From: Pirellulales bacterium
GTDB taxonomy: Bacteria > Planctomycetota > Planctomycetia > Pirellulales > Lacipirellulaceae
Length of the DNA stretch: 64,000 bases
Reading direction: 5' to 3'
Assembly: GCA_022448265.1 (NCBI GenBank)
Contig: JAKVCC010000005.1
Coordinates: 62,001-126,000 of the forward strand
Part shown: positions 1 to 64,000 of the stretch, piece by piece
How positions within the stretch are numbered: position 1 is the first letter of the stretch
How the letters are laid out: each line of letters begins with the position of its first letter
Program-made: the position numbers and the translations under genes
Notes under the pieces: model-generated
The model's database searches: none
The model's input: the letters and a program-made list of their open reading frames with translations, nothing else
What the model was told of the DNA's origin: nothing

Positions 1-2
1 AC

Positions 3-182
3 TATTTGGCCAACATTTTGAACAACAACCGCTTCAAAGATTGGGAGGCAGGGCCGCTTGGGCACGCGATTCACGCCCTGCTGATCTACGATCGTCTGGT
101 GTTTCAAGCTCATGACTCTCCTGAGACACGGCCGCTTTTCGCCAAATCGAAGTCGCGTGGTAGTACCAGTCGACAGCACTAA
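3..182 (+). CDS. C-terminal end of an unidentified protein (5' truncated)
   Basis: An open frame enters from the left edge and closes with TAA at 180-182, giving about 59 residues beginning YLANILNNNRFKDWEAGPLG. Its composition (mixed hydrophobic and charged residues, then a basic Ser/Arg-rich tail) looks more like a real C-terminus than the antisense frame over the same bases. No domain can be recognised from so short a piece. The start lies outside the window. The next gene is co-oriented about 270 nt away. Assignment as coding is an inference from frame length and composition only. Confidence 0.4.
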   Translation, partial: YLANILNNNRFKDWEAGPLGHAIHALLIYDRLVFQAHDSPETRPLFAKSKSRGSTSRQH

Positions 183-449
183 ATCCGGCCAGGCTGGGGG
201 CCCGTCTTTTCCAAAATGCCGTTTCTTTCGAAGAATGGCTATCTTTTTCCAACGAACTACGGATGTAGGTAGTGCCGAGGTCTCCTTGAGCGTTTCTGGC
301 TCATTTGGTGTTGTACGCGGCCAGTACCGACATTGAAATCCCCAGTGCGCCGCATTAAATTGCACGTGACGAGCGGGGTATTAGCGCATCTCTGGATCGT
401 AGATCCACTGGTTTTGCGTATCGGACCACTTGGCTTATGCGGTAACCGA

Positions 450-1391
450 ATGGCGCCTTCGATCAAGTTTACAGACCAACTCGCAGCTTTTTGCAAGACG
501 GCGGCGCAATTGGCCAAGCGGGAGGATGCCGATGCGCTGCTGTTCTTGTTAGAAGGCTCGACTGATTGGGGAAAACTTCGCGGCGCCACGGGACAACTTC
601 ATGTCCTGGTGTCCAGCGACCGAACTCAGCACTTGGCGAAGGCGGAAGACTTCGGTTTTGATACGATTGAGCTCAATATCCCGGATAGTCCCGTTTACGA
701 GCGGCTCACCCAGTCGCTCCTGGAGGCCGTTGCCGAAGACCTCATCGCCCCCGAGGCGTGTGTCGTTGCTCTCTACAGCGGGTTTGAAGTGGGCACCATC
801 GATTCGATTAGCGTTATCCGTCTCGACGAACACTTGGGACGGCTGACCGTCCACGACCTCTGGCAGCTCGATACCAAAGTCCCTACCGAAACGCTGAAAA
901 CCGCCGTGGACCTGGCGGTCGCCATTGGTCGTGAAGGCCGGGAAGGCAAGCCTGTGGGCACGCTTTTTGTAGTGGGCGAGCATCGCAGAGTGCTTAAGCA
1001 CTGCTACCCATTGGGCTTTGACCCGGTACGCGGCTACGGGGCGAACGAGCGGCAGCTCAAGGACGCGAAGGTACGTGAGTCGATCAAGGAGATTGCCCAA
1101 TTGGACGGAGCGCTCATTGTCGCAGCCGATGGAGCGGTGGCAGCTGCGTGCCAGTATGTTTCTGCGCCGGCTGCCGACATTTCACTCAGCAAGGGCCTTG
1201 GGGCGCGACACTGGGCTGCCGCGGCCATCAGTCGTGCCACCAAGGCAATTGCCATCAGTGTGAGTGAGTCCAACGGCACGGTGCGGTTGTTTCAAAACGG
1301 TGAAGTGATGCTCCGCATTGAACCGTTTCGCCGGGCTATGAAGTGGAAAGACTTTGAGTATGAGCCGCCGGCAGGCAAAGACAAAGACTAG
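450..1391 (+). CDS. DisA_N/DAC-domain protein, probable diadenylate cyclase
   Basis: The C-terminal third resembles the DAC (DisA_N) domain, which condenses two ATP into cyclic di-AMP. Visible landmarks are DGA at about residues 219-221 (LDGALIV) and the glycine-rich GLGARHWAAAAIS around 253-255, in the place of the usual LGTRHRAA block. The canonical RHR triplet is therefore RHW here. The N-terminal half, about 150 residues, is a separate region with no recognised domain; no membrane segment or DisA DNA-binding region is seen. The frame stays open upstream to 333, but ATG at 450 (MAPSIKFTDQ) begins the compact soluble sequence and is preferred; no clear ribosome site supports either. Family assignment is good; activity is inferred. 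Confidence 0.75.
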   Translation: MAPSIKFTDQLAAFCKTAAQLAKREDADALLFLLEGSTDWGKLRGATGQLHVLVSSDRTQHLAKAEDFGFDTIELNIPDSPVYERLTQSLLEAVAEDLIAPEACVVALYSGFEVGTIDSISVIRLDEHLGRLTVHDLWQLDTKVPTETLKTAVDLAVAIGREGREGKPVGTLFVVGEHRRVLKHCYPLGFDPVRGYGANERQLKDAKVRESIKEIAQLDGALIVAADGAVAAACQYVSAPAADISLSKGLGARHWAAAAISRATKAIAISVSESNGTVRLFQNGEVMLRIEPFRRAMKWKDFEYEPPAGKDKD

Positions 1392-1625
1392 GGCCCAGAG
1401 ATCCATAGCCGGCTAGTGTCACGCCCAGAGCGGATGGGCCTAATGACGAATATGCTGTCTGCGCGCATTTCTACAGAAAATATGGGAATTGGAATGCGGT
1501 CAAATATGGCTACGACGAATCTTCCATAAAGCGGCTGCACAAGCCAATCAATTTCTAATACGATGGTTGCCAACACGTGACGTGAGCAACCGATCCAAAA
1601 TGATAATCAAAATGGAGTCCCGATT

Positions 1626-2672
1626 ATGTCCCCGAAAAGTTCATCAGCCATGCCCTCAGTTATGTTTGCAATGCTGAAAAACTGCTGGATGTGTCTCGCG
1701 ATCCTGCTCTCGCTAACCCTGCCCGTTATGGCGGAGGACGTGCCCCAGCCCGTGCGGATGGGTTGCGGAAACATGACCTTTGACACGGTGCCCGGCTGGG
1801 GGCTCCGTCCCAGTGGCGACTCCGCTTTGGGCTCAACCCACGGTGCGGTTGTTGTTGATAGGGCGGGCAATGTTTACACCAGCGCCCAGAAAGGAGTCGT
1901 TGTGTTTTCGCCTGAGGGTGTGGTGATCCACTCCTACTTGGGTAAAGACTACTCCGACATCCATGACATGGAGATCCGTGACGAAGAAGGGACTGAGTAC
2001 ATTTATGGCGCCCGCAATAACAATGCCGAAGGAATCAAGTTCAACATTAGTGGTGGAAAAATTGTGCTGAAGCTGGGGCTTCCAGAGGAAGCTGGACTCA
2101 ATAACGAGGGCTTCAGCCCAACGGCGATTACCGTCGCACCCAACGGCGATATTTTCCTTTCTAATGGCTACGCCAGCAACCACATATTCAAATACGATAA
2201 GACGGGGAAATATTTACTGCACTTTGGAGCTAAAGGCGACGGCCTTAAGGAATTTAATGTAGCCCATGGCATGACTCTCGACACACGCTATGATCCTCCC
2301 CGTCTCCTGATTGCTGACCGCAATCACGCACCGAAGGGCCGGCTGCTCCATTATGATTTGAATGGTGAATTCATTGCCGAGGTCGTGACCGGTTTAGGCT
2401 TGCCGACCTCCGTTGCCGTCCAGGGAGACTATGTGTCGGTTCCGGACTTGCAGGGGCGCGTGGTCATTCTGGACAAGAATAACACCATTATTTCGGTACT
2501 GGGTCACAACCCTGATCCGGCCCAGGGCACGAACTATAGTATTCCGCAAGAGCAGTGGATTGAGGGTGTGTTCAGCGGCACACACGGTTCCTACTGGGAC
2601 AATGACGGCAACCTCTACGTTCAGGACTGGAATGTATCGGGGCGTATCATGAAGCTGGTGCGGGTTCCCTAG
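1626..2672 (+). CDS. Secreted NHL/six-bladed beta-propeller protein
   Basis: A 348-residue protein with an N-terminal export signal: a hydrophobic stretch (LAILLSLTLPVMA) ends near residue 36. The mature part carries repeats of the NHL/SMP-30 propeller type, such as GAVVVDRAGNVYTS, ITVAPNGDIFLSNGY, HIFKYDKTGKYLLHFG and a final YWDNDGNLYVQDW. These domains usually bind ligands or partners in the periplasm; no catalytic residues can be assigned. GGAG nine bases before the ATG at 1626 supports that start, although a later Met at residue 17 would give a more usual signal peptide. No partner gene is obvious: the downstream gene is a pseudogene on the other strand. Confidence 0.7.
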   Translation: MSPKSSSAMPSVMFAMLKNCWMCLAILLSLTLPVMAEDVPQPVRMGCGNMTFDTVPGWGLRPSGDSALGSTHGAVVVDRAGNVYTSAQKGVVVFSPEGVVIHSYLGKDYSDIHDMEIRDEEGTEYIYGARNNNAEGIKFNISGGKIVLKLGLPEEAGLNNEGFSPTAITVAPNGDIFLSNGYASNHIFKYDKTGKYLLHFGAKGDGLKEFNVAHGMTLDTRYDPPRLLIADRNHAPKGRLLHYDLNGEFIAEVVTGLGLPTSVAVQGDYVSVPDLQGRVVILDKNNTIISVLGHNPDPAQGTNYSIPQEQWIEGVFSGTHGSYWDNDGNLYVQDWNVSGRIMKLVRVP

Positions 2673-2735
2673 CAGAGCTGGCCCATGGCGGACTTTTTTC
2701 TAAGGGACTAACGTTATTGCGCATCCAGTGCGCTA

Positions 2736-3443
2736 TCACTTCAGCGGGCCGGCAGTCGCAGTGCGGTCCAGGCGCCACACATCCCCTGGCCGCCACGCAG
2801 ACTCTACGCGGTGAGCGAAGTCCTGCTTACCCAACTCTACCTGCTCGGCCGAGATGGTGATCGCGCTTCCGGCTACAAGCAACAGAGCGTCGCGGTGGAC
2901 ATGAACACCGCATGCGTGGCGCAGGGTCCAGGGTGTGTCCGGCAGCTCCTCCCAATGTTTTCCATCAGTAGAATACCACACGTCATTACGATTGCCGTCC
3001 GTCGCCACTTCCTCCGGATGGTCAGCAATCCACCGGTGCCCGCCCAACACCCAAAGCTTGCCGTCCCACACCGCAGTATCGTGATAGGAGCGTGCCGGCC
3101 AGCCCGCCTCCCCCTCCGCCAGATGACAGATCTATTCGCAACCGTCTGCCGACGACCACACATCATTGTGGTAGAGGCGCGCCTTGAGTCTTGGCTGCTG
3201 CGCGAGGTCGTATCGTAGCGAACTCAGCGTGGCCCCCCCGCCCCGACATAGCCACCGCCGAGGATCCACATGCGATCATCGAACACAGATGCGCCGCCAT
3301 TGGCGCCGGTGATCATGCCCCTAGGCGCCCAGGGCGCTTTGTCGGTTACCAGCTCCATTTTACACCATCCTCTGTCCGCCAGACGTCACGCAGCGGTGCC
3401 GGCGCCGGCGGAAAGCGTTTCCATCGCCCTTCATCCACTAGAG
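2736..3443 (-). pseudogene. Decayed Kelch-repeat protein gene, truncated next to tRNA-Arg
   Basis: Reading the minus strand from 3443 gives recognisable Kelch-type propeller sequence in three frames: [14 protein letters not shown], then after a frameshift near 3355 [20 protein letters not shown] and [12 protein letters not shown], then after a shift in the G-run near 3235 YHNDVWSSADGCE and a stop, then WDGKLWVLGGHRW and NDVWYSTDGKHWEELPDTPW to the end. No start codon or signal peptide remains: homology begins directly beside the 3' end of the tRNA. At least two frameshifts and one in-frame stop make it non-functional. The only long intact piece is 2736-3071. Interpretation as a relic is strong; the original role is unknown. 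Confidence 0.75.
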
Positions 3444-3517
3444 TATCCCCGAGTGGATTCGAACCACTAACCTTCGGCTTCGGAGGCCGACACTCTATCC
3501 AGTTGAGCTACGGGGAC
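3444..3517 (-). tRNA. tRNA-Arg (anticodon CCG)
   Basis: On the minus strand the sequence folds as a full cloverleaf: acceptor GTCCCCG pairing with CGGGGAT (one G-U), D arm with GCTCAACTGGATAGAGT, anticodon stem TCGGC/GCCGA around the loop CTCCGAA, and T arm with GTTCGAATC. The anticodon reads CCG, decoding CGG. Discriminator A at 3444; no CCA is encoded. Confidence 0.93.
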
Positions 3518-4207
3518 GCAGCTGGTTTAACCATTGATAATAGCGAATTCATCTTTTCTCGGTAACACGCACACCATAGAAATTCTCGTTAGCCCTGCTT
3601 TAAGCCTATAGAGAGTATTCTTGCTCTATATTTCTCGCGAATCGTGCCCTACCTCAACACTGATATTCGATTCGCTTCAGAGTCGGCATGAAAAAACAGG
3701 AACGGCCACGCCAAGGTGCGAGGGGCTGTTTTGCGATACGGGATCGCTGCATATGCTGGTTCGTTTGATCTGGCCAACTTGTTTGTTGTTCGCCCAAGTT
3801 TAACGGACGACTTCAGTAGTTGCTTGATGATTCATGCAGATAGCGCACCCACATAATTGCTAGGTGCAAAAACTTGGATCTTGTTCCGATGGCAGTCCAG
3901 ATCGCAGCGGTCGGATCAGAGTGGTAGTTGTCCGACTAGTACTGCGCGATACTCAAAAAATGGGACAAATCTGTAAAATCGCAAATCCTGAACACCTCCG
4001 CCTCCGTAGTGCCCGCTTAGAATCAATTGACGCGTGGTGGCAGTCAAGTAAAATGGAGATCGCCAATTGATTCGCACTTGCCTGGAAGACCGGTCGGGCT
4101 GGCTGCCCTTTGTTTTCGCGTAAACGCTTCCTTTTATTCGGGCTCGCTTGAAAGTTTTCGAGTTTCGCTTTTCCATTGCTGCAAAAAACAGTCGGTGAGT
4201 CTCATCT
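3518..4207. other. Gene-free interval
   Basis: About 690 nt without a credible gene. All open frames are short, lack ribosome sites and have unnatural composition. A 7-bp inverted repeat (AAAACAG/CTGTTTT, about 3691-3735) is visible but has no obvious role. The last part presumably holds the promoter for the large gene at 4208; I see no clear -10/-35 pair. Confidence 0.5.
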
Positions 4208-7200
4208 ATGTTTCGACTCGCCACAGTTTTTGCCTTGGGAATTTTGAGTATTAGCGGAGAGATACTGGCCGGCGATTCGGTGCCGGTGAGTTTTTATCGG
4301 CAGGTGCGGCCGATCTTGCAGGCCCGCTGCCAGGGATGTCATCAGCCGGCCAAAGCGGGGGGCGGGTATGTGATGATGTCGGTCGAAGCCATGCTGCGCC
4401 AGGGCGACAGTGATTTGGTTGGCGTGGTTCCAGGTGATCCCGCCGCCAGTCATTTGATTGCGCAGATAACGCCCGAGGACGGTACCGCCGCGATGCCTCA
4501 GGAAGGCGATCCGCTCACCGAAGCACAGATTGCGCTGATTGCGCGATGGATTGGCGAGGGCGCCGACGACGATACGCCGGCTGGTGCTCGTCCTGTTTAC
4601 GATAACGAGCACCCACCGACGTACTCGCGGCCGCCGGTTGTGCCTGCGCTCGATTTTTCGCCCAACGGTGCGCTGATTGCGGTTGGGGCATTTCATGAAG
4701 TAGTGCTGCACGATGCTGGTTTATTGGATGCCTCACAAGAGGCGCGTAGTGTTGCGGTGGACGCGCAGCCGCTGGCTCGATTGATCGGCCTTTCCGAGCG
4801 AATAGCTTCGGTCAAGTTTTCCCCCGACGGAACCAAGCTGGCTGTAACGGGTGGCTCGCCGGCGCGGATGGGCGAGGTTCAGGTTTGGGACGTCGCATCC
4901 CGCGAGCTTGAACTCTCGCTGCCGGTCACGTTCGATACGGTCTACGGCGCTTCGTGGTCGCCCGACGGCAAGCGGCTTGCCTTCGGATGCGCCGACAATA
5001 CGGTCCGCGCGATCGACGCTGCTACCGGCGAGCAGGTTCTCTTTCAAGGCGCTCATAGCGACTGGGTGCTCGATACGGTTTTTTCGGCCGATGGGACGCA
5101 CCTAGCGAGTGTGGGCCGCGACGCGACGGTCAAGTTGATTGAAGTCGATACCGAGAGATTCGTCGATAACATCACCTCGATTACCCCCGGTGCGCTGCGG
5201 GGCGGCATCAACGCGGTGGCCCGCCATCCGGATCGCGATGAGATTCTGTTTGGCGGTGCCGACGGCGTTCCAAAGATTTACCGTATGCATCGCACGACCA
5301 AACGCGTGATCGGCGACGACGCCAATCAGCTTTGGGTCCTGCCGCCGCTACCCGGACGCGTGTTTAGCGTGGACTACAGCGCTGACGGCCGGCTTATTGC
5401 CGCCGGCAGCAGTCTCGACGGGGTGGGGACAGTTCATTTGTACAACATCGATCCCAACGTCGAGATTCCGGAGGATGTCAGCGCTATCCTCATCAAGCCC
5501 ACACATTCGCGCACTCCCGAAGAGGTCCAGAAACTTGAGCAACATTTTGCCGACGGAATACGTCAGGTCGCAGCATTGCCATTTGACGACGGCGGCATCT
5601 ACGCGGTGGCGATCAGTGCAGACGGCAGTCGCGTCGCTGCGGCCGGAGCAAGCGGCAAGGTGCGCATGATCGACGGAGCATCAGGCGCGGTCGTGCACGA
5701 ATTTGTTCCCGTGGAAGTCGTGCCGCAAAAGGAGGAAGTCCGTATTGATGTCGCAGCTGCCAAAGACCGGTCCAGGCCGTTGCCCGTTTTGGATGGGAAC
5801 GAGTCGCTCCCTGCTGACGCTGAAGTTATGAGCCTTTCGATCCAACCCACTTCGTTTCAGCTCCATTCCAGCACCGACTACGTGCAACTAGTCGTGACAG
5901 CTGAGCTCGCCGGCGGCGACCGGGTCGACGTTACGCGGCTTGCCAAGCTGGAAGCCGGGTCGGCGGCCGTATCCGTATCGCCCACAGGAATCGTTCGGGG
6001 CGCCGCCGACGGTTCGACGACAATCAGCGCATCGCTCGAGGGTAAAACTGGCCAGTCGGCTGCTGAGGTGAAGGGCATCTCAGCCCTGCTGCAACCCGAC
6101 TATATTCTGGACGTATCGCCGATCCTGGCTCGGGCCGGCTGCAACGCCGGCACATGCCATGGCGCCCAAGATGGCAAGAACGGATTCAAACTTTCGCTCC
6201 GCGGTTACGATCCGCTGTTTGACGTCCGCTCGCTGGCAGATGATCTGGCGTCAAGGCGCACCGATCTGGCATCGCCCGCGCAAAGTTTGATGTTACTTAA
6301 GCCCACCGCGAGCGTCCCTCATGAGGGAGGTCGCGTGCTGCAGCCGGAGGGCGACTATTACCGGACGCTATTGGCGTGGGTCGAAGGAGGCGCAAAACTG
6401 GCGACCGATGCGCCCCGCGTCACGCAGATTGACGTGACGCCGGTCAATCCGATCGTGCAGCGAATCGGGTCTCGCCAGCAGATGCGCGTGGTAGCAACTT
6501 ATGCGGACGGTCAGCAGCGGGATGTGACGCGCGAGGCATTTGTCGAAAGTGGCGACACCGAGATTGCTAAGCCTGTCGCCGAGGTTGCAGGTCTGATCGA
6601 AGTGCTCCGGCGGGGCGAAGCGCCGGTGCTGGTGCGCTATGAGGGTGCGTACGCTGCGACGACGATTACCGTCATGGGCGACCGCAGCGGCTTTGTCTGG
6701 GAGGACCCCCCCGTCCACAACAAGATCGATGAGCTGGTGCACGCGAAACTCCGCCGCACGAAAACTTCGCCCGCTCCGCTATGTAACGACTATACATTTT
6801 TGCGGCGCGTGTATCTTGACCTGACGGGATTGCCCCCCACTCCCGAACAGATTGTCGCCTTCCGGGATGATCCGCGTGACTCCCAGTGGAAGCGCAACCA
6901 GCTTGTTGACCAGCTCATCGGCAGTACGGAATATATAGAGCACTGGAGTAATAAATGGGCCGACCTGTTGTTGGTGAACAGCAAGTTTCTCGGCCGCGAG
7001 GGTGCAGAGGCGCTTCGCAATTGGATTCGCGGCGAAATCGCCGCAAACCGGCCCTACGATGAATTTGCCAGGACCGTGTTGACCGCAAGTGGATCGACCA
7101 AAGAAAATCCGGCCGCGTCGTACTACAAGATTCTTCGCGAGCCGGATATTACCATGGAGAATACGACGCAGTTGTTCTTGGCGACGCGATTTAATTGCAA

Positions 7201-9748
7201 CAAGTGCCATGACCACCCTTTCGAACGCTGGACACAAGATCAGTATTACCAGTTGTCGGCGTTCTTTGCCCGGGTGGGATTCAAAAAAGACCCGGCCGGG
7301 GGCGACAAGATGGTCGGCGGCACGTCGGTGGATCCCGCGAAGCCGCTTTACGAAGAAGTCTTTGCCAAGCCGGAGGGCGAAGTGACCCATCTCAGGACCA
7401 GCAAGGTTGCCGCGCCTCAATTTCCCTTCGATTGCCAGCACCAGTGCGCCGACGACGCGACGCGACGGGCGAAGTTGGCGGCGTGGATTACCTCGCCCGA
7501 CAATCAGTACTTTGCGAAGAGTTATATGAATCGCGTGTGGGCGTATCTGACAGGTCGCGGGTTGATCGAGCCGATCGACGACATTCGCGCCGGTAATCCG
7601 CCCACTAATCCTGAATTGCTTGACTGGCTCACCGGACAGTTCATCGAGAGCGGCTTTGATGTCCAGCAGCAGCTGCGCACCATTTGTCGATCGCGGACTT
7701 ATCAGTTGTCTCTCAATTCAAACCGTTTCAACGAAGACGATGTGCTGAATTACTCGCATGCCCGTGCCCGGCGGCTTCCTGCCGAGGTGTTGTACGACGC
7801 GATCTACAGTACCACCGGCGCCAAGTCGGCGTTTCCCAGCGTGCCGGCAGGGACGCGAGCCGCGGCCTTGCCCGATGTGGGTATTCAATTGCCGGACGGA
7901 TTTTTGAACACGCTGGGCCGGCCGGCCAGGGAGAGCGCGTGCGAATGTGAACGGAGTAGCCAGTTGCAAATGGGTCCGATCATGGCGCTCATTAACGGGG
8001 CATCGGTGGGGCAAGCGGTCAGCGATCCCGAGGGCGCGATTGCGAAGCTGGCCGCCACAACGGCCGACGATCGCCAACTGCTGGAAAATCTATTCTTACG
8101 GATCCTGGGCCGTCCTGCCGCTGAAGGCGAATTGACCGATGTGCTCAAGGTTGTCGGAGGGATTGACGAGCAGCATGAGCAGTTGGTGAAGGAACTTGCC
8201 GATTACGAGGCAAAGTTGTTGCCGATTCTGGAGAATCGCGAGGAGCAACGATTGGCAGCGCTTGAGGCAGCCAGGCAGGATCTGGCAGCTTATATCGAAG
8301 CAGCTGCGCCCCTGCGCGAACAGTTGTCCCAAGATCGCGAGGATCGAATCTTGGCTGCCAAAAAGAGGCTAAAAGAGATTCGCGCGTTGCGCGTCGCCGC
8401 ACTGCCCCAGTGGGAAGCGGGCCGTCAAAACGACACGCAGTGGGAGGTGCTCGATCCGATTGAGATTCGATCTACGTCGGGCGCAGCGCTCCGTGCCCAG
8501 CCGGATCGTAGCGTCTACTTCGATGGCGGGGTGATGAGGCATAGCACGACTTATGTAATTGCCCCGGCCAAATTGTCCGGTATTACTGGAGTCCAGATCG
8601 AAGCGCTGAGTGACGACCGCCTGCCAGAACGAGGGCCCGGGTTATCCGACGACGGGAATTTTGTGCTAACGCAGCTGAAGTTCTCTGCTGCAGTGCCGTA
8701 CACGCAATCACCGCCGTTGGTACGAAGTTGGGAATTTTCGGCGGACTCAGATGGATGGACCGGCAGTGGCGGGACGGTGCTGGAACCCGAAGAAGGTTAT
8801 GTTGTGGCCAAGCAGGTGGAGCGATCGCCGCAGTTGTTTTCGCCTGTCGCTGCGCCTGCCGCGCCGCTAGCGCTGGAGGTCACTGCAAAACTGTCGCAGC
8901 ACACGACACTCAGTGTCCACTGGCAAACCGAATCTGAACCAACGTATGACCGGGTCCGCGAGGCATCGCGGCAGGTGAGCCCTGGCAGTGGGGACTGGCG
9001 GACCTATCGCATCGACTTCCACCCAAAGTCGCCGCCGCTGAAAGTACGACTTAGCTTCGAGGGTGGCGGTGCCGAAGTTGCGATTGATGCGGTGCGGCTA
9101 CTCGAGGCAAAGCCGGCCAAGTTTGCACCGGTGAAACTCAGTAATGCTCAGGCCGACTTTAGCCAAACGGGCTACCCGGTGGCCGCGGCGATCGATGGTG
9201 TCGCCGCCGGCCGCGCCGGTTGGGGCGTCTCGCCACAGAGCGGTCGTGATCATCAGGCGATTTTTGAAACTTCTGAAGACTATGCCGCTACCGGTACGGG
9301 GCTCGTTGCTCTGGATCTCGTGCAAAATTTCTCAAACGGGAAGTACCTGCTGGGGCGATTTCGGATTTCGATTACGCGGTCGCCGCGACCGATCAATTTT
9401 GGCCTGCCGATGGAAATCGTCGAGGTGCTGGCGATCGCTGCCGACAAACGTAGCGCTGAGCAATCGGCGGAACTGGCCGACTACGTGTTATCCCGCGATG
9501 ATGACTACGCCGATCAGCGATTCAAACTTTACGAGGCGGAAAGGCCAGTACCACCAGACGCCGAAGTTGTGAAAATAGAAAATCAGATCGCCGAGCTTGA
9601 ATTGCCGCTCCCGTCGGATCCCGAGCAGAGGAGGCTCCGCCGGGCGGTGGAATTGAGCAAACAGCAGTTATTGCAGAAGCGAGTTACTGCCGCCGAGGAC
9701 GTAGCGTGGTCACTGATTAATAGTCCGGAATTTTTGTATAATCATTGA
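4208..9748 (+). CDS. Giant PSCyt1-WD40-Big2-DUF1549-DUF1553 protein
   Basis: 1846 residues, exported ([22 protein letters not shown]). Order: PSCyt1 cytochrome-like domain with CQGCH at about 41-45; WD40-type propeller at about 145-500 ([43 protein letters not shown]); Big2-like domain near 545-620; a second cysteine cluster CNAGTCHGA near 645; another Big2-like region near 740-820; DUF1549 (PSCyt2) at about 837-1020 with [16 protein letters not shown] and [15 protein letters not shown]1553 (PSD1) at about 1085-1300; then a coiled region and jelly-roll-like C-terminus ending NSPEFLYNH. These planctomycete families are presumed exported and redox- or polysaccharide-related, but biochemistry is unproven. 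It is much longer than the simple 820-residue relative in this window. The DUF1501 partner follows after 31 nt, probably one operon. Confidence 0.9.
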
Positions 9749-9779
9749 CAGGGGCTCCAGTACTTTTTCGAGGTTTTCC

Positions 9780-11255
9780 ATGTTTCGAATAACCGGCCCA
9801 ATGGGCAAAGATTTGTGCGATGCGAATCTCCCTGCGTCGCGTCGCGACGTGTTGCGTATCGGTGGGGCCGGGATGTTGGGGCTCTCGCTGGCGCCGCTGC
9901 TCAAGCTTCAGTCGCATGCCGCGGAAGCTGGCCACGTGGGCGGCCCAGGTTGGGGCAAGGCCAAGAGCGTAATCCTGGTCTATTTGCAGGGCGGGCCCAG
10001 CCATCTTGACTTGTGGGACCCGAAAGAACCTGACACTGTTCCCGACAATGTTCGCAGTGCTTTCAAGAACATTTCCACCAAGCTACCGGGCGTCAAGTTC
10101 ACTGAAATCTTGCCGCGACTAGCCAAGATCAACGATTTGTTCACGATGATTCGCTCAATGAGCTACTCACCCAACGGCCTCTTCAATCACACGGCGGCTA
10201 TCTACCAGATGATGACTGGATACACGACCGACAAGGTTAGCCCATCAGGTCAACTCGAGCCTCCCAGCCCAAAGGATTTTCCGAACTTTGGATCCAACAT
10301 CATCAAGCTCCGTCCGGTCACCGAACCGATGTTGCCTTTCGTGATGTTGCCGCGGCCATTGCAAGAGAGCAAAGTGATCGGCAAAGGAGGCACTGCCGGA
10401 TTTTTGGGGAAAGCGTACGACCCGTACACCCTATATCCTAATGGCGACGACATGAAGATGGACAAGATGGACCACATTCGTGTAGACGACCTGAAGATGC
10501 GGCCCGATATGTTTTCGGTGCGGCTGGAGCGACGAGCAAAACTCCGCGAGTTGATTACCCAAAGGGCGGCCCATATTGAAAAAGCAGTCGCCGGTGAGAA
10601 TCTCGATCAGTATTACAACCAAGCGCTCCGATTAATCCTGTCGGGTCGTGCTCGCGAGGCCTTTGATTTGGGACAAGAGTCCGATGCGGTGCGCGACAGT
10701 TACGGACGCAACACGTTTGGGCAAAGCTGCCTGTTGGCCCGTCGGTTGATCGAAGCGGGCACGCGCGTGGTCGAAGTGATATGGCCGAAGCACGCCAACT
10801 CTGACAATCATTCCTGGGACCACCACGTCGATTTGCCGAATCGTATGAAGAAGCAATCAGGACCGATGCTTGACGCGGGTCTGGCAGGATTGATTTCGGA
10901 TATGAACCAGCGCGGCTTGCTTGAGGAAACGTTGGTGGTTGCCGTGGGCGAGTTTGGCCGGAGTCCCCAAAAGGGTGTTAGCACAAGCGGCAATGGCAAT
11001 AGTTCCGATGGTCGCGATCATTGGCCTTATTGCTACACGGCCGTGCTGGCCGGTGCCGGAGTCAAACGTGGCTATGTGCATGGCCGCAGCGACGCGACTG
11101 GCTCCGCCCCGCTCGATGACGCAGTTCACCCGGCGGAATTGCTGGCGTCGATTTACCATAGCTTTGGCATTGACCCTGAGACGATGGTGATGAACCATCT
11201 CAACCAGCCGCGCGAGTTGGTCAAGGCTAAAGCTGTAACGAGGCTCTTTGCCTAA
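9780..11255 (+). CDS. DUF1501 family protein (Tat-exported)
   Basis: 491 residues. The N-terminus has a twin-arginine-like segment [20 protein letters not shown], so export in folded form is likely. The body matches DUF1501, a sulfatase-fold family of unknown activity: [17 protein letters not shown] near the start, [18 protein letters not shown] in the middle, and [13 protein letters not shown] with the [19 protein letters not shown] block near the C-terminus. GAGG eight bases before ATG supports the start. It lies 31 nt behind the giant PSCyt protein, the usual pairing in planctomycetes, and the two probably act together outside the cytoplasm. A TATAAT at about 9736-9741 lies in the end of the upstream gene but lacks a good -35. 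Confidence 0.92.
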
Positions 11256-11299
11256 AGCAAAGATAGCGCGGCTATTACGCGCAATGGCGAGACAACGCT

Positions 11300-11326
11300 A
11301 AACGGTCGTCCGTCACTCGACCGTTT
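11300..11326. terminator. Bidirectional terminator-like hairpin
   Basis: A perfect 9-bp inverted repeat, AAACGGTCG and CGACCGTTT, with a 9-nt loop lies between the convergent DUF1501 and HIT genes. The palindrome itself begins AAA and ends TTT, so each strand has a short U run. No longer T tract follows, hence moderate confidence. Confidence 0.5.
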
Positions 11327-11406
11327 CCCGTTCGCGCCGGGCGTTCTGGGTCCTGACTTCGCCGGCAGCTCAGTAGGAGAACCTGGAAATACCGGTCATC
11401 GGTCGA

Positions 11407-11748
11407 TTACCCGGGTGGCCAGCTGAGTGCTCTGTCGCCCAGCAGGTGTAGATGCAAGTGGTCGACGACCTGACCACCTTGATCACCGCAATTGACGACG
11501 ACGCGATAGCCTTTGTCGAGCTGCAACTCTTGGGCCAAGTTACGCACGACCAGCCAGAGGTGCCCCATTAGCGGCGCATCTTCGTCGGCAATCTGGTCGA
11601 TCGACTCAATGGGCTTCTTGGGAATGATCAACACGTGCGTCGGGGCTTGGGGCGCGACGTCGTGGAATGCCATGCAAGAAGCGTCTTCGTAAACTATTTT
11701 TGCGGGGATCTCGCGATTGAGGATCTTTTGAAAGACAGTGTCGGCCAT
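11407..11748 (-). CDS. HIT family (HinT-like) nucleotide hydrolase
   Basis: 113 residues from ATG at 11748 (MADTVFQKILNREIPAKIVY). The histidine-triad motif HLHLHLLG sits near the C-terminus, and HVLIIPKKPIESI is the typical middle strand. HinT-type enzymes hydrolyse purine nucleoside phosphoramidates and adenylated compounds in the cytoplasm. A TTG three codons upstream extends the frame, but ATG is preferred because a GTGAGG ribosome site lies about ten bases before it, inside the end of the preceding Trm112-like gene. The stop of that gene is two bases upstream, so the two are likely translationally coupled. Confidence 0.93.
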   Translation of the reverse strand: MADTVFQKILNREIPAKIVYEDASCMAFHDVAPQAPTHVLIIPKKPIESIDQIADEDAPLMGHLWLVVRNLAQELQLDKGYRVVVNCGDQGGQVVDHLHLHLLGDRALSWPPG

Positions 11749-11750
11749 CC

Positions 11751-12017
11751 TCACCAATCCTCACCAATTGTTGACAGGTCGATTGCTTCATCGGGCAGCA
11801 TGACGGGTATCCCATCGACGATCGCATAGAGCAAATCACCCGCCGCGCGGACTAGTCCACCATCCAATGTTTTTTCCAATTGTGCACCCCCTAGCGAGAA
11901 TACCCGGCGGGCCTTGATGCCGCGATTAATCCGATGGACCAGCTCAGCGGGGGCTGCCGATAGGGATGAATGATCTTGAGGGCAGCGAAGTATTTCGAGT
12001 AGCTCAGCGTCGATCAA
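11751..12017 (-). CDS. Trm112-like protein, TTG start
   Basis: 88 residues beginning LIDAELLEILRCPQDHSSLS and ending with the family-typical LLYAIVDGIPVMLPDEAI. Trm112/YcaR proteins are small zinc-ribbon-like partners of methyltransferases or proteins of unknown role; only one cysteine remains in the N-terminal CPxC position (CPQD), so zinc binding is doubtful. The open frame continues to 12353, but the extra 112 residues are Arg/Ser-rich and unlike protein. TTG at 12017 with AAGGAA about eight bases upstream is the best start. It overlaps the translation signal of the HIT gene downstream. Confidence 0.82.
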   Translation of the reverse strand: MIDAELLEILRCPQDHSSLSAAPAELVHRINRGIKARRVFSLGGAQLEKTLDGGLVRAAGDLLYAIVDGIPVMLPDEAIDLSTIGEDW

Positions 12018-12335
12018 CGGACTGTTCCTTCGTCGGCAGCCAGGGAGCCACCTAGAGTCATCAAGGGCGGTGCCACCCCGCGTACCACGAGCGGGTGAGC
12101 GGGTATTGTAGGCAGATGCTGTTATTTCTGCTAGCAGCCCCCCCGGGCGGGCGAAACAACGGTACGCAGATAGCCTAATTTGACCGGTATCACGGCTCGC
12201 TTGGGTACTCGTCCGCTGATGAAACCGGCCGGGTGATGCCGATAGAAAGGAAGGTGTCGTCAGCCGCCTGGGCCATGGTTTTCCCTGCGCGTTTCGCGAC
12301 CATTTGTGATCTGTCTTTATCACGGAGGTGAAAAA

Positions 12336-12968
12336 ATGAACTCTCTCCGACAATGGAACCGTGCCGTCGTACTATTGGCCGCAAGCGTTGCGGCGCAAAA
12401 CTCTTTCGCCCAGGAAATCGTAACGGACTCCGATGGCACTCAATACCAGGTCACCCGCCGTGTTACCCAGCGCCAAGTCCCCGTTACTGAAATGCAGAAT
12501 CGCCAGCATACGGTTTACACCCAGCAGCTCACCACCAACACCGTGAATCATCAGCAGGTGTACAGGGTTCCGTCGACGTACTACCACTGGGACACCCGGT
12601 TGCGTGGACGTTGGAACCCGTTTGTCACTCCCTATTGGACCTACGATTTGCGACCAGTTACGACCTGGAGTACTCAGGTCGCCAATGTGCAGATTCCGGT
12701 GAACCACGTGGCCTGGGTGCCTCAGACGTCAACCGTGCAAGTGCCTGTGACAACCTACCGTACGGCAGAAGTGGAAGAGACAACGCGGGTGGCTATGAAC
12801 GATTCACAGACGGTTGCCGTTGCCCAGCAGCTTCCCCGATCGGCCACGATCGCGGCCCGTCGTTCAACCAGTAGTGGTGCGCTCGGCGGCCAGGCACTTG
12901 AGAACGATCCTCCCCGTCACGGCCAAGCGACAGGATGGCAATTGCCGTCCAATTCGCGCTATCGGTGA
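12336..12968 (+). CDS. Small secreted planctomycete protein, unknown function
   Basis: 210 residues from ATG at 12336, which has a strong GGAGGTG site six bases upstream; the open frame from 12306 adds ten residues without merit. A signal peptide (VVLLAASVAAQNSFAQ) is followed by a Gln/Thr/Val-rich sequence with many short beta-like repeats of the form VPVTxxxxxxxVYTQQ and VQIPVNHVAWVPQTSTVQVP. No catalytic motif or known domain is recognised. The aromatic centre (YYHWDTRLRGRWNPFVTPYW) is reminiscent of envelope-associated proteins in planctomycetes, which is only an impression. It is convergent with the next gene. Confidence 0.75.
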   Translation: MNSLRQWNRAVVLLAASVAAQNSFAQEIVTDSDGTQYQVTRRVTQRQVPVTEMQNRQHTVYTQQLTTNTVNHQQVYRVPSTYYHWDTRLRGRWNPFVTPYWTYDLRPVTTWSTQVANVQIPVNHVAWVPQTSTVQVPVTTYRTAEVEETTRVAMNDSQTVAVAQQLPRSATIAARRSTSSGALGGQALENDPPRHGQATGWQLPSNSRYR

Positions 12969-13046
12969 TCCTGTGACCGGTAATTCGAAAAAGTCTGGCA
13001 GCTGCGGCGTTACGCCCCAAGCATCGACGCTGCCTCGTGCCGCGGA

Positions 13047-13340
13047 CTAGGTAGTGGCACGCTTTCGCGACTTGCGTCTGGTCGGCGCTACACTCCATTC
13101 TTTGGTCAAGCTCTCAAACACCTCTGGGGCTTCATAGCGAACGATTTCTTTCGATTCGGGCATGGGTCCGATTAGTCCGCGGAACACGGGTAAGCCTCGC
13201 AGGCTCAGGTCGGTGCTGCAATCATCGATGCCGATCCGCGTATGCAATTTGAGCACCGCATCTTCGTGTTTGTAGTCTCGTGAACGGAGTTCACCGTTCT
13301 TGCCACGCGTGACAATACGAAACATTTTGGGCGCCGACAT
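13047..13340 (-). CDS. Small hypothetical protein
   Basis: 97 residues, cytoplasmic by lack of signal or membrane segment, beginning MSAPKMFRIVTRGKNGELRS and ending in a strongly basic tail (TRRKSRKRATT). GAGGAA about seven bases before the ATG supports the start. The middle part, LSLRGLPVFRGLIGPMPESK, looks structured. I do not recognise a family. The basic tail could suggest RNA or DNA contact, but this is speculation. Confidence 0.65.
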   Translation of the reverse strand: MSAPKMFRIVTRGKNGELRSRDYKHEDAVLKLHTRIGIDDCSTDLSLRGLPVFRGLIGPMPESKEIVRYEAPEVFESLTKEWSVAPTRRKSRKRATT

Positions 13341-13793
13341 GCAATTCCTCGCGACAAAACAAAGGGGGGAGGGAGAAACGGGTGTGCTTCAGGACACGGT
13401 ATCGGCGGCTCAAGCGGCGCACGGTAAAAATTTCGCTCCTCACAAGCATACCAGGAACAGGACGCGAAACCGGAAAATCTGTTTCTTCTAGGTGCTTCGG
13501 CACAATACAAGCTTGGTTAGACTGCCTGCGCTGGTTGTATCGGCCGCTCCGTGGCAAACCGTGCGGAAAGTACTAGCTGGTTGAGCGAGGAGGGGGGGAG
13601 GGACGAAGGTTGGCGGTTAATCTATGGGCGTCAAAGGATGAGGGTTGAGGGATGCGGGCTGGGGGTCGAGAAAAGGCGTTGAGCGTACGGATCCGCGTGG
13701 GACTGAAGCGAAGTCAAACGACATTCAGATGCTTGTCGCGACTGCGTGACGTGACCACTCACGGATTTTGCGAATCGGCGGGCCGAGATGTTA
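13341..13793. other. Gene-free interval upstream of tRNA-Ser
   Basis: About 450 nt without credible coding sequence. It includes a purine-rich stretch near 13585-13610 (GAGGAGGGGGGGAGGGACGAAGG). Nothing else is recognised before the tRNA promoter. Confidence 0.45.
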
Positions 13794-13822
13794 TTGTCAG
13801 TTATGGCCCGGGCTATTAAATT
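13794..13822 (+). promoter_or_regulatory. Candidate promoter of tRNA-Ser
   Basis: TTGTCA at 13794-13799 and TAAATT at 13817-13822 are separated by 17 bp, and transcription would begin about 7 nt before the mature tRNA 5' end at 13836. The -10 matches only moderately. Confidence 0.4.
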
Positions 13823-13835
13823 GGCGTATGCCTCA

Positions 13836-13918
13836 GGAGGGTACGCGAATTGGCTAGCAGCCTGACTCGAAATCAGGTGCCGTGCAAACGGTTGAGGGTT
13901 CGAGTCCCTTGCCCTCCG
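13836..13918 (+). tRNA. tRNA-Ser (anticodon CGA)
   Basis: Acceptor GGAGGGT pairs with the 3' GCCCTCC; anticodon stem CTGA/TCAG encloses the loop CTCGAAA, giving anticodon CGA (UCG codons). The long variable arm (GTGCCGTGCAAACGGTT) is diagnostic of the class II serine tRNA. T loop is GGTTCGAGTCC. No CCA is encoded. Its 3' 49 nt recur in degenerate form at 16980-17027. Confidence 0.93.
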
Positions 13919-14341
13919 CTTCGCATCAACTTGCACTTGATCTCGCAAAGCCCCAGCTTGCAAAGAGTTGCGGCTTTCTATTGTACGTGTCTGGCTACGC
14001 TGCTGCTGTGTCTTGCAGGTTTGGCCCCGTTGCCGCTTCAGGGAAGGCAGCGTTCAGTAAGATAGCGATTGCCAATCATCGCCAACGCCCCACCGGTTGG
14101 CGACACCAACGGGGCAATCAAGTCGACGCCAGGCGATACTTTGCCACCTATAACCCACGCTATTTCTCAGAGGTAAAGTCGTAGCGACCAACTGAAAACT
14201 CGATAATTAAATTTCCAAGAGCTTTAGACACCGCTTGCTGTGCCGGAAAATACACCTTGCGATGACGGTGAGGATCAAAAAATTGATCTAGCCAAGATCT
14301 TTTAAATTCAGAAGCAGGTTAAAATGGGAGCCCTAAAGCAA
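13919..14341. other. Gene-free left part of the tRNA-bounded islet
   Basis: About 420 nt between tRNA-Ser and the end of the phosphoesterase gene. No credible gene or integrase remnant was found on either strand. Confidence 0.4.
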
Positions 14342-15973
14342 TTATTCCTCGATTGGTTTTTCGGTAACGCGAAGACTGCGATGGGCTTGGTAGACACGCC
14401 CATGTCTATCGGTGGTCTTAACCTCAATCAAGTGTGCGCCAGGTGCAAGTCCGGCAGGTAGTGTGCCTTTCCACAGGTGGTATGAATTTCTTGGCCCCGC
14501 CAATTTGGGCTCGACGTCCTTATCGCGTTTAGAGAGTTCAACAAAGTAAGGATCTGGTTCGAAAGTCTTTGTAAGCTCAATCCATTCGCTACCCCTGTCG
14601 ATCCGATATTCGACCTGGGATTCTTCTGAACCGTTGTAAACATTGACCCAAATGGGCACTTCCCCTGTTTTGCGAGCGCAGGCCTTTGAGGGCAAATGAA
14701 TTCTTAATTGCTCGCTTGCCGGTCGTCCTGCAGCTTTAAAATCAAGCTTATAGCCATCCTGGTCAAACGACATGATTGAATAACCGTTTGGCGCCCCATC
14801 AGCCATTGTTGAATGAGGAATTTGATTGTCATTTAAAGCGCCCGACCACCAACTGCCACTGACCGTAACATTGACGATGTGGTGATGCTTCTTGGCCCCA
14901 TGAAACCCTTCCTTTTTTCCCAGGAAAAGGTGCCGGTGATCGTGGGTGTGGCCAGATACTGACACGCAGTACGGGCGGCTTTTGATCAGGTCAAAAAATT
15001 CCTCCTTGTCCCCGACCGAAACAATTGGAATATGCATTAGAACCACAAGCATTCGCGACTTTGCGATCATGGCAAGGTCTTTTTTTAGAAACGCAAGCTG
15101 TCGTTTTCCAAATCGCGGCGCGTAATGCGCTTGCTGGTTTTCTTCGGTTGGCATCACCCAGTCAATGTTGTCGAGCACGACAAAGTGAACCTGGCCATAA
15201 TCAAAAGAGTAATACGAGGGGCCGTAAGTTGCTTCGAAGGTCTCGTTAATCAATTTCCGGGTTTTGGCATCTGTGTTGATATCGTGATTTCCGATGACGT
15301 TGTACCAAGGTATTCCAATCATGGCGATGGATTGATTGATTGTCTTAAAGGTGTTGAGATTGTCGAAAGCGATGTCGCCTAGCGTTACACCAAAAGCGCT
15401 GTCATTGCCGATCAGCTCTTCAACAACATCGTGGCTAATATAATCCACTTCAGTGTTGTTTCTTGGCTGGGGGTCTCCAAAGAGAAGGATCTTGAAATCC
15501 TCGGGCTCTTTTTGGCGGTATAGTGGAAAGTCGATCGACTGTGGAAGTGGTCCCGACGGTTCGGAGCCTTTGTATTTAAGCTCGGGCGAACCCTGTGGTT
15601 TGTGAAGGTAGAAAAATCTAGGAAGTTGGTGTTGATCGACCGGAGTGCGATAGCCATTCGGTTTAATCACAAATACACAGCCACCATCTTCGATGGGAAT
15701 TTCGTAACGTCCCCGGCGGCCGGTTTTTACAATGTCGGTGCCATTGGAAACTTTGATGCCGACAAACGCGGAGTCTCCAGCGTTGTATTTTCCATCGCCG
15801 TTGAGGTCGCAATAGACCACGCCTTTGGCCAGTTGCCGGTCAGCCTGGTTGGCGGGTTTTTGCGTAGGTAAATCGGGCGATTGGGCAGGGCAAGCCGTGG
15901 TGCTGAGAGCAATTGATAACAAAAGCAAAGTATTGCAGATCACTGCGCTATTACGAAAAGTTGTTTGGTTCAT
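14342..15973 (-). CDS. Secreted calcineurin-like phosphoesterase
   Basis: 543 residues with an N-terminal signal (LLLLSIALSTTACPA, possibly a lipobox). Residues about 50-130 resemble the MetallophosN/SdrD-B-like beta domain (DLNGDGKYNAGDSAF). The metallophosphatase core has all usual blocks: GDPQ (D167), GDIAFDN (D200), GNHD (N229-H230), a MHIPIV histidine and GHTHDHRH, which bind two metal ions. A C-terminal beta domain follows from about 410. This three-part arrangement is known from exported phosphodiesterase-type enzymes; the substrate is unknown. It lies between tRNA-Ser and the Fae homologue, transcribed toward the tRNA. The start lacks a good ribosome site. Confidence 0.9.
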   Translation of the reverse strand: MNQTTFRNSAVICNTLLLLSIALSTTACPAQSPDLPTQKPANQADRQLAKGVVYCDLNGDGKYNAGDSAFVGIKVSNGTDIVKTGRRGRYEIPIEDGGCVFVIKPNGYRTPVDQHQLPRFFYLHKPQGSPELKYKGSEPSGPLPQSIDFPLYRQKEPEDFKILLFGDPQPRNNTEVDYISHDVVEELIGNDSAFGVTLGDIAFDNLNTFKTINQSIAMIGIPWYNVIGNHDINTDAKTRKLINETFEATYGPSYYSFDYGQVHFVVLDNIDWVMPTEENQQAHYAPRFGKRQLAFLKKDLAMIAKSRMLVVLMHIPIVSVGDKEEFFDLIKSRPYCVSVSGHTHDHRHLFLGKKEGFHGAKKHHHIVNVTVSGSWWSGALNDNQIPHSTMADGAPNGYSIMSFDQDGYKLDFKAAGRPASEQLRIHLPSKACARKTGEVPIWVNVYNGSEESQVEYRIDRGSEWIELTKTFEPDPYFVELSKRDKDVEPKLAGPRNSYHLWKGTLPAGLAPGAHLIEVKTTDRHGRVYQAHRSLRVTEKPIEE

Positions 15974-16385
15974 GGCGGATTGACTAATATGGGTGGGGGG
16001 GTTTTTAAATGGTAATGGGTTTTGCAGAACTTTTAACCGGTAGCCGTCTGTTTCTTGGGCACATTTTCAATTTTGATGGATTTGTGCACTTTATGTTGCA
16101 GTGGCGGTGGCTGCCCGTATGCGATCCGAGAAGGCTGTTCTTGGCCAAATGGAGGAACGCTAATGCAGCCACCAACAGCCCGCGCAAAAAAAAATCAACC
16201 AATGAGCTCAAAGATTCTTTTTGTTGACGGCGTTTCCACGACACTTTTCACCCTGCCGAGTCGCGTCATGAGGTCACTTTGCCTTGGCGAGACGCGGCCG
16301 CTTGTGTGGTGGGATCTGCCACGCTAAGGTGGTCGCTACCGCAGTGGCCCAAGTTTTTTCTTTCCTAAAAATGAAGTGTGAATTT
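15974..16385. other. Divergent intergenic region
   Basis: About 410 nt between the phosphoesterase and Fae genes, which diverge from it. No gene is supported. It contains a GCGGCCGCTTGT block at 16294-16305 that recurs at 19875-19886. No clear promoter pair was found. Confidence 0.4.
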
Positions 16386-16934
16386 ATGTCAGAACGCATT
16401 ATTTTTCGTACGGGCGAGGCGTTGGTAGCAGGTGGTCCTCCCTTTACCGCAGCCGAACCAGAAGTCGTGATTGGCGAGTTGGATGGTCCTGTCGGCACGG
16501 CGCTAGCGACGCTGACGGGAGACCAATCGATGGGGCACTCCAAGGTGTTTGCCATTTTGAATACGGATATTCAAGTGCGGCCGGTGACGCTCTGCGTGAG
16601 TAAGGTAACGGTGAAAGATAGTCGGTATACGAATATCCTCATGGGAACGGTGCAGGCCGCAATTGCCAATGGCGTTTTGGATGCGGTGCGGGCGGGTGAT
16701 CTGCCGAAGGAGAAGGCAAATGACTTGGGGATCATTTGTAGTGTCTGGTTAAACCCCGGTGTCATCGATGATGACAACCTGGATCATCGCGCCCTATTTG
16801 AGATCCATCGCAAGGCCATGTCGCAGGCGATCCACAAAGCGATGGCCTGTGAGCCGTCGATCGACTGGTTGTTGGAAAATCAAGAATCGATCACACACAA
16901 GTATTACCAGATGGGATTGGATGGGAAGATTTGA
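16386..16934 (+). CDS. Formaldehyde-activating enzyme (Fae) homologue lacking the catalytic His
   Basis: 182 residues from ATG at 16386. The sequence matches Fae along its length: GEALVAGG near the N-terminus, VIGELDGPVGTAL, LCVSKVTVKDSRYTNILMG, AVRAGDLPKEKANDLGIICSVWLNP and a C-terminal helix. Fae joins formaldehyde to tetrahydromethanopterin in the cytoplasm. In characterised Fae the segment AHIDL contains the catalytic His17; here the aligned stretch is AEPEV, so Glu24 takes its place. This places the protein among Fae-like paralogues of uncertain activity. No other tetrahydromethanopterin pathway genes are nearby. The gene sits within the tRNA-Ser-bounded islet and has no evident ribosome site. 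A longer frame from 16284 is not favoured. Confidence 0.85.
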   Translation: MSERIIFRTGEALVAGGPPFTAAEPEVVIGELDGPVGTALATLTGDQSMGHSKVFAILNTDIQVRPVTLCVSKVTVKDSRYTNILMGTVQAAIANGVLDAVRAGDLPKEKANDLGIICSVWLNPGVIDDDNLDHRALFEIHRKAMSQAIHKAMACEPSIDWLLENQESITHKYYQMGLDGKI

Positions 16935-16979
16935 CAAGATTGGTCTAGGCAGGGGTGCCGTGGAAACCACCATGGGAGT

Positions 16980-17027
16980 AAATCAGGTGTTGTGCAAACG
17001 GTTGGGGGTTCGATCCCCTGCCCTCCG
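16980..17027 (+). repeat. Degenerate copy of the tRNA-Ser 3' end (candidate att remnant)
   Basis: This 48-nt stretch repeats positions 13870-13918 of tRNA-Ser from the anticodon stem to the discriminator, with a few substitutions and one deleted base (AAATCAGGTG, TGTGCAAACGG, GGGTTCGA and CCCTCCG blocks are shared). No 5' tRNA half precedes it, so it is not a tRNA gene. A displaced 3' end downstream of an intact tRNA is the usual mark of integration into the tRNA. Confidence 0.75.
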
Positions 17028-17146
17028 TTCACATGAAATTTGATATGCAAAGAGCTTGTGGCAGTTGCTCGCCGCAAACCCTTCTTTGTTTTGAACCAGT
17101 TTTGGCCAACTGTTACCAAAGCCGGACCACTTTTTTTTGGCTCTGG

Positions 17147-17270
17147 CTGGCATTTCTGCTGGACCTGCTTTGTCGCCAGCTCTTGTGTCCTGCCCTGGGG
17201 CATCAATACCTCCACTTCTCGAAGCTTCAGAAGGATCTTATCTGGGGGCGCACGCTTTCTCTCGTGGCAT
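17147..17270 (-). mobile_element. Relic of IS3-family transposase OrfA
   Basis: On the minus strand, after ATG-CCA-CGA at 17270 and a +1 shift, the frame reads KRAPPDKILLKLREVEVLMP followed by QGRTQELATKQ. This closely follows the N-terminal helix-turn-helix of IS3 OrfA proteins (consensus of the type PEQIIRKLREAEVLLAQGKT). The frameshift at the start and loss of the rest of the helix-turn-helix and OrfB show it is dead. It lies 120 nt beyond the tRNA remnant. No inverted repeats of an intact element were found. Confidence 0.6.
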
Positions 17271-17440
17271 CCGACACGTCCTTGAAGTTGTGTCCTGACA
17301 TAGAGGTTATTAACCACGGCATGGATCCATTTAAGGGGTTTGGGGCAAGTTGGTTTTCAGTTGATATTGCTTGTCAGGGATGGCTGGCGGGCATGACCAC
17401 TTTTCAAGGCTTCATGGTCACTGTATATAGAAAATGTTGA

Positions 17441-19660
<2,220 letters not shown>

Positions 19661-20177
19661 AGTGTTGTGACCGCTAGCCACGGGCACTGCCAAGTTGATG
19701 ATCAAGCTAGCGTCCCTGGTTTAGGTTTTTAGGCAGAGACTCGTCAGCTCTGCTTGGTGATCTTGTCGAGCATATCACAGCAAGCAACAGCAAGACCGAA
19801 AGTGCGGTCGGTGAAATGGCCTGAGTGCCGATGGATAACCACAACCGAGAGTTTGAATCATCACTGGCTAGCAAGCGGCCGCTTGTTTAAACGGCACTAT
19901 GCTGTGTTCAGTGGGCTGCCACGGCGCCGCAGCACAGCGATCTGATTATCTTGGCTATAGGAATAGGGGCGCGCCTATACTGATGTTGCCTTCAATGGAG
20001 TATGGCGCGTCAATGTTGACTGCCTGCGATACTTCTTGAGCGAGAGTGGCCAAGCGATGCGATTCGCGGCGGTTACACCATGTCTTTTTTAAGGTTGAGC
20101 GGCGGATCCTGGTGCCAGGCCTATGCCTGTTTTGTTCGTAGTGACAGACAGGGAAAAACAATGAACAAGTTACAGTA
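19661..20177. other. Gene-free interval
   Basis: About 517 nt without a credible gene. It holds a dense group of rare restriction palindromes (GCTAGC 19867, GCGGCCGC 19875, GTTTAAAC 19885, GGCGCGCC 19968). No promoter for the sulfatase is obvious. Confidence 0.4.
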
Positions 20178-21953
20178 ATGAAAAAAAGAATCCTGGAATC
20201 TTTCATGGGAAAATCATTGCGACGGATCGGTTTGTCACTGGGCATGCTTCTGCTTGGAAGCCTAAAGCTTTTTGCTGCCGAGGCGCCCAATATTCTCTGG
20301 ATTACCAGTGAAGACAACGGTGTTTCTTGGGTCAGCTGCTATGGCGGGGTGAACTGTAAGACACCGGCCATCGACCAGCTTGCACGTGAAGGCTTTCGCT
20401 ACACCCATTGCTTCGACAACGCAGCAGTTTGTGCGCCAACTCGCTCCACCTGGATCACCGGCTTGTACGCGATTTCGATGGGAACACAGCCCATGCGAAG
20501 CCGCAATGCAATTCCCCACGACCGGATCCAATACTACCCCGATCTACTACGAGAAGCGGGCTACCATGTCGGAAATTCTGGAAAAACGGACTACAACATT
20601 GGGAGCCGCCCCGATAAGGAATGTTGGGAAGGCGGTGGCAAGTGGAAACTAAGAAAGCCTTCGCAGCCCTTCTTTTACGTTCAAAACATTGGCGCAAGCC
20701 ACGAGAGCAATGCTTTTCCCAGGAAGACTTCTGTTCGTACCGACCCCGCTAAAATGGTGCTGCACGCGTACCATCCAGATCTTCCAGAAGTGCGGCAAAC
20801 CTATGCCCGCTATGCGGATGCTGTCGAAAGGATGGATGGCAAAGTCCAGGAAATAATTGACCAACTCAAAGAGGACGGGCTCTATGAAGATACGATTATC
20901 GTTTACAACTCCGATCACGCTGGGGTGATGCCCCGCAGCAAAAGGTTTCTCTATTCGAGCGGCATCCACTGTCCCCTAATCGTGCGGATCCCAGAAAAAT
21001 GGAAGCGGTGGTGGCCGGCAGCGGAACCCGGCATGACAGTGGATCGCATTGTAAGTTTTGTCGATATGCCCAAGACCTGGCTCAGTCTGGCTGGAGCTGA
21101 GGTCCCTACAACTTATCAAGGCACAGTTTTTTTGGGTGACCACGTGGAGCAGGCACAGGCCTATCACCTCAGTTTTCGGGAGCGAGCGGACGAAGCCTTT
21201 GATATGGTGCGGGGCATGCGCAACAAGCGATTCGCCTATATCAAAAACTACATGCCTTGGGCGCCCAACGGTCAGCGATTGCGATACATGTGGACTATGA
21301 CGGGGATGCAAGCCTGGGAGCGGCATTACCTGGAGGGGAAGACCAATGCGATAACAGGCCGCTTTTTTCGATCGCGCGTTTCGGAAGAGTTTTACGACAC
21401 TCACGAGGACTTTGACAACGTCAACAATTTGATCGACGACCCGCAGTACCAGGCGAAGATTGACGAATTGCGGATGGCAATGCGCGACAAACAGCTGAAG
21501 CTGTACGACTCGGGATTGCTGCCGGAAGGCATGCGGCTCAAGCGAGCCAAGGAAAATAACCTAACCATCTATGAGATGGTGCGGAATCCGAAGCTCTATC
21601 CACTTGAAAAGTATTTGGATTTTGCTGATCTGGCCTTGTCGCGCGAGGCCAAGAACCTGCCGCTTTTTACCAAAGTAGTTGATGATGCGGACGAAGGTAT
21701 GCGCTACTGGGCCATTTGCGGGTTGTTTTTGTTGGGGGATGATGCGGCAGCGGCAGTGCCGGCCATGGAACGCGCGCTTGAAGATGATGCGGAGGAGGTG
21801 AAGCTGATGGCCGCCTGGGCCCTACACCGGCTTGGATTCGAGCGCAAGGCGCAGGCCTGCTTCGACGCGCACGCGCGCGTCAAGGGTCGCGATAAGCGGC
21901 TCCTCCAATGCGTTGGCCGTTGGATGAATCCGGCGGGTCCCGAACGCGGCTGA
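20178..21953 (+). CDS. Secreted sulfatase with C-terminal HEAT-like helices
   Basis: 591 residues: a signal peptide (LSLGMLLLGSLKLFAAEA), then the alkaline-phosphatase-fold sulfatase domain starting PNILWITSEDNGVSW. The formylglycine motif is C85-A-P-T-R89 followed by STWITG, so this is a Cys-type sulfatase needing an anaerobic-type or FGE maturase, not present here. YNSDHAGVMPRSKR provides further metal and substrate residues. After about residue 490 a short HEAT-like repeat region follows (DADEGMRYWAICGLFLLGDD). Such enzymes remove sulfate esters from glycans; the actual substrate is unknown. A second start at residue 10 (MGKSLRRIG) would give a more usual signal peptide. It converges with hisD. 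Confidence 0.92.
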   Translation: MKKRILESFMGKSLRRIGLSLGMLLLGSLKLFAAEAPNILWITSEDNGVSWVSCYGGVNCKTPAIDQLAREGFRYTHCFDNAAVCAPTRSTWITGLYAISMGTQPMRSRNAIPHDRIQYYPDLLREAGYHVGNSGKTDYNIGSRPDKECWEGGGKWKLRKPSQPFFYVQNIGASHESNAFPRKTSVRTDPAKMVLHAYHPDLPEVRQTYARYADAVERMDGKVQEIIDQLKEDGLYEDTIIVYNSDHAGVMPRSKRFLYSSGIHCPLIVRIPEKWKRWWPAAEPGMTVDRIVSFVDMPKTWLSLAGAEVPTTYQGTVFLGDHVEQAQAYHLSFRERADEAFDMVRGMRNKRFAYIKNYMPWAPNGQRLRYMWTMTGMQAWERHYLEGKTNAITGRFFRSRVSEEFYDTHEDFDNVNNLIDDPQYQAKIDELRMAMRDKQLKLYDSGLLPEGMRLKRAKENNLTIYEMVRNPKLYPLEKYLDFADLALSREAKNLPLFTKVVDDADEGMRYWAICGLFLLGDDAAAAVPAMERALEDDAEEVKLMAAWALHRLGFERKAQACFDAHARVKGRDKRLLQCVGRWMNPAGPERG

Positions 21954-22018
21954 AGGTTTCTGTTTGCAATGAAACTGTTTTTGGAGCGGCCCGGTCTAGT
22001 GGGCACGCAGTGCGGCCG

Positions 22019-23386
22019 CTATTCACTTTTGGCGCGGCGCTTTTTCACGCTGGCGGCGTGGGCCGTGAGCCCTTCAATCTCGGCCATCAGCAGTGCGTCA
22101 TCGGCCACCGACTCAAGGCCTGTTTGAGAAAAATGAATCACGCTGCCGGCACGAAGAAAATCATTGGAAGACAAGCCGCTGGCAAAGCGGGCCGTGGCAC
22201 CGGTCGGCAACACGTGCGATGGTCCGGCCACGTAGTCGCCCAGTGCCACCGGACTATAGGGCCCAATAAAAACTGCCCCGGCATGACGGATTGTCGCCAA
22301 TAAATCTTCGGCATCTTCACAGGCCAAATGTAAGTGTTCGGTTGCCAGTTGATTGGCTAGCTCAGCTGCTTCGTCACGATCTTGCACCAGGATCATGGCT
22401 CCAAACGATTCCAGTGCCTCGCGGGCTAGCTCGCCCCGGTCGAGTTGGTCCAATTGTGCATCGAGCGCAGCGACTACCGCATCGATAAGCGGCTCATGCC
22501 ACGTTATCAAAATACTTGAGCCTGGCGCATGTTCGGACTGAGCGATCAGATCGGCGGCTGCAAAGGCGGGATCGGTACTGTGGTCGGCAACGACGACCAC
22601 TTCGCTGGGCCCCGCTATCGAATCGATGTCGACAAGGCCATACACCCACTTTTTGGCCAGTGCAACGAAGAGATTGCCGGGGCCGACAATTTTGTCGACC
22701 GCGGGCAGACCGTCGACGCCATAGGCCAGCGCCGCCACGCCTTGTGCTCCTCCAACGCGATAAACTTCGCGAATCTCCAATTCATGGCAAGTGGCCAGCA
22801 GATCTTGATTGTATGAACCAAATTGAGTGGGCGGCGCAACGACCGCAAGTTCCGTAACCCCGGCTGCTTGTGCCGGTACGGCCGTCATCAATACAGTCGA
22901 TGGGTATGCAGCCGCACCGCCAGGCACGCAAATCCCTACTCGAGAAAGGGGCACGTAACGGTGCGTGAGAAAGCCTCCCGCCGGCACATCGACGGTGACA
23001 TCGCTATGCAGGATTGCGCGTTGAAACCGCAGCAAGTTTTCGCGAATGCGCCCGACAGCGGCTAGAAATTCGGGTGTCGCAGCCGCGTGCGCGGCGGCAA
23101 GCTCCGCAGGGCTGACGCGCAGCGTATCCGAGGACAGTTCGACTCCATCGAGTTTGGCCGTGTAGTCCAGCATCGCCTCCAAGCCGCGCTCGCCGATATC
23201 GCGGCAAATGCGTTCGACAGTCTGCTGCGGTGTCAGGGGCTCGCCAAAAACGTCGATGGTCTTTTGACGACCCGACTCGCTGACGACATTGCCATCAGGA
23301 GAAAGGTTTTGTCTAAGCGCAGCGATCTTGTGTGCCGCATTCGGGGCACGCATGTCGATGCGTTGTACGTTGAGCTGTGAGGCCAT
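22019..23386 (-). CDS. hisD: Histidinol dehydrogenase HisD
   Basis: 455 residues, complete. HisD oxidises L-histidinol to L-histidine in two NAD-dependent steps in the cytoplasm. Typical blocks are RYVPLSRVGICVPGGAAAYP, the GAQGVAALAYG nucleotide segment, KIVGPGN, the family signature DSIAGPSEVVVVADHSTDP with DLIAQSEHAPGS, and the late GPSHVLPTG block. The first 20 residues (MASQLNVQRIDMRAPNAAHK) look normal. No other histidine genes are nearby, so it is a scattered member of the pathway, as is common in planctomycetes. The ribosome site is weak. Confidence 0.96.
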   Translation of the reverse strand: MASQLNVQRIDMRAPNAAHKIAALRQNLSPDGNVVSESGRQKTIDVFGEPLTPQQTVERICRDIGERGLEAMLDYTAKLDGVELSSDTLRVSPAELAAAHAAATPEFLAAVGRIRENLLRFQRAILHSDVTVDVPAGGFLTHRYVPLSRVGICVPGGAAAYPSTVLMTAVPAQAAGVTELAVVAPPTQFGSYNQDLLATCHELEIREVYRVGGAQGVAALAYGVDGLPAVDKIVGPGNLFVALAKKWVYGLVDIDSIAGPSEVVVVADHSTDPAFAAADLIAQSEHAPGSSILITWHEPLIDAVVAALDAQLDQLDRGELAREALESFGAMILVQDRDEAAELANQLATEHLHLACEDAEDLLATIRHAGAVFIGPYSPVALGDYVAGPSHVLPTGATARFASGLSSNDFLRAGSVIHFSQTGLESVADDALLMAEIEGLTAHAASVKKRRAKSE

Positions 23387-23755
23387 AGACGGATCAAGCG
23401 TATCTGGATTTTTGAAATCGGCTGACAGACTTTTATTTATTGTCTCAGGAGTTGTAAAAAATGAAAGGTGGCCAGCGATGGTGATTGAAAAGGAGCGTGT
23501 CGAGCGGGTGATTTTCTAATCGATGCGTATCCGCACCAACTGCCCAGTTCATTGGGGTTTCGCAGGACTGTCCCCAACTTGAATAATAAGGAAAATTGCA
23601 TTAGAATAAGTAGCTATTCGGCCCTGTCTGTAGCTGCCCCCAGGAGCCCACGATCTAGGTTTCTATTCGGGCTGATACGTTGTTTTTTTGGGGATGGTTT
23701 CCGGCTTATTGTCGAATCCGTGGTACCCGCGTATTGAATCATTGGAGGCACGGCT
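23387..23755. other. Gene-free interval between divergent genes
   Basis: About 370 nt between hisD and the DUF1559 gene. No gene is supported and no clear promoter pair is seen. It ends in the GGAGG ribosome site of the DUF1559 gene. Confidence 0.4.
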
Positions 23756-24766
23756 ATGCCAATGCCCATTGTGCTTGACTCTTCTGGCGTTGCCCCGAGT
23801 CCTATTCGGGCGGTAGTGGCCCATGATCGTCGCGGCTTCACCCTGGTCGAATTGCTGGTTGTAATTGCTATTATTGGCGTGCTGGTTGCGCTGCTGCTTC
23901 CAGCGGTGCAGGCCGCGCGTGAGGCCGCGCGCCGGACCCAATGTCTGAACAACCAGAAGCAAATCGGTCTGGCGGTGATGGGGCACCACACGGCTCACGG
24001 TTCGTTTCCGGTTGGGTCGCGCGGATGTTGTGATGGGGCTTGGCCTGGATGGTTGTTTCCCTACATCGAGCAAGGCAATTTGGCGGATCGGTACAATACA
24101 AACAGTCGGTTTTATCTTGAACCTAACCGGCAGGTTGTGCTGCAACCCATCGCTACGTACATTTGCCCCACCGATAACCCGCAGATAATCTACGGCTTGC
24201 CGGATGACCACCCCTACGAGGATTTGCATCGGATGAGTTACCTCGCAAATTTCGGGAACACAGGGTGGGACACCGACGAGTACAATATACCGGGGCACCC
24301 AGGCGTGTGGACCACGGACCCCCCCTTTGACGAGGTGCAAGGTGTCAAGTTTGGGGGTGCGCCGTTCTATAATTTGGGTAGTCGAGACCACTGGCGCGAG
24401 GTTGCAATCCGGGAGATTACCGACGGCACGAGCAATACGTTGATGGTCTCCGAAACGCTTCAGGGGGTCGGAAAAGCCCTTCGTGGGATGCCGTGGTGGG
24501 GATTCGCGGGCGGTTTTTCGACGTTCTTGGCGCCAAATTCGGGGCTTCCCGATCGGACCTCTTGTGGACCCCAGGAGCTCAATGATCTGTGCATCGGTTG
24601 GGCCCCACCCGACAATCCGATGATGTTGGCTGCTCGCAGCAGACATACTGGGGGCGTAAATGCCAGTTTTTGCGACGCCTCGGGTCGTTTTATTAGCGAC
24701 AGTATCAACATCGACGTCTGGCGCGCGATGGGCACCACGCAAGGGGAAGAGACCGTTTTCGAGTAG
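23756..24766 (+). CDS. DUF1559 pseudopilin-like protein
   Basis: 336 residues. After a hydrophilic 26-residue leader comes a type IV prepilin signal, RRG-FTLVELLVVIAIIGVL, with cleavage expected between G and F, then the planctomycete marker AAREAARRTQCLNNQKQIGL. The large middle domain is DUF1559 (SBP_bac_10-like), and the C-terminal block SRHTGGVNASFCDASGRFIS is the family's closing motif. These proteins are very numerous in planctomycetes and may be surface fibre subunits; role inferred. GGAGG nine bases before ATG supports the start. A small lipoprotein gene follows after 15 nt, a frequent pairing. Confidence 0.92.
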   Translation: MPMPIVLDSSGVAPSPIRAVVAHDRRGFTLVELLVVIAIIGVLVALLLPAVQAAREAARRTQCLNNQKQIGLAVMGHHTAHGSFPVGSRGCCDGAWPGWLFPYIEQGNLADRYNTNSRFYLEPNRQVVLQPIATYICPTDNPQIIYGLPDDHPYEDLHRMSYLANFGNTGWDTDEYNIPGHPGVWTTDPPFDEVQGVKFGGAPFYNLGSRDHWREVAIREITDGTSNTLMVSETLQGVGKALRGMPWWGFAGGFSTFLAPNSGLPDRTSCGPQELNDLCIGWAPPDNPMMLAARSRHTGGVNASFCDASGRFISDSINIDVWRAMGTTQGEETVFE

Positions 24767-24781
24767 AAGGATACCAAGTCG

Positions 24782-25330
24782 ATGAAGATACTATGGAGAT
24801 CGAAGCAAGCCGTGAAATTTTTGGAGCAGCACAACAACTGCGAGCTGGACCGGCCCAGTTGTAGACGCCAGACGGATCGCCCAATGGAAACAGTATGTTG
24901 CTGGTTGCTTTTGGGCGTAATGGTTTCAGCGGGTTCCGGTTGTGGCGGAGGTCAATCCCACGCAGGTCGTCATGCCGTCTCGGGAAAAATCACTCTGGAT
25001 GACAAGCCGCTGGAGACCGGTACGATTGCATTTTCCTTGCAAGGGGCCAAACGTAGCGCCCCGATCGGCGGAGCAATGATCCGTGGCGGACGCTATGATC
25101 TTCCGGCGGCCAAGGGCTTGCCGCTGGGCGAGTACGTTGTGCGAATCAACTCATTTGGAGCCGCGGTCGAGACCACGCAGGCGGCGGATGGAGAAGATTA
25201 TTTCGCTGCCATGCGGGCACCACCGCCGCCAGAAATCATACCCAGCAAATACAATTCAAAGACGACCTTGAGCGCCGAAGTTATCGCGGACGAAACCAAT
25301 GAGCTCGATTTCAAGCTGGAGAGTCGTTAG
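24782..25330 (+). CDS. Lipoprotein with carboxypeptidase-regulatory-like beta domain
   Basis: Up to 182 residues. The hydrophobic stretch CCWLLLGVMVSAGSGC ends in a lipobox-like AGSGC, then a transthyretin-like beta-sandwich: VSGKITLDDKPLETGTIAFS and YDLPAAKGLPLGEYVVRINS, a form very common downstream of DUF1559 genes in planctomycetes. AAGGA ten bases before ATG 24782 supports the first start, but that leaves a 35-residue n-region, which is long; ATG at 24884 (METVCCWLLLG) would give a normal lipoprotein signal. Function is unknown; it probably accompanies the DUF1559 protein in the envelope. Confidence 0.78.
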   Translation: MKILWRSKQAVKFLEQHNNCELDRPSCRRQTDRPMETVCCWLLLGVMVSAGSGCGGGQSHAGRHAVSGKITLDDKPLETGTIAFSLQGAKRSAPIGGAMIRGGRYDLPAAKGLPLGEYVVRINSFGAAVETTQAADGEDYFAAMRAPPPPEIIPSKYNSKTTLSAEVIADETNELDFKLESR

Positions 25331-25380
25331 CATGCTCAACCCATTCCGGCCGTGCCTCTCGGTGTCGCGTCCCGGGCACA

Positions 25381-25454
25381 CAAATTGCGATTTGGTCTTG
25401 CCCTAATTCAGCAAATTGCGTCAGTGCGCAATTGCCTTCTCTTTCTGCTATAAT
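25381..25454 (+). promoter_or_regulatory. Promoter with palindromic operator, possibly leaderless
   Basis: TATAAT at 25449-25454 ends eight bases before the ATG at 25463, so a transcript could start almost at the codon. Upstream lies a perfect 7-bp inverted repeat AATTGCG (25414-25420) and CGCAATT (25427-25433) with a 6-nt spacer, over the expected -35 region. A third half-site, CAAATTGCG, is at 25381-25389, 31 bp before the second copy of the same nine bases at 25412. The -35 itself is poor, which fits activator control. Confidence 0.5.
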
Positions 25455-25462
25455 CGGTTTCT

Positions 25463-27925
25463 ATGGAAAGATATTTTCCAGGTGCGAACTTAGTCGTAGT
25501 GGCCGTCGTTATGCTGGGCTGCCTGGTCGAGCTGTGCGCCAGGGCCGACGAAGCGGTCGATTATAACCGGGATATTCGCCCTATTCTTTCGAGAAAATGC
25601 TTTGAGTGCCACGGTCCTGACGAGCAGTCACGCCAAGCGGAATTGCGTCTCGATTTGGCTGATGATCGGGAGGGGCCATTCACCGATCGCGACGAGATGC
25701 CGGCCATCCGGCCTCGCGATCCTGAGGGCAGTGCCCTTTGGCAGCGGATCGTTTCGGAGGATCCCGACCAGCGGATGCCTCCGGCCGACTCGCACAAGGA
25801 ACCGCTTTCTGCGGCAGAGCAGGAAATGATCCGGAAGTGGATTCTCGAAGGGGCGGAGTTTGAAGAGTTCTGGACATTCGTTCCACCCCGAGAGCAGACT
25901 GTGCCACCGGTCGCCAGCGTGGCTTGGAGTTCGCAACGCATCGACCGCTTCGTGATGGCGCGCCTTGAGCGGGAGGGGTTCGAACCCCAGCCGCCAGCCG
26001 ACCGGCGGGGGCTCATACGGCGGGTCACGTTTGACTTGACCGGACTCCCGCCCACGCGGCAGGAAGTGCGCAACTTTCTGGCCGACCGGCAGCCGGATGC
26101 GTACGAGCGACTCGTCGACCGTCTGATCGCCAAGCCCCAATATGGCGAGCACATGGCAAAATACTGGCTCGACCTGGTGCGATTTGCCGACACCAACGGG
26201 ATCCATCACGACCACTACCGGGAAATGACGCCCTACCGCGATTGGGTTATTCGCGCGTTCAACAAAAATCTTCCCTTCGACCAATTCCTTACCTACCAGT
26301 TGGCCGGCGATCTGTTCGCCGACCCCAGCCTCGATCAGCTCATTGCATCGGGCTACCATCGACTTCATCTGGTGATCGACGTCGGTACAGCCCTTCCGGA
26401 GGAGAGTTTCCACCGCAACGTGGTCGATCGGGTAACCGCATTTGGCACGACGATTCTGGGACTTACCGTGCAGTGCGCGCAGTGTCACGACCACAAATAC
26501 GATCCGATCACGCAGCGAGATTTTTACCAGCTTTACGCCTTCTTCAACAATCTCGATGCCGAGCCTGAAACGCCGGGCGTCATGCCGCACCTCCCCATCC
26601 TCAGAGTGCCGACCGAAACGCAGCGCGCACGATGCGACGTCATGGACGCCGAGATCAACGAGGCGGCGGCATCGATTGCGAAGATCAAGAAGTTGCTGGA
26701 GAAAAGCCAGAAGCCCGCCGATGCTCTTGCTGGCACGTCCGCTGATCAGGGCCCAACTGTAACGGCCGAGCTGGATTCTGCCGAGAAGCGGCATGCCCAA
26801 TTGATCAAGGATCGTAAGGGCTTTGAGAATTATTTCCCCATGACGCTGGTTATGAAGGAGCGGTCCGAAATCCGTCCGGCTCACATTCATATTCGTGGCG
26901 CTTACGATCAGATGGGCGAAGAGGTCGAGCGAGACACGCCGGCCTTTCTGCCGCCCCTGCAGTCAAAGGGCGAGTTGAAGACGCGGATGGACCTTGCCCG
27001 TTGGGCTACCGATTCCAGCAATCCGCTCACCGCGCGGGTTGCGACCAACCGTTTCTGGCAGCAGTTGTTCGGCGTCGGCTTGGTCAAGACGTCGGAAGAT
27101 TTTGGCACGCAGAGCGAGTGGCCAAGTCATCGCGAGTTGCTCGACGACCTCGCCTACCATTTCGTGGCATCGAGTTGGGATGTAAAGGCGCTAATAAAAT
27201 CGATCGTAATGACCGAAACCTATCGGCAATCGTCGCACGTCGCCCCACAATGGTATCGAACGGACCCGGAAAACAGACTGCTCGCGCGGGGTTCGCGGTT
27301 TCGGCTCGATGCAGAAATGATTCGCGACCAAATCCTGGCGGTGAGCGGCCTTTTGGTGCCTGAAATGTTTGGCAAGAGCGTAAAACCACCGCAGCCGCCC
27401 AACTTGTGGAAGACAGTTTCGATGGTGTCCTCGAGTACCTACTCGTTTGTCGCAGACGAGGGCGACAAGACCCGTCGGCGAAGCATTTACAGTTTCTGGA
27501 AGCGGGCCATGCCGCCTCCGCAGTTGACAATTTTTGATGCGCCGACACGTGAGCGATGTATCGCCAGGCGCGAACGGACCAATACTCCGCTGCAGGCGCT
27601 GGTCTTGATGAACGAGCAGCAATACTTCATTGCGGCGCAGCACCTGGCACGGGACCTTCTTGCAGATAGCAACGCGACCGACCGGCAGCGCATTGCTAGG
27701 GCTTACGAGTCGATCACGTCCCGATTGGCCGACAAATCGGAACTAGCGACTTTGTGGGAAGGCCTGGAGGCCTTGCGAGCAGAGTATGAGGCGGACCGTA
27801 GCCTAGCAAAAGCATTGATTGCGGACTTGCCGTCGGTCGCTGACGAGGATGCGGTTGAGCTTGCAGCCTACACGATGCTAATCAACACACTTTTTAACCT
27901 CGACATTGTCAAGACTCGGGAGTGA
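25463..27925 (+). CDS. PSCyt1-DUF1549-DUF1553 protein
   Basis: 820 residues, exported through [20 protein letters not shown]. PSCyt1 carries C46-FEC-H50 in [20 protein letters not shown], a cytochrome-c-like haem motif. DUF1549 spans about 160-375 ([47 protein letters not shown]), followed by a short coiled stretch, and DUF1553 about 490-800 ([34 protein letters not shown]). This is the standard length and order for the family, in contrast to the 1846-residue relative at 4208. No ribosome site precedes the ATG and a TATAAT lies just upstream, so a leaderless message is possible. The DUF1501 gene follows after three bases. Confidence 0.95.
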
Positions 27926-27928
27926 GCG

Positions 27929-29401
27929 ATGAGCCTGCACAATATTGATGCGCCGATTCAATCGCGACGCGCGTTTCTCAACCAAGCCGGCATGGGCCTG
28001 GGTGCGACGGTGATGGGTAGCTTGTTTCCGCAGTCAAGCGTTGCCAGCTTGAATGCCCTGCCACATCATTCGCCCAAAGCAAAGCAGGTAATTTTTTTGT
28101 TTATGGCCGGAGCACCGAGTCAGCTGGATCTATACGACTACAAACCCGGCCTGGCCGCCAAATTTAAGCAGGTCTTACCTGCCGAGGTGAGCGGCGGTCA
28201 ACGCGTGACGGCTATGACTCGTGGCGGGGCTCAATTGATTCAGCCGTCGGCCTTTAAGTTTTCCCGGCGAGGGGAGAGCGGCATTTGGATGAGCGAACTA
28301 TTGCCGCACCTCTCGTCCGTTGTCGACGATCTTTGTTTTATTCGATCCATGCACACCGATGCGATTAACCATGACCCGGGCAAAACACTGATCTCGACCG
28401 GATCGGAGATCCCTGGCAAGCCGAGCCTGGGGGCTTGGCTCAGTTATGGGCTGGGGTCGCTCAACAAAAATCTGCCCGACTTCGTCGTGTTGAATTCGGC
28501 ATTTTGGTCGGGAGATAGTGCGAACGTGCAAGCGCTCTACAAACGATTGTGGGGGACCGGGTTTTTGCCGTCCAAACATCAAGGGGTTGTTTTTCAGCCC
28601 TCGGGGGATCCGGTGCTTTTTTTGTCGAACCCCAAGGGTGTTTCCCGCGCGAGTCGGCACAAGATGCTTAATGTGGTGACCGAGATCAACCGAAAGCACG
28701 CCGCCGAGATCGGCGATCCGGAGATCCACACCACGATTGCCCAGCAAGAAATGGCGTTTCGCATGCAGGCTTCCGTGCCGGAACTCACCGACATTGGCTC
28801 TGAGTCCAAAAAGACTCTTGGCATGTATGGACCTGAAGTCGAAAAATCGGGTTCGTTTGCGCGAAATTGCCTGCTGGCCAGGAGAATGGTCCAGCGAGGT
28901 GTGCGTTTTGTTCAGATCTACCACCGTGGCTGGGACCATCACACAAAACTTCCTGGGAAACTGCGGGGGCAGTGTTACGACATCGACCAGCCGGCGGCCG
29001 CATTGGTGGCCGACCTGAAACAACGCGGGATGCTGCGCGACACGCTGGTGGTGTGCAGCGGCGAGTTTGGCAGGACCGTTTATTGCCAGGGTCACGTCAA
29101 CATGACGCAGTATGGCCGCGATCATCACCCCCGCTGTTTTACCACGTGGATGGCCGGCGGCGGCGTGCGCGGCGGCATGGTACACGGAAAGACAGACGAC
29201 TACAGCTACAATATCGTCGATCAGGACGGCCAAACGACCACCCGCTTTGAAGACGATGCGGTCCACGTCCGCGATCTCAACGCAACACTATTGCACCAGT
29301 TGGGCGTCGATCACCACAGGCTTACATTCCCGTTTCAAGGGCTCGATCAAAAGCCGACCGGTGTTGTAGAGGCCCACGTTGTCAGGAAAATCCTGAGCTA
29401 A
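27929..29401 (+). CDS. DUF1501 family protein (Tat-exported)
   Basis: 490 residues, starting three bases after the stop of the PSCyt protein, with GGGAG about eight bases upstream. Twin-arginine-type leader: QSRRAFLNQAGMGLGATVMG. Conserved blocks: VIFLFMAGAPSQLDLYDYKP, NCLLARRMVQRGVRFVQIYH with WDHHTKLPG, VVCSGEFGRTVYCQG and DHHPRCFTTWMAGGGVRGG. The histidines and aspartates are in positions like those of the sulfatase/phosphatase fold, but no activity is proven for DUF1501. Coupled expression with the PSCyt protein suggests joint function in the periplasm or pirellulosome space. Confidence 0.95.
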   Translation: MSLHNIDAPIQSRRAFLNQAGMGLGATVMGSLFPQSSVASLNALPHHSPKAKQVIFLFMAGAPSQLDLYDYKPGLAAKFKQVLPAEVSGGQRVTAMTRGGAQLIQPSAFKFSRRGESGIWMSELLPHLSSVVDDLCFIRSMHTDAINHDPGKTLISTGSEIPGKPSLGAWLSYGLGSLNKNLPDFVVLNSAFWSGDSANVQALYKRLWGTGFLPSKHQGVVFQPSGDPVLFLSNPKGVSRASRHKMLNVVTEINRKHAAEIGDPEIHTTIAQQEMAFRMQASVPELTDIGSESKKTLGMYGPEVEKSGSFARNCLLARRMVQRGVRFVQIYHRGWDHHTKLPGKLRGQCYDIDQPAAALVADLKQRGMLRDTLVVCSGEFGRTVYCQGHVNMTQYGRDHHPRCFTTWMAGGGVRGGMVHGKTDDYSYNIVDQDGQTTTRFEDDAVHVRDLNATLLHQLGVDHHRLTFPFQGLDQKPTGVVEAHVVRKILS

Positions 29402-29607
29402 GGCGGGAATCGCGTCTGGCACACATGTTGTGAACTGAAAACCTTTCCAGGGTAGCTCGCGGTGCTTGTAGTCTTGGACTTTGGGAGTGAAACCCCTTCG
29501 AGGTAGGGCAGTTGTGTTGCTAACCTACTTCCAACTGATAACCGTTAGAATACGTAACAGACGCTTTGATCCGGTGGACAATTTATGGGTTGCAACCCGC
29601 ATATACC

Positions 29608-30339
29608 ATGCCATCCGAACGCTTTCAGATCGAACCCTACGAATCAGACGAACCCGACCGCACCAAGAGCCGCATGTCGGGATGCCTTGTCGGTTGTCTA
29701 GTCGCCTTCGGTGTGTCCGTAATACTTCTGGTGGTGGCCGCGGTGTGGATATCGCGAAATTGGCAGGATTGGGTGGCCGATTTTTGTTTGCATGCTATCG
29801 ATACGATGGTTGAATCGTCGGACTTGCCTGAACTTGAAAAGAAAGAAATCCAAATACAAGTTGTTCGGGTGGCCGATGCTTTGTCCGCTGGCGAACTGCC
29901 GGCGGAAAAAATGGTTCTGATTGTGGAATATTTTAAGGAATCTCCGCTGCTGACTTCTATGGTGGTTGCCTCGGTGGAAAGAAAATACTTTGACCGTTCT
30001 GGGCTGACGGACGAGGAGAAGGAACAGGGACGCATTGACCTTCGTCGATTTGTACGAGGAATGGTTGACGAGGAGATTGACGAAGGCGCATTCCACGCGG
30101 TCGTCGAACCTATTACGGACAAGCGGCCCGACGGCGGATGGCGAATACGAGAGACCGCCACCGACGACCAACTTCGCGCGCTGCTGAAGGCCGCGAAAGA
30201 GAAGGCCGATGCCGCCGGGATACCGGCGGAAGTGGAAGAGGTTGATCCATCGGACGAAGTGCAGCGAATCATCGACGCCGCGCTGCTCACAGATGACCCA
30301 GAGTCCCATGTTGAGCCGGAACCGGCAGAGACTCAATAG
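29608..30339 (+). CDS. Single-pass membrane protein, unknown function
   Basis: 243 residues from ATG at 29608 (MPSERFQIEPYES); the frame opens earlier at 29566 but the extra 14 residues lack support. A basic cytoplasmic leader is followed by one transmembrane helix at about 27-47 (GCLVGCLVAFGVSVILLVVA) and a largely acidic helical domain with many Glu, containing DLPELEKKEIQIQVVRVADA and a Glu/Pro-rich tail. No family is recognised. It stands after the DUF1501 operon by about 200 nt and converges with the DUF1080 gene; no functional link can be shown. Confidence 0.7.
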   Translation: MPSERFQIEPYESDEPDRTKSRMSGCLVGCLVAFGVSVILLVVAAVWISRNWQDWVADFCLHAIDTMVESSDLPELEKKEIQIQVVRVADALSAGELPAEKMVLIVEYFKESPLLTSMVVASVERKYFDRSGLTDEEKEQGRIDLRRFVRGMVDEEIDEGAFHAVVEPITDKRPDGGWRIRETATDDQLRALLKAAKEKADAAGIPAEVEEVDPSDEVQRIIDAALLTDDPESHVEPEPAETQ

Positions 30340-30353
30340 ACTGGCGTTAGGCT

Positions 30354-31184
30354 TTACAAGGGTTTAATCTTGATGTTTTTCCAGCGGACCTTGGCGCCCT
30401 TGGGCCAGCCCCCTCCGCCATGGACCTGAACGGCAATCGAGCCTTTTTCGCCAAGCGTTTGCTGAACTTTCTCGCGGTCGTAACCGGCTTGCTGGAACGT
30501 CGCGCTGTCAAACGCGCAAATCTTGACGCCGTTGATCCAGGTGGTGATCAGCGGGTACTTGCCGGCACAGCGGACTCTGGCGGTGTTCCACTCGCCAATC
30601 TTCCACGCCTTGATCCACTCCTCAGGCGTGCAGGTGTAGCGGCATCCGTGTTCTGCCTTTTTTTTGTGCGCGCTGGTGGTGAACCCGACGAGTTTCCCGC
30701 TGTCCAGCTTGCCGTCAATATTAAACGCCCGTGAAATAAATCCGCCGGTGCCCTCGCCGTAAATGTGACCGACGTTGCCGGCGTCGTGGAAGTCGACCAT
30801 CATTTGCAAGCAACTCCCGCTGTCAGTACTGCGGAGATATACCCCTGAGCAGGGTCCCCAGTCAGGATTCATATCGATTAAAAGTTCGAAGTCGCCAAAC
30901 TTGGCGTCGGTCAACAGAATGCCGCCGTTGCCCGAGCCGGGCGGGTCTTGTTCGCCAACAATCGCGCCGTCTTCGACGTACCATCGGCCGCCCGTGCCGT
31001 GGCCGATGTGCTCTGGATTCTTGTGCCATCCTTTGAGCGTTTTGCCGTCGAACAGCGAAATCATTCCATCCTTGTCGGGGGCGGAGAGTTTTGGGTCAGT
31101 CGCATGCGCACCGCGGTGCGAGCCGAGCACCAGTACAGTTACGCATGGAAGAATGAGGGATAGCAGCAGGCGATGGCGGGTCAT
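30354..31184 (-). CDS. DUF1080 (3-keto-disaccharide hydrolase domain) secreted protein
   Basis: 276 residues. Signal peptide LLLSLILPCVTVLVLG..AHA, then the concanavalin-like DUF1080 domain: ISLFDGKTLKGWHKNPEH, WYVEDGAIVGEQDPPGSGNG, FELLIDMNPDWGPCSGVYLR and a closing IKIKPL strand. The family includes hydrolases acting on 3-keto-glycosides made by Gfo/Idh-type oxidoreductases. AAAGG six bases before ATG supports the start. The next gene upstream on the same strand is exactly such an oxidoreductase, 207 nt away, so a shared role in oxidative glycoside cleavage is a reasonable inference. Confidence 0.9.
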   Translation of the reverse strand: MTRHRLLLSLILPCVTVLVLGSHRGAHATDPKLSAPDKDGMISLFDGKTLKGWHKNPEHIGHGTGGRWYVEDGAIVGEQDPPGSGNGGILLTDAKFGDFELLIDMNPDWGPCSGVYLRSTDSGSCLQMMVDFHDAGNVGHIYGEGTGGFISRAFNIDGKLDSGKLVGFTTSAHKKKAEHGCRYTCTPEEWIKAWKIGEWNTARVRCAGKYPLITTWINGVKICAFDSATFQQAGYDREKVQQTLGEKGSIAVQVHGGGGWPKGAKVRWKNIKIKPL

Positions 31185-31391
31185 TTTGAACCTTTCTGAT
31201 CGAGAAGGGTAGGAGTGATCGCGCCTAGGGTAACGACCACCAGGAAAAACCGAGCCACGTTTTCTAAAACCTAAAAATCCGAGGCTAGCGTCCTGCGGGC
31301 CGGCTTCTCGCGCGCCAATCGCCTTGATGTTATTTGGAGTCGACCGCGCTCGGTTGCTTCCCTAAACGGGGAATGCGACGGGTTAAGCCGA

Positions 31392-32801
31392 CTAAGCCTC
31401 TATCTGATATGGCTTTCGCTGCTCGCGCTTTAACCAGGTTGCAGCTTCTGCGTCGCCGACGATTTGTTCGGTTTCGGGGTCCCACTTCAGCGGTCGGCCC
31501 AAGCGTAACGAAATGTTTGTCAGGTGGCAGGTTGTGATGGTGCGCTGCTGGATCCGCACCGGCGAAACGGGTTCCTCGCGAGTTTTTACACACTCGATGA
31601 AATTTTTCATGTGATCGGTGCTTGGGCGCACCCGCCAAGCATCTGACGGCAGGGGGTTTTCTTGGAGCTCGTCAACCGGTTTCCCGTACACGCCGCCCCG
31701 ATTAGCAAACACGCGGCCCTCGTCACCGACAAACATGATGCCGTTGCGATTGTACGACTTGATCTCCTCGGGCACATCCTTGCCGAAAAGCCACTGGATC
31801 TGTTCGGGTGTTGTTTCCTGGTGGTCGTCGACTTGGCCGTATCGCATCCGCTCATCGAGCGAGGCAAAATAGAGTAGCTCCACGCCCGTGGGAAAGAGCA
31901 TCTTGGCAAAGAATCGGTCGGGCGTGCTGTAATACTGGTTGCCTTTGGGGTTGGGGAACAGCCCCCGCGCATCGATCGACAGAGGGCCAGTGTGCTCACA
32001 GTCCATTCCCCAATGGGCGATGTCGACGTGGTGATTTCCCCAGTCAGTGATGATGCCTCCGGCATACTCGTACCACCAGCGGAAGTTTGAGTGGGTACGC
32101 TGCACGCAGTACGGATTCACGGGCGCCTGGCCTTGGTAAAGGTCCCAGTCCATGCTCTTCGGTGCGGGCGTTGTCGGATAGGGCCCGCCTTTGGTCGTAA
32201 AATAGGGCAGCGCCACCCAAACTTGCTTGAGTTTACCAATCCGCCCATTGCGAACCAATTCAATGGCCGTTTGAAAGTCTTCCATGCTGCGCTGTTGAGT
32301 GCCGACCTGCACGACGCGGCCCGTCTCTTCGACGACTCGGCGCATGATCTTGCCTTCGTCGATGGTCAAGGTCATCGGTTTTTCGGTGTAGATGTCCTTG
32401 CCCGCGCGGCACGTGTCGACACACACTGACGTGTGCCAATGGTCAGGCGTGCCGTTGATGACCGCGTCGATGTCGTCGCGCTCGAGCAGTTTACGATAGT
32501 CTCGATAGATGTCGGCCTTGCCGCCCAAAACCGCCTTGGCTCGCCCGGCCTGGCTTAGGTCGGCATCGGCGATGGCCACAAAGTCGCCAAACTTGGTGGC
32601 TAACTTGGCGTCGCCCGTGCCCTGGCCACCGGCTCCAATTAGAGCCAACCGGGGTCGATCGTTTTTGGCCGTAGTATCAGCGGCCTGTGCGCCGTGGGTT
32701 CCCGACCCGTGGAGGGCCGTGGTACCGGCCGCAAGAAGGGCCGCCGAGGCACGGACAGAAGAATCAAGGAAGTCGCGGCGGTTTACATTTTGGCGTGACA
32801 A
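31392..32801 (-). CDS. Gfo/Idh/MocA family oxidoreductase (Tat-exported), TTG start
   Basis: 469 residues from TTG at 32801, chosen because AGGAG lies six bases before it and the protein then begins with a twin-arginine leader, SRQNVNRRDFLDSSVRASAA. The open frame to 32987 adds unnatural sequence. Rossmann fold: LALIGAGGQGTGDAKLA; family motif YTEKPMTLTIDEG; middle GTQQRSMEDFQTAIELVRNG and GGIITDWGNHHVDIAHWGMD. These exported enzymes use tightly bound NAD(P) to oxidise sugars, often at C3. It precedes the DUF1080 gene on the same strand and is divergent from the membrane-bound dehydrogenase. Confidence 0.93.
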   Translation of the reverse strand: MSRQNVNRRDFLDSSVRASAALLAAGTTALHGSGTHGAQAADTTAKNDRPRLALIGAGGQGTGDAKLATKFGDFVAIADADLSQAGRAKAVLGGKADIYRDYRKLLERDDIDAVINGTPDHWHTSVCVDTCRAGKDIYTEKPMTLTIDEGKIMRRVVEETGRVVQVGTQQRSMEDFQTAIELVRNGRIGKLKQVWVALPYFTTKGGPYPTTPAPKSMDWDLYQGQAPVNPYCVQRTHSNFRWWYEYAGGIITDWGNHHVDIAHWGMDCEHTGPLSIDARGLFPNPKGNQYYSTPDRFFAKMLFPTGVELLYFASLDERMRYGQVDDHQETTPEQIQWLFGKDVPEEIKSYNRNGIMFVGDEGRVFANRGGVYGKPVDELQENPLPSDAWRVRPSTDHMKNFIECVKTREEPVSPVRIQQRTITTCHLTNISLRLGRPLKWDPETEQIVGDAEAATWLKREQRKPYQIEA

Positions 32802-32898
32802 GGTTGTCTCCTGTTGCAGTCGTATTGCGGCGAGTCTAATATCAACAGTCGGGCCGATTGGGCTCCTCTTAGGATAGGCACTCGGACAGATTGGATCA

Positions 32899-35800
32899 AT
32901 GATTGCCTCACCACATGTTTTTTGGAAACCTAGCATCGAAGCATTTTGCAACGTGAAATATCTTCTGTACATAGTCACTGCGAGCATAGCTATTGCATCG
33001 CATGCACGGGCGGCCGAACCGGTGTTGCTCGACGACCGTTTCAGGCTTCCGGAGGGTTTTCACATCTACCTCGCAGCAGAGCCAGAGCTTACCGGTGGCT
33101 CGTATGACCTGACTTTTGACGGGATGGGGCGGTTACTGGTTGCCGATGGACAGGCGGTTCGCCGACTTGCCGATAACGACAAAGACGGCGTGTTTGACAC
33201 GCAAGAGACCATCGCGGATGGCCCGTCAGTTGCGGGTCGCGGGCCGCAAGGATTGCTGGTCTACGGTGACCATCTATACGCAGTTGGCGGCGATGGAGTG
33301 CAGCTGTTCCGTGGTTACCAGGCCGGAGGGCGCCTGGCGCACGTGCGACGCCTGGGCGAGCAGTTTCATACGGGCGGCGACCACGGGGCGCACACCGTGT
33401 TGCGCGGACTTGACGGCTACGTTTATCTGGTGACAGGTGACGGTGCGGGTACGACCGGTCGCAAGCATATTACCGAGCTAAGTTCTCCTGTCCTTGAGGA
33501 GCGGTTGGCGTCGGTTTTCCGCTTGGACCCGACTGGAAAAAAGTGGGAATGCGTGGGCAGTGGAGGCCGCAATCCGCCCAGTCTCGGCATGAATTATCTG
33601 GGCGAGTTGTTCAGCCTCGACAGCGATATGGAGTTTCACGTTGATGTGCCGTTCTATCGTCCGGTTCGACTCAACCATTGGGCGACCGGTTGTGATCAGG
33701 GTTGGCAACACGTTGGCGCTTTTCCACCCTATTACGTTGACTGTCTGCCTGGGGTACTTGATGTGGGCCGCGGCTCGCCTAACTGGGGTGTGTTTTACGA
33801 GCACTCCCAGTTGCCGCAGAAATACCGCGACGCGTTTTTTGTTTGTGACTACCGCTGGAAGTCGGCTACGACGGGCCAATATGCAACCTCCGGCCGCCTA
33901 GTTGTGTTTCATCTGCGGCGAGACGGTGCCACATGGCAAGCCGAATTGTCAGAATTGGCCAGCGCAAAACCGGGCGCAACCGACGTCGACGGGAATCCAA
34001 TCAACTTTGCGCTGGTGGATGTCGAAGTCGCGCCAGACGGAAGTCTGTTTGTTACCGACCATAATCAGGGCGTCTGGCGCATTTTTTACGATCCGGCCAC
34101 GCATCCATCCATTCCAGAAATTGTTCCGGGCTGGGCACCAACGCCGCCGAGTGCAAACAAAAATGAGTTGCTGTCGGCTCTATTGAAACTCCCCCAACCG
34201 GCAGCCGAGTGGAGTCGCCTGCGCGAGGAGCAGATCAAAGCCGAGGCTGGATTTTCCATGGTCGCTGCGCTACAAAGCGCAGCGTTAGATGGGGCACGGC
34301 CGCTACGCATGCGACTTCGCGCTGTGCGACTGTTGGCACCAGGGTTTGTCAATTTACCAGCTACCTTTATCACTGAGCTTTCGTATTCGTCAGATGCCGA
34401 GATGCGCGCGCAGGCCGCTTGGTTAACCGGCGTTCGGGGCAACGCAGCGGAACACCATTTACTAGTTCGCCTGCTGGACGACCCCGACGCTTTTGTGCGG
34501 CGCCGCGCAGCCGAAGCCCTGTCGCGTTGCACGAAGCATGGCGGGGTCGAGAAACTGGTCCTGCGGCTTGGCGATACCGATCGTTACGTGCGCTATGCGG
34601 CGATGACGGCCTTGGTGCACCAGCCTACCGAAGATTGTTTTTCTGCGGCCGCAAGGCTAGAGCACCCCGCAGTCCTTAGTCGTTTGCTCGTCGCAGCACA
34701 CCTACGTAAGGAGCGGCCTGAAGTTGACGCGGCCATCGACGTAATCATGCGACTATTAAACGCCTCGGTGCCGACCGCCGAGGATGAGCTGGACCGGCTA
34801 CGCGTGCTGGCCTTGTACCGAAAGGAAATTCAAGGCCATCCGGCTTGCCGCCGGGCAGTTGCCTCGCACTTGCTCGCGAGTTTTCCGCACGACGACCCAC
34901 GCATTCGCTGGGAACAGATTCGACTGCTCGGCGCTTATCAAATTCCTGCGGCGTTTCCTGTGCTGGTTGATTACCTGCTCAACGAGCAAGAGCGAGTGAC
35001 GCAATTCCACGTTGCATCTGCCCTGGCTGAGATTCCCCGGCCGCCTGAGGGGTTTGACAAGGCCCGACGCGAGCGATTTGCCGACTGGCTCCTCTCCACG
35101 CAAACGATCTGGTTTAACGAAGTTGGCGGCAAAGGCCGGCAGTTCCCAGCGTTCTGGGCCACGGTACTCAATAAGTTAGCTGAGGTGCATGCCGACACCC
35201 TCGCAACGAGGCTCCAGCAGATGGAGCTCGATAGCCAACTAGCGCGAGCCACTTTTGCTCACCTCGATGTCAGTTCCGGCGCCGTGTCTGTGCTTATCGA
35301 AAATTATCAGAAGGTAGTAGACTTGGATGCGCGGCGCCACATCTTAAGCCTTTTAGAGGGCTTTCCTACGGCGGAGGCGGCGTCTTTTTTGACCTGCCAG
35401 ATTGCCGAGACTCGCGAGCCATCCTTACGCGAGTCGCTATTCACAGCGCTCGCCCCGATGGGGCAGTTGGTTGAACGTCCTGTCGTTTTTCTCGGTGGGC
35501 TATTTGAATTTGAGGACTCCCGTGCGATTGGAGCGTGCTCGCGCGGGCTCGTTGCCAGTCGTACGCTGCTAAGTGACATCGATGGCGGGACTGAGCTTGC
35601 CACCTCTGGCTACAAGGGTGAGCGGGCCGTTTTTTTCCGCCTTCTCGAGTTGATGGCCCGATTGCCCGATGCCGCCAAGGAAATTGAGCAATCGCTTATC
35701 TCACTCAGTGGATACCGGCCGCCGCGAGTCCACCTTGACCCACGCTGTATCTGGTCGACTGCCGGAGAAGATAGTGGCCGTGATGCGTGGTTTGCAAAGA

Positions 35801-36771
35801 CGTTCGACATCGACGGGATACCAGGGCGTGGCGAATTGGTCCTCGCTTGCGACAACGAGTTAAGTGCCTATGTCAACGGGAATCGAGTTGGCGGTAGCAA
35901 GGTATGGAACCAGCCACTCCACATTGATATTAGCGACGTGCTGCAAACGGGAGAGAATCTGATCGCCGTGCATGGGAAAAATGATGGCGGTCCCGCGGGG
36001 TTGATCGGGGTCGCGACCTGGTCGACCAGCGGCGGTGCGCGCGGCGGGATCGCAACCGACACCACGTGGAAGACAACGGTCAAACCGGGCCCCCATTGGC
36101 AGACCGAGGGCGCCAGCGAAAGCAACTGGCGTCAGGCGGCCGATGTTGCAGAACAACAAAAGCATACGATCGAGGCCTTTAGTGCCTTCCGAAATTCTAT
36201 AGCTGGTAACGAGTCGCTGGCCTTACAGGAACTTTGGCACAAATGGTATCTTCAGCGCTACCGAGAGCCATTTGTCGCCTCGGAGCTTCCCCAATCAGTC
36301 CAGCGTAGCGACCGCGAGATTCATGAGCTGATCGTCGGGATTGAGAAAATCGAGGGGAATGTAAATGACGGCCGCGCGCTCTACCTCAAGGCAGGCTGCT
36401 ATGCTTGTCACGGTGGACTCGAGGATCAAAAAACGACCATCTTTGGGCCGGCGCTTGGGGGCGTCACGCTGCGATTAAATCGTAGCGAACTTGCCGACGC
36501 CATTGTCTTTCCGTCCAAGCAAGTCGTCGAACGATTTAAGACAAGCGTCGTGTTGACCAGTGACGGGCAGACAGTTAGCGGATTTGTCACGGAGAAATCA
36601 GACACATTTGTGTCGATCACAGATATTGAGAATAAGGTCACGCGGCTGCCTCGCGACGAAGTCGAAAGTATCCAGCTGCAGGACGTGTCACTTATGCCGG
36701 AGCGGCTATTGAGCGGTTTTTCGGATGACCAGATTCGAGATTTATTGGCATTTTTGGCATCACTGAAATAG
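32899..36771 (+). CDS. PVC-type membrane-bound dehydrogenase with HEAT repeats and CxxCH domain
   Basis: 1290 residues. Export signal VKYLLYIVTASIAIASHARA. The N-terminal propeller (TIGR02604 type) has FDGMGRLLVADG, HTVLRGLDGYVYLVTGDG, NWGVFYEHSQLPQKYRDAFF and VAPDGSLFVTDHNQGVWRI. A HEAT-repeat region follows from about 430 to 900, then a short beta domain near 970-1080, and a C-terminal cytochrome-c-like domain with C1167-YAC-H1171 and the typical GFVTEKSDTFVSITD tail (TIGR02603). The family is thought to link extracellular oxidation to electron transfer; substrate unknown. ATG 32899 is used; GTG at 32953 would start right before the signal peptide and is equally possible. Confidence 0.92.
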   Translation: MIASPHVFWKPSIEAFCNVKYLLYIVTASIAIASHARAAEPVLLDDRFRLPEGFHIYLAAEPELTGGSYDLTFDGMGRLLVADGQAVRRLADNDKDGVFDTQETIADGPSVAGRGPQGLLVYGDHLYAVGGDGVQLFRGYQAGGRLAHVRRLGEQFHTGGDHGAHTVLRGLDGYVYLVTGDGAGTTGRKHITELSSPVLEERLASVFRLDPTGKKWECVGSGGRNPPSLGMNYLGELFSLDSDMEFHVDVPFYRPVRLNHWATGCDQGWQHVGAFPPYYVDCLPGVLDVGRGSPNWGVFYEHSQLPQKYRDAFFVCDYRWKSATTGQYATSGRLVVFHLRRDGATWQAELSELASAKPGATDVDGNPINFALVDVEVAPDGSLFVTDHNQGVWRIFYDPATHPSIPEIVPGWAPTPPSANKNELLSALLKLPQPAAEWSRLREEQIKAEAGFSMVAALQSAALDGARPLRMRLRAVRLLAPGFVNLPATFITELSYSSDAEMRAQAAWLTGVRGNAAEHHLLVRLLDDPDAFVRRRAAEALSRCTKHGGVEKLVLRLGDTDRYVRYAAMTALVHQPTEDCFSAAARLEHPAVLSRLLVAAHLRKERPEVDAAIDVIMRLLNASVPTAEDELDRLRVLALYRKEIQGHPACRRAVASHLLASFPHDDPRIRWEQIRLLGAYQIPAAFPVLVDYLLNEQERVTQFHVASALAEIPRPPEGFDKARRERFADWLLSTQTIWFNEVGGKGRQFPAFWATVLNKLAEVHADTLATRLQQMELDSQLARATFAHLDVSSGAVSVLIENYQKVVDLDARRHILSLLEGFPTAEAASFLTCQIAETREPSLRESLFTALAPMGQLVERPVVFLGGLFEFEDSRAIGACSRGLVASRTLLSDIDGGTELATSGYKGERAVFFRLLELMARLPDAAKEIEQSLISLSGYRPPRVHLDPRCIWSTAGEDSGRDAWFAKTFDIDGIPGRGELVLACDNELSAYVNGNRVGGSKVWNQPLHIDISDVLQTGENLIAVHGKNDGGPAGLIGVATWSTSGGARGGIATDTTWKTTVKPGPHWQTEGASESNWRQAADVAEQQKHTIEAFSAFRNSIAGNESLALQELWHKWYLQRYREPFVASELPQSVQRSDREIHELIVGIEKIEGNVNDGRALYLKAGCYACHGGLEDQKTTIFGPALGGVTLRLNRSELADAIVFPSKQVVERFKTSVVLTSDGQTVSGFVTEKSDTFVSITDIENKVTRLPRDEVESIQLQDVSLMPERLLSGFSDDQIRDLLAFLASLK

Positions 36772-37187
36772 CGAACGATCTCGATGAATCCGCTGATTGC
36801 GCCCCGTGAGACTTTCTGCCGGAGTCCGCGCGAACTGCTGTAGAACGCGATTGCCAATGCGGACCAGCTTAACCACGTGGCGGGCAATAATCGTCTGGCA
36901 AGCGAGACAATTGACTACAATGTGGCTGCACGTGTCATTCGCGAGCATTCGGAAAAAACCAGTGAATTTGCCTTCATTCAGTATAGAATTTGGAGGACAA
37001 ATTCGCACATTATTTGCACCCTGTTGTTAAACCAAGAATTTTTTGCTCACGTCGGGGTTGTTGAAAGGACTCTGCTAATCCATTTCTGTCTAGCACTATT
37101 CGTAGCACCGGGCCGGTCGTTGTGCGATCAACGAACTTCTCAATATTTCCAATAGAAAAAATTTCCCAAGAATATAGGAGCAAACAC
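36772..37187. other. Gene-free interval
   Basis: About 415 nt with no supported gene. Short frames are present on both strands but have no ribosome sites. AGGAG at its right end serves the following DUF1080 gene. Confidence 0.4.
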
Positions 37188-38177
37188 ATGCGCACACCCC
37201 ATCAAATCTTTCTGGGGATCTGTCCAATTCTAGTTCTGGCGTCTGTGGCCAATGCGGCAGACTCTAAAGCGGTTGTTATTACGGACTCCAATCGGGACGG
37301 AATCGACTTTGGAGTGCAAGGTGAATATTTGGGAGAAGCGGAGTCCTGTGGGATCCGTCAATCGGTTGGTGCACAACTGATTGCCCTGGGCGGCGGCAAG
37401 TTTCGAGCCGTTCTCTTTCCTGGCGGACTGCCAGGTGCTGGTTGGTCGCGCGGCGACGAAACGGGTGCGTGCGACTGTACGCTAACGGATGGAGTCCTGC
37501 AGTTCTTTTTTGGAGAGGCCAAAGTAGAAACACGAGATGGCAAGACGTCGATCCGCGGAGGCGCCAAGAAGAGATGTGTATTTGACAGTGTGACACGGGA
37601 GAGTTTAACGCTGGGCGCTAAACCACCCGAGGGTGCTGTGGTGCTATTCGACGGAACGTCCTCTGAGCAATTTGAAAACAGTGAACTGGTCGATGGAAAA
37701 TATCTTGCCGCTAGCAATGTTTCGACCAAAAAACGATTTGGTGACCATTTTTTGCACCTGGAATTTCGCACACCGTTTATGCCTGATGCGCGCGGTCAGG
37801 GTCGTGGCAATAGCGGCGTATACGTGCAGAGTCGTTACGAGATTCAGGTTCTCGATTCGTTTGGCTTGGAAGGAGAAGATAACGAGTGTGGCGGCATCTA
37901 CTCGATTGCAAAACCCGCGGTAAATATGTGCTTGCCGCCCCTGTCCTGGCAAACCTACGACATCGACTTTAGAGCCGCTCGCTACGACAGCGCAGGAGAA
38001 AAAACCGCGAACGCGCGAATCACCGTAAAGCATAATGGGGTTGTCATTCACAACGACATTGAATTGCCGAGGGCCACGCCGGGCCGGCATCCTGAAGGAC
38101 CCGGGCCCGACGCCCTGTTCCTGCAGAATCACGGCAATCCAGTATTGTATCGCAATATCTGGGTGGTCGAGAAATAA
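37188..38177 (+). CDS. Secreted DUF1080 domain protein
   Basis: 329 residues from ATG at 37188, preceded by AGGAG eight bases away; the longer frame from 37122 is rejected. Signal peptide IFLGICPILVLASVANAADS. Residues about 30-150 form an N-terminal beta region (GVQGEYLGEAESCGIRQSVG, FRAVLFPGGLPGAGW) seen in planctomycete proteins. The C-terminal DUF1080 domain has AVVLFDGTSSEQFENSE, HLEFRTPFMPDARGQGRGNS, GVYVQSRYEIQVLDSFG and the final LFLQNHGNPVLYRNIWV. Concanavalin-type folds bind or cleave glycans; here a role next to the dehydrogenase at 32899 is plausible. Ends about 120 nt before the convergent glpK. Confidence 0.9.
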   Translation: MRTPHQIFLGICPILVLASVANAADSKAVVITDSNRDGIDFGVQGEYLGEAESCGIRQSVGAQLIALGGGKFRAVLFPGGLPGAGWSRGDETGACDCTLTDGVLQFFFGEAKVETRDGKTSIRGGAKKRCVFDSVTRESLTLGAKPPEGAVVLFDGTSSEQFENSELVDGKYLAASNVSTKKRFGDHFLHLEFRTPFMPDARGQGRGNSGVYVQSRYEIQVLDSFGLEGEDNECGGIYSIAKPAVNMCLPPLSWQTYDIDFRAARYDSAGEKTANARITVKHNGVVIHNDIELPRATPGRHPEGPGPDALFLQNHGNPVLYRNIWVVEK

Positions 38178-38185
38178 GCGTTGGG

Positions 38186-38218
38186 GCCGTCTGCATCCAG
38201 GGGCGGCACGGAGACGGC
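38186..38218. terminator. Possible hairpin terminator between convergent genes
   Basis: GCCGTCT at 38186-38192 and AGACGGC at 38212-38218 form a perfect 7-bp inverted repeat with a 19-nt GC-rich loop, placed between the DUF1080 stop and glpK stop. No T run follows, so this is weak. Confidence 0.3.
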
Positions 38219-38297
38219 ACGGCGCGGCAAGCTGGGCTGGTCGGCAGGTTGATTGGACAAGCGGCGATGCTTGCCATAGGAGCCTGTACAGATGTTG

Positions 38298-39809
38298 TCA
38301 CTGCGCATCCGGAGGCAACCAGCCTTTCGACCGCTCGACAGCGCGCGCCCATTGGGCCATTTTGCGTTGCCGCTCACGGGCATGGATCTTGGGTTGAAAT
38401 TCCCGGTCGAGCGCCCAGTTTTTAGATAGTTCTGTCGGGCTCTTCCAGAATCCGACCGCGAGTCCAGCAAGGTAAGCGGCGCCCAAGGCGGTGGTTTCGC
38501 ACTGGACCGGGCGCTGGACCGGCTTGCCAAGGATGTCGGCTTGAAACTGCAAGAGATCGTCGTTGACCACCGCCCCGCCATCGACGCGCAGTTGACGCAA
38601 GCGCACGCCTGAGTCAGCTTCCATGGCGGCAAGGACGTCTCGGCTTTGATAGGCCATGGATTCGATAGTGGCCCGCGCAATATGACCATCGGTTGTGCCG
38701 CGATCAATGCCGATGATAAGTCCTCTCGCGTAGGGATCCCAATGAGGCGTGCCGAGGCCGACCATGGCTGGAACAAAGTAGACGCCACCATTGTCAGGTA
38801 CGGATCGCGACAAGTTCTCGATATCGCTAGATTGTTTCAATATGTTCAGGCCGTCTCGCAACCACTGGACTGCGGCGCCACCGATGAAGACTGAACCTTC
38901 CAAGCCATAGGTGATCTTGCCATCAATTCCCCAAAGAATGGTGGTGAGCAATCCGCTTTTCGACTTTACCGGTTGGTTGCCTGTGTTGAGGAGTAGGAAG
39001 CAGCCGGTGCCATAAGTGTTTTTCGCCATCCCTGGGCGGAAACAGCCCTGACCGAATGTCGCCGCTTGCTGGTCGCCGGCGATGCCACAGATGGGCACCT
39101 CATGGCCAAATAGTTTCTTTTCGGTTCGGCCGAACTGGCCACTGGAATCTTGCACGCTTGGAAGCATCGCCCGGGGCACACGCAGGAGTTCGAGCAGCTT
39201 GTCGTCCCAGTCGAGACGATGGATGTTAAATAGCAAGGTGCGGCTGGCGTTGCTGTAATCTGTGGCGTGTACCTTACCGCCGGTGAGTCGCCACAGCAGG
39301 AAGGTGTCGATCGTGCCTGCTAGGATCTCTCCGCGGCGGGCCCGTGCATGCAATTTGTGCTTGTCGAGCAGATGCCTGATTTTTGTTCCGGAAAAGTAGG
39401 GGTCAAGCACGAGTCCTGTCTTGCTCCGAAATATCTTTTCGAGGCCTTGTTTTTTTAGTCGCGCGCACAATGGGGCTGTGATGCGGCTCTGCCAGACAAT
39501 GGCATTGTCAATTGGCGCGCCAGTGCTTCGTTCCCACAAGACGACTGTTTCACGCTGATTAGTGATGCCGATTGCGGCCAGTTGAGGTCCCGTGGCTTTT
39601 GCACTTCGCAGAACGGCGCGCGCGGTCTTTAGTTGCGATTGCCAGATCGCTTCTGGGTCATGCTCGACATGCCCGTCGCTCGGAAATATTTGTGGAAACT
39701 CTTGCTGCGATTGGGCGATGCTGTGGCCCTTACGGTCAAACAAGATGCTGCGGCTAGATGTTGTGCCCTGATCGAGGGCAAGCACAAAATTTGATACAGT
39801 CTTAGACAC
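38298..39809 (-). CDS. glpK: Glycerol kinase GlpK
   Basis: 503 residues, full length. GlpK phosphorylates glycerol with ATP to sn-glycerol 3-phosphate. FGGY-family blocks: NFVLALDQGTTSSRSILFD at the start, GITNQRETVVLWERSTGAPI, the substrate segment GTIDTFLLWRLTGG, AGDQQAATFGQGC, the GTGCFLLLNTG phosphate loop, and GLGTPHWDPYARG. The C-terminal tail is normal. It is transcribed away from glpD, with a 148-nt region between the two that holds a good promoter on the glpD side. No facilitator (glpF) is in the window. Confidence 0.97.
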   Translation of the reverse strand: MSKTVSNFVLALDQGTTSSRSILFDRKGHSIAQSQQEFPQIFPSDGHVEHDPEAIWQSQLKTARAVLRSAKATGPQLAAIGITNQRETVVLWERSTGAPIDNAIVWQSRITAPLCARLKKQGLEKIFRSKTGLVLDPYFSGTKIRHLLDKHKLHARARRGEILAGTIDTFLLWRLTGGKVHATDYSNASRTLLFNIHRLDWDDKLLELLRVPRAMLPSVQDSSGQFGRTEKKLFGHEVPICGIAGDQQAATFGQGCFRPGMAKNTYGTGCFLLLNTGNQPVKSKSGLLTTILWGIDGKITYGLEGSVFIGGAAVQWLRDGLNILKQSSDIENLSRSVPDNGGVYFVPAMVGLGTPHWDPYARGLIIGIDRGTTDGHIARATIESMAYQSRDVLAAMEADSGVRLRQLRVDGGAVVNDDLLQFQADILGKPVQRPVQCETTALGAAYLAGLAVGFWKSPTELSKNWALDREFQPKIHARERQRKMAQWARAVERSKGWLPPDAQ

Positions 39810-39849
39810 GGGCGTTGAGAGAGGTTGGCAGCAGCAACTTCGTCGTCGA

Positions 39850-39879
39850 TTGACCTTGCCGAATTTTCCGAACTATACT
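39850..39879 (+). promoter_or_regulatory. Promoter of the glycerol-3-phosphate dehydrogenase gene
   Basis: TTGACC at 39850-39855 and TATACT at 39874-39879 are 18 bp apart, close to the sigma-70 consensus. Transcription would begin near 39886, leaving a leader of about 70 nt before the TTG start at 39958. Confidence 0.6.
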
Positions 39880-39957
39880 GTGTCCGGACGCTTCAAGCAA
39901 TCGCTCTCGCCCACGGGGCTAGAAGTTTGATGGCGCCATCATTAGCCTGATAGAATA

Positions 39958-41400
39958 TTGTTGGACCGTCTGCAATCAACTCCCTGCGATATTTTGGTCA
40001 TCGGCGGCGGCATCGTCGGTGCGGGTATTGCTCGTGACGCCGCTATGCGTGGGCTGCGGACCTCGCTTATTGAGCAAAGCGATTTTGCGTCGGGAACCAG
40101 CAGTCGATCGACGCGCCTGCTGCACGGGGGCATCCGCTATCTGGCCCAAGGACAGATTGGACTAGTGCGTGAGGCTAGCAAAGAAAAATCGATTGTTCAA
40201 AAAATTGCGCCCCATTTGTGCCAACCTTTGGGATTCATCTTTCCTACACAAACGGGGACCGACTGGCCGCGATGGAAGCTGAGCATCGGCGTTAGGCTGT
40301 ACGACTTGCTGTGTGGGCGTCGTAATTTTGGGCGGAGTCGAACCTTGGGGCCGGAGGAAACGCTCGAACTAGTTCCTGGATACCAGGCAGTAGGATTGAC
40401 AGGCTCGGTTCGCTACTTCGATGGACTAACCAGCGATGCGCGATTGGTCCTCGACACACTGCGATCTGCGAATAGCCATGGCGCGACCGTACTTAACTAC
40501 GTGCAGCTTGTGGGATCAAAGCGCGCAGATCAAATCTGGGAAGCGCATCTTCTCGACAGGCGCACCGGAGAAACCCATTTGGCGCAGGCCCGATGTTTAG
40601 TCAACGCGGCTGGTCCTTGGTCAGATCGCATTCCCGGAGCCCAGACGTCACTTCGGCTGACCAAAGGTGTGCATTTGGTTATCGATCGCCGGCGACTTCC
40701 GCTTGGTGATGCGGTTGTTATCGCCCAGGGGGGGCGTATTCTCTTTGCCTTGCCCTGGGGCGAACGCGTGATTCTAGGCACCACTGATACCGACTACGAT
40801 GGGCCGCTCGACGAGCCGGTTTGTGAAGCTGGCGACATGCACTACGTACTCGATGCAATCAACAAGTACTTTCCTGCTGCACGCCTGATGCCGCAGGACG
40901 TCTTAAGCACGTGGGCGGGACTCCGCCCGCTAGTGGCCGATAAGCGAGGCAAGCCCTCGGACGTGTCCAGACGCCACCAGATCTCGATGAGTCGGCCCGG
41001 TTGGTGGGATGTCACGGGAGGGAAACTCACGACCTACCGGCGTATGGCTGAGGAAACAGTCGATTGGGTCGTCCGCCATTTGGCGGAGCGGCTGCCCCGT
41101 AGTGCGACCGCGCGCACGCCGCTACTGTCTGAGCAGGAGGCAAAATTGGCATGCGGCATACTCCCCCCAGAAGTTTCACGGGAGCTTGTCCAGCATTTTT
41201 GCCGAAACGAGTGGGCTTACCATCTAGACGACGTCATGATTCGTCGCACAAGTTGGCGCCACTATCGTGCTGATCATCTGCAAACAGCCCAGCAGGTTGC
41301 CGACTGGATGAAAAGTGAATTGAATTGGAGTGCCGAGCGGTCGAGTAACGAACTCGAGCGGTATCGAAAACTTACGAGTTCGACACTAGGCGTAGAATGA
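39958..41400 (+). CDS. glpD: FAD-dependent glycerol-3-phosphate dehydrogenase (GlpD/GlpA type), TTG start
   Basis: 480 residues. Dinucleotide-binding start DILVIGGGIVGAGIARDAAM, then the family signature FASGTSSRSTRLLHGGIRYL. RILFALPWGERVILGTTDTD and the closing GWWDVTGGKLTTYRRMAEE are conserved. The enzyme oxidises glycerol 3-phosphate to dihydroxyacetone phosphate, passing electrons to quinone at the membrane face. The C-terminal domain is somewhat shorter than in E. coli GlpD. The frame begins with TTG-TTG at 39958; no good ribosome site is seen and no in-frame ATG lies before the FAD motif. It diverges from glpK, and a strong promoter precedes it. Confidence 0.93.
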   Translation: MLDRLQSTPCDILVIGGGIVGAGIARDAAMRGLRTSLIEQSDFASGTSSRSTRLLHGGIRYLAQGQIGLVREASKEKSIVQKIAPHLCQPLGFIFPTQTGTDWPRWKLSIGVRLYDLLCGRRNFGRSRTLGPEETLELVPGYQAVGLTGSVRYFDGLTSDARLVLDTLRSANSHGATVLNYVQLVGSKRADQIWEAHLLDRRTGETHLAQARCLVNAAGPWSDRIPGAQTSLRLTKGVHLVIDRRRLPLGDAVVIAQGGRILFALPWGERVILGTTDTDYDGPLDEPVCEAGDMHYVLDAINKYFPAARLMPQDVLSTWAGLRPLVADKRGKPSDVSRRHQISMSRPGWWDVTGGKLTTYRRMAEETVDWVVRHLAERLPRSATARTPLLSEQEAKLACGILPPEVSRELVQHFCRNEWAYHLDDVMIRRTSWRHYRADHLQTAQQVADWMKSELNWSAERSSNELERYRKLTSSTLGVE

Positions 41401-41419
41401 CCCGTTGCTAGAGTGGAAG

Positions 41420-42034
41420 CTAGGGCTGTGAGGCAGCCTTGGCGGGTTGCGCAGGGGCCGTGATTTCTATGACTGCCCCTTCGACCGGACTGTTACAAGT
41501 TGCGTCGCTGCAAGACATATAGGTCAGTTTGACAGGAATCTGGATCGGCCCTTCGGGCGCCGCATTTAACCGTAGCGGCAAGTAGACTGTAACTGCTCCG
41601 TCGGGATAAACAGGAAACGTGACCTCCAGGATCTCGTCGTGATGGTCATGGGCCTGCTCGGCAGACACGAGCGCGCCGACATCCTGGAACTGGTTTGCAT
41701 TACCCACTTCTAAGAGCGTCGGCCGACCGATGCCATCGACTCCCGTTTTGGGCAACTTGCTGCCATAAAGGTGAAACCCAGGATCGTCCGGCGTAAAAAT
41801 ACCGCGGATCACCAGCAGCCCATCCTCACTCCAGGCGGAGCTCACCTCGACTTCAACCCGCCCATCGGACTCGTGATGTGAGGCTGAATTTTGCCCATAG
41901 GCTAAATTTTCCAGGGAGCTGGCTGTGCGAAGGCCGATTCCTCCGGCATCATTTTCGATCAGGCTCGAACCGCCGTCGCATCCAAGGAGGGACACGGCGA
42001 GAATAATCACAGCTACCTGTTTATGCGAACACAT
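41420..42034 (-). CDS. Lipoprotein with DsbD-N-terminal-like domain
   Basis: 204 residues from ATG at 42034, with AGGAA ten bases upstream. The signal VAVIILAVSLLGCDGG contains a lipobox LLGC. The mature part resembles the N-terminal immunoglobulin-like domain of DsbD: VEVEVSSAWSEDGLLVIRG, FHLYGSKLPKTGVDGIGRP, then LTYMSCSDATCNSPVEGAVI. The two cysteines in CSDATC would be the redox pair used to pass electrons to periplasmic thiols. No membrane DsbD core is present here, so a partner must be elsewhere. The longer open frame to 42304 runs into unrelated relic sequence. It converges with glpD. Confidence 0.78.
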   Translation of the reverse strand: MCSHKQVAVIILAVSLLGCDGGSSLIENDAGGIGLRTASSLENLAYGQNSASHHESDGRVEVEVSSAWSEDGLLVIRGIFTPDDPGFHLYGSKLPKTGVDGIGRPTLLEVGNANQFQDVGALVSAEQAHDHHDEILEVTFPVYPDGAVTVYLPLRLNAAPEGPIQIPVKLTYMSCSDATCNSPVEGAVIEITAPAQPAKAASQP

Positions 42035-42174
42035 GAAAGCTGGTTCCTGGTATTTGTTTCTCAGTTCAAAGCGACCCCAATAGACGCGATTGTAGCCGTC
42101 GGCAAAAGACCAAAAAGACGTCAGGCGACTTTCTGCTTCTATAAAGGTACCTGACACCCTTCTTTTTTTGTGCA

Positions 42175-42343
42175 CGCCTATGATTTTTGAGGGGTGTGCG
42201 GTGTGGTAGATCTCATGACAGAGTTTTTTAACCAGATCGATTTCAAGGTTCAAACAGAGTGTCGCTGCCACGGTAAGGATCTGCAGCCACAGGATATCTC
42301 GCATCAGGTAGGCGGGCAGATAGAGGGCATTGCCAACGTGGAG
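42175..42343 (-). pseudogene. Possible relic of a Popeye-like membrane protein
   Basis: On the minus strand, directly after an in-frame TAG, the frame reads HVGNALYLPAYLMRDILWLQ followed by ILTVAATLCLNLE. The pattern VGNxLYLxAYLxRDxLWLR is familiar from Popeye/cyclic-nucleotide-type membrane proteins. There is no start codon with a ribosome site and the sequence degrades after about 40 residues, so if real it is a fragment. The region 42344-42707 further right holds nothing else I can support. Confidence 0.3.
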
Positions 42344-42707
42344 CTATTAAATAATTGCGCAAATCTTGATCGGAGATGCCGCAATCTATTAGACAGGCCG
42401 TGCCGCAGGCGGAGTCACCATGATAGCGGTTGGCTTCTATTGCCAATGTCGCAGATTTCCGAAGTAGTTGCCCAGCCGGGTGCTGAAGTCCGTGGCTAGG
42501 AACATCCCGGGCGCCGCTGAAATTGTGTCTGCTTACCCCTGATGGCCAGCAAGCGAACCCCTTACACTGGAATCAAGTTTCAAAATCTGGTTTGGGGCGG
42601 CAATTGTCGGGGATTGTTCTGTCGACGGTCGGTTTTGAAATAGTTTTTGGTGAGAACTGCGCCTGTGGTGTAGCGGAAAAATTCTATTTTGTGGTCATTG
42701 TGGTGCT

Positions 42708-44033
42708 ATGAGCGAAGAGCCATCTTTCCAGCAGCGGCAGTTCGAGGTTTCGACTTTAGGCGCATGCCAATATGATTCACCCCTCCAGCGCCCTTTGCGG
42801 AACGGCAAGAACGCGAAAAAATTTATTCCCGATGACGCGCGTGTTCTTTATGAGCCTCGTTTTCGTTTACGTGACAAAATCAATACTCTTTCATTCGAGC
42901 GTGCCGGAGCGAGAGAAAAAGTATTTTTTGATCCGCGCCAGATGACCGCGGCAATCGTCACTTGCGGTGGCCTATGCCCTGGGATCAACAACATCATTCG
43001 CAGTGTGGTGCTCGAACTCAGTCATAATTGTGGAGTCCAGAAGGTACTGGGCATTCGGTATGGATATCAGGGCCTTCAGTACAAAACAGCCCACCCTCCG
43101 CTCGCATTGACGATTGCAAGCGTTGAAGGCATTCATCATCAAGGTGGTACGATCCTGGGTTCCTCGCGGGGCCGGAAGGATCCGAAACTCGCCGTTGATT
43201 TTATGACAAGATCGAAAATCGATGTTCTGTTTTGTATCGGAGGCGATGGTACTCAGCGGGGCGCGCATCAGATTGCCCAGGAAGTGGCCCGCCGAAAGAT
43301 TCCGATCGCAGTCGTCGGCATCCCGAAGACGATCGACAACGATATTAAGTTCTGCTACCGCTCATTTGGTTATTATTCCGCCGTTGCCGAAGCAGAAAAG
43401 GTGATTGACCGGGCACATGTCGAGGCTAAGGGAGTCGAGAATGGCGTCGGTTTGGTGAAACTTATGGGGCGCGAAGCGGGATTTATTGCCGCTGCTGCTG
43501 CGCTCGCCAGCGGGGAAGCCAATTTCGTGCTTGTCCCTGAGGTGCCGTTCGATCTTGATGGTTCTGGCGGACTGCTGGAGGCTGTGGATCGCCGCTTGAG
43601 AGCTCGCGGGCATGCGGTAGTGGTGGTCGCTGAAGGCGCTGGGCAACACTTGCTGGATTATGGCGAAGAGGCGTGCGATGTCTCGGGCAACCCACAATTG
43701 GGTGATATCGGTCTGTTTCTCAAACAGGAATTGATTGACTCCTTTGAAGCCCGGAAGATGCGGGCAAGCGTTAAATATTTTGATCCCAGCTACCATATCC
43801 GGAGTGTACCTGCTAACGCTGCGGACAGTCTGCTCTGCGAACGACTAGCTCGCAGTGCTGTCCATGCGGCATTGGCTGGGAAGACGGACCTGCTGATCGG
43901 TCTCTGGCACAACAATCTTATCCATGTGCCGCTGAAGGTTTCGACTGGGGTGAAGAAACGACTCTCGCCGGCAGGCGAGCTTTGGAATTCGGTCCTCGCA
44001 TTAACCGGTCAGGAGAAATGGTTTCGTGCATAG
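42708..44033 (+). CDS. 6-phosphofructokinase, plant-like ATP type
   Basis: 441 residues. After about 80 N-terminal residues typical of the plant/bacterial long group comes the core: AAIVTCGGLCPGINNIIRSV, GGTILGSSRGRKDP, G178-GDGT182, P206-KTIDND212, GREAGFIAAAAALASGEANF. Glycine after GGD is the mark of ATP-dependent enzymes, while Lys in PKTIDND is common to pyrophosphate enzymes; the combination is that of plant ATP-PFKs and their bacterial relatives. It phosphorylates fructose 6-phosphate in glycolysis. Phosphoryl donor is an inference. The last eight bases overlap the following peptidase frame, suggesting coupling. Confidence 0.9.
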   Translation: MSEEPSFQQRQFEVSTLGACQYDSPLQRPLRNGKNAKKFIPDDARVLYEPRFRLRDKINTLSFERAGAREKVFFDPRQMTAAIVTCGGLCPGINNIIRSVVLELSHNCGVQKVLGIRYGYQGLQYKTAHPPLALTIASVEGIHHQGGTILGSSRGRKDPKLAVDFMTRSKIDVLFCIGGDGTQRGAHQIAQEVARRKIPIAVVGIPKTIDNDIKFCYRSFGYYSAVAEAEKVIDRAHVEAKGVENGVGLVKLMGREAGFIAAAAALASGEANFVLVPEVPFDLDGSGGLLEAVDRRLRARGHAVVVVAEGAGQHLLDYGEEACDVSGNPQLGDIGLFLKQELIDSFEARKMRASVKYFDPSYHIRSVPANAADSLLCERLARSAVHAALAGKTDLLIGLWHNNLIHVPLKVSTGVKKRLSPAGELWNSVLALTGQEKWFRA

Positions 44034-46158
44034 CTTTAGCCAGGGGCTCAGGAGGTTGTTTAAGTTCTTTCGAAATAGAGGCTTGGCCCCTGGGAAGACC
44101 CCTCAGGGAAACCGGCTCAGTCAATTGCTCGCATCTAGCTTGATTTGCACGGTGGCGATCTCGGCGTTTGCCGATGAAGGCATGTGGCTCTTTGAAGACT
44201 TGCCCCTCGAACATCTCAAACAAAAATACGAATTCCAGCCAACCGCCGCCTGGAAAGAACATGTGATGCTTTCATCTGTGCGGTTCAATTCGGGCGGATC
44301 CGCGTCGTTTGTTTCTAGTAGGGGGCTCGTCCTCACCAACCACCATGTTGCAGCTGACACGTTACAGAAGCTGTCGACGCCAAAAAACAACTATCTGGAA
44401 GACGGATTTTTGGCATCGAGTCACGCGGAGGAGTTGAAGTCGCCGGACTTGGAGCTCAATCAATTAGTTTCCATTAGCGATGTGACTGATCGCGTGAACA
44501 AAGCTGTTAGTGCTTCACATTCTTCGGACGAGGCGTACCGCGCGCGGCGGGCGGTTATGGCTCAAATTGAAAAAGAAGCACTCGACGAGTCAGGTCTACG
44601 GAGCGATGTTGTGACTCTTTTTGGAGGTGCGAAGTACCATCTCTATCGCTACAAGAAATACACCGACGTGCGCCTCGTTTGGGCACCTGAGTCACGAGCG
44701 GCATTCTTTGGCGGAGATGCCGACAATTTCGAGTACCCTCGTTACAACCTGGACGTGGCTTTATTTCGAGTTTACGAAAATGGTATCCCAGTGCCTGTGG
44801 AGCATTTTCTGAAGATGTCGGAGTGTGGCGCGCAAGAGGAGGAGTTGGTGTTGGTTTCCGGCAATCCTGGTCGGACGCGGCGCAGCTACACGATTGCTGC
44901 GCTGAAACAATTGCGAGACCGCCGTCTGCCGCGTGCGCTCGACTTGTTTCGCCGCCGCGAGGTTTTGTTGCAGCAGTTTGGCTTGGAAGGAGCCGAGCAG
45001 CGGCGACGGGCCCAGAAAGAACTATTTAGCGTCCAAAATCGTCGCAAGGCTTACACAGGAATGCTTGCCGGACTATCGGACCCGGGGTTGATCGCTGCTA
45101 AACAAACCGCGGAGAAATCGCTTCGAGCAGAAGTGCAGGGTCGTGAGTTGCACTATGCTATCGACGCATGGGACAAGATTGCTGGCGCCCAAGCCCGAGT
45201 CTCGTTGCAAGAGAATCGGCTGGCAAGCCTCTCCCATTTGTCACGCTACTACCGTCTCGCAGAAAAAATTGTGTTGATGACTGGTGAGGATGAAAAACCC
45301 AGCGATGAGCGGCTCCGCGAGTTTCGCAGTTCGGCACGCAAGTCGCTAGAGCACGACCTGTTTTCCCCTGCGCCAATTTACGACGATCTTGAACAGGCAA
45401 AACTTGCCGACGCACTGGCTTACTTCGCCCAGCTTCGTGGCGGAGACGATCCGTTGGTCACTTCTGTACTTGCTGGTTTAAGTCCCGTGGAACGAGCGGC
45501 CCGGCTAATCCAGGGGACCCGACTCAAAGAGGTTGCCCAGCGGCGCCAGCTCGCCGCCGGAGGTAGTGAGGCGGTCGCCCGGTCGTCTGATCCGATGATC
45601 AGGCTCGTGCGATTGATCGAACCCGAGTATCGGAGAAATCGTCAGGTTGCGGAAGAAGCCGCAGAGGTTAAACGCCAAGCCTACGGCCATATATTGACGG
45701 CGAAAGTGGCCATTGAAGGTACGTCGGATTATCCGGACGCAACTTTTACCCTGCGCTTAGCGTTTGGAGTTGTTCGGGGTTACGTTGAGAATCGGCAAGT
45801 GATTCCACCCTGGACAACACTGGGCGGAGCCTATGATCACCAGGAGCGACACGGAGGAAAGGATGCCTGGCGATTACCCGTGGGGTGGCACCAGCACCGC
45901 AAGGACGTCGATCTTGCGGTGCCGTTGAATTTCATATGCACGGTCGATATCGTAGGCGGCAATTCGGGCAGCCCCGTGATCAACCGTGCGGGAGAACTCG
46001 TTGGCGTAATATTTGATGGCAACATTCAGTCCCTGACGGCCGACTATCTTTATTCGGAGAAGGTGTCTCGGGCGGTGGCAGTTCACTCAACTGGTATTCG
46101 CGAATCGCTGCGAAATATCTATGGGGCTGGAGATTTGGCGGATGAGTTGGGCCAATAG
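44026..46158 (+). CDS. S46 family dipeptidyl-peptidase (DPP7/DPP11 type)
   Basis: 710 residues. A long basic leader precedes a signal segment LLASSLICTVAISAFADEG. Mature start GMWLFEDLPLEHLKQKY is characteristic of S46. Catalytic triad: His in TNHHVA (106-107), Asp243 in YNLDVALFRVY, Ser647 in GGNSGSPVINRAGE. The VIFDGN stretch has glycine at the position that separates DPP7-like from Arg-bearing DPP11 enzymes, hinting at preference for hydrophobic P1; this is an inference. S46 enzymes release dipeptides from peptide N-termini in the periplasm. The start lies within the pfk gene (8-nt overlap). A 6-bp GC-rich hairpin, TGGCGC/GCGCCA at 46264-46279, lies about 105 nt past the stop. Confidence 0.93.
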   Translation: MHSFSQGLRRLFKFFRNRGLAPGKTPQGNRLSQLLASSLICTVAISAFADEGMWLFEDLPLEHLKQKYEFQPTAAWKEHVMLSSVRFNSGGSASFVSSRGLVLTNHHVAADTLQKLSTPKNNYLEDGFLASSHAEELKSPDLELNQLVSISDVTDRVNKAVSASHSSDEAYRARRAVMAQIEKEALDESGLRSDVVTLFGGAKYHLYRYKKYTDVRLVWAPESRAAFFGGDADNFEYPRYNLDVALFRVYENGIPVPVEHFLKMSECGAQEEELVLVSGNPGRTRRSYTIAALKQLRDRRLPRALDLFRRREVLLQQFGLEGAEQRRRAQKELFSVQNRRKAYTGMLAGLSDPGLIAAKQTAEKSLRAEVQGRELHYAIDAWDKIAGAQARVSLQENRLASLSHLSRYYRLAEKIVLMTGEDEKPSDERLREFRSSARKSLEHDLFSPAPIYDDLEQAKLADALAYFAQLRGGDDPLVTSVLAGLSPVERAARLIQGTRLKEVAQRRQLAAGGSEAVARSSDPMIRLVRLIEPEYRRNRQVAEEAAEVKRQAYGHILTAKVAIEGTSDYPDATFTLRLAFGVVRGYVENRQVIPPWTTLGGAYDHQERHGGKDAWRLPVGWHQHRKDVDLAVPLNFICTVDIVGGNSGSPVINRAGELVGVIFDGNIQSLTADYLYSEKVSRAVAVHSTGIRESLRNIYGAGDLADELGQ

Positions 46159-46363
46159 GTCCAGGTCGTGACGGCGTCAGCGCTCCAGTCGGGACAAAAA
46201 CCGTCGCTGGCAGCTGTGGTGTCAGTGAGGGTTCGTGGCTTCGTTGGTGGACTCGCATTGGCCATGGCGCCTGTGCGCCAGCCGTAAGGGTTATTCCTCT
46301 CTGGCCCGCGGCGGCACCGCAGAGAATAGCACAGATTAAACGGCTACAAGCGAATAAGGGCTT

Positions 46364-47683
46364 CTAGAAAAACGGGTCTTCATCTTCGGTTGCATTGAAC
46401 GGGTCCTCGCCCTCTGTCCCTTCCAAGGCGTCCCTGGTTGAGTCGCCGTCTGCGGCCGATGGTAGGGCTCCTTCCTCAAATGGATTTTCTGCGGACACGT
46501 CCGTTTTTTCTGCCCCTTCTTTGTCCTTGTCCGTTGGGCGATACCGAATTGGCACGGCCGCTCCGATTTCTTGCAGGCACTGCACCAATCCATGCTTTGT
46601 GACCAGAAAAATATGATCGGACTGGTCGTTGACAATGGCAGAAACCTGCGATGAGGTGGCGATCCGGCCAGCGAGACTGCCGGATTCTTTGTCCAGCAAA
46701 ACAAGTGTGCCGCGCCTGTCGAGCCCATAGGCATAGTGGGAACCCAGGGCTACAAATTGAGATATTCCTGCCGCGTGCCATAGGCCACGACCATTGCTGC
46801 TATCAAGGGCATGGAGGGCGGGCTGCTTGGATACGACAAAGGCCTTATCGCCGGCGATGGCCGGCTTGTCCGCAATCGGAAATCCTGTCGAATAGCGCCA
46901 CATCTCATTTCCCGCAGTCTCGTGAAAGCAATAGAGGTGTCCGTCAAGGGATGCGACGTACAAATAGGGCTCTTGCGCAGCAGGCTCAGCGACAACCTCA
47001 TCATTCGTTTGAACGCGGTAAAGTGGTTTCGGGTTGTTTAGGCTTCCCACATATAAATATCCTTCACTGGTAGGCCAGCTTACGACTTTGCCAGCGGAAG
47101 CCGGACCATGAAAGCTACGACCAATCGATTGGTACTGCCAAGGCGATCTATCAGAGTTCTCCAACTCATATGCTTCTACGCAACCTGTGACGGGTGCGAC
47201 GTAGACATGGCGGTTGCTGAGTGCAGGAGATGCGATTGTTGCACTGCCAATGGTGCGCGACCATTTCAGTCGGCCGTCGTGACGAGACAACAGATGGAGA
47301 CGCGACCCACTCAGTACGGCGACGTACTGGGAATTAACAGCCATGCCGCTGGTGGAATCACTTCGCCCAGCAATATCTGCAATCCAAAGAGTCTCGCCCG
47401 TTTCTGCGCTGACGGCCTGAACCGACCCATCGGTTGTGAGCGCAAACAATTGGTTTTTGTCGAGCGTCCATTTGGAAACTTCGTGACGCGCAGGGTCCAC
47501 CTGGATATGTGAAAACCACACCCGCAGCAAGCCATGCCTGCCGGCTTCATCTTGCGAAACAAGGTCGTTCGCCGCTGCAGCGTTAGCCGTCGCGCCCATG
47601 GTCCAGGCGCACAGCGTGCATAGAGCAAGCCGAGTGAACCTGGACTGCGCACGCGGTAAGGTTGGTCTGTGCTGGTATTTCAT
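46364..47683 (-). CDS. Secreted PQQ-binding-like beta-propeller protein
   Basis: 439 residues from ATG at 47683 (MKYQHRPTLPRAQ), followed by a signal segment LALCTLCAWTMGATANAAAA. Repeats of the PQQ/WD propeller type run through the middle: LFALTTDGSVQAVSAETGET, LHLLSRHDGRLKWSRTIGS, YLYVASLDGHLYCFHETAGN and FVVSKQPALHALDSSNGRG. The C-terminus is acidic and of low complexity, with NPFEEG, DPFN and DEDPFF motifs. No quinone-ligating or catalytic residues are visible, so a scaffold role is more likely than enzymatic. The frame extends to 47803 with further Met codons; the ribosome site is not decisive. It is divergent from the 1365-residue gene. Confidence 0.82.
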   Translation of the reverse strand: MKYQHRPTLPRAQSRFTRLALCTLCAWTMGATANAAAANDLVSQDEAGRHGLLRVWFSHIQVDPARHEVSKWTLDKNQLFALTTDGSVQAVSAETGETLWIADIAGRSDSTSGMAVNSQYVAVLSGSRLHLLSRHDGRLKWSRTIGSATIASPALSNRHVYVAPVTGCVEAYELENSDRSPWQYQSIGRSFHGPASAGKVVSWPTSEGYLYVGSLNNPKPLYRVQTNDEVVAEPAAQEPYLYVASLDGHLYCFHETAGNEMWRYSTGFPIADKPAIAGDKAFVVSKQPALHALDSSNGRGLWHAAGISQFVALGSHYAYGLDRRGTLVLLDKESGSLAGRIATSSQVSAIVNDQSDHIFLVTKHGLVQCLQEIGAAVPIRYRPTDKDKEGAEKTDVSAENPFEEGALPSAADGDSTRDALEGTEGEDPFNATEDEDPFF

Positions 47684-47803
47684 GTTTGTTGAGAGCATGG
47701 ATTGGACAGCGCCGCTGGCGCAGACTACCGCCGGCGACACATAGGCCAGCGCGTCAGGGGCAAATGAGCAGTGGTGTAGCTGGAAGACACGGTTGGAAGA
47801 CAC

Positions 47804-48103
47804 AGTTAAGCAAAACAGCGGAGCGACACAAAAGAGGCAGTGAAGTTTGCCTCCCCCATCTTAGTTGCCGTTTGCTCGGAGTACAAAGAATTTCGTCGCT
47901 ATGGGCGACCAGGATGAATCTAGCTGCTTCTGGACCCTAGACCACGGGGGTAAGTGTCACCTAACATGAGTGTTTGAGTCTCGGTGGTTAGCGAGCACTT
48001 ATGGCCTGCGTGGCACGATTGTGCTTGCTGGCAATAGCCTGGGCTGCCGGCCATTGGGGCCGAGTCTCGCCCGCTTTTTTCGGTAACGGAACCTGGCGGA
48101 TCT
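47804..48103. other. Divergent intergenic region
   Basis: 300 nt between the propeller gene and the large unknown gene. No gene and no clear promoter pair is seen. Confidence 0.4.
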
Positions 48104-51100
48104 GTGAACGTTAAATCTCTAGAACTGGATGCAAGCGACTCCGCTACGCTCGAAGAACTAGTTGGGTATCTCAACTTTTCCTCTGGTGCAGGAGACCCTA
48201 ATTTCCTCCGTCAGATTAATCAGATTTACCGGTCTGTGGAATCGCGCGGAGAGCCAACGCAAAGTTTGCCGCAACTCTTCCAATGGTTGCGTGAGACAGT
48301 CGAGAGATTGGAAAAGGCTGGAGGGCCGTTTGCCAAGGCAGAGCAGGCGCGGGGGGTTATCGGAATATTGGCAGACAAGCTGCTTCCGGCGTATCGCCAA
48401 TTCCATCGGGATTTACTTTTTCACCAGTCAGAAGCCCAGTTGTGGCGTCCGTTTTTTATCGGCCAAGCCTTTGAGGCGATCTTGGCACAGGGCTCACCTT
48501 GGGGCGAAAGCGACAGGATCGTCTCTGGGGCGCTAGTCGAATTGAACGACTACTTCGGCTATCGTCCCATCGCGACGTTGGCCACCGGTGATACAACAGA
48601 TCCCTATCCTCACGAGTTCGTTCGTCCGTTACCGCTCTATATTCGCGGAGCAGGTGTGGAATATGGGCGCTACGAAAAAATCATCCAGTTGACCCTAGAC
48701 ATTTTGCAGAGTACCGATGAAGAGATTCTTGCGCACGCTTGGTTTGATCTTGATCGCCTGGATGAGATTGCCGTCGATCCACGGGCCTACGATTTTGACC
48801 ATCCGGTGAACCGCCGGCCCAATTATCATTTCGGTCAATGGGATCCGCGACAAATCTCCACCGCCGGCTACTACCGGCGGTTTGTATTGCAGCAAATCAC
48901 GCTGGATGCTCTGTTGTCGCGCTGTCACGAAGACAACGGCTCTCAAGGCACACCCCGAGAGGACCGTTTGAAAGAGGCGGCGTCCGTGCTGGCAGGCACC
49001 ATGCTGATGGCATCTGGGACAAGCGGCGACGGTCCGGGGAGACACGATTCGACTGTTTCACTTTCGACCTTATTGCCTCACATTGCTGGTTACCGCGACA
49101 ATTTCTACGCGCAGCTTTTGGCGGGCGCAGAAGGTTCATATGGCGAGCGGCTGCGCGAGGAGGCACGCCACTACCATCAACCTTTTGGTGCGGCACGACA
49201 GCACCTCAACCACGAGCTTGCTCGGCGCCGCGCGCTCCAGATGCAGCGCGTCCATTTGGCGCACCTCTATGCTCGGCTTAGTTTTCCCGAGTCGGCCCAA
49301 GAGCAAGCCGCCTCGGTGCGTGTCGCCTCAGCCAGAATGTTGACGGAGATTTATTGTCGCTTAACCTCCGGTCACGATGCGATTGACGCCGACAAGTTAG
49401 ATCGCGTGGTCGAGCCACTGGCTGCTTGCGAAAAGCTGTTGTATGACGCGATCGAGTGCGGTGCCTTGGTCGATCCATGGAACGTAGTAGGTTTTGCGGC
49501 CAACTTCAGCCTGTTTCCGGCCTTAGAGAATACGGTCCACGACTGGCGCGTTGACGAGCTCATTGAATTGGTCGAGCAGGTACTTGATTTATGTGCGAGG
49601 GGGTGGAGCGAGGCAGCGGCGATCGACAATGCTGAGCTGGAGGAGCATTTTTCGACCCAGCTTAGCCGGCTGGCGGAATGGTGGGATAAATTTGCCACCG
49701 CGTCGGTGGAGGGTGTCAAGCGGCTGGTTGCGAAGGACATCCAGGTTTCCGCCAATCTTGTGGCGGGAGCACTCAACGCTTGGCACAAGGCTGGCGCTGC
49801 AGCGGGTGATGTTGCTTTTTGGCACATGTTTGTCGACCAATTCGATTCCTCCAAGGCGTTTCAATTGGTTATCGAAGCACTTCTCGACCACGACGATACC
49901 GTTGCGTCGATGGCATTGATGATGCAGTGGGTTAGTCAGAAGGATCGAACGCCCCTGGAAGAAGGTGACAACTCATTTCGCAGGTTGGCTTTCCGCTGGT
50001 TGGCAACAGTCGACGAGCAGCAGGAAGACCAGGAAAAGGACGCCTGGCCTCAGGTTGCCAAATTCTTTGCCTATCTGGAAGCCAATGCGGAAGACTACTG
50101 GCAAGTGCCAACGATGATGTTTGACGCCGATGGCGAAGGGATCTACGGGGAGTTCCTGGATGACGTTGACGGAGCTATTTACTTCGAAGAGGACGAGCAT
50201 GACGTCGGCAAGGACCCCGATGAGGATCCCGATGGAGAGTTTAAGGTGGGGTCCGATAACGGTCTTGAAGGCGGTCTCGACGAGGACGGGGAAGCCAATT
50301 CTGGCGGCGTGCGCTCGGGTGGGCTTTATCAGGCAGCCTATGAGGAGATGGTATATCGCGACAGTACGGACGATGGTAATGAGGGAGATATCGCCGACGA
50401 AGGAGGCGATTGGGAATATTCCGAGTGGGAACACGAGATCGAGCGGATTGAGCAACGGCTCGATTTTCTTGCCGCCATCGCCAGTCTGTGGAAACATGCT
50501 GCGATTGGTTGGGGGTTTTCCGAGCGAGGCGGAAAGCGGTCCGAGGTTTTCAATCAATGGCTTAAGCAAGCTACCGCGAATTACAGCCATTTGGTGACAT
50601 TGCTCGAAACGATCCACGACTTTCAGATCTCGCCGACCTCGGGTTCGCACGATTCGTTGGTCGAGTACGACCGGTTGCGTACGCTGAAAGAATCGCTCGT
50701 CCAAAAAATAATTGGGACATGCGTCGAAACGGCTGACGCCGCGCGGTTGCTCGCCGCCACGCACGAGCCAGGGGAATTGCAGGAGGCCGAACTGCTCGAA
50801 GATCCGATCAATATTCGCGCGGTCGGCATCCTGGACGCAATTCTGAGGGGCGATGCAGCCGGTGTTCGCAGCCAATGGCAGGAGTTTTTGGATGCGCTGC
50901 GGCCAAAATCGTTATTGTATGTACCGAATGCTCGCGGCGGCGAGCCGCGGCTTATCGTAGCGACCCGTAGCTTGCAGCAGCTGCTCTATGACTTGTTAGG
51001 TTGGCTGCCGCAAATCGGACTTATTCGGGAGACTTCTCAACTGCTTGACCTAGCACAGCAATTGGAAGCCGAACACCCGGTAGGCCAAGGGGCCGTCACC

Positions 51101-52201
51101 GACTTTGACAGGCTCTTTGCTAACGGTTTCCAGGCAATTGTCCGCGCGCTAGCATCTGCTGCCGAGCAGTGGGACAAAGTGCCGGCATCGTCGCAAGGAC
51201 AGCATGCTGATCACATGCTGGTCGATGCTCTCCAGCAGCTTACCGAACGTCATCTCGACCGATGGTTGCATCATAGCCATACCCTTCGCCTCAGTGTTGT
51301 GGAGAAAGTTGCCGAAGACGAAAGTTGGGAGCGGCTCCAAGCTTTTATCAAACGTTACGGTGCGGATCTGTTCGATCAGAAGTTCATGAGCTTCGGCAAC
51401 TTGCGTGGCATTTTGCATCAGAGCGTCGAAGGGTGGCTCCAAAGCTTGGAAGAAGACCCCGATGCGTTCGCGGATATACGCCTCCTCGACGAATTGGGCA
51501 ATCGCTGTTCTCACAAGGAAGCGGTCGAATCGTTAACACTTGCCATCGGCGCTGTGGTCGAGAACTTTCGGGTTTATCGTGACTACAACACTACAACCAC
51601 CCAATCGGACCACGGTGATCAGCTATACACGTTCATTGATTTTTTGCGTTTGCAGTCGGCCTACGATCGAGTCGCTTGGAACCTGAAGCCCGCGGTTTGG
51701 GTCCATGAGATTTTGATCCGCCAACGGCGTGCCCTGGCCGCCGAGATGTGGTGTCAGGCCTTTGCCGACCGCACATCGGAGGCGGCCGATGTCCATTCGG
51801 CAAGACTGGAACAGCTTTGCCAGAAGTATGGCATGCGGTTGGCAACGGTGACCGACCGCATCGGAGAGCGCTTCATTCGGCCGCTCCTGATTGACCGTGT
51901 CAAAGCGCTGGTGGAACCGGCACTGAGCGCCGACGAAGATTGCAGGCAAGTCGCTTTTGCTGACCTCGAACGAGAAATAGACGGATTGGCCAGTGAGCCA
52001 TGTGGGGCGGGGCTCGATCTTCCTGACTGGCTAGCCGCCTTGGAAGACGAAGTGACCATGGCTCGTTCGCGATGCAGCCATCAGCCATCCTGGAATCGTT
52101 TTTCGCACCGAATCGGTCAGGTGAATCTTTCCTGGCAGGAGCTTCTTGATCAGCTCGATGATCCAGGCGAGGAGATTGGTTCGGAGCCCAATGGTGAGTG
52201 A
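48104..52201 (+). CDS. Very large cytoplasmic helical protein, unknown function
   Basis: 1365 residues starting with GTG at 48104. There is no signal peptide or membrane segment. Predicted by eye to be almost entirely helical, with HEAT/TPR-like amphipathic segments (LARRRALQMQRVHLAHLYAR, ELEEHFSTQLSRLAEWWDKF) broken at about 680-770 by an acidic, low-complexity linker rich in Asp, Glu and Gly (EEDEHDVGKDPDEDPDGEF). No nucleotide-binding or catalytic motif is recognised. A hairpin terminator overlaps the stop, so it is probably expressed alone. The frame is intact over 4.1 kb with consistent base use, so it is under selection. I do not recognise the family; a scaffold role is only a guess. 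Confidence 0.85.
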   Translation: MNVKSLELDASDSATLEELVGYLNFSSGAGDPNFLRQINQIYRSVESRGEPTQSLPQLFQWLRETVERLEKAGGPFAKAEQARGVIGILADKLLPAYRQFHRDLLFHQSEAQLWRPFFIGQAFEAILAQGSPWGESDRIVSGALVELNDYFGYRPIATLATGDTTDPYPHEFVRPLPLYIRGAGVEYGRYEKIIQLTLDILQSTDEEILAHAWFDLDRLDEIAVDPRAYDFDHPVNRRPNYHFGQWDPRQISTAGYYRRFVLQQITLDALLSRCHEDNGSQGTPREDRLKEAASVLAGTMLMASGTSGDGPGRHDSTVSLSTLLPHIAGYRDNFYAQLLAGAEGSYGERLREEARHYHQPFGAARQHLNHELARRRALQMQRVHLAHLYARLSFPESAQEQAASVRVASARMLTEIYCRLTSGHDAIDADKLDRVVEPLAACEKLLYDAIECGALVDPWNVVGFAANFSLFPALENTVHDWRVDELIELVEQVLDLCARGWSEAAAIDNAELEEHFSTQLSRLAEWWDKFATASVEGVKRLVAKDIQVSANLVAGALNAWHKAGAAAGDVAFWHMFVDQFDSSKAFQLVIEALLDHDDTVASMALMMQWVSQKDRTPLEEGDNSFRRLAFRWLATVDEQQEDQEKDAWPQVAKFFAYLEANAEDYWQVPTMMFDADGEGIYGEFLDDVDGAIYFEEDEHDVGKDPDEDPDGEFKVGSDNGLEGGLDEDGEANSGGVRSGGLYQAAYEEMVYRDSTDDGNEGDIADEGGDWEYSEWEHEIERIEQRLDFLAAIASLWKHAAIGWGFSERGGKRSEVFNQWLKQATANYSHLVTLLETIHDFQISPTSGSHDSLVEYDRLRTLKESLVQKIIGTCVETADAARLLAATHEPGELQEAELLEDPINIRAVGILDAILRGDAAGVRSQWQEFLDALRPKSLLYVPNARGGEPRLIVATRSLQQLLYDLLGWLPQIGLIRETSQLLDLAQQLEAEHPVGQGAVTDFDRLFANGFQAIVRALASAAEQWDKVPASSQGQHADHMLVDALQQLTERHLDRWLHHSHTLRLSVVEKVAEDESWERLQAFIKRYGADLFDQKFMSFGNLRGILHQSVEGWLQSLEEDPDAFADIRLLDELGNRCSHKEAVESLTLAIGAVVENFRVYRDYNTTTTQSDHGDQLYTFIDFLRLQSAYDRVAWNLKPAVWVHEILIRQRRALAAEMWCQAFADRTSEAADVHSARLEQLCQKYGMRLATVTDRIGERFIRPLLIDRVKALVEPALSADEDCRQVAFADLEREIDGLASEPCGAGLDLPDWLAALEDEVTMARSRCSHQPSWNRFSHRIGQVNLSWQELLDQLDDPGEEIGSEPNGE

Positions 52202-52240
52202 TAGCGGAAACGAATTTCGGCTCCCGCTATTTTTATTTTG
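52201..52240 (+). terminator. Rho-independent terminator of the 1365-residue gene
   Basis: ATAGCGG at 52201-52207 pairs perfectly with CCGCTAT at 52224-52230, and TTTTTATTTT follows directly. The stem starts within the TGA stop codon of the upstream gene. The 16-nt loop may form a short inner pairing. Confidence 0.7.
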
Positions 52241-52491
52241 TCTGTTGTTTGGTCTCGCTTTTTAACCATTGTGGGCCGTTGATTCAATCAGCCCTAGGCG
52301 TTAGCCCTCAGTTTGCAGCTTAGGCCTTAGCACGCGCAGTATGACCGTCGCCCGACGTTTGGCATGCGAGGGCTTTTCGCACGAAATTGACAGGCCGCTT
52401 GCGGCCGTAGAAAAAAAGGGCCATATTGGGCCATGGTAGACGGGTGTTCATCATCGCGTCCTGGACGCACTGCCCAAGGAGGAAGGATTGC

Positions 52492-54129
52492 ATGTCCCGA
52501 GTGCTTAACGAAGCGGCAGCCTGGTCGGGAGCGGGCGAAGCGCCCGAGTCGATTTCGCTGGATCTGCACGTTTCCGATGCGGATAGCCTTCGGGCTCTTG
52601 CCAAATATGAGGCGGGTCCCCAGAGGGATGAATTCGCTCTGGAAGCACTGAAGATTGGCGTCTTGGCCTTGCGGCATGCGGCGGGAGCGCTGGATGCCGA
52701 TTTTGTTCAACGCGAGACAACGCGACTGGTCGATACGCTTCGCAGTCAACTGGACGAGCATGCCCATCGCGCCCACGACCGCCTGACTGGTTCGCTCAAG
52801 GAATATTTTGATCCGGAAGGGGGACGCTTCAGCCAACGGGTCCAGTGTCTTGTCGCCGACGATGGCGATTTGGCCCGTCTGTTGAGTGGGATATTGGACG
52901 GCGACGATTCCCGCCTGGCCAAGACACTCTTTCGCCATGTGGGTGAGAATAGCCCGCTGATGAAGTTGTTGAGCCCAGATCAATCGCAGGGTTTGCTCGC
53001 AACGCTGCGCATCAGCGTCGAAGGCCAGCTCACCCAACAGCGAGAACGAATCCTCAAGGAATTTTCACTCGACAATCCTGACGGTGCAATTCGTCGCCTG
53101 GTAGGCGAGATCACTTCAAAACACGGCGATTTTACGAAGAACATGGAGGGTAAAATTGACGAGGTCGCCAAGCAGTTTTCGCTTGACGAGGAAAACTCGG
53201 CCCTCAGTCGTCTGGTGAACAATGTCGATGAGGCTCAAAAGAAGATCACGCAAGAGTTTTCGCTCGACAATAAACAATCGGCACTCCACAAGCTTAAGGA
53301 GGAGTTGCTCAGCCTTTTTTCGGCTCAGGTGAAGACCAACGCTGACTTTCAGGAAGAGGTCAAGATTGCCCTGGGCAAGCTGGTTACAAAGCGCGAAACC
53401 GAAGCGCAGGGCACGCAGCACGGCTTTTCGTTTGAGGATGCCCTCTTTGAAATAATTGAGCGAGATGCCCTGCAGCGCGGCGAAGTGGCTGAAAAGACGG
53501 GAAACCAGTCTGGCCTGATATCGCGGTCCAAAAAGGGGGATATTGTCCTGGAGCTGGGTTCCGATAGTGCTGCGGCCGGGGCGAGAATCGTGGTGGAGGC
53601 CAAGCAGGACGCGAGCTATAAGTTGGCCAAAGCGCTGGCTGAGATGGAGGAAGCCCGGAAAAATCGCGACGCGCAATTCGGTGTCTTTGTTTTTTCGCGA
53701 CGTGCAGCTCCGAACCAGCTTGCGCCGCTGGCCCGTTACGGTAGCGATTTGGTTGTTGTTTGGGATGCCGAGGACCCGACAACCGATTCGACTTTGCGGG
53801 CGGCACTCGAAATTGCACGCGCGCTGTGTGTGCGATCCTGCCAGGCAGGGCAACGGCAGGCAGCCGATGTGGACAAGGCTGTACTAAGGATCGAAAAAGC
53901 TGTCCAGAATTTAGATGGTGTTCGTACGTCTGCACAAACGATCAAGACTGCCAGCGAGAAGATACTCGATCGTGTTGAAAAGGACCAGCGGACGCTCGAC
54001 AAGCAATTGGTAATTTTGCGGGAGTCGCTTAGCGATCTCAAACAATTCCTTGGTTCCAAGGATAGTATTGCTGCCAAGGATCGTGGCGATTCCGACGGCA
54101 AAAGGCCTATGAGCTACCGGGCAAACTGA
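52492..54129 (+). CDS. Coiled-coil protein with FSLD repeats and PD-(D/E)XK nuclease-like motif
   Basis: 545 residues from ATG at 52492, which has a strong AAGGAGGAAGGA site upstream; the frame from 52426 is not used. Domains: N-terminal helical region (1-180); three spaced copies of the unit KEFSLDNPDGAIRRLVGEI, KQFSLDEENSALSRLVNNV and QEFSLDNKQSALHKLKEEL at about 185-275; then a globular part beginning GFSFEDALFEIIERDAL near 310, with D350 (KGDIVLEL) and E369-A-K371 (IVVEAKQ), the D-x-ExK arrangement of PD-(D/E)XK nucleases; a final coiled coil. It resembles RmuC/DUF2130-like proteins in architecture. DNA cleavage is inferred only. It overlaps the 3' end of the convergent ExeA-like gene by 23 nt. 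Confidence 0.82.
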   Translation: MSRVLNEAAAWSGAGEAPESISLDLHVSDADSLRALAKYEAGPQRDEFALEALKIGVLALRHAAGALDADFVQRETTRLVDTLRSQLDEHAHRAHDRLTGSLKEYFDPEGGRFSQRVQCLVADDGDLARLLSGILDGDDSRLAKTLFRHVGENSPLMKLLSPDQSQGLLATLRISVEGQLTQQRERILKEFSLDNPDGAIRRLVGEITSKHGDFTKNMEGKIDEVAKQFSLDEENSALSRLVNNVDEAQKKITQEFSLDNKQSALHKLKEELLSLFSAQVKTNADFQEEVKIALGKLVTKRETEAQGTQHGFSFEDALFEIIERDALQRGEVAEKTGNQSGLISRSKKGDIVLELGSDSAAAGARIVVEAKQDASYKLAKALAEMEEARKNRDAQFGVFVFSRRAAPNQLAPLARYGSDLVVVWDAEDPTTDSTLRAALEIARALCVRSCQAGQRQAADVDKAVLRIEKAVQNLDGVRTSAQTIKTASEKILDRVEKDQRTLDKQLVILRESLSDLKQFLGSKDSIAAKDRGDSDGKRPMSYRAN

Positions 54130-54913
54130 GCGATTGGTGGGCGGCGCGAACTGTTTCGGGATCGATCATTTGCCCAGGGTTTTGCGAGCCGAGCAGCAGC
54201 GCGTGTTCGGCCAGGCGATTGACATGTCGGGGGATACCTTGGGAAAGCCGATGCAATTCGTTGATCGCAGAATCAGTGAACATGGGTTGCTCCGAACCCG
54301 CTTCGACCATCGCGTGCTGCAAATATCCTGTGGTATCTAGCTCGTCCCAGGCATCCAGGTCGATCCGCAAGTCGACTAACTCAAGTAGTCCGTCCTGCAG
54401 CAGTGCGCTCTGGGTTGCGCTGGCGGTGAGCACGAGTGTCAGGCCTCCGGCACCGGCGACCTTGTGTCGCGCCAACCGAATTAAATGGGTTTGGAGATCG
54501 GGTCTCGCCTCGACGATGTTGTCCAGCAGCAGGATTGTTCTTTTTTCCTGCATCTGATTTTCGTGCAAGCGATCGGTCAATTGGCGAAACAGGCGTAAAG
54601 GTTCGTCCTCGATTCGCACAGAGGCATTCAGCTCGTTGCCGAGTTGCCAGAAAAACTCGCGGGCAGAGAGCCCAAGCAGGTCGATCAGGGCAACATCATT
54701 GCCTTGCCGACGACGTTCCAAAGCGAAAACCTGGAGGAGTTGGGATTTCCCCAAACCCGATTGGCCGAGGACGAGACCCATCCGCCGCCGATAGTCGGTT
54801 AGAAAACGTAGCCGGGCCAGCGCTTCGCGCTCATGCATGCCTTCGTAAAAAAGCTCCGGGGTCAGCCCGCTGGGAAAGGGCGATTTAGCCAGGCCCCACT
54901 GTGATTGGTACAT
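54107..54913 (-). CDS. ExeA/GspA-like AAA+ ATPase
   Basis: 268 residues from ATG at 54913, with AAGGAA seven bases upstream; the frame to 55048 is not used. Begins with the family hallmark MYQSQWGLAKSPFPSGLTPE. Walker A is GQSGLGKSQ (50-58), Walker B RTILLLDN with D131, and sensor-type sequence LVLTASATQ; the C-terminal lid has GIPRHVNRLAEHALLLG. ExeA-type ATPases act in assembling secretion or pilus machinery across peptidoglycan, but here there is no peptidoglycan-binding tail and no secretion genes nearby. Walker B ends DN rather than DE, so hydrolysis may be unusual. Convergent with the nuclease-like gene. Confidence 0.88.
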   Translation of the reverse strand: MYQSQWGLAKSPFPSGLTPELFYEGMHEREALARLRFLTDYRRRMGLVLGQSGLGKSQLLQVFALERRRQGNDVALIDLLGLSAREFFWQLGNELNASVRIEDEPLRLFRQLTDRLHENQMQEKRTILLLDNIVEARPDLQTHLIRLARHKVAGAGGLTLVLTASATQSALLQDGLLELVDLRIDLDAWDELDTTGYLQHAMVEAGSEQPMFTDSAINELHRLSQGIPRHVNRLAEHALLLGSQNPGQMIDPETVRAAHQSLSLPGSS

Positions 54914-55233
54914 GTGTATTCCTTGATTGTTGCGGACTTGCCGGGCACAATGGCAGCTTGAGCACGGATTTCTTGTTGTTTCGGGTGCCGAAGTGCAGAT
55001 AGGGGTCGGCGAGAGGCTGTAAGGGGCCGGCCGATGCCGCGCAAGCAAAGCCCTCGTTTATCGAAACTGCCAAATTCGTGGCAAAAACCTGTTAAAAAAT
55101 GTAGGTTCGGTTGGATCACGGTGCCTTAAGTTTCAATCGGTGTTTGATGGACCAAAACTTTGGCGAGCCAGGTCCGACTGTTACCGGTGTCGCCGAATCC
55201 TGACCCCTGCTAGCGCTGCTATCAAACAAGAAC

Positions 55234-55938
55234 ATGGTTGACCGCTACTACTCGGAGACGCCGATCTGTGGTGCAAAGGCTAGGCTCTCCGGCAGCGAAG
55301 CGCACCACTTGTTGCATGTGATGCGAGCCAAGCCCGGTACGCAATTAGTTGTGTTTGACGGCCACGGCGGGGAGTACGAGGCGGAAGTGGCTGAGTGTGG
55401 CCGTACTGAGGTCGAGCTACATGTCGGGTCGCGGCACGATAGCGAACGCGAATTGCTATATCCGCTCACGCTAGCCGTCGCGATTCCCAAAGGAGATCGG
55501 CAGCGGTGGCTGATTGAAAAGTCCGTCGAATTAGGAGTAAGTCGATTAATTCCGCTGCGAACAGCCCGAAGTGGGGTGGCCCAGCAGCTATCCGACAAAC
55601 TGGGTCGCTACGTTATTGCCGCTAGTAAACAGTGTGGCCGCAATCGTCTTATGGAAATAGGCCCACCAACGGAGTGGTCTGCGCTCGTGAGTGGGCCCCG
55701 TGAGGGTCGGCGTCTGCTGGCTCACCCTGGCGGTCAATCGAGGTTGGAATTGAAATTGCAGGTCGCGGCGGAGACATGCATTGCCATAGGCCCCGAAGGG
55801 GGGTTTACGGAGAATGAGGTCGAGTTGGGGGTCGACGCCGGTTGGAAGACGATCAATCTTGGTGACACGATTTTGCGCACGGAGACCGCGGCAATTGTGT
55901 TGGCCGGAGCGATCGTGCTGGGGGCAGATGCGGGCTAG
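55234..55938 (+). CDS. rsmE: 16S rRNA (uracil-1498-N3)-methyltransferase RsmE
   Basis: 234 residues, the family's usual length. RsmE transfers a methyl group from S-adenosylmethionine to N3 of U1498 of 16S rRNA. The N-terminal PUA-like part has SGSEAHHLLHVMRAKPG. The SPOUT knot is formed by CIAIGPEGGFTENEVELG and LGDTILRTETAAIVLAGAIV, with LAVAIPKGDRQRWLIEKSVE in front. Start ATG at 55234 (MVDRYYSETP) has no strong ribosome site. Neighbours are unrelated; about 320 nt upstream lie without another gene. Confidence 0.95.
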   Translation: MVDRYYSETPICGAKARLSGSEAHHLLHVMRAKPGTQLVVFDGHGGEYEAEVAECGRTEVELHVGSRHDSERELLYPLTLAVAIPKGDRQRWLIEKSVELGVSRLIPLRTARSGVAQQLSDKLGRYVIAASKQCGRNRLMEIGPPTEWSALVSGPREGRRLLAHPGGQSRLELKLQVAAETCIAIGPEGGFTENEVELGVDAGWKTINLGDTILRTETAAIVLAGAIVLGADAG

Positions 55939-56173
55939 CCTGAGGAGAGCTTGCCTTGGATAAGGAGTTTGTGACACGAGATCTCGCTTCGACAAGTGGG
56001 TGCTTATAGCAGTTGTCTTGTCGACGATGGCGCGTAGAGTGCCGCGGAAACTTTGCGACACCTGTGGGCTGTCAAGTAGGTCTTGGCCGCGCGCTGCTGA
56101 AGGCCGCCTTCCTTAGATTGCCAGCTGGACGTTGGCCGGTTGAGGTTCGGCGGCTTGGGGATTGCGGTTTTTG

Positions 56174-56701
56174 TTAGCGCGACTCGGGAGCTTCCTGAGC
56201 GGGTCCGCTTCGCGCGATGGTGCCAAAGAGATGGCCGCCGTGGTCGCCTCCACTCCAAAAACCCGCATAGTGATCGGCGTAGATCATGACTCGCGCGGTA
56301 TAGGTGCCCAGGCCAGGGATTGTCATCTCATCGACCGTAATTACCGGCGTATCGCCAGCCCAGCGGATGGGCATCGTTAGGGGTAACGTGACATCGTGGT
56401 CGCCGTAGCGGATACTCGCTAAAAAGAGCCACAGATCGTCGCCCAAGTGGCGTACGTTCTTGAGTTCGTAGCGTTCCTGCTTAAGCTTAGTTTCTTCTTC
56501 ACCGCCGGTCGCTACAAAATGACCGACGAGCGCTACGCCGCTGAGCGATTTTTCCAAAACGGCAAATCGATCGACCTGGGGTTCGCTAACAGGGGGTTGG
56601 GCTGGGCCTTGTGCAGTTGTGCAGGCAGTCTGAAGGAAAATTGCCACTGGAACGAATCCCAGGACAAGTGCGAACCCATCGAAAATATTACGATTGCACA
56701 T
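56174..56701 (-). CDS. Small exported hypothetical protein
   Basis: 175 residues from ATG at 56701, with AGGTG five bases upstream. A signal segment FALVLGFVPVAIFLQTACTT is followed by a compact beta-rich domain: VALVGHFVATGGEEETKLKQ, ERYELKNVRHLGDDLWLFLA, LPLTMPIRWAGDTPVITVDE and YADHYAGFWSGGDHGGHLFG. The pattern reads like a fatty-acid-binding or lipocalin-like barrel, but that is only an impression. The TAC within the signal suggests a possible lipobox. The next gene on the same strand lies 80 nt upstream and also codes an exported protein; no function is assigned. Confidence 0.72.
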   Translation of the reverse strand: MCNRNIFDGFALVLGFVPVAIFLQTACTTAQGPAQPPVSEPQVDRFAVLEKSLSGVALVGHFVATGGEEETKLKQERYELKNVRHLGDDLWLFLASIRYGDHDVTLPLTMPIRWAGDTPVITVDEMTIPGLGTYTARVMIYADHYAGFWSGGDHGGHLFGTIARSGPAQEAPESR

Positions 56702-56781
56702 GGTGCACCTGTTCCGCGGGCGTTATTGCGGACACCGGCCTTTGCCTGATTATCTTGCGATGGACGCGGGTTTTTGCGAGT

Positions 56782-57312
56782 TTATTTGCGCAAGCCGGGA
56801 AAATAGCTGCCCAAATTCAAGAAGCGGGAAGTGCCGTCAGTTGTCGGCACCTGACCGCCCCGGTTTGGGGACACCTGGCTCGAGGCGTCGACTGCCTGCA
56901 ATTTACGTTGTTGACGCCGCGTCTGGAACGATCGTTCGCGGTCGGTCTCTCTTTGGCGCACTTGGGGCCGCACCCATGCGTGGTAATTGGGTAAGCCCGT
57001 CTCGTTTTCGATTAGATTGAGACTCAAATAGGGACTCAAGGTGGGCTGGCGAACAGCGTTTTCAAACGGCTTGCTACTGGTAAGCGGCACCGGATGAGAC
57101 ATGGCCAAAAGTTGGGGCCTACGCTGCCCTACGACGGGGTCCGCGGCCACGTTGCCGAAATATCGCATTGCGGGCGTGGGCGGAGTTTGACGCATATTGC
57201 CCCTCTGCCAGCGGGACGCCGACGGCTGGGTTGTCTGGCTCCATGCGTTGGGGTAGGTGCCTATCGCGAGGCCCAACAGGCAAACGAGCCGAATGACTAA
57301 GTTTTGGTACAT
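56782..57312 (-). CDS. Small secreted basic protein, unknown function
   Basis: 176 residues from ATG at 57312, supported by AAGGAAG just upstream; the open frame from 57390 is not favoured. Signal peptide LVIRLVCLLGLAIGTYPNAW, then a basic, Gln/Arg/Pro-rich chain with no recognisable fold (WVRPQVRQRETDRERSFQTR, RRQQRKLQAVDASSQVSPNR). Probably disordered. Unknown role. It precedes the other small exported protein on the same strand. Confidence 0.65.
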   Translation of the reverse strand: MYQNLVIRLVCLLGLAIGTYPNAWSQTTQPSASRWQRGNMRQTPPTPAMRYFGNVAADPVVGQRRPQLLAMSHPVPLTSSKPFENAVRQPTLSPYLSLNLIENETGLPNYHAWVRPQVRQRETDRERSFQTRRQQRKLQAVDASSQVSPNRGGQVPTTDGTSRFLNLGSYFPGLRK

Positions 57313-57546
57313 GGCAGCTTCCTTGACTTGGAGTCCCCTAAAGGCTTTCCTGATCCGCTTTTTCTTTACTAAGGCGTCCATCCCCTGCAATCGGCAAATC
57401 TTTACCCTCGGCTTGTGCTAGAAGTTGGCCTTTTCGCCAATAAAGGGGTGTCCGGCTAATTTGCTAGCTGGAGGGCGACGGCAGTTGATTGGCGACCAAG
57501 ACACAAAACCTTGTTCCGCGCGCGTCTAATCGGACGATAATTAAGC

Positions 57547-57600
57547 AGTCAAAGAATATAGTTGACTTTGTAGATCATGTTGCATATGATTAGTCTTTGA
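57547..57600 (+). promoter_or_regulatory. cysH promoter with overlapping palindromes
   Basis: TTGACT (57562-57567) and TATGAT (57585-57590) lie exactly 17 bp apart. The -35 hexamer forms the right arm of a perfect 6-bp palindrome with AGTCAA at 57547-57552. A second inverted pair, GTCAAAG (57548-57554) and CTTTGAC (57594-57600), brackets the whole promoter. Such placement is typical of a repressor operator; the Rrf2 protein encoded two genes downstream is the obvious candidate. Confidence 0.65.
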
Positions 57601-57667
57601 CGGGGTGGCCTCGCTGCTGCGGCCGATTCTCGAGGAGATTGAGGCCCCGTTTGCTGGAGAGGGAGAA

Positions 57668-58468
57668 ATGCCAATGCCTACCACAACCAACTCGTCAGCT
57701 ACACGTTCGGCATTGGTTCCCGATTCGGCAGCCGGCCAGACGCACCCCACGCCAGAATTTTTGGCCGATTTGGCCGCGCACAGCGCGCGATTGGAAACGG
57801 CGGAGCCGGAAGAGATTATTACTTGGGCTCACCAGCACTATGCGCCTCAACTGACCATGGCCACGGCATTTGGCCCTGAGGGTTGTGTTATTCTTTCGAT
57901 GTTGGCCAAGATTGCGCCAGCAACTCACGTGTTCAATCTCGACACGGGCTATCAGTTTCAGCAAACTCTGGATCTCCGCGATCGCATTGCTGAAAAGTAC
58001 GGTGTCGAAGTTGAGATGCTTCAGCCGGAGTTGTCCGTTCCAGAATATGAAGCAATGCACAACGGCCCCCTCTACAAAACTAACCCCACGCAGTGCTGCT
58101 TCGACCGGAAGATCAGGGTGCTCCAACGGGGGATCCAGGGCAAGCAGGCTTGGATGAGCGGCATTCGCCGCGACCAGAGTGCGGACCGGGCGCAGGCGGC
58201 GATCGTTGGTTGGGACATGAAGTTCGGTATGGTCAAAATAAGCCCGTTGGCGAACTGGACGAAGCAGGATGTCTGGAAGCGGATCCTCGAGGCAAAGGTC
58301 CCGTACAACCCATTGCACGATCAGGACTACCCAAGCATCGGTTGCTGGCCCTGCACCCGTGCCGTCAGGCAAGGCGAAACCGATCAGCGGGCAGGCCGAT
58401 GGAGCGGCACGGAAAAAACGGAATGCGGGCTGCATACGATTCCTGAAAGCGACGGCAGTGGGATTTAG
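57668..58468 (+). CDS. cysH: Phosphoadenylyl/adenylyl-sulfate reductase CysH ([4Fe-4S] type)
   Basis: 266 residues from ATG at 57668, with GGAGAGGGAGAA before it; a longer frame from 57605 is less likely. PAPS-reductase fold: LTMATAFGPEGCVILSMLAK, then NLDTGYQF. Iron-sulfur ligands are the pairs C143-C144 (QCCFDRK) and C226-x-x-C229 (IGCWPC), marking the cluster-containing assimilatory type that uses APS directly. The catalytic ECGLH motif follows near the C-terminus. It reduces activated sulfate to sulfite in the cytoplasm with thioredoxin. A strong promoter with palindromes lies upstream, and an Rrf2 regulator follows by 89 nt. Confidence 0.95.
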   Translation: MPMPTTTNSSATRSALVPDSAAGQTHPTPEFLADLAAHSARLETAEPEEIITWAHQHYAPQLTMATAFGPEGCVILSMLAKIAPATHVFNLDTGYQFQQTLDLRDRIAEKYGVEVEMLQPELSVPEYEAMHNGPLYKTNPTQCCFDRKIRVLQRGIQGKQAWMSGIRRDQSADRAQAAIVGWDMKFGMVKISPLANWTKQDVWKRILEAKVPYNPLHDQDYPSIGCWPCTRAVRQGETDQRAGRWSGTEKTECGLHTIPESDGSGI

Positions 58469-58557
58469 CGGTGCAGCGCGAGTCTCTAGGACCAGGGATC
58501 GAAGCCAACGTTTTGACTGTGGATTGATCCAAAAACACCCCGGCCCCTTCCTCCACC

Positions 58558-58983
58558 ATGTTTCTCACAGCCAAGGCCGAATACGCCTGTCTGGCCATGC
58601 TTGAACTGGCTGTGCATTACGGGATGCGGCAGCCCGTGCAGGTGCGCCGGATTGCGGAGCGGCACGGAATTCCGTCGCCGTTTTTAGTGCAGATATTGCA
58701 AAACCTGAAACGGGCGGCACTAATTACGAGCACCCGCGGCGCTAGCGGCGGTTATCAGTTGGCTCGCGCGCCGGAAGACATATCATTGTCTGACGTACTG
58801 GGCGCCGTCGATGGCGCTAAGGAATCGAGTTCGTGTGCAGCAACGGCCTCACCACTCGCGCCGGTACTGGATGATGTTTGCCGGGAACTGTCCTCCGACC
58901 GGCGGGCCCGACTCGAAGGCATCAGCCTTGCGCAGCTAGTGGACCGCGCTCCGGCTCGCGGCGAGCCCATGTGGTATATTTAG
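58558..58983 (+). CDS. Rrf2 family transcriptional regulator
   Basis: 141 residues. Winged helix at the start: MFLTAKAEYACLAMLELAVH, VRRIAERHGIPSPFLVQILQ, NLKRAALITSTRGASGGYQL, LARAPEDISLSDVLGAVDG. The three closely spaced cysteines used by IscR for a cluster are not present; only isolated Cys residues occur (SSSCAAT, DDVCREL). That, with its place behind cysH, makes a CymR-like role in sulfur control likely, sensing O-acetylserine or sulfide through another partner. Ribosome site poor. The stop overlaps the end of a relic on the opposite strand. Confidence 0.88.
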   Translation: MFLTAKAEYACLAMLELAVHYGMRQPVQVRRIAERHGIPSPFLVQILQNLKRAALITSTRGASGGYQLARAPEDISLSDVLGAVDGAKESSSCAATASPLAPVLDDVCRELSSDRRARLEGISLAQLVDRAPARGEPMWYI

Positions 58984-59138
58984 CCCGCATTTTTCGCCAC
59001 GACTTTGCTGCGCTGGTCCTGGTACTCGCACCGCAATGCACCAAGCGCAGCCGCATCGTCTGCAGCTGCCCAACCAATGCGACCAGGCAAGAGAATTGAT
59101 GCCAAAACAAAAAATACGACGCTCAGGTTTTTATTCAT
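58980..59138 (-). pseudogene. Truncated N-terminus of an alpha-L-rhamnosidase-like gene
   Basis: 52 residues from ATG at 59138. A normal signal peptide (LSVVFFVLASILLPGRIGWA) is followed by AALGALRCEYQD, which matches the opening of bacterial GH78 alpha-L-rhamnosidases (LRCEYxxNPLGID) and then breaks into unrelated sequence and a stop at the end of the Rrf2 gene. Only the leader and about a dozen mature residues remain, so the enzyme has been lost by a deletion or by arrival of the sulfur genes. Could alternatively be a tiny real peptide. Confidence 0.4.
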
Positions 59139-59292
59139 TAACCTGACATCTTGCATAGGGGCAACGTCTGACAACTGCTTTAGGCGATGTTTCCATTTGG
59201 GTTGAGCTTGGACCCGATCCGGGCTCAAGCTGTGGTGATTATATCACGCCCCCCCCGTATCAAGCGCGGCGGAATTATCTCTTTCGGCAAGT

Positions 59293-59311
59293 GCGCAGCC
59301 GACTGCTGCGC
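59293..59311. repeat. Perfect small hairpin
   Basis: GCGCAGC and GCTGCGC form a perfect 7-bp stem with the 5-nt loop CGACT. It lies in gene-free sequence 60 nt before a larger related inverted repeat, sharing the GCGCAGC word. Confidence 0.45.
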
Positions 59312-59370
59312 TAGCGGCACCCAATGACGACGATCCAGACGTTACGCGCCAAAATGCTTCCTTATGAGTT

Positions 59371-59430
59371 TGAGCGCAGCGAAGCATCTCATGCTGGTGT
59401 CGGAGAGCCCGCGCTGCGCCCAGGATGACA
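59371..59430. repeat. Candidate dispersed palindromic repeat
   Basis: TGAGCGCAGCG (59371-59381) and CGCTGCGCCCA (59412-59422) are inverted copies with one mismatch, flanked by GAAGCATCT on one side and GGATGACA on the other. The words resemble the widely scattered intergenic element of the form TCATCCTGAGCGCAGCGAAG found in many bacterial genomes. Only one copy is seen in this window. Confidence 0.4.
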
Positions 59431-59536
59431 GCCGTGGCAAGCTTGAAACTCACCCGCCCTGCCGTCACACCGCGGGGTTTGAACCGACAGAGTTTGCCAG
59501 GCGGTCGGCCGAATCGGTCCGGACGGCTCGTTTCGC

Positions 59537-59749
59537 ATGACGACTCCCAATCGCGATGGCGGGGCCATTGGCCAACACGTGGTTGCCGTGCATTGCCGCC
59601 GCGAACCTACTCCTGAGCAGTCGCGGAATCTGGTCGTTCCGGAATCACTGATCCCGCTACAATACGCGCGGGAGGATCAATGGCCACTCGCCTTCCAGTT
59701 AGAGGATGGCAGGAATGAATTGCCAATCCAACTGGAAGATGCCCAATAA
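59537..59749 (+). CDS. Possible small hypothetical protein
   Basis: 70 residues, beginning MTTPNRDGGAIGQHVVAVHC and ending QLEDGRNELPIQLEDAQ. The composition is protein-like, with balanced acidic residues, but there is no ribosome site or recognised family. It ends 15 nt before the cysNC stop, which reads from the other strand. May be spurious. Confidence 0.3.
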   Translation: MTTPNRDGGAIGQHVVAVHCRREPTPEQSRNLVVPESLIPLQYAREDQWPLAFQLEDGRNELPIQLEDAQ

Positions 59750-59763
59750 CAGAATACACGGCT

Positions 59764-61695
59764 TTAAGAAATAATCCCTCTTTCACTGAGTAGCGCCATG
59801 AGCTGGTCGACGCACCCGATGGGATCGAGGTCATTCGTTTGCAGGACCAGATCGGGGCTCAGCGGTGCCTCGTAGGCGGAGGTGACACCAGGGAAGTTGG
59901 CAATCTCGCCCAGATCGGCTGCGCGATACAGGCCCTTCTGGTCGCGCGTCCGGCATACTTCCACCGGCACATCGAGGTGCACTACTAGGAATCGCTCGGG
60001 CCCAATGACTTCGGCCGCTTTTTGGCGGACTGTTGCGCGCGGGGCGAGCATCGCCGCGATACATATCAGTCCGGCGTCGTTCATCAATTTAGCCACTTCA
60101 GCGCCGCGCCGCAGGTTTTCACTGCGATCGTCGGCGGTAAAGCCAAGATCCCTGCTAATACCGCGCCGCATATTCTGGCCGTCTAAAACACAGCAGGCCC
60201 TGCCTTCGTGGAACAGGCGTCGCTCCAAGGCGTACGCTAGCGTGGTTTTGCCAGCGCCTGCCAGGCCCGTCAGTAGGAGAGTCGCCGGTTTCTGGCCAAA
60301 CCGGGCATGCCTTTCTTGGAGTGTAACATTGCTGCGCTCTGTATGGAGATGTTCGTCAGCCTGATCATCCCAGTGGTCAGTTTCGTCGGCCGTTTTGCGA
60401 TCGAGTATCATGCCGGCGCCTACCGTCACATTGGACACGCGATCGATGATGACAAACGATCCGGTGCCCTTATTGCGCCGATAACCGTCCAGCGCAATTG
60501 CCTGGTTGAGTTGAACCTGACAGCGACCGATTTCGTTGAGTTCCAGCGTGGGTGCCGGGTTCCGATGCAATGTATTGACATCAATCTTATATCGTAGCGT
60601 GCTGATCCGCCCACTAGCCATCTTGCTGCAGTGCTTGACCCAGTATTCTTTGCCTGGCACCAAAGACTCGTCGGCCATCCAAACAATCGAAGCGTCGAAC
60701 TTGTTGGTTACCGACGGTAGGTTTTCGGGACGGACAATCATGTCGCCGCGACTAATGTCGATTTCGTCTTCGGTCGTGAGTGTCACGGCGAGCGGAGCAA
60801 ACGCTTCCTCCAGCTCTCCGTCGTAGGTGACGATGGATTTGATACGGCTTTTTCGTCTGGAGGGGAGCACCATGACTTCGTCGCCGCGGTGGACCATTCC
60901 GGAAGCGATCGTTCCGCAGAATCCGCGGAAATCAAGATGGGGCCGATTGACGTATTGCACAGGCATGCGAAAGTCGATCAGGTTGCGGTCCGACGCTATA
61001 TTCACGTTTTCCAGATGGTGCATCAGCGTTGCGCCCTCATGCCAAGGCATATTGGGGCTGTGCTCAAGCAGATTGTCGCCCTTGAGCGCGCTGATCGGGA
61101 TAAAATGCTGGTCTGGCATGTCGAGGCGCGTGGCGAAGTCGCGATACTCGCGCACTATTTCGTCGTATCTTTCCTGAGAAAAATCGACCAAATCCATTTT
61201 GTTGATGGCGACTAAAACGTGCTTGATGCCCAGCAGAGACACGATGAACGAGTGCCTTTTGGTTTGGGTCATTACACCGTGGCGGGCATCGATGAGAATG
61301 ATTGCTAGGTCGCACGTCGAAGCGCCCGTGGCCATATTGCGCGTATACTGCTCATGCCCAGGGCAGTCGGCGATGATAAACTTGCGCTTTGCCGTTGAGA
61401 AGTAACGGTAGGCGACATCGATCGTAATGCCTTGCTCTCGCTCGGCCTTGAGCCCGTCGGTCAAGAGGGCCGGGTCAAACTCGCCGCCGGTCGTGCCGTG
61501 CGTTGCCGAAGCCTGCTCGACCGCCGCGAGCTGGTCTTCGTAAATCATCTTCGCCTCGTAGAGCAGCATCCCAATGAGCGTACTCTTGCCGTCGTCGACG
61601 CTGCCGCACGTCAAGAAGCGCAGCAACTCCTTGTTCTCGTGCTGCTTGAGATAAGCGTCAATATCTGTGGCGATCAGGTCGGATTGATGAGACAA
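59764..61695 (-). CDS. cysNC: Fused sulfate adenylyltransferase large subunit and APS kinase (CysN-CysC), TTG start
   Basis: 643 residues. The GTPase half (CysN) has [35 protein letters not shown] and beta-barrel domains; with CysD it makes APS from sulfate and ATP. The C-terminal CysC half (from about 455) has [19 protein letters not shown] and [20 protein letters not shown], and phosphorylates APS to PAPS. The usual phospho-Ser region reads [14 protein letters not shown] with alanine in place of serine. I choose TTG at 61695 ([20 protein letters not shown]), one base after the cysD stop, with GAAGGG nine bases upstream; the longer frame to 61752 merely reads the end of cysD in another frame. 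Confidence 0.95.
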
Positions 61696-61696
61696 T

Positions 61697-62632
61697 TCAG
61701 AAATACCCTTCTTTCTTTTTTTCTTCCATTGATCCCTGCTGGTCGTAGTCAATTACTCGGCCTTGCCGTTCGCTGGTAGTGGTAAGCAGCATCTCCTGGA
61801 TAATTCCGGGGAGCGTCGTGGCCGTACTCTCGACTGCACCGGTCAATGGGTAACAGCCCAAAGTCCGGAAGCGAACCATTTTTTCTTCGACAGTATCACC
61901 ATCTTCGATTGGCATGCGGTCGTCGTTTACGTTGATCCATACGCCATTTTTCTCAACCACCTTACGCTTCTTCGCCAGGTAGAGATCGGGGATGGGGATC
62001 TGCTCCAAATGAATGTACTGCCATACATCAAGCTCTGTCCAATTCGAAAGAGGAAACACGCGGATACTGTCGCCCTTGTGGACTTTGCCGTTGTACAGAT
62101 TCCAAAGTTCGGGCCGTTGGTTTTTTGGGTCCCAGCGATGAAATTCGTCGCGGAAGGAATAAACGCGTTCCTTGGCACGCGATTTCTCCTCATCACGACG
62201 AGCACCGCCAAACGCGGCATCAAACTGATGTTTGTCCAGGGCTTGCTTCAGCGCCGAAGTTTTCATGATGTCGGTGTGCACTTTGCTTCCGTGCGAGAAT
62301 GGACCGACTCCCTCCTTCACGCCATCTTCATTGGTGTGGACGATAAGGTCCCAGCCCAATTCACAGCGTATTAGCTTGTCGCGGAACTCAATCATTTCCT
62401 TGAATTTCCACGTGGTATCGACATGCATCAGTGGAAAAGGCGGCTTGCCAGGAGAGAACGCTTTTTCCGCCAGCCGGACCATTACCGCCGAGTCCTTGCC
62501 GACCGAGTAGAGCATTACCGGATTGTCAAATTCGGCGGCTACTTCGCGGATGATGTAAATGCTTTCGGCTTCGAGCTGCTTGAGATGTGTGAGATTGTAG
62601 GAGGTCATCGAAGCTGATGTGGTTGTCGTCAT
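61697..62632 (-). CDS. cysD: Sulfate adenylyltransferase small subunit CysD
   Basis: 311 residues from ATG at 62632 ([17 protein letters not shown]); a later ATG at 62608 and an upstream frame to 62698 are also possible. The PP-loop is [20 protein letters not shown], followed by [40 protein letters not shown] and [18 protein letters not shown]. CysD binds ATP and sulfate and forms APS, driven by CysN GTP hydrolysis. The stop lies one base before the cysN start, so the two are translationally coupled. No transport or sulfite reductase genes adjoin. Confidence 0.96.
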
Positions 62633-62871
62633 GGGAAGGAAACTGTTCACTGCCTTGGTGCAGACGCGGTCGCTACCAAGCTGGCTCGTGTGCGACACCG
62701 GCAGATGGAGCGCCAGGGGACACTTGGCGTCCGGTCCACAGATTCGGTAGTGTAGATGTCCTTAATCCGGAAAACAACTCGAGCTGGCGGGTTCACATGG
62801 GATAGCCGGAAGAATCCTTATTTTCAGCGGCTCAAAGCCCCTGCGGAGCAATGATCCACTACGTAGTTGCC

Positions 62872-62900
62872 TTGAAAACACCGGGCCCAGTGCGGATAAT
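62872..62900 (+). promoter_or_regulatory. Candidate promoter of the subtilase-like gene
   Basis: TTGAAA at 62872-62877 and GATAAT at 62895-62900 are 17 bp apart. The start of transcription near 62907 would leave a leader of about 175 nt before the ATG at 63081. No other gene lies between cysD and 63081. Confidence 0.4.
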
Positions 62901-63080
62901 AGACTCCGTCGTCTGGTGGCCTTGAGGATGACGGGCTCTTTCGGAACAGAATTCGGCAGCGGGGTTTCGCCCCGACGACGGGTGCGTGCAGGGAGCAAGC
63001 CAGGCTGGTTGCTTGTGGCGTGGCCCCTCACACGCGACTTTTGCTTTTCTGAGGTCCCTAGTAGAGGCGATTCTCATCTC

Positions 63081-64000
63081 ATGATGCGCCCAAGCTTCAG
63101 AGCAGAAGTGGTCGTCCCCTGCTGCCGCTGCGCGCTGGTATCGACGCTTGGCATCTTGCTCTGGGCTGCTTTGGCAAGTGGTGCGTGGGGGGCGTGGCAA
63201 GACGACATTGGCTACACCCAGTTGCAGGATTTTTTGGGTAGCAACTTGCCCGATGGAAGCGGCGTACCGATTGCCCTGGTCGAAGCTGACACGGGGGGCA
63301 GATACTACCCCAATACAAACGACATTGAATTTGGTTCTTCAAGCGACCCCTTGCAAGCAGATGTCACTTTTATCGATGGCAGTGGCGGACAGGCGGCTGG
63401 GATTTCGGGGCACGCAACCAGTCAAGCCGAGAGTTTTTTTGGGAATGCCACGAGTGTCGCACCTGCGGCAAATGGCGTCACGGTCTACGAGGCGGAGGAC
63501 TATTTAAATGAGATCCTCAATTTAGCGGCTACTAATAGCACGGTTCCGGCTCCGCAAGAGTTTCGAGTACAAAATTTCAGCTGGATTAAAACGGGCTGGA
63601 GCGAAAACGAAGATCGCGAAGCACTCCGGCGTTTCGACTATGCGATCGACACCAATAACATTACCGCCTTGGTGGCTCTTAGTAACGCAAGCTCTCCGCT
63701 GCCCGCGCTGTTGAGCCATAGCTACAATTCACTTGCAATCGGCTGTGCGGATGGTGCCCACAGTTCGGGATTAACCAACGTGTCCCGCTATGGTGTTGGG
63801 CGCAGTAAGCCTGATCTGGTAGCGCCGCGCGGATCGACGAGTTCGGCCACTTCGTCGACTAGTTCAGCGGCCACTTTTTTACATAGCGCTGATTTCGTGC
63901 AGGGAACCGACGCAGCCCAGTCGGAGACGATGAAATCCATCCTGATGGCAGGGGCCACCAAAGCCGAATTTCCCACCTGGAGTCAATTAGATGCTGACGG
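63081..64000 (+). CDS. Secreted subtilase (S8)-like protein, 3' end outside the window
   Basis: At least 306 residues, open to the window edge. A signal peptide LVSTLGILLWAALASGAWGA is followed by QDDIGYTQLQDFLGS and blocks that line up with subtilases: GSGVPIALVEADTGG in place of the Asp strand, AAGISGHATSQAESFFG for the His helix, and GRSKPDLVAPRGSTSSATSS with TSSAATFL for the Ser segment. The catalytic Asp appears to be Glu or shifted (LVEADTGG), so activity is uncertain. Either of two adjacent ATG codons could start it. The C-terminal anchoring or sorting domain cannot be seen. Confidence 0.75.
   Translation, partial: MMRPSFRAEVVVPCCRCALVSTLGILLWAALASGAWGAWQDDIGYTQLQDFLGSNLPDGSGVPIALVEADTGGRYYPNTNDIEFGSSSDPLQADVTFIDGSGGQAAGISGHATSQAESFFGNATSVAPAANGVTVYEAEDYLNEILNLAATNSTVPAPQEFRVQNFSWIKTGWSENEDREALRRFDYAIDTNNITALVALSNASSPLPALLSHSYNSLAIGCADGAHSSGLTNVSRYGVGRSKPDLVAPRGSTSSATSSTSSAATFLHSADFVQGTDAAQSETMKSILMAGATKAEFPTWSQLDAD

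Follow-up and report, generated by a model that had tools for sequence, protein, structure and literature searches.

Nucleases of the RmuC type are widespread, and to our knowledge their function is poorly known. RmuC (PF02646, COG1322) is described as comprising a transmembrane helix, a coiled coil, an alpha/beta core, a further coiled coil and a disordered tail, and the closest homologue of its core is McrC (PMC1189080). RmuC domains are also reported in Shield and in a DISARM accessory (PMC10952713). The DUF2130 proteins (PF09903) likewise have a long region ahead of the core. In this work, we describe a gene product, here called the FSLD protein, encoded in the window (the whole 64,000-nucleotide stretch of Pirellulales DNA that was analysed). 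It resembles RmuC in having a helical arm, a predicted PD-(D/E)XK core of McrC-like type, a second helical arm and a probably disordered tail, and differs from it in carrying no transmembrane helix, in possessing a stalk of FSLD repeats, in giving no sequence match and in seldom occurring in the same genome. The RmuC-like plan, together with AddAB- and RecBCD-type neighbours in unrelated genomes, offers a concrete handle on function, and the family would contribute a new domain to the annotation of Planctomycetota, Chloroflexota, Acidobacteriota, Myxococcota and Pseudomonadota.

The gene (Table 1) is open from an ATG to its stop; AAGGAGG, read by eye, lies 5' of the ATG and ends 9 bases before it, and scans for promoters and terminators returned no excess relative to shuffled sequences. 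Conserved residues of the N-terminal domain are D29, L36, R45, A52-L53, I55-G56, Y105-F106, P108 and S154. The protein was modelled in AlphaFold2 with alignment A2, which holds the window protein and those of 79 of the 80 homologous loci described below, the split gene L057 being left out; the full-length model reached a mean pLDDT of 79 and a pTM of 0.44, with pLDDT of 91-98 over residues 311-450. It places long helices on both sides of the core, with helices 162-191, 199-210, 218-229, 237-255 and 264-306 before it and helix 431-523 after it. This last helix probably forms a coiled coil, and residues 521-545, modelled at pLDDT below 50, are probably disordered. No transmembrane helix was detected in the FSLD protein, whose highest 19-residue Kyte-Doolittle mean is 1.19, at residue 49, the usual threshold for such a helix being about 1.6.

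Table 1. Features of the FSLD gene in the window, with the archaeal plasmid relatives for comparison
Feature	Residues	Position	Strand	Basis
Whole gene, 545 aa + stop		52492..54129	+	ORF; 80-row alignment A2; AlphaFold2 model
Domain order: N-terminal helical domain, repeat stalk, predicted PD-(D/E)XK core, predicted C-terminal long helix		52492..54129	+	
N-terminal helical domain, conserved	19-183	52546..53040	+	conserved columns; model helices
Repeat stalk, three FSLD units	184-266	53041..53289	+	sequence; inter-helix turns in model
Predicted PD-(D/E)XK nuclease core	305-445	53404..53826	+	model; structural matches; alignment
Predicted C-terminal long helix	431-523	53782..54060	+	model
Archaeal plasmid relatives without a clean FSLD array		L135 6013-7335; L136 4464-5651		

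The first-pass annotation had read a PD-(D/E)XK active site in this protein, and in the translated reading frame D350 and E369-A370-K371 lie exactly where it placed them. Folded alone, the core gave a mean pLDDT of 90.9 and a pTM of 0.85 (pLDDT 94-98 from its residue 21 onward), and it is modelled as an alpha-beta-beta-beta-alpha-beta arrangement of helix 310-328, strands 332-335, 351-354 and 365-371, helix 378-392 and strand 396-402, plus further strands; D350 stands directly before strand 351-354, and the strand after that ends in E369-K371. Further marks of the core are H310-G311, F314-E315, G349, E384 and N391-R392. The predicted fold has the central sheet that the annotation called for, and its best structural neighbours other than helical bundles are nuclease cores: with VIA-align, the full model matched chain M of the McrBC structure 6hz4 (Z 10.6, 2.9 Å, 122 residues aligned) and Can2 8bao (Z 10.2, 3.2 Å, 126 aligned), followed in lower rows by BsaWI (Z 7.9) and Hjc (Z 6.9), and the core alone matched 6hz4 (Z 10.1, 4.1 Å, 124 aligned) and Can2 (Z 9.5, 3.7 Å, 129 aligned), with VC1899, PaqCI, Bax1, a Pyrococcus repair endonuclease, EndoMS, SgrAI, NucC, Hjc and others further down. 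Among the matched entries are known PD-(D/E)XK enzymes; others, namely the RcsD-ABL, Roco2 and TIP26 rows, are not known to be such. The top row for the full model was a designed helical bundle (Z 13.1), and helical rows of this kind, designed bundles and dynamin stalks with Z up to 13.1, were set aside since bundles score high by shape alone. Foldseek gave no match at E of 0.001 or below (best 0.061 for the full model and 4.8e-3 for the core), and a sequence search for solved relatives returned none at E up to 1.

Homologues lacking the D or the E-x-K were looked for among the 80 aligned proteins, with none found: D350, E369 and K371, together with H310, G311 and G349, are invariant in all 80 rows of A2, and the triad is also present in 25 of 25 rows of a separate alignment, A1. 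Because of the structural matches and the invariant triad, assignment of the modelled core to the PD-(D/E)XK fold is near certain, and metal-dependent nuclease activity is likely on the sequence and the model. The same invariance would be unexpected in a dead enzyme, and a purely structural protein of DNA ends or the nucleoid, in which the nuclease fold binds DNA and no longer cuts, is in our view improbable, even if a mostly helical rod with conserved repeats suggests a scaffold.

Although McrC and Can2 provide the best solved matches of the core, the FSLD protein differs from both in its surroundings: no McrB partner was recognised among the scanned neighbours of the window gene, and no CARF match was obtained in the protein itself. 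Mrr_cat (PF04471) matches window-protein residues 314-405 weakly, below its cut-off (E 0.01, 16.4 bits against 21), and gives matches at E up to 1 in 21 of the 80 rows (best E 1.9e-4); no other Mrr domain is among the Pfam matches of the window protein.

The repeat stalk had been described as three evenly spaced FSLD copies. Three copies are indeed present, with their F at residues 191, 229 and 256, but the gaps are 38 and then 27 residues and the spacing is uneven. Since three FSLD motifs arose in 0 of 200,000 shuffles of the protein (two or more in 17), the triplet is not due to chance. Among the 80 locus proteins (L031-L110), a pattern count gave three units in 50, four in 25 and two in 5, separated by gaps of 27 (n=102), 38 (n=75), 54 (n=2) and 32 (n=1) residues; here, the presence of FSLD as such reflects selection, because the search patterns contained FSL[DN]. 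The fourth unit, mostly LTLD, appears in A1 as a 27-column insertion. In the model, the F of each FSLD lies at or just past the end of a helix and the next helix starts 8 residues later (pLDDT about 53-81), and each unit, of about 27 residues, would therefore be a helix plus a turn. Residues 117-173 (window positions 52840-53010, + strand) hold degenerate units resembling the FSLD turn at a spacing of 13-15, which were not significant by column shuffling (column means -4.3 to -6.9; the null maximum averaged -6.4, with its 95% point at -3.3). In two loci, L109 and L057, the FSLD gene is split over two reading frames, by either a real frameshift or an assembly error.

Database comparisons point to a family without a name. 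For the window protein, no Pfam family passed its cut-off, NCBIfam gave no match at E up to 1 and PHROGs nothing better than E 0.13, and by these three collections the protein appears to belong to an unnamed PD-(D/E)XK family; literature searches on RmuC, DUF2130, PDC-S06, Lacipirellula and AddAB/RecBCD in Planctomycetes returned no title about it. PADLOC models matched it as PDC-S06 (E 3.9e-5 and 0.032) and Cmr5 (E 0.011). Membership in PDC-S06 was rejected, the match being confined to residues 182-307 and looking like a helical stretch of SMC-like ATPases; among six proteins found by the PDC-S06 model, four carry a Walker A pattern and resemble SMC proteins by eye; a single FSLD is present in one of the six. 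Pfam matches such as Baculo_PEP_C, Nsp1_C and CorA were dismissed for their low scores.

Relatives are scattered. Of 59 genomes searched at the protein level, among them that of the window, 32 gave matches (9 of 14 from the genus and 26 of 36 from the family), and even draws gave 41 positive genomes out of 217 from the order (completeness 90 or more) and 24 out of 292 from the phylum (completeness 85 or more), these two counts including a few relatives that matched over the core alone or had no match in the stalk (G039 and G464 for the order, G059 and G076 for the phylum). A scan of one genome per species, using peptide patterns with FSL[DN] in which D350, E369 and K371 played no part, yielded 84 relatives, of which 80 were kept as the loci referred to above. 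These records are mostly metagenome assemblies, and seven phylum labels appear in their tree: Planctomycetota (the majority), Chloroflexota, Acidobacteriota, Myxococcota, Pseudomonadota, Spirochaetota and Thermodesulfobacteriota; one of the loci, L108, is titled Coriobacteriia. Plasmid searches gave four matching records, all archaeal and below 60% identity. Two of the archaeal plasmid proteins, WP_015313854.1 and WP_007143104.1 (440 and 395 aa, annotated as 'restriction endonuclease'), align to the A2 profile over the N-terminal domain, the core and the C-terminal arm (E 9e-40 and 3e-48 when these two sequences alone were searched), with the FSLD array degenerate or absent. As the relatives in G039 and G464 also match over the N-terminal domain and the core and not over the stalk, the stalk is best regarded as a variable module. 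The Methanomethylovorans relative comes after genes for a DNA methyltransferase and a DEAD/DEAH helicase.

Given the shared domain order, the FSLD protein might be a true but diverged member of RmuC or DUF2130. A comparison of its core with DUF2130 by hhalign was colinear, the G-D ... E-A-K of the former running alongside the G-D ... W-E-S-K of the latter with D and E-x-K in register, at a weak probability of 1.0-3.6%; a profile comparison of this single pair, run twice, was also weak (E 0.0038 and 0.057), with no match to the FSLD stalk in the nine DUF2130 proteins compared. Against membership, neither PF02646 nor PF09903 matched the window protein at E up to 1, hhalign probabilities against alignments of 4 RmuC and 9 DUF2130 proteins ranged from 0.1 to 3.6%, and the transmembrane helix is missing. 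The window's genome itself gave no PF02646 match at E up to 0.001 and no PF09903 match. This membership is already disfavoured, and we hold it to be quite improbable.

The three protein types rarely coincide. Among the 217 genomes of the order, FSLD-type proteins occur in 41, DUF2130 in 21 and RmuC in 22, and the FSLD type shares a genome with RmuC or DUF2130 in two (G029, G366) against 8.1 expected (p 0.004, or 0.006 without G039 and G464, whose only relatives lack FSLD; kinship uncorrected in both). Of the 59 genomes searched, 32 carry the FSLD type, 13 carry RmuC or DUF2130 over the cut-off and 2 carry the FSLD type together with one of these (G007, G029), with p 0.003, kinship again uncorrected, or 0.006 if a dropped RmuC row of G005, below cut-off at E 7.9e-4, is counted. 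In the 14 genomes of the genus, several of them below 85% completeness, FSLD proteins are found in nine and DUF2130 in four others, with no overlap between these two; one of the FSLD genomes (G007) also has RmuC. Because kinship is uncorrected, the rare co-occurrence is no more than a hint of shared function, and any such function is dispensable, since all three types are missing from 135 of the order's 217 genomes.

Away from the window's own branch, gene neighbourhoods vary, with helicase-nucleases as a recurring class. The names AddA and AddB are assigned here by domains, namely PF12705 by itself or UvrD together with PF12705. In L063 (Dehalococcoidia), the FSLD gene is followed on the same strand after 225 bp by an AddB-like and then an AddA-like ORF; in L106 (Acidobacteria), also on one strand, a Mrr_cat gene follows after 43 bp, and then AddB-like and AddA-like genes; in L107 (Pirellulaceae), the order is AddB-like, AddA-like, 107 bp and the FSLD gene, all on the same strand. 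Other partners include a helicase with RNase_H_2 and AAA_12 domains, 88 bp beyond the FSLD gene on the same strand in L102 and arranged likewise in L073 with a 110-aa ORF between, and, in L095 (Myxococcales), ORFs with RecC_C, UvrD and RecD_N domains followed by a 246-aa ORF and the FSLD gene. In L109, an ORF with RNase_H_2 adjoins the FSLD gene and PF12705 matches lie about 9 kb upstream; in L101, the neighbour matches the DNA2-like cluster, has no Pfam domain, and comes from a genome giving no PF13482 match. The linked AddAB-like pair of genome G549 is the only one found there. The Mrr_cat gene of L106 (1195-2100, + strand; E 7.8e-7) is a separate gene, and several nuclease genes thus stand in a row at that locus.

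A linkage count was made on 42 of the 80 loci, picked by hand after their neighbours had been read and including every place already noticed; with L051 left out, 41 genomes with 42 FSLD places were used and genome sizes were rounded. PF12705 (111 matches) or PF13482 (30 matches) lay within 10 kb of 6 of the 42 places against 0.52 expected (p 1e-5), the helicase-nuclease class having itself been picked after reading the neighbours; the same six were within 5 kb (0.30 expected), and with all 80 loci as denominator 0.98 were expected (p 5e-4). L095 is not counted, its RecB having no PF12705 match, and L101 is likewise not one of the six. At the remaining 36 places, neither domain was found within 10 kb; most FSLD copies, the window's included, are not beside helicase-nucleases. 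Cluster profiles, applied to the ORFs called in the window and in each of the 80 loci, gave no AddA-like or DNA2-like match in the window's flanks, nor in the 11 of the 38 left-out loci whose flanks reach at least 5 kb on either side. On a tree of 73 rows, for which L106 and L109 were too short, adjacency was labelled on six rows (L063, L073, L095, L101, L102 and L107, with L101 labelled by profile match only), L101 and L102 being sisters; the label requires five gains or losses, all five forced by starred branches. Separate gains are favoured over losses of one old arrangement because partner types and gene orders differ.

The first-pass annotation had suggested a DNA-processing or defence role, and the AddAB-, RecBCD- and DNA2-like helicase-nuclease neighbours in several unrelated genomes speak for DNA processing, with defence the less probable of the two. 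We tentatively favour, at somewhat short of an even chance, a metal-dependent nuclease that helps to process double-strand ends or recombination intermediates, aiding AddAB/RecBCD-type enzymes. Such a protein would be a soluble DNA nuclease of the PD-(D/E)XK type, with catalysis and metal use presumed from its active site of D350, E369 and K371, which a conserved H-G-x-x-F-E helix precedes. The core would have on one side a rod of short helices, linked through FSLD turns, and on the other the long C-terminal helix; this placement makes a dimer or larger assembly probable, one that would reach along or bridge DNA. Its putative substrates would be double-strand ends, to be cut or trimmed, or branched recombination intermediates, and it would act as a helper with or after AddAB/RecBCD-type helicase-nucleases, its presumed partners; in other lineages, RmuC and DUF2130 proteins may take this role. 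A stronger version, in which the family specialises in aiding end processing, has joined AddAB, RecBCD and DNA2-like machines on several separate occasions, uses its rod as a ruler or bridge between DNA ends and replaces RmuC/DUF2130 in those lineages where it occurs, we consider unlikely.

The strongest rival to the repair reading is defence, in which the nuclease would degrade incoming foreign DNA, either by itself or as an accessory to restriction or AddAB-like defence operons, and to which we give a limited probability, roughly one chance in four. The sporadic spread and the mixing of phyla on the tree are in its favour, for example a Myxococcota-labelled row inside a Pseudomonadota clade, with binning errors possible; so are the methyltransferase and helicase beside the distant archaeal plasmid relative, the Mrr_cat gene adjoining the L106 copy, and the RmuC domains reported in Shield and a DISARM accessory (PMC10952713). 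In G523 (L063) and G548 (L106), moreover, the AddAB-like pair adjoining the FSLD gene comes in addition to another such pair elsewhere. Also in favour, the 102 near neighbours of 34 homologues match 142 PADLOC families (E no higher than 1e-5); GajB, MkoA, MkoC, RTasHel, type IV RecD and others are the commonest, each matched by two neighbours, and these neighbours may be the same helicases counted above as repair enzymes. Among the first 25 Pfam families listed for the same neighbours, the commonest are PDDEXK_1 and AAA_19, with five each, which argues against defence. So does the lack of any relative in 50,697 phage records or in viral contigs, where 25 stretches fit the pattern and none was a relative by tblastn. 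On the window's own branch, a similar chromosomal place is kept in 13-18 loci, the window included, and this steady place looks like vertical inheritance, again counting against defence. In 18 loci, the window among them (48104-52201, +), the FSLD gene is preceded on its own strand by a gene for a 1365-aa protein, at a median gap of 182 bp, and in the window this protein matches no family over its cut-off (DUF6892 falls below it, E 0.016); a convergent AAA protein and an RNA-methyltransferase-domain gene each recur in 13 loci of the branch.

In L074 (3805-15266), the FSLD gene is flanked by a DUF499 gene on one side and by a DUF932 gene on the other, a setting that is in line with defence, and further large ORFs there have, by eye, the look of a DUF1156-type methyltransferase and of Hsp70. 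AlbA_2/Schlafen-like genes lie near the FSLD gene in two unrelated genomes (L088, 7348-8805, +; L105, 11605-12834, -), PF04326 having matched 2 of the 102 neighbours, with the assignment to these two loci made by eye.
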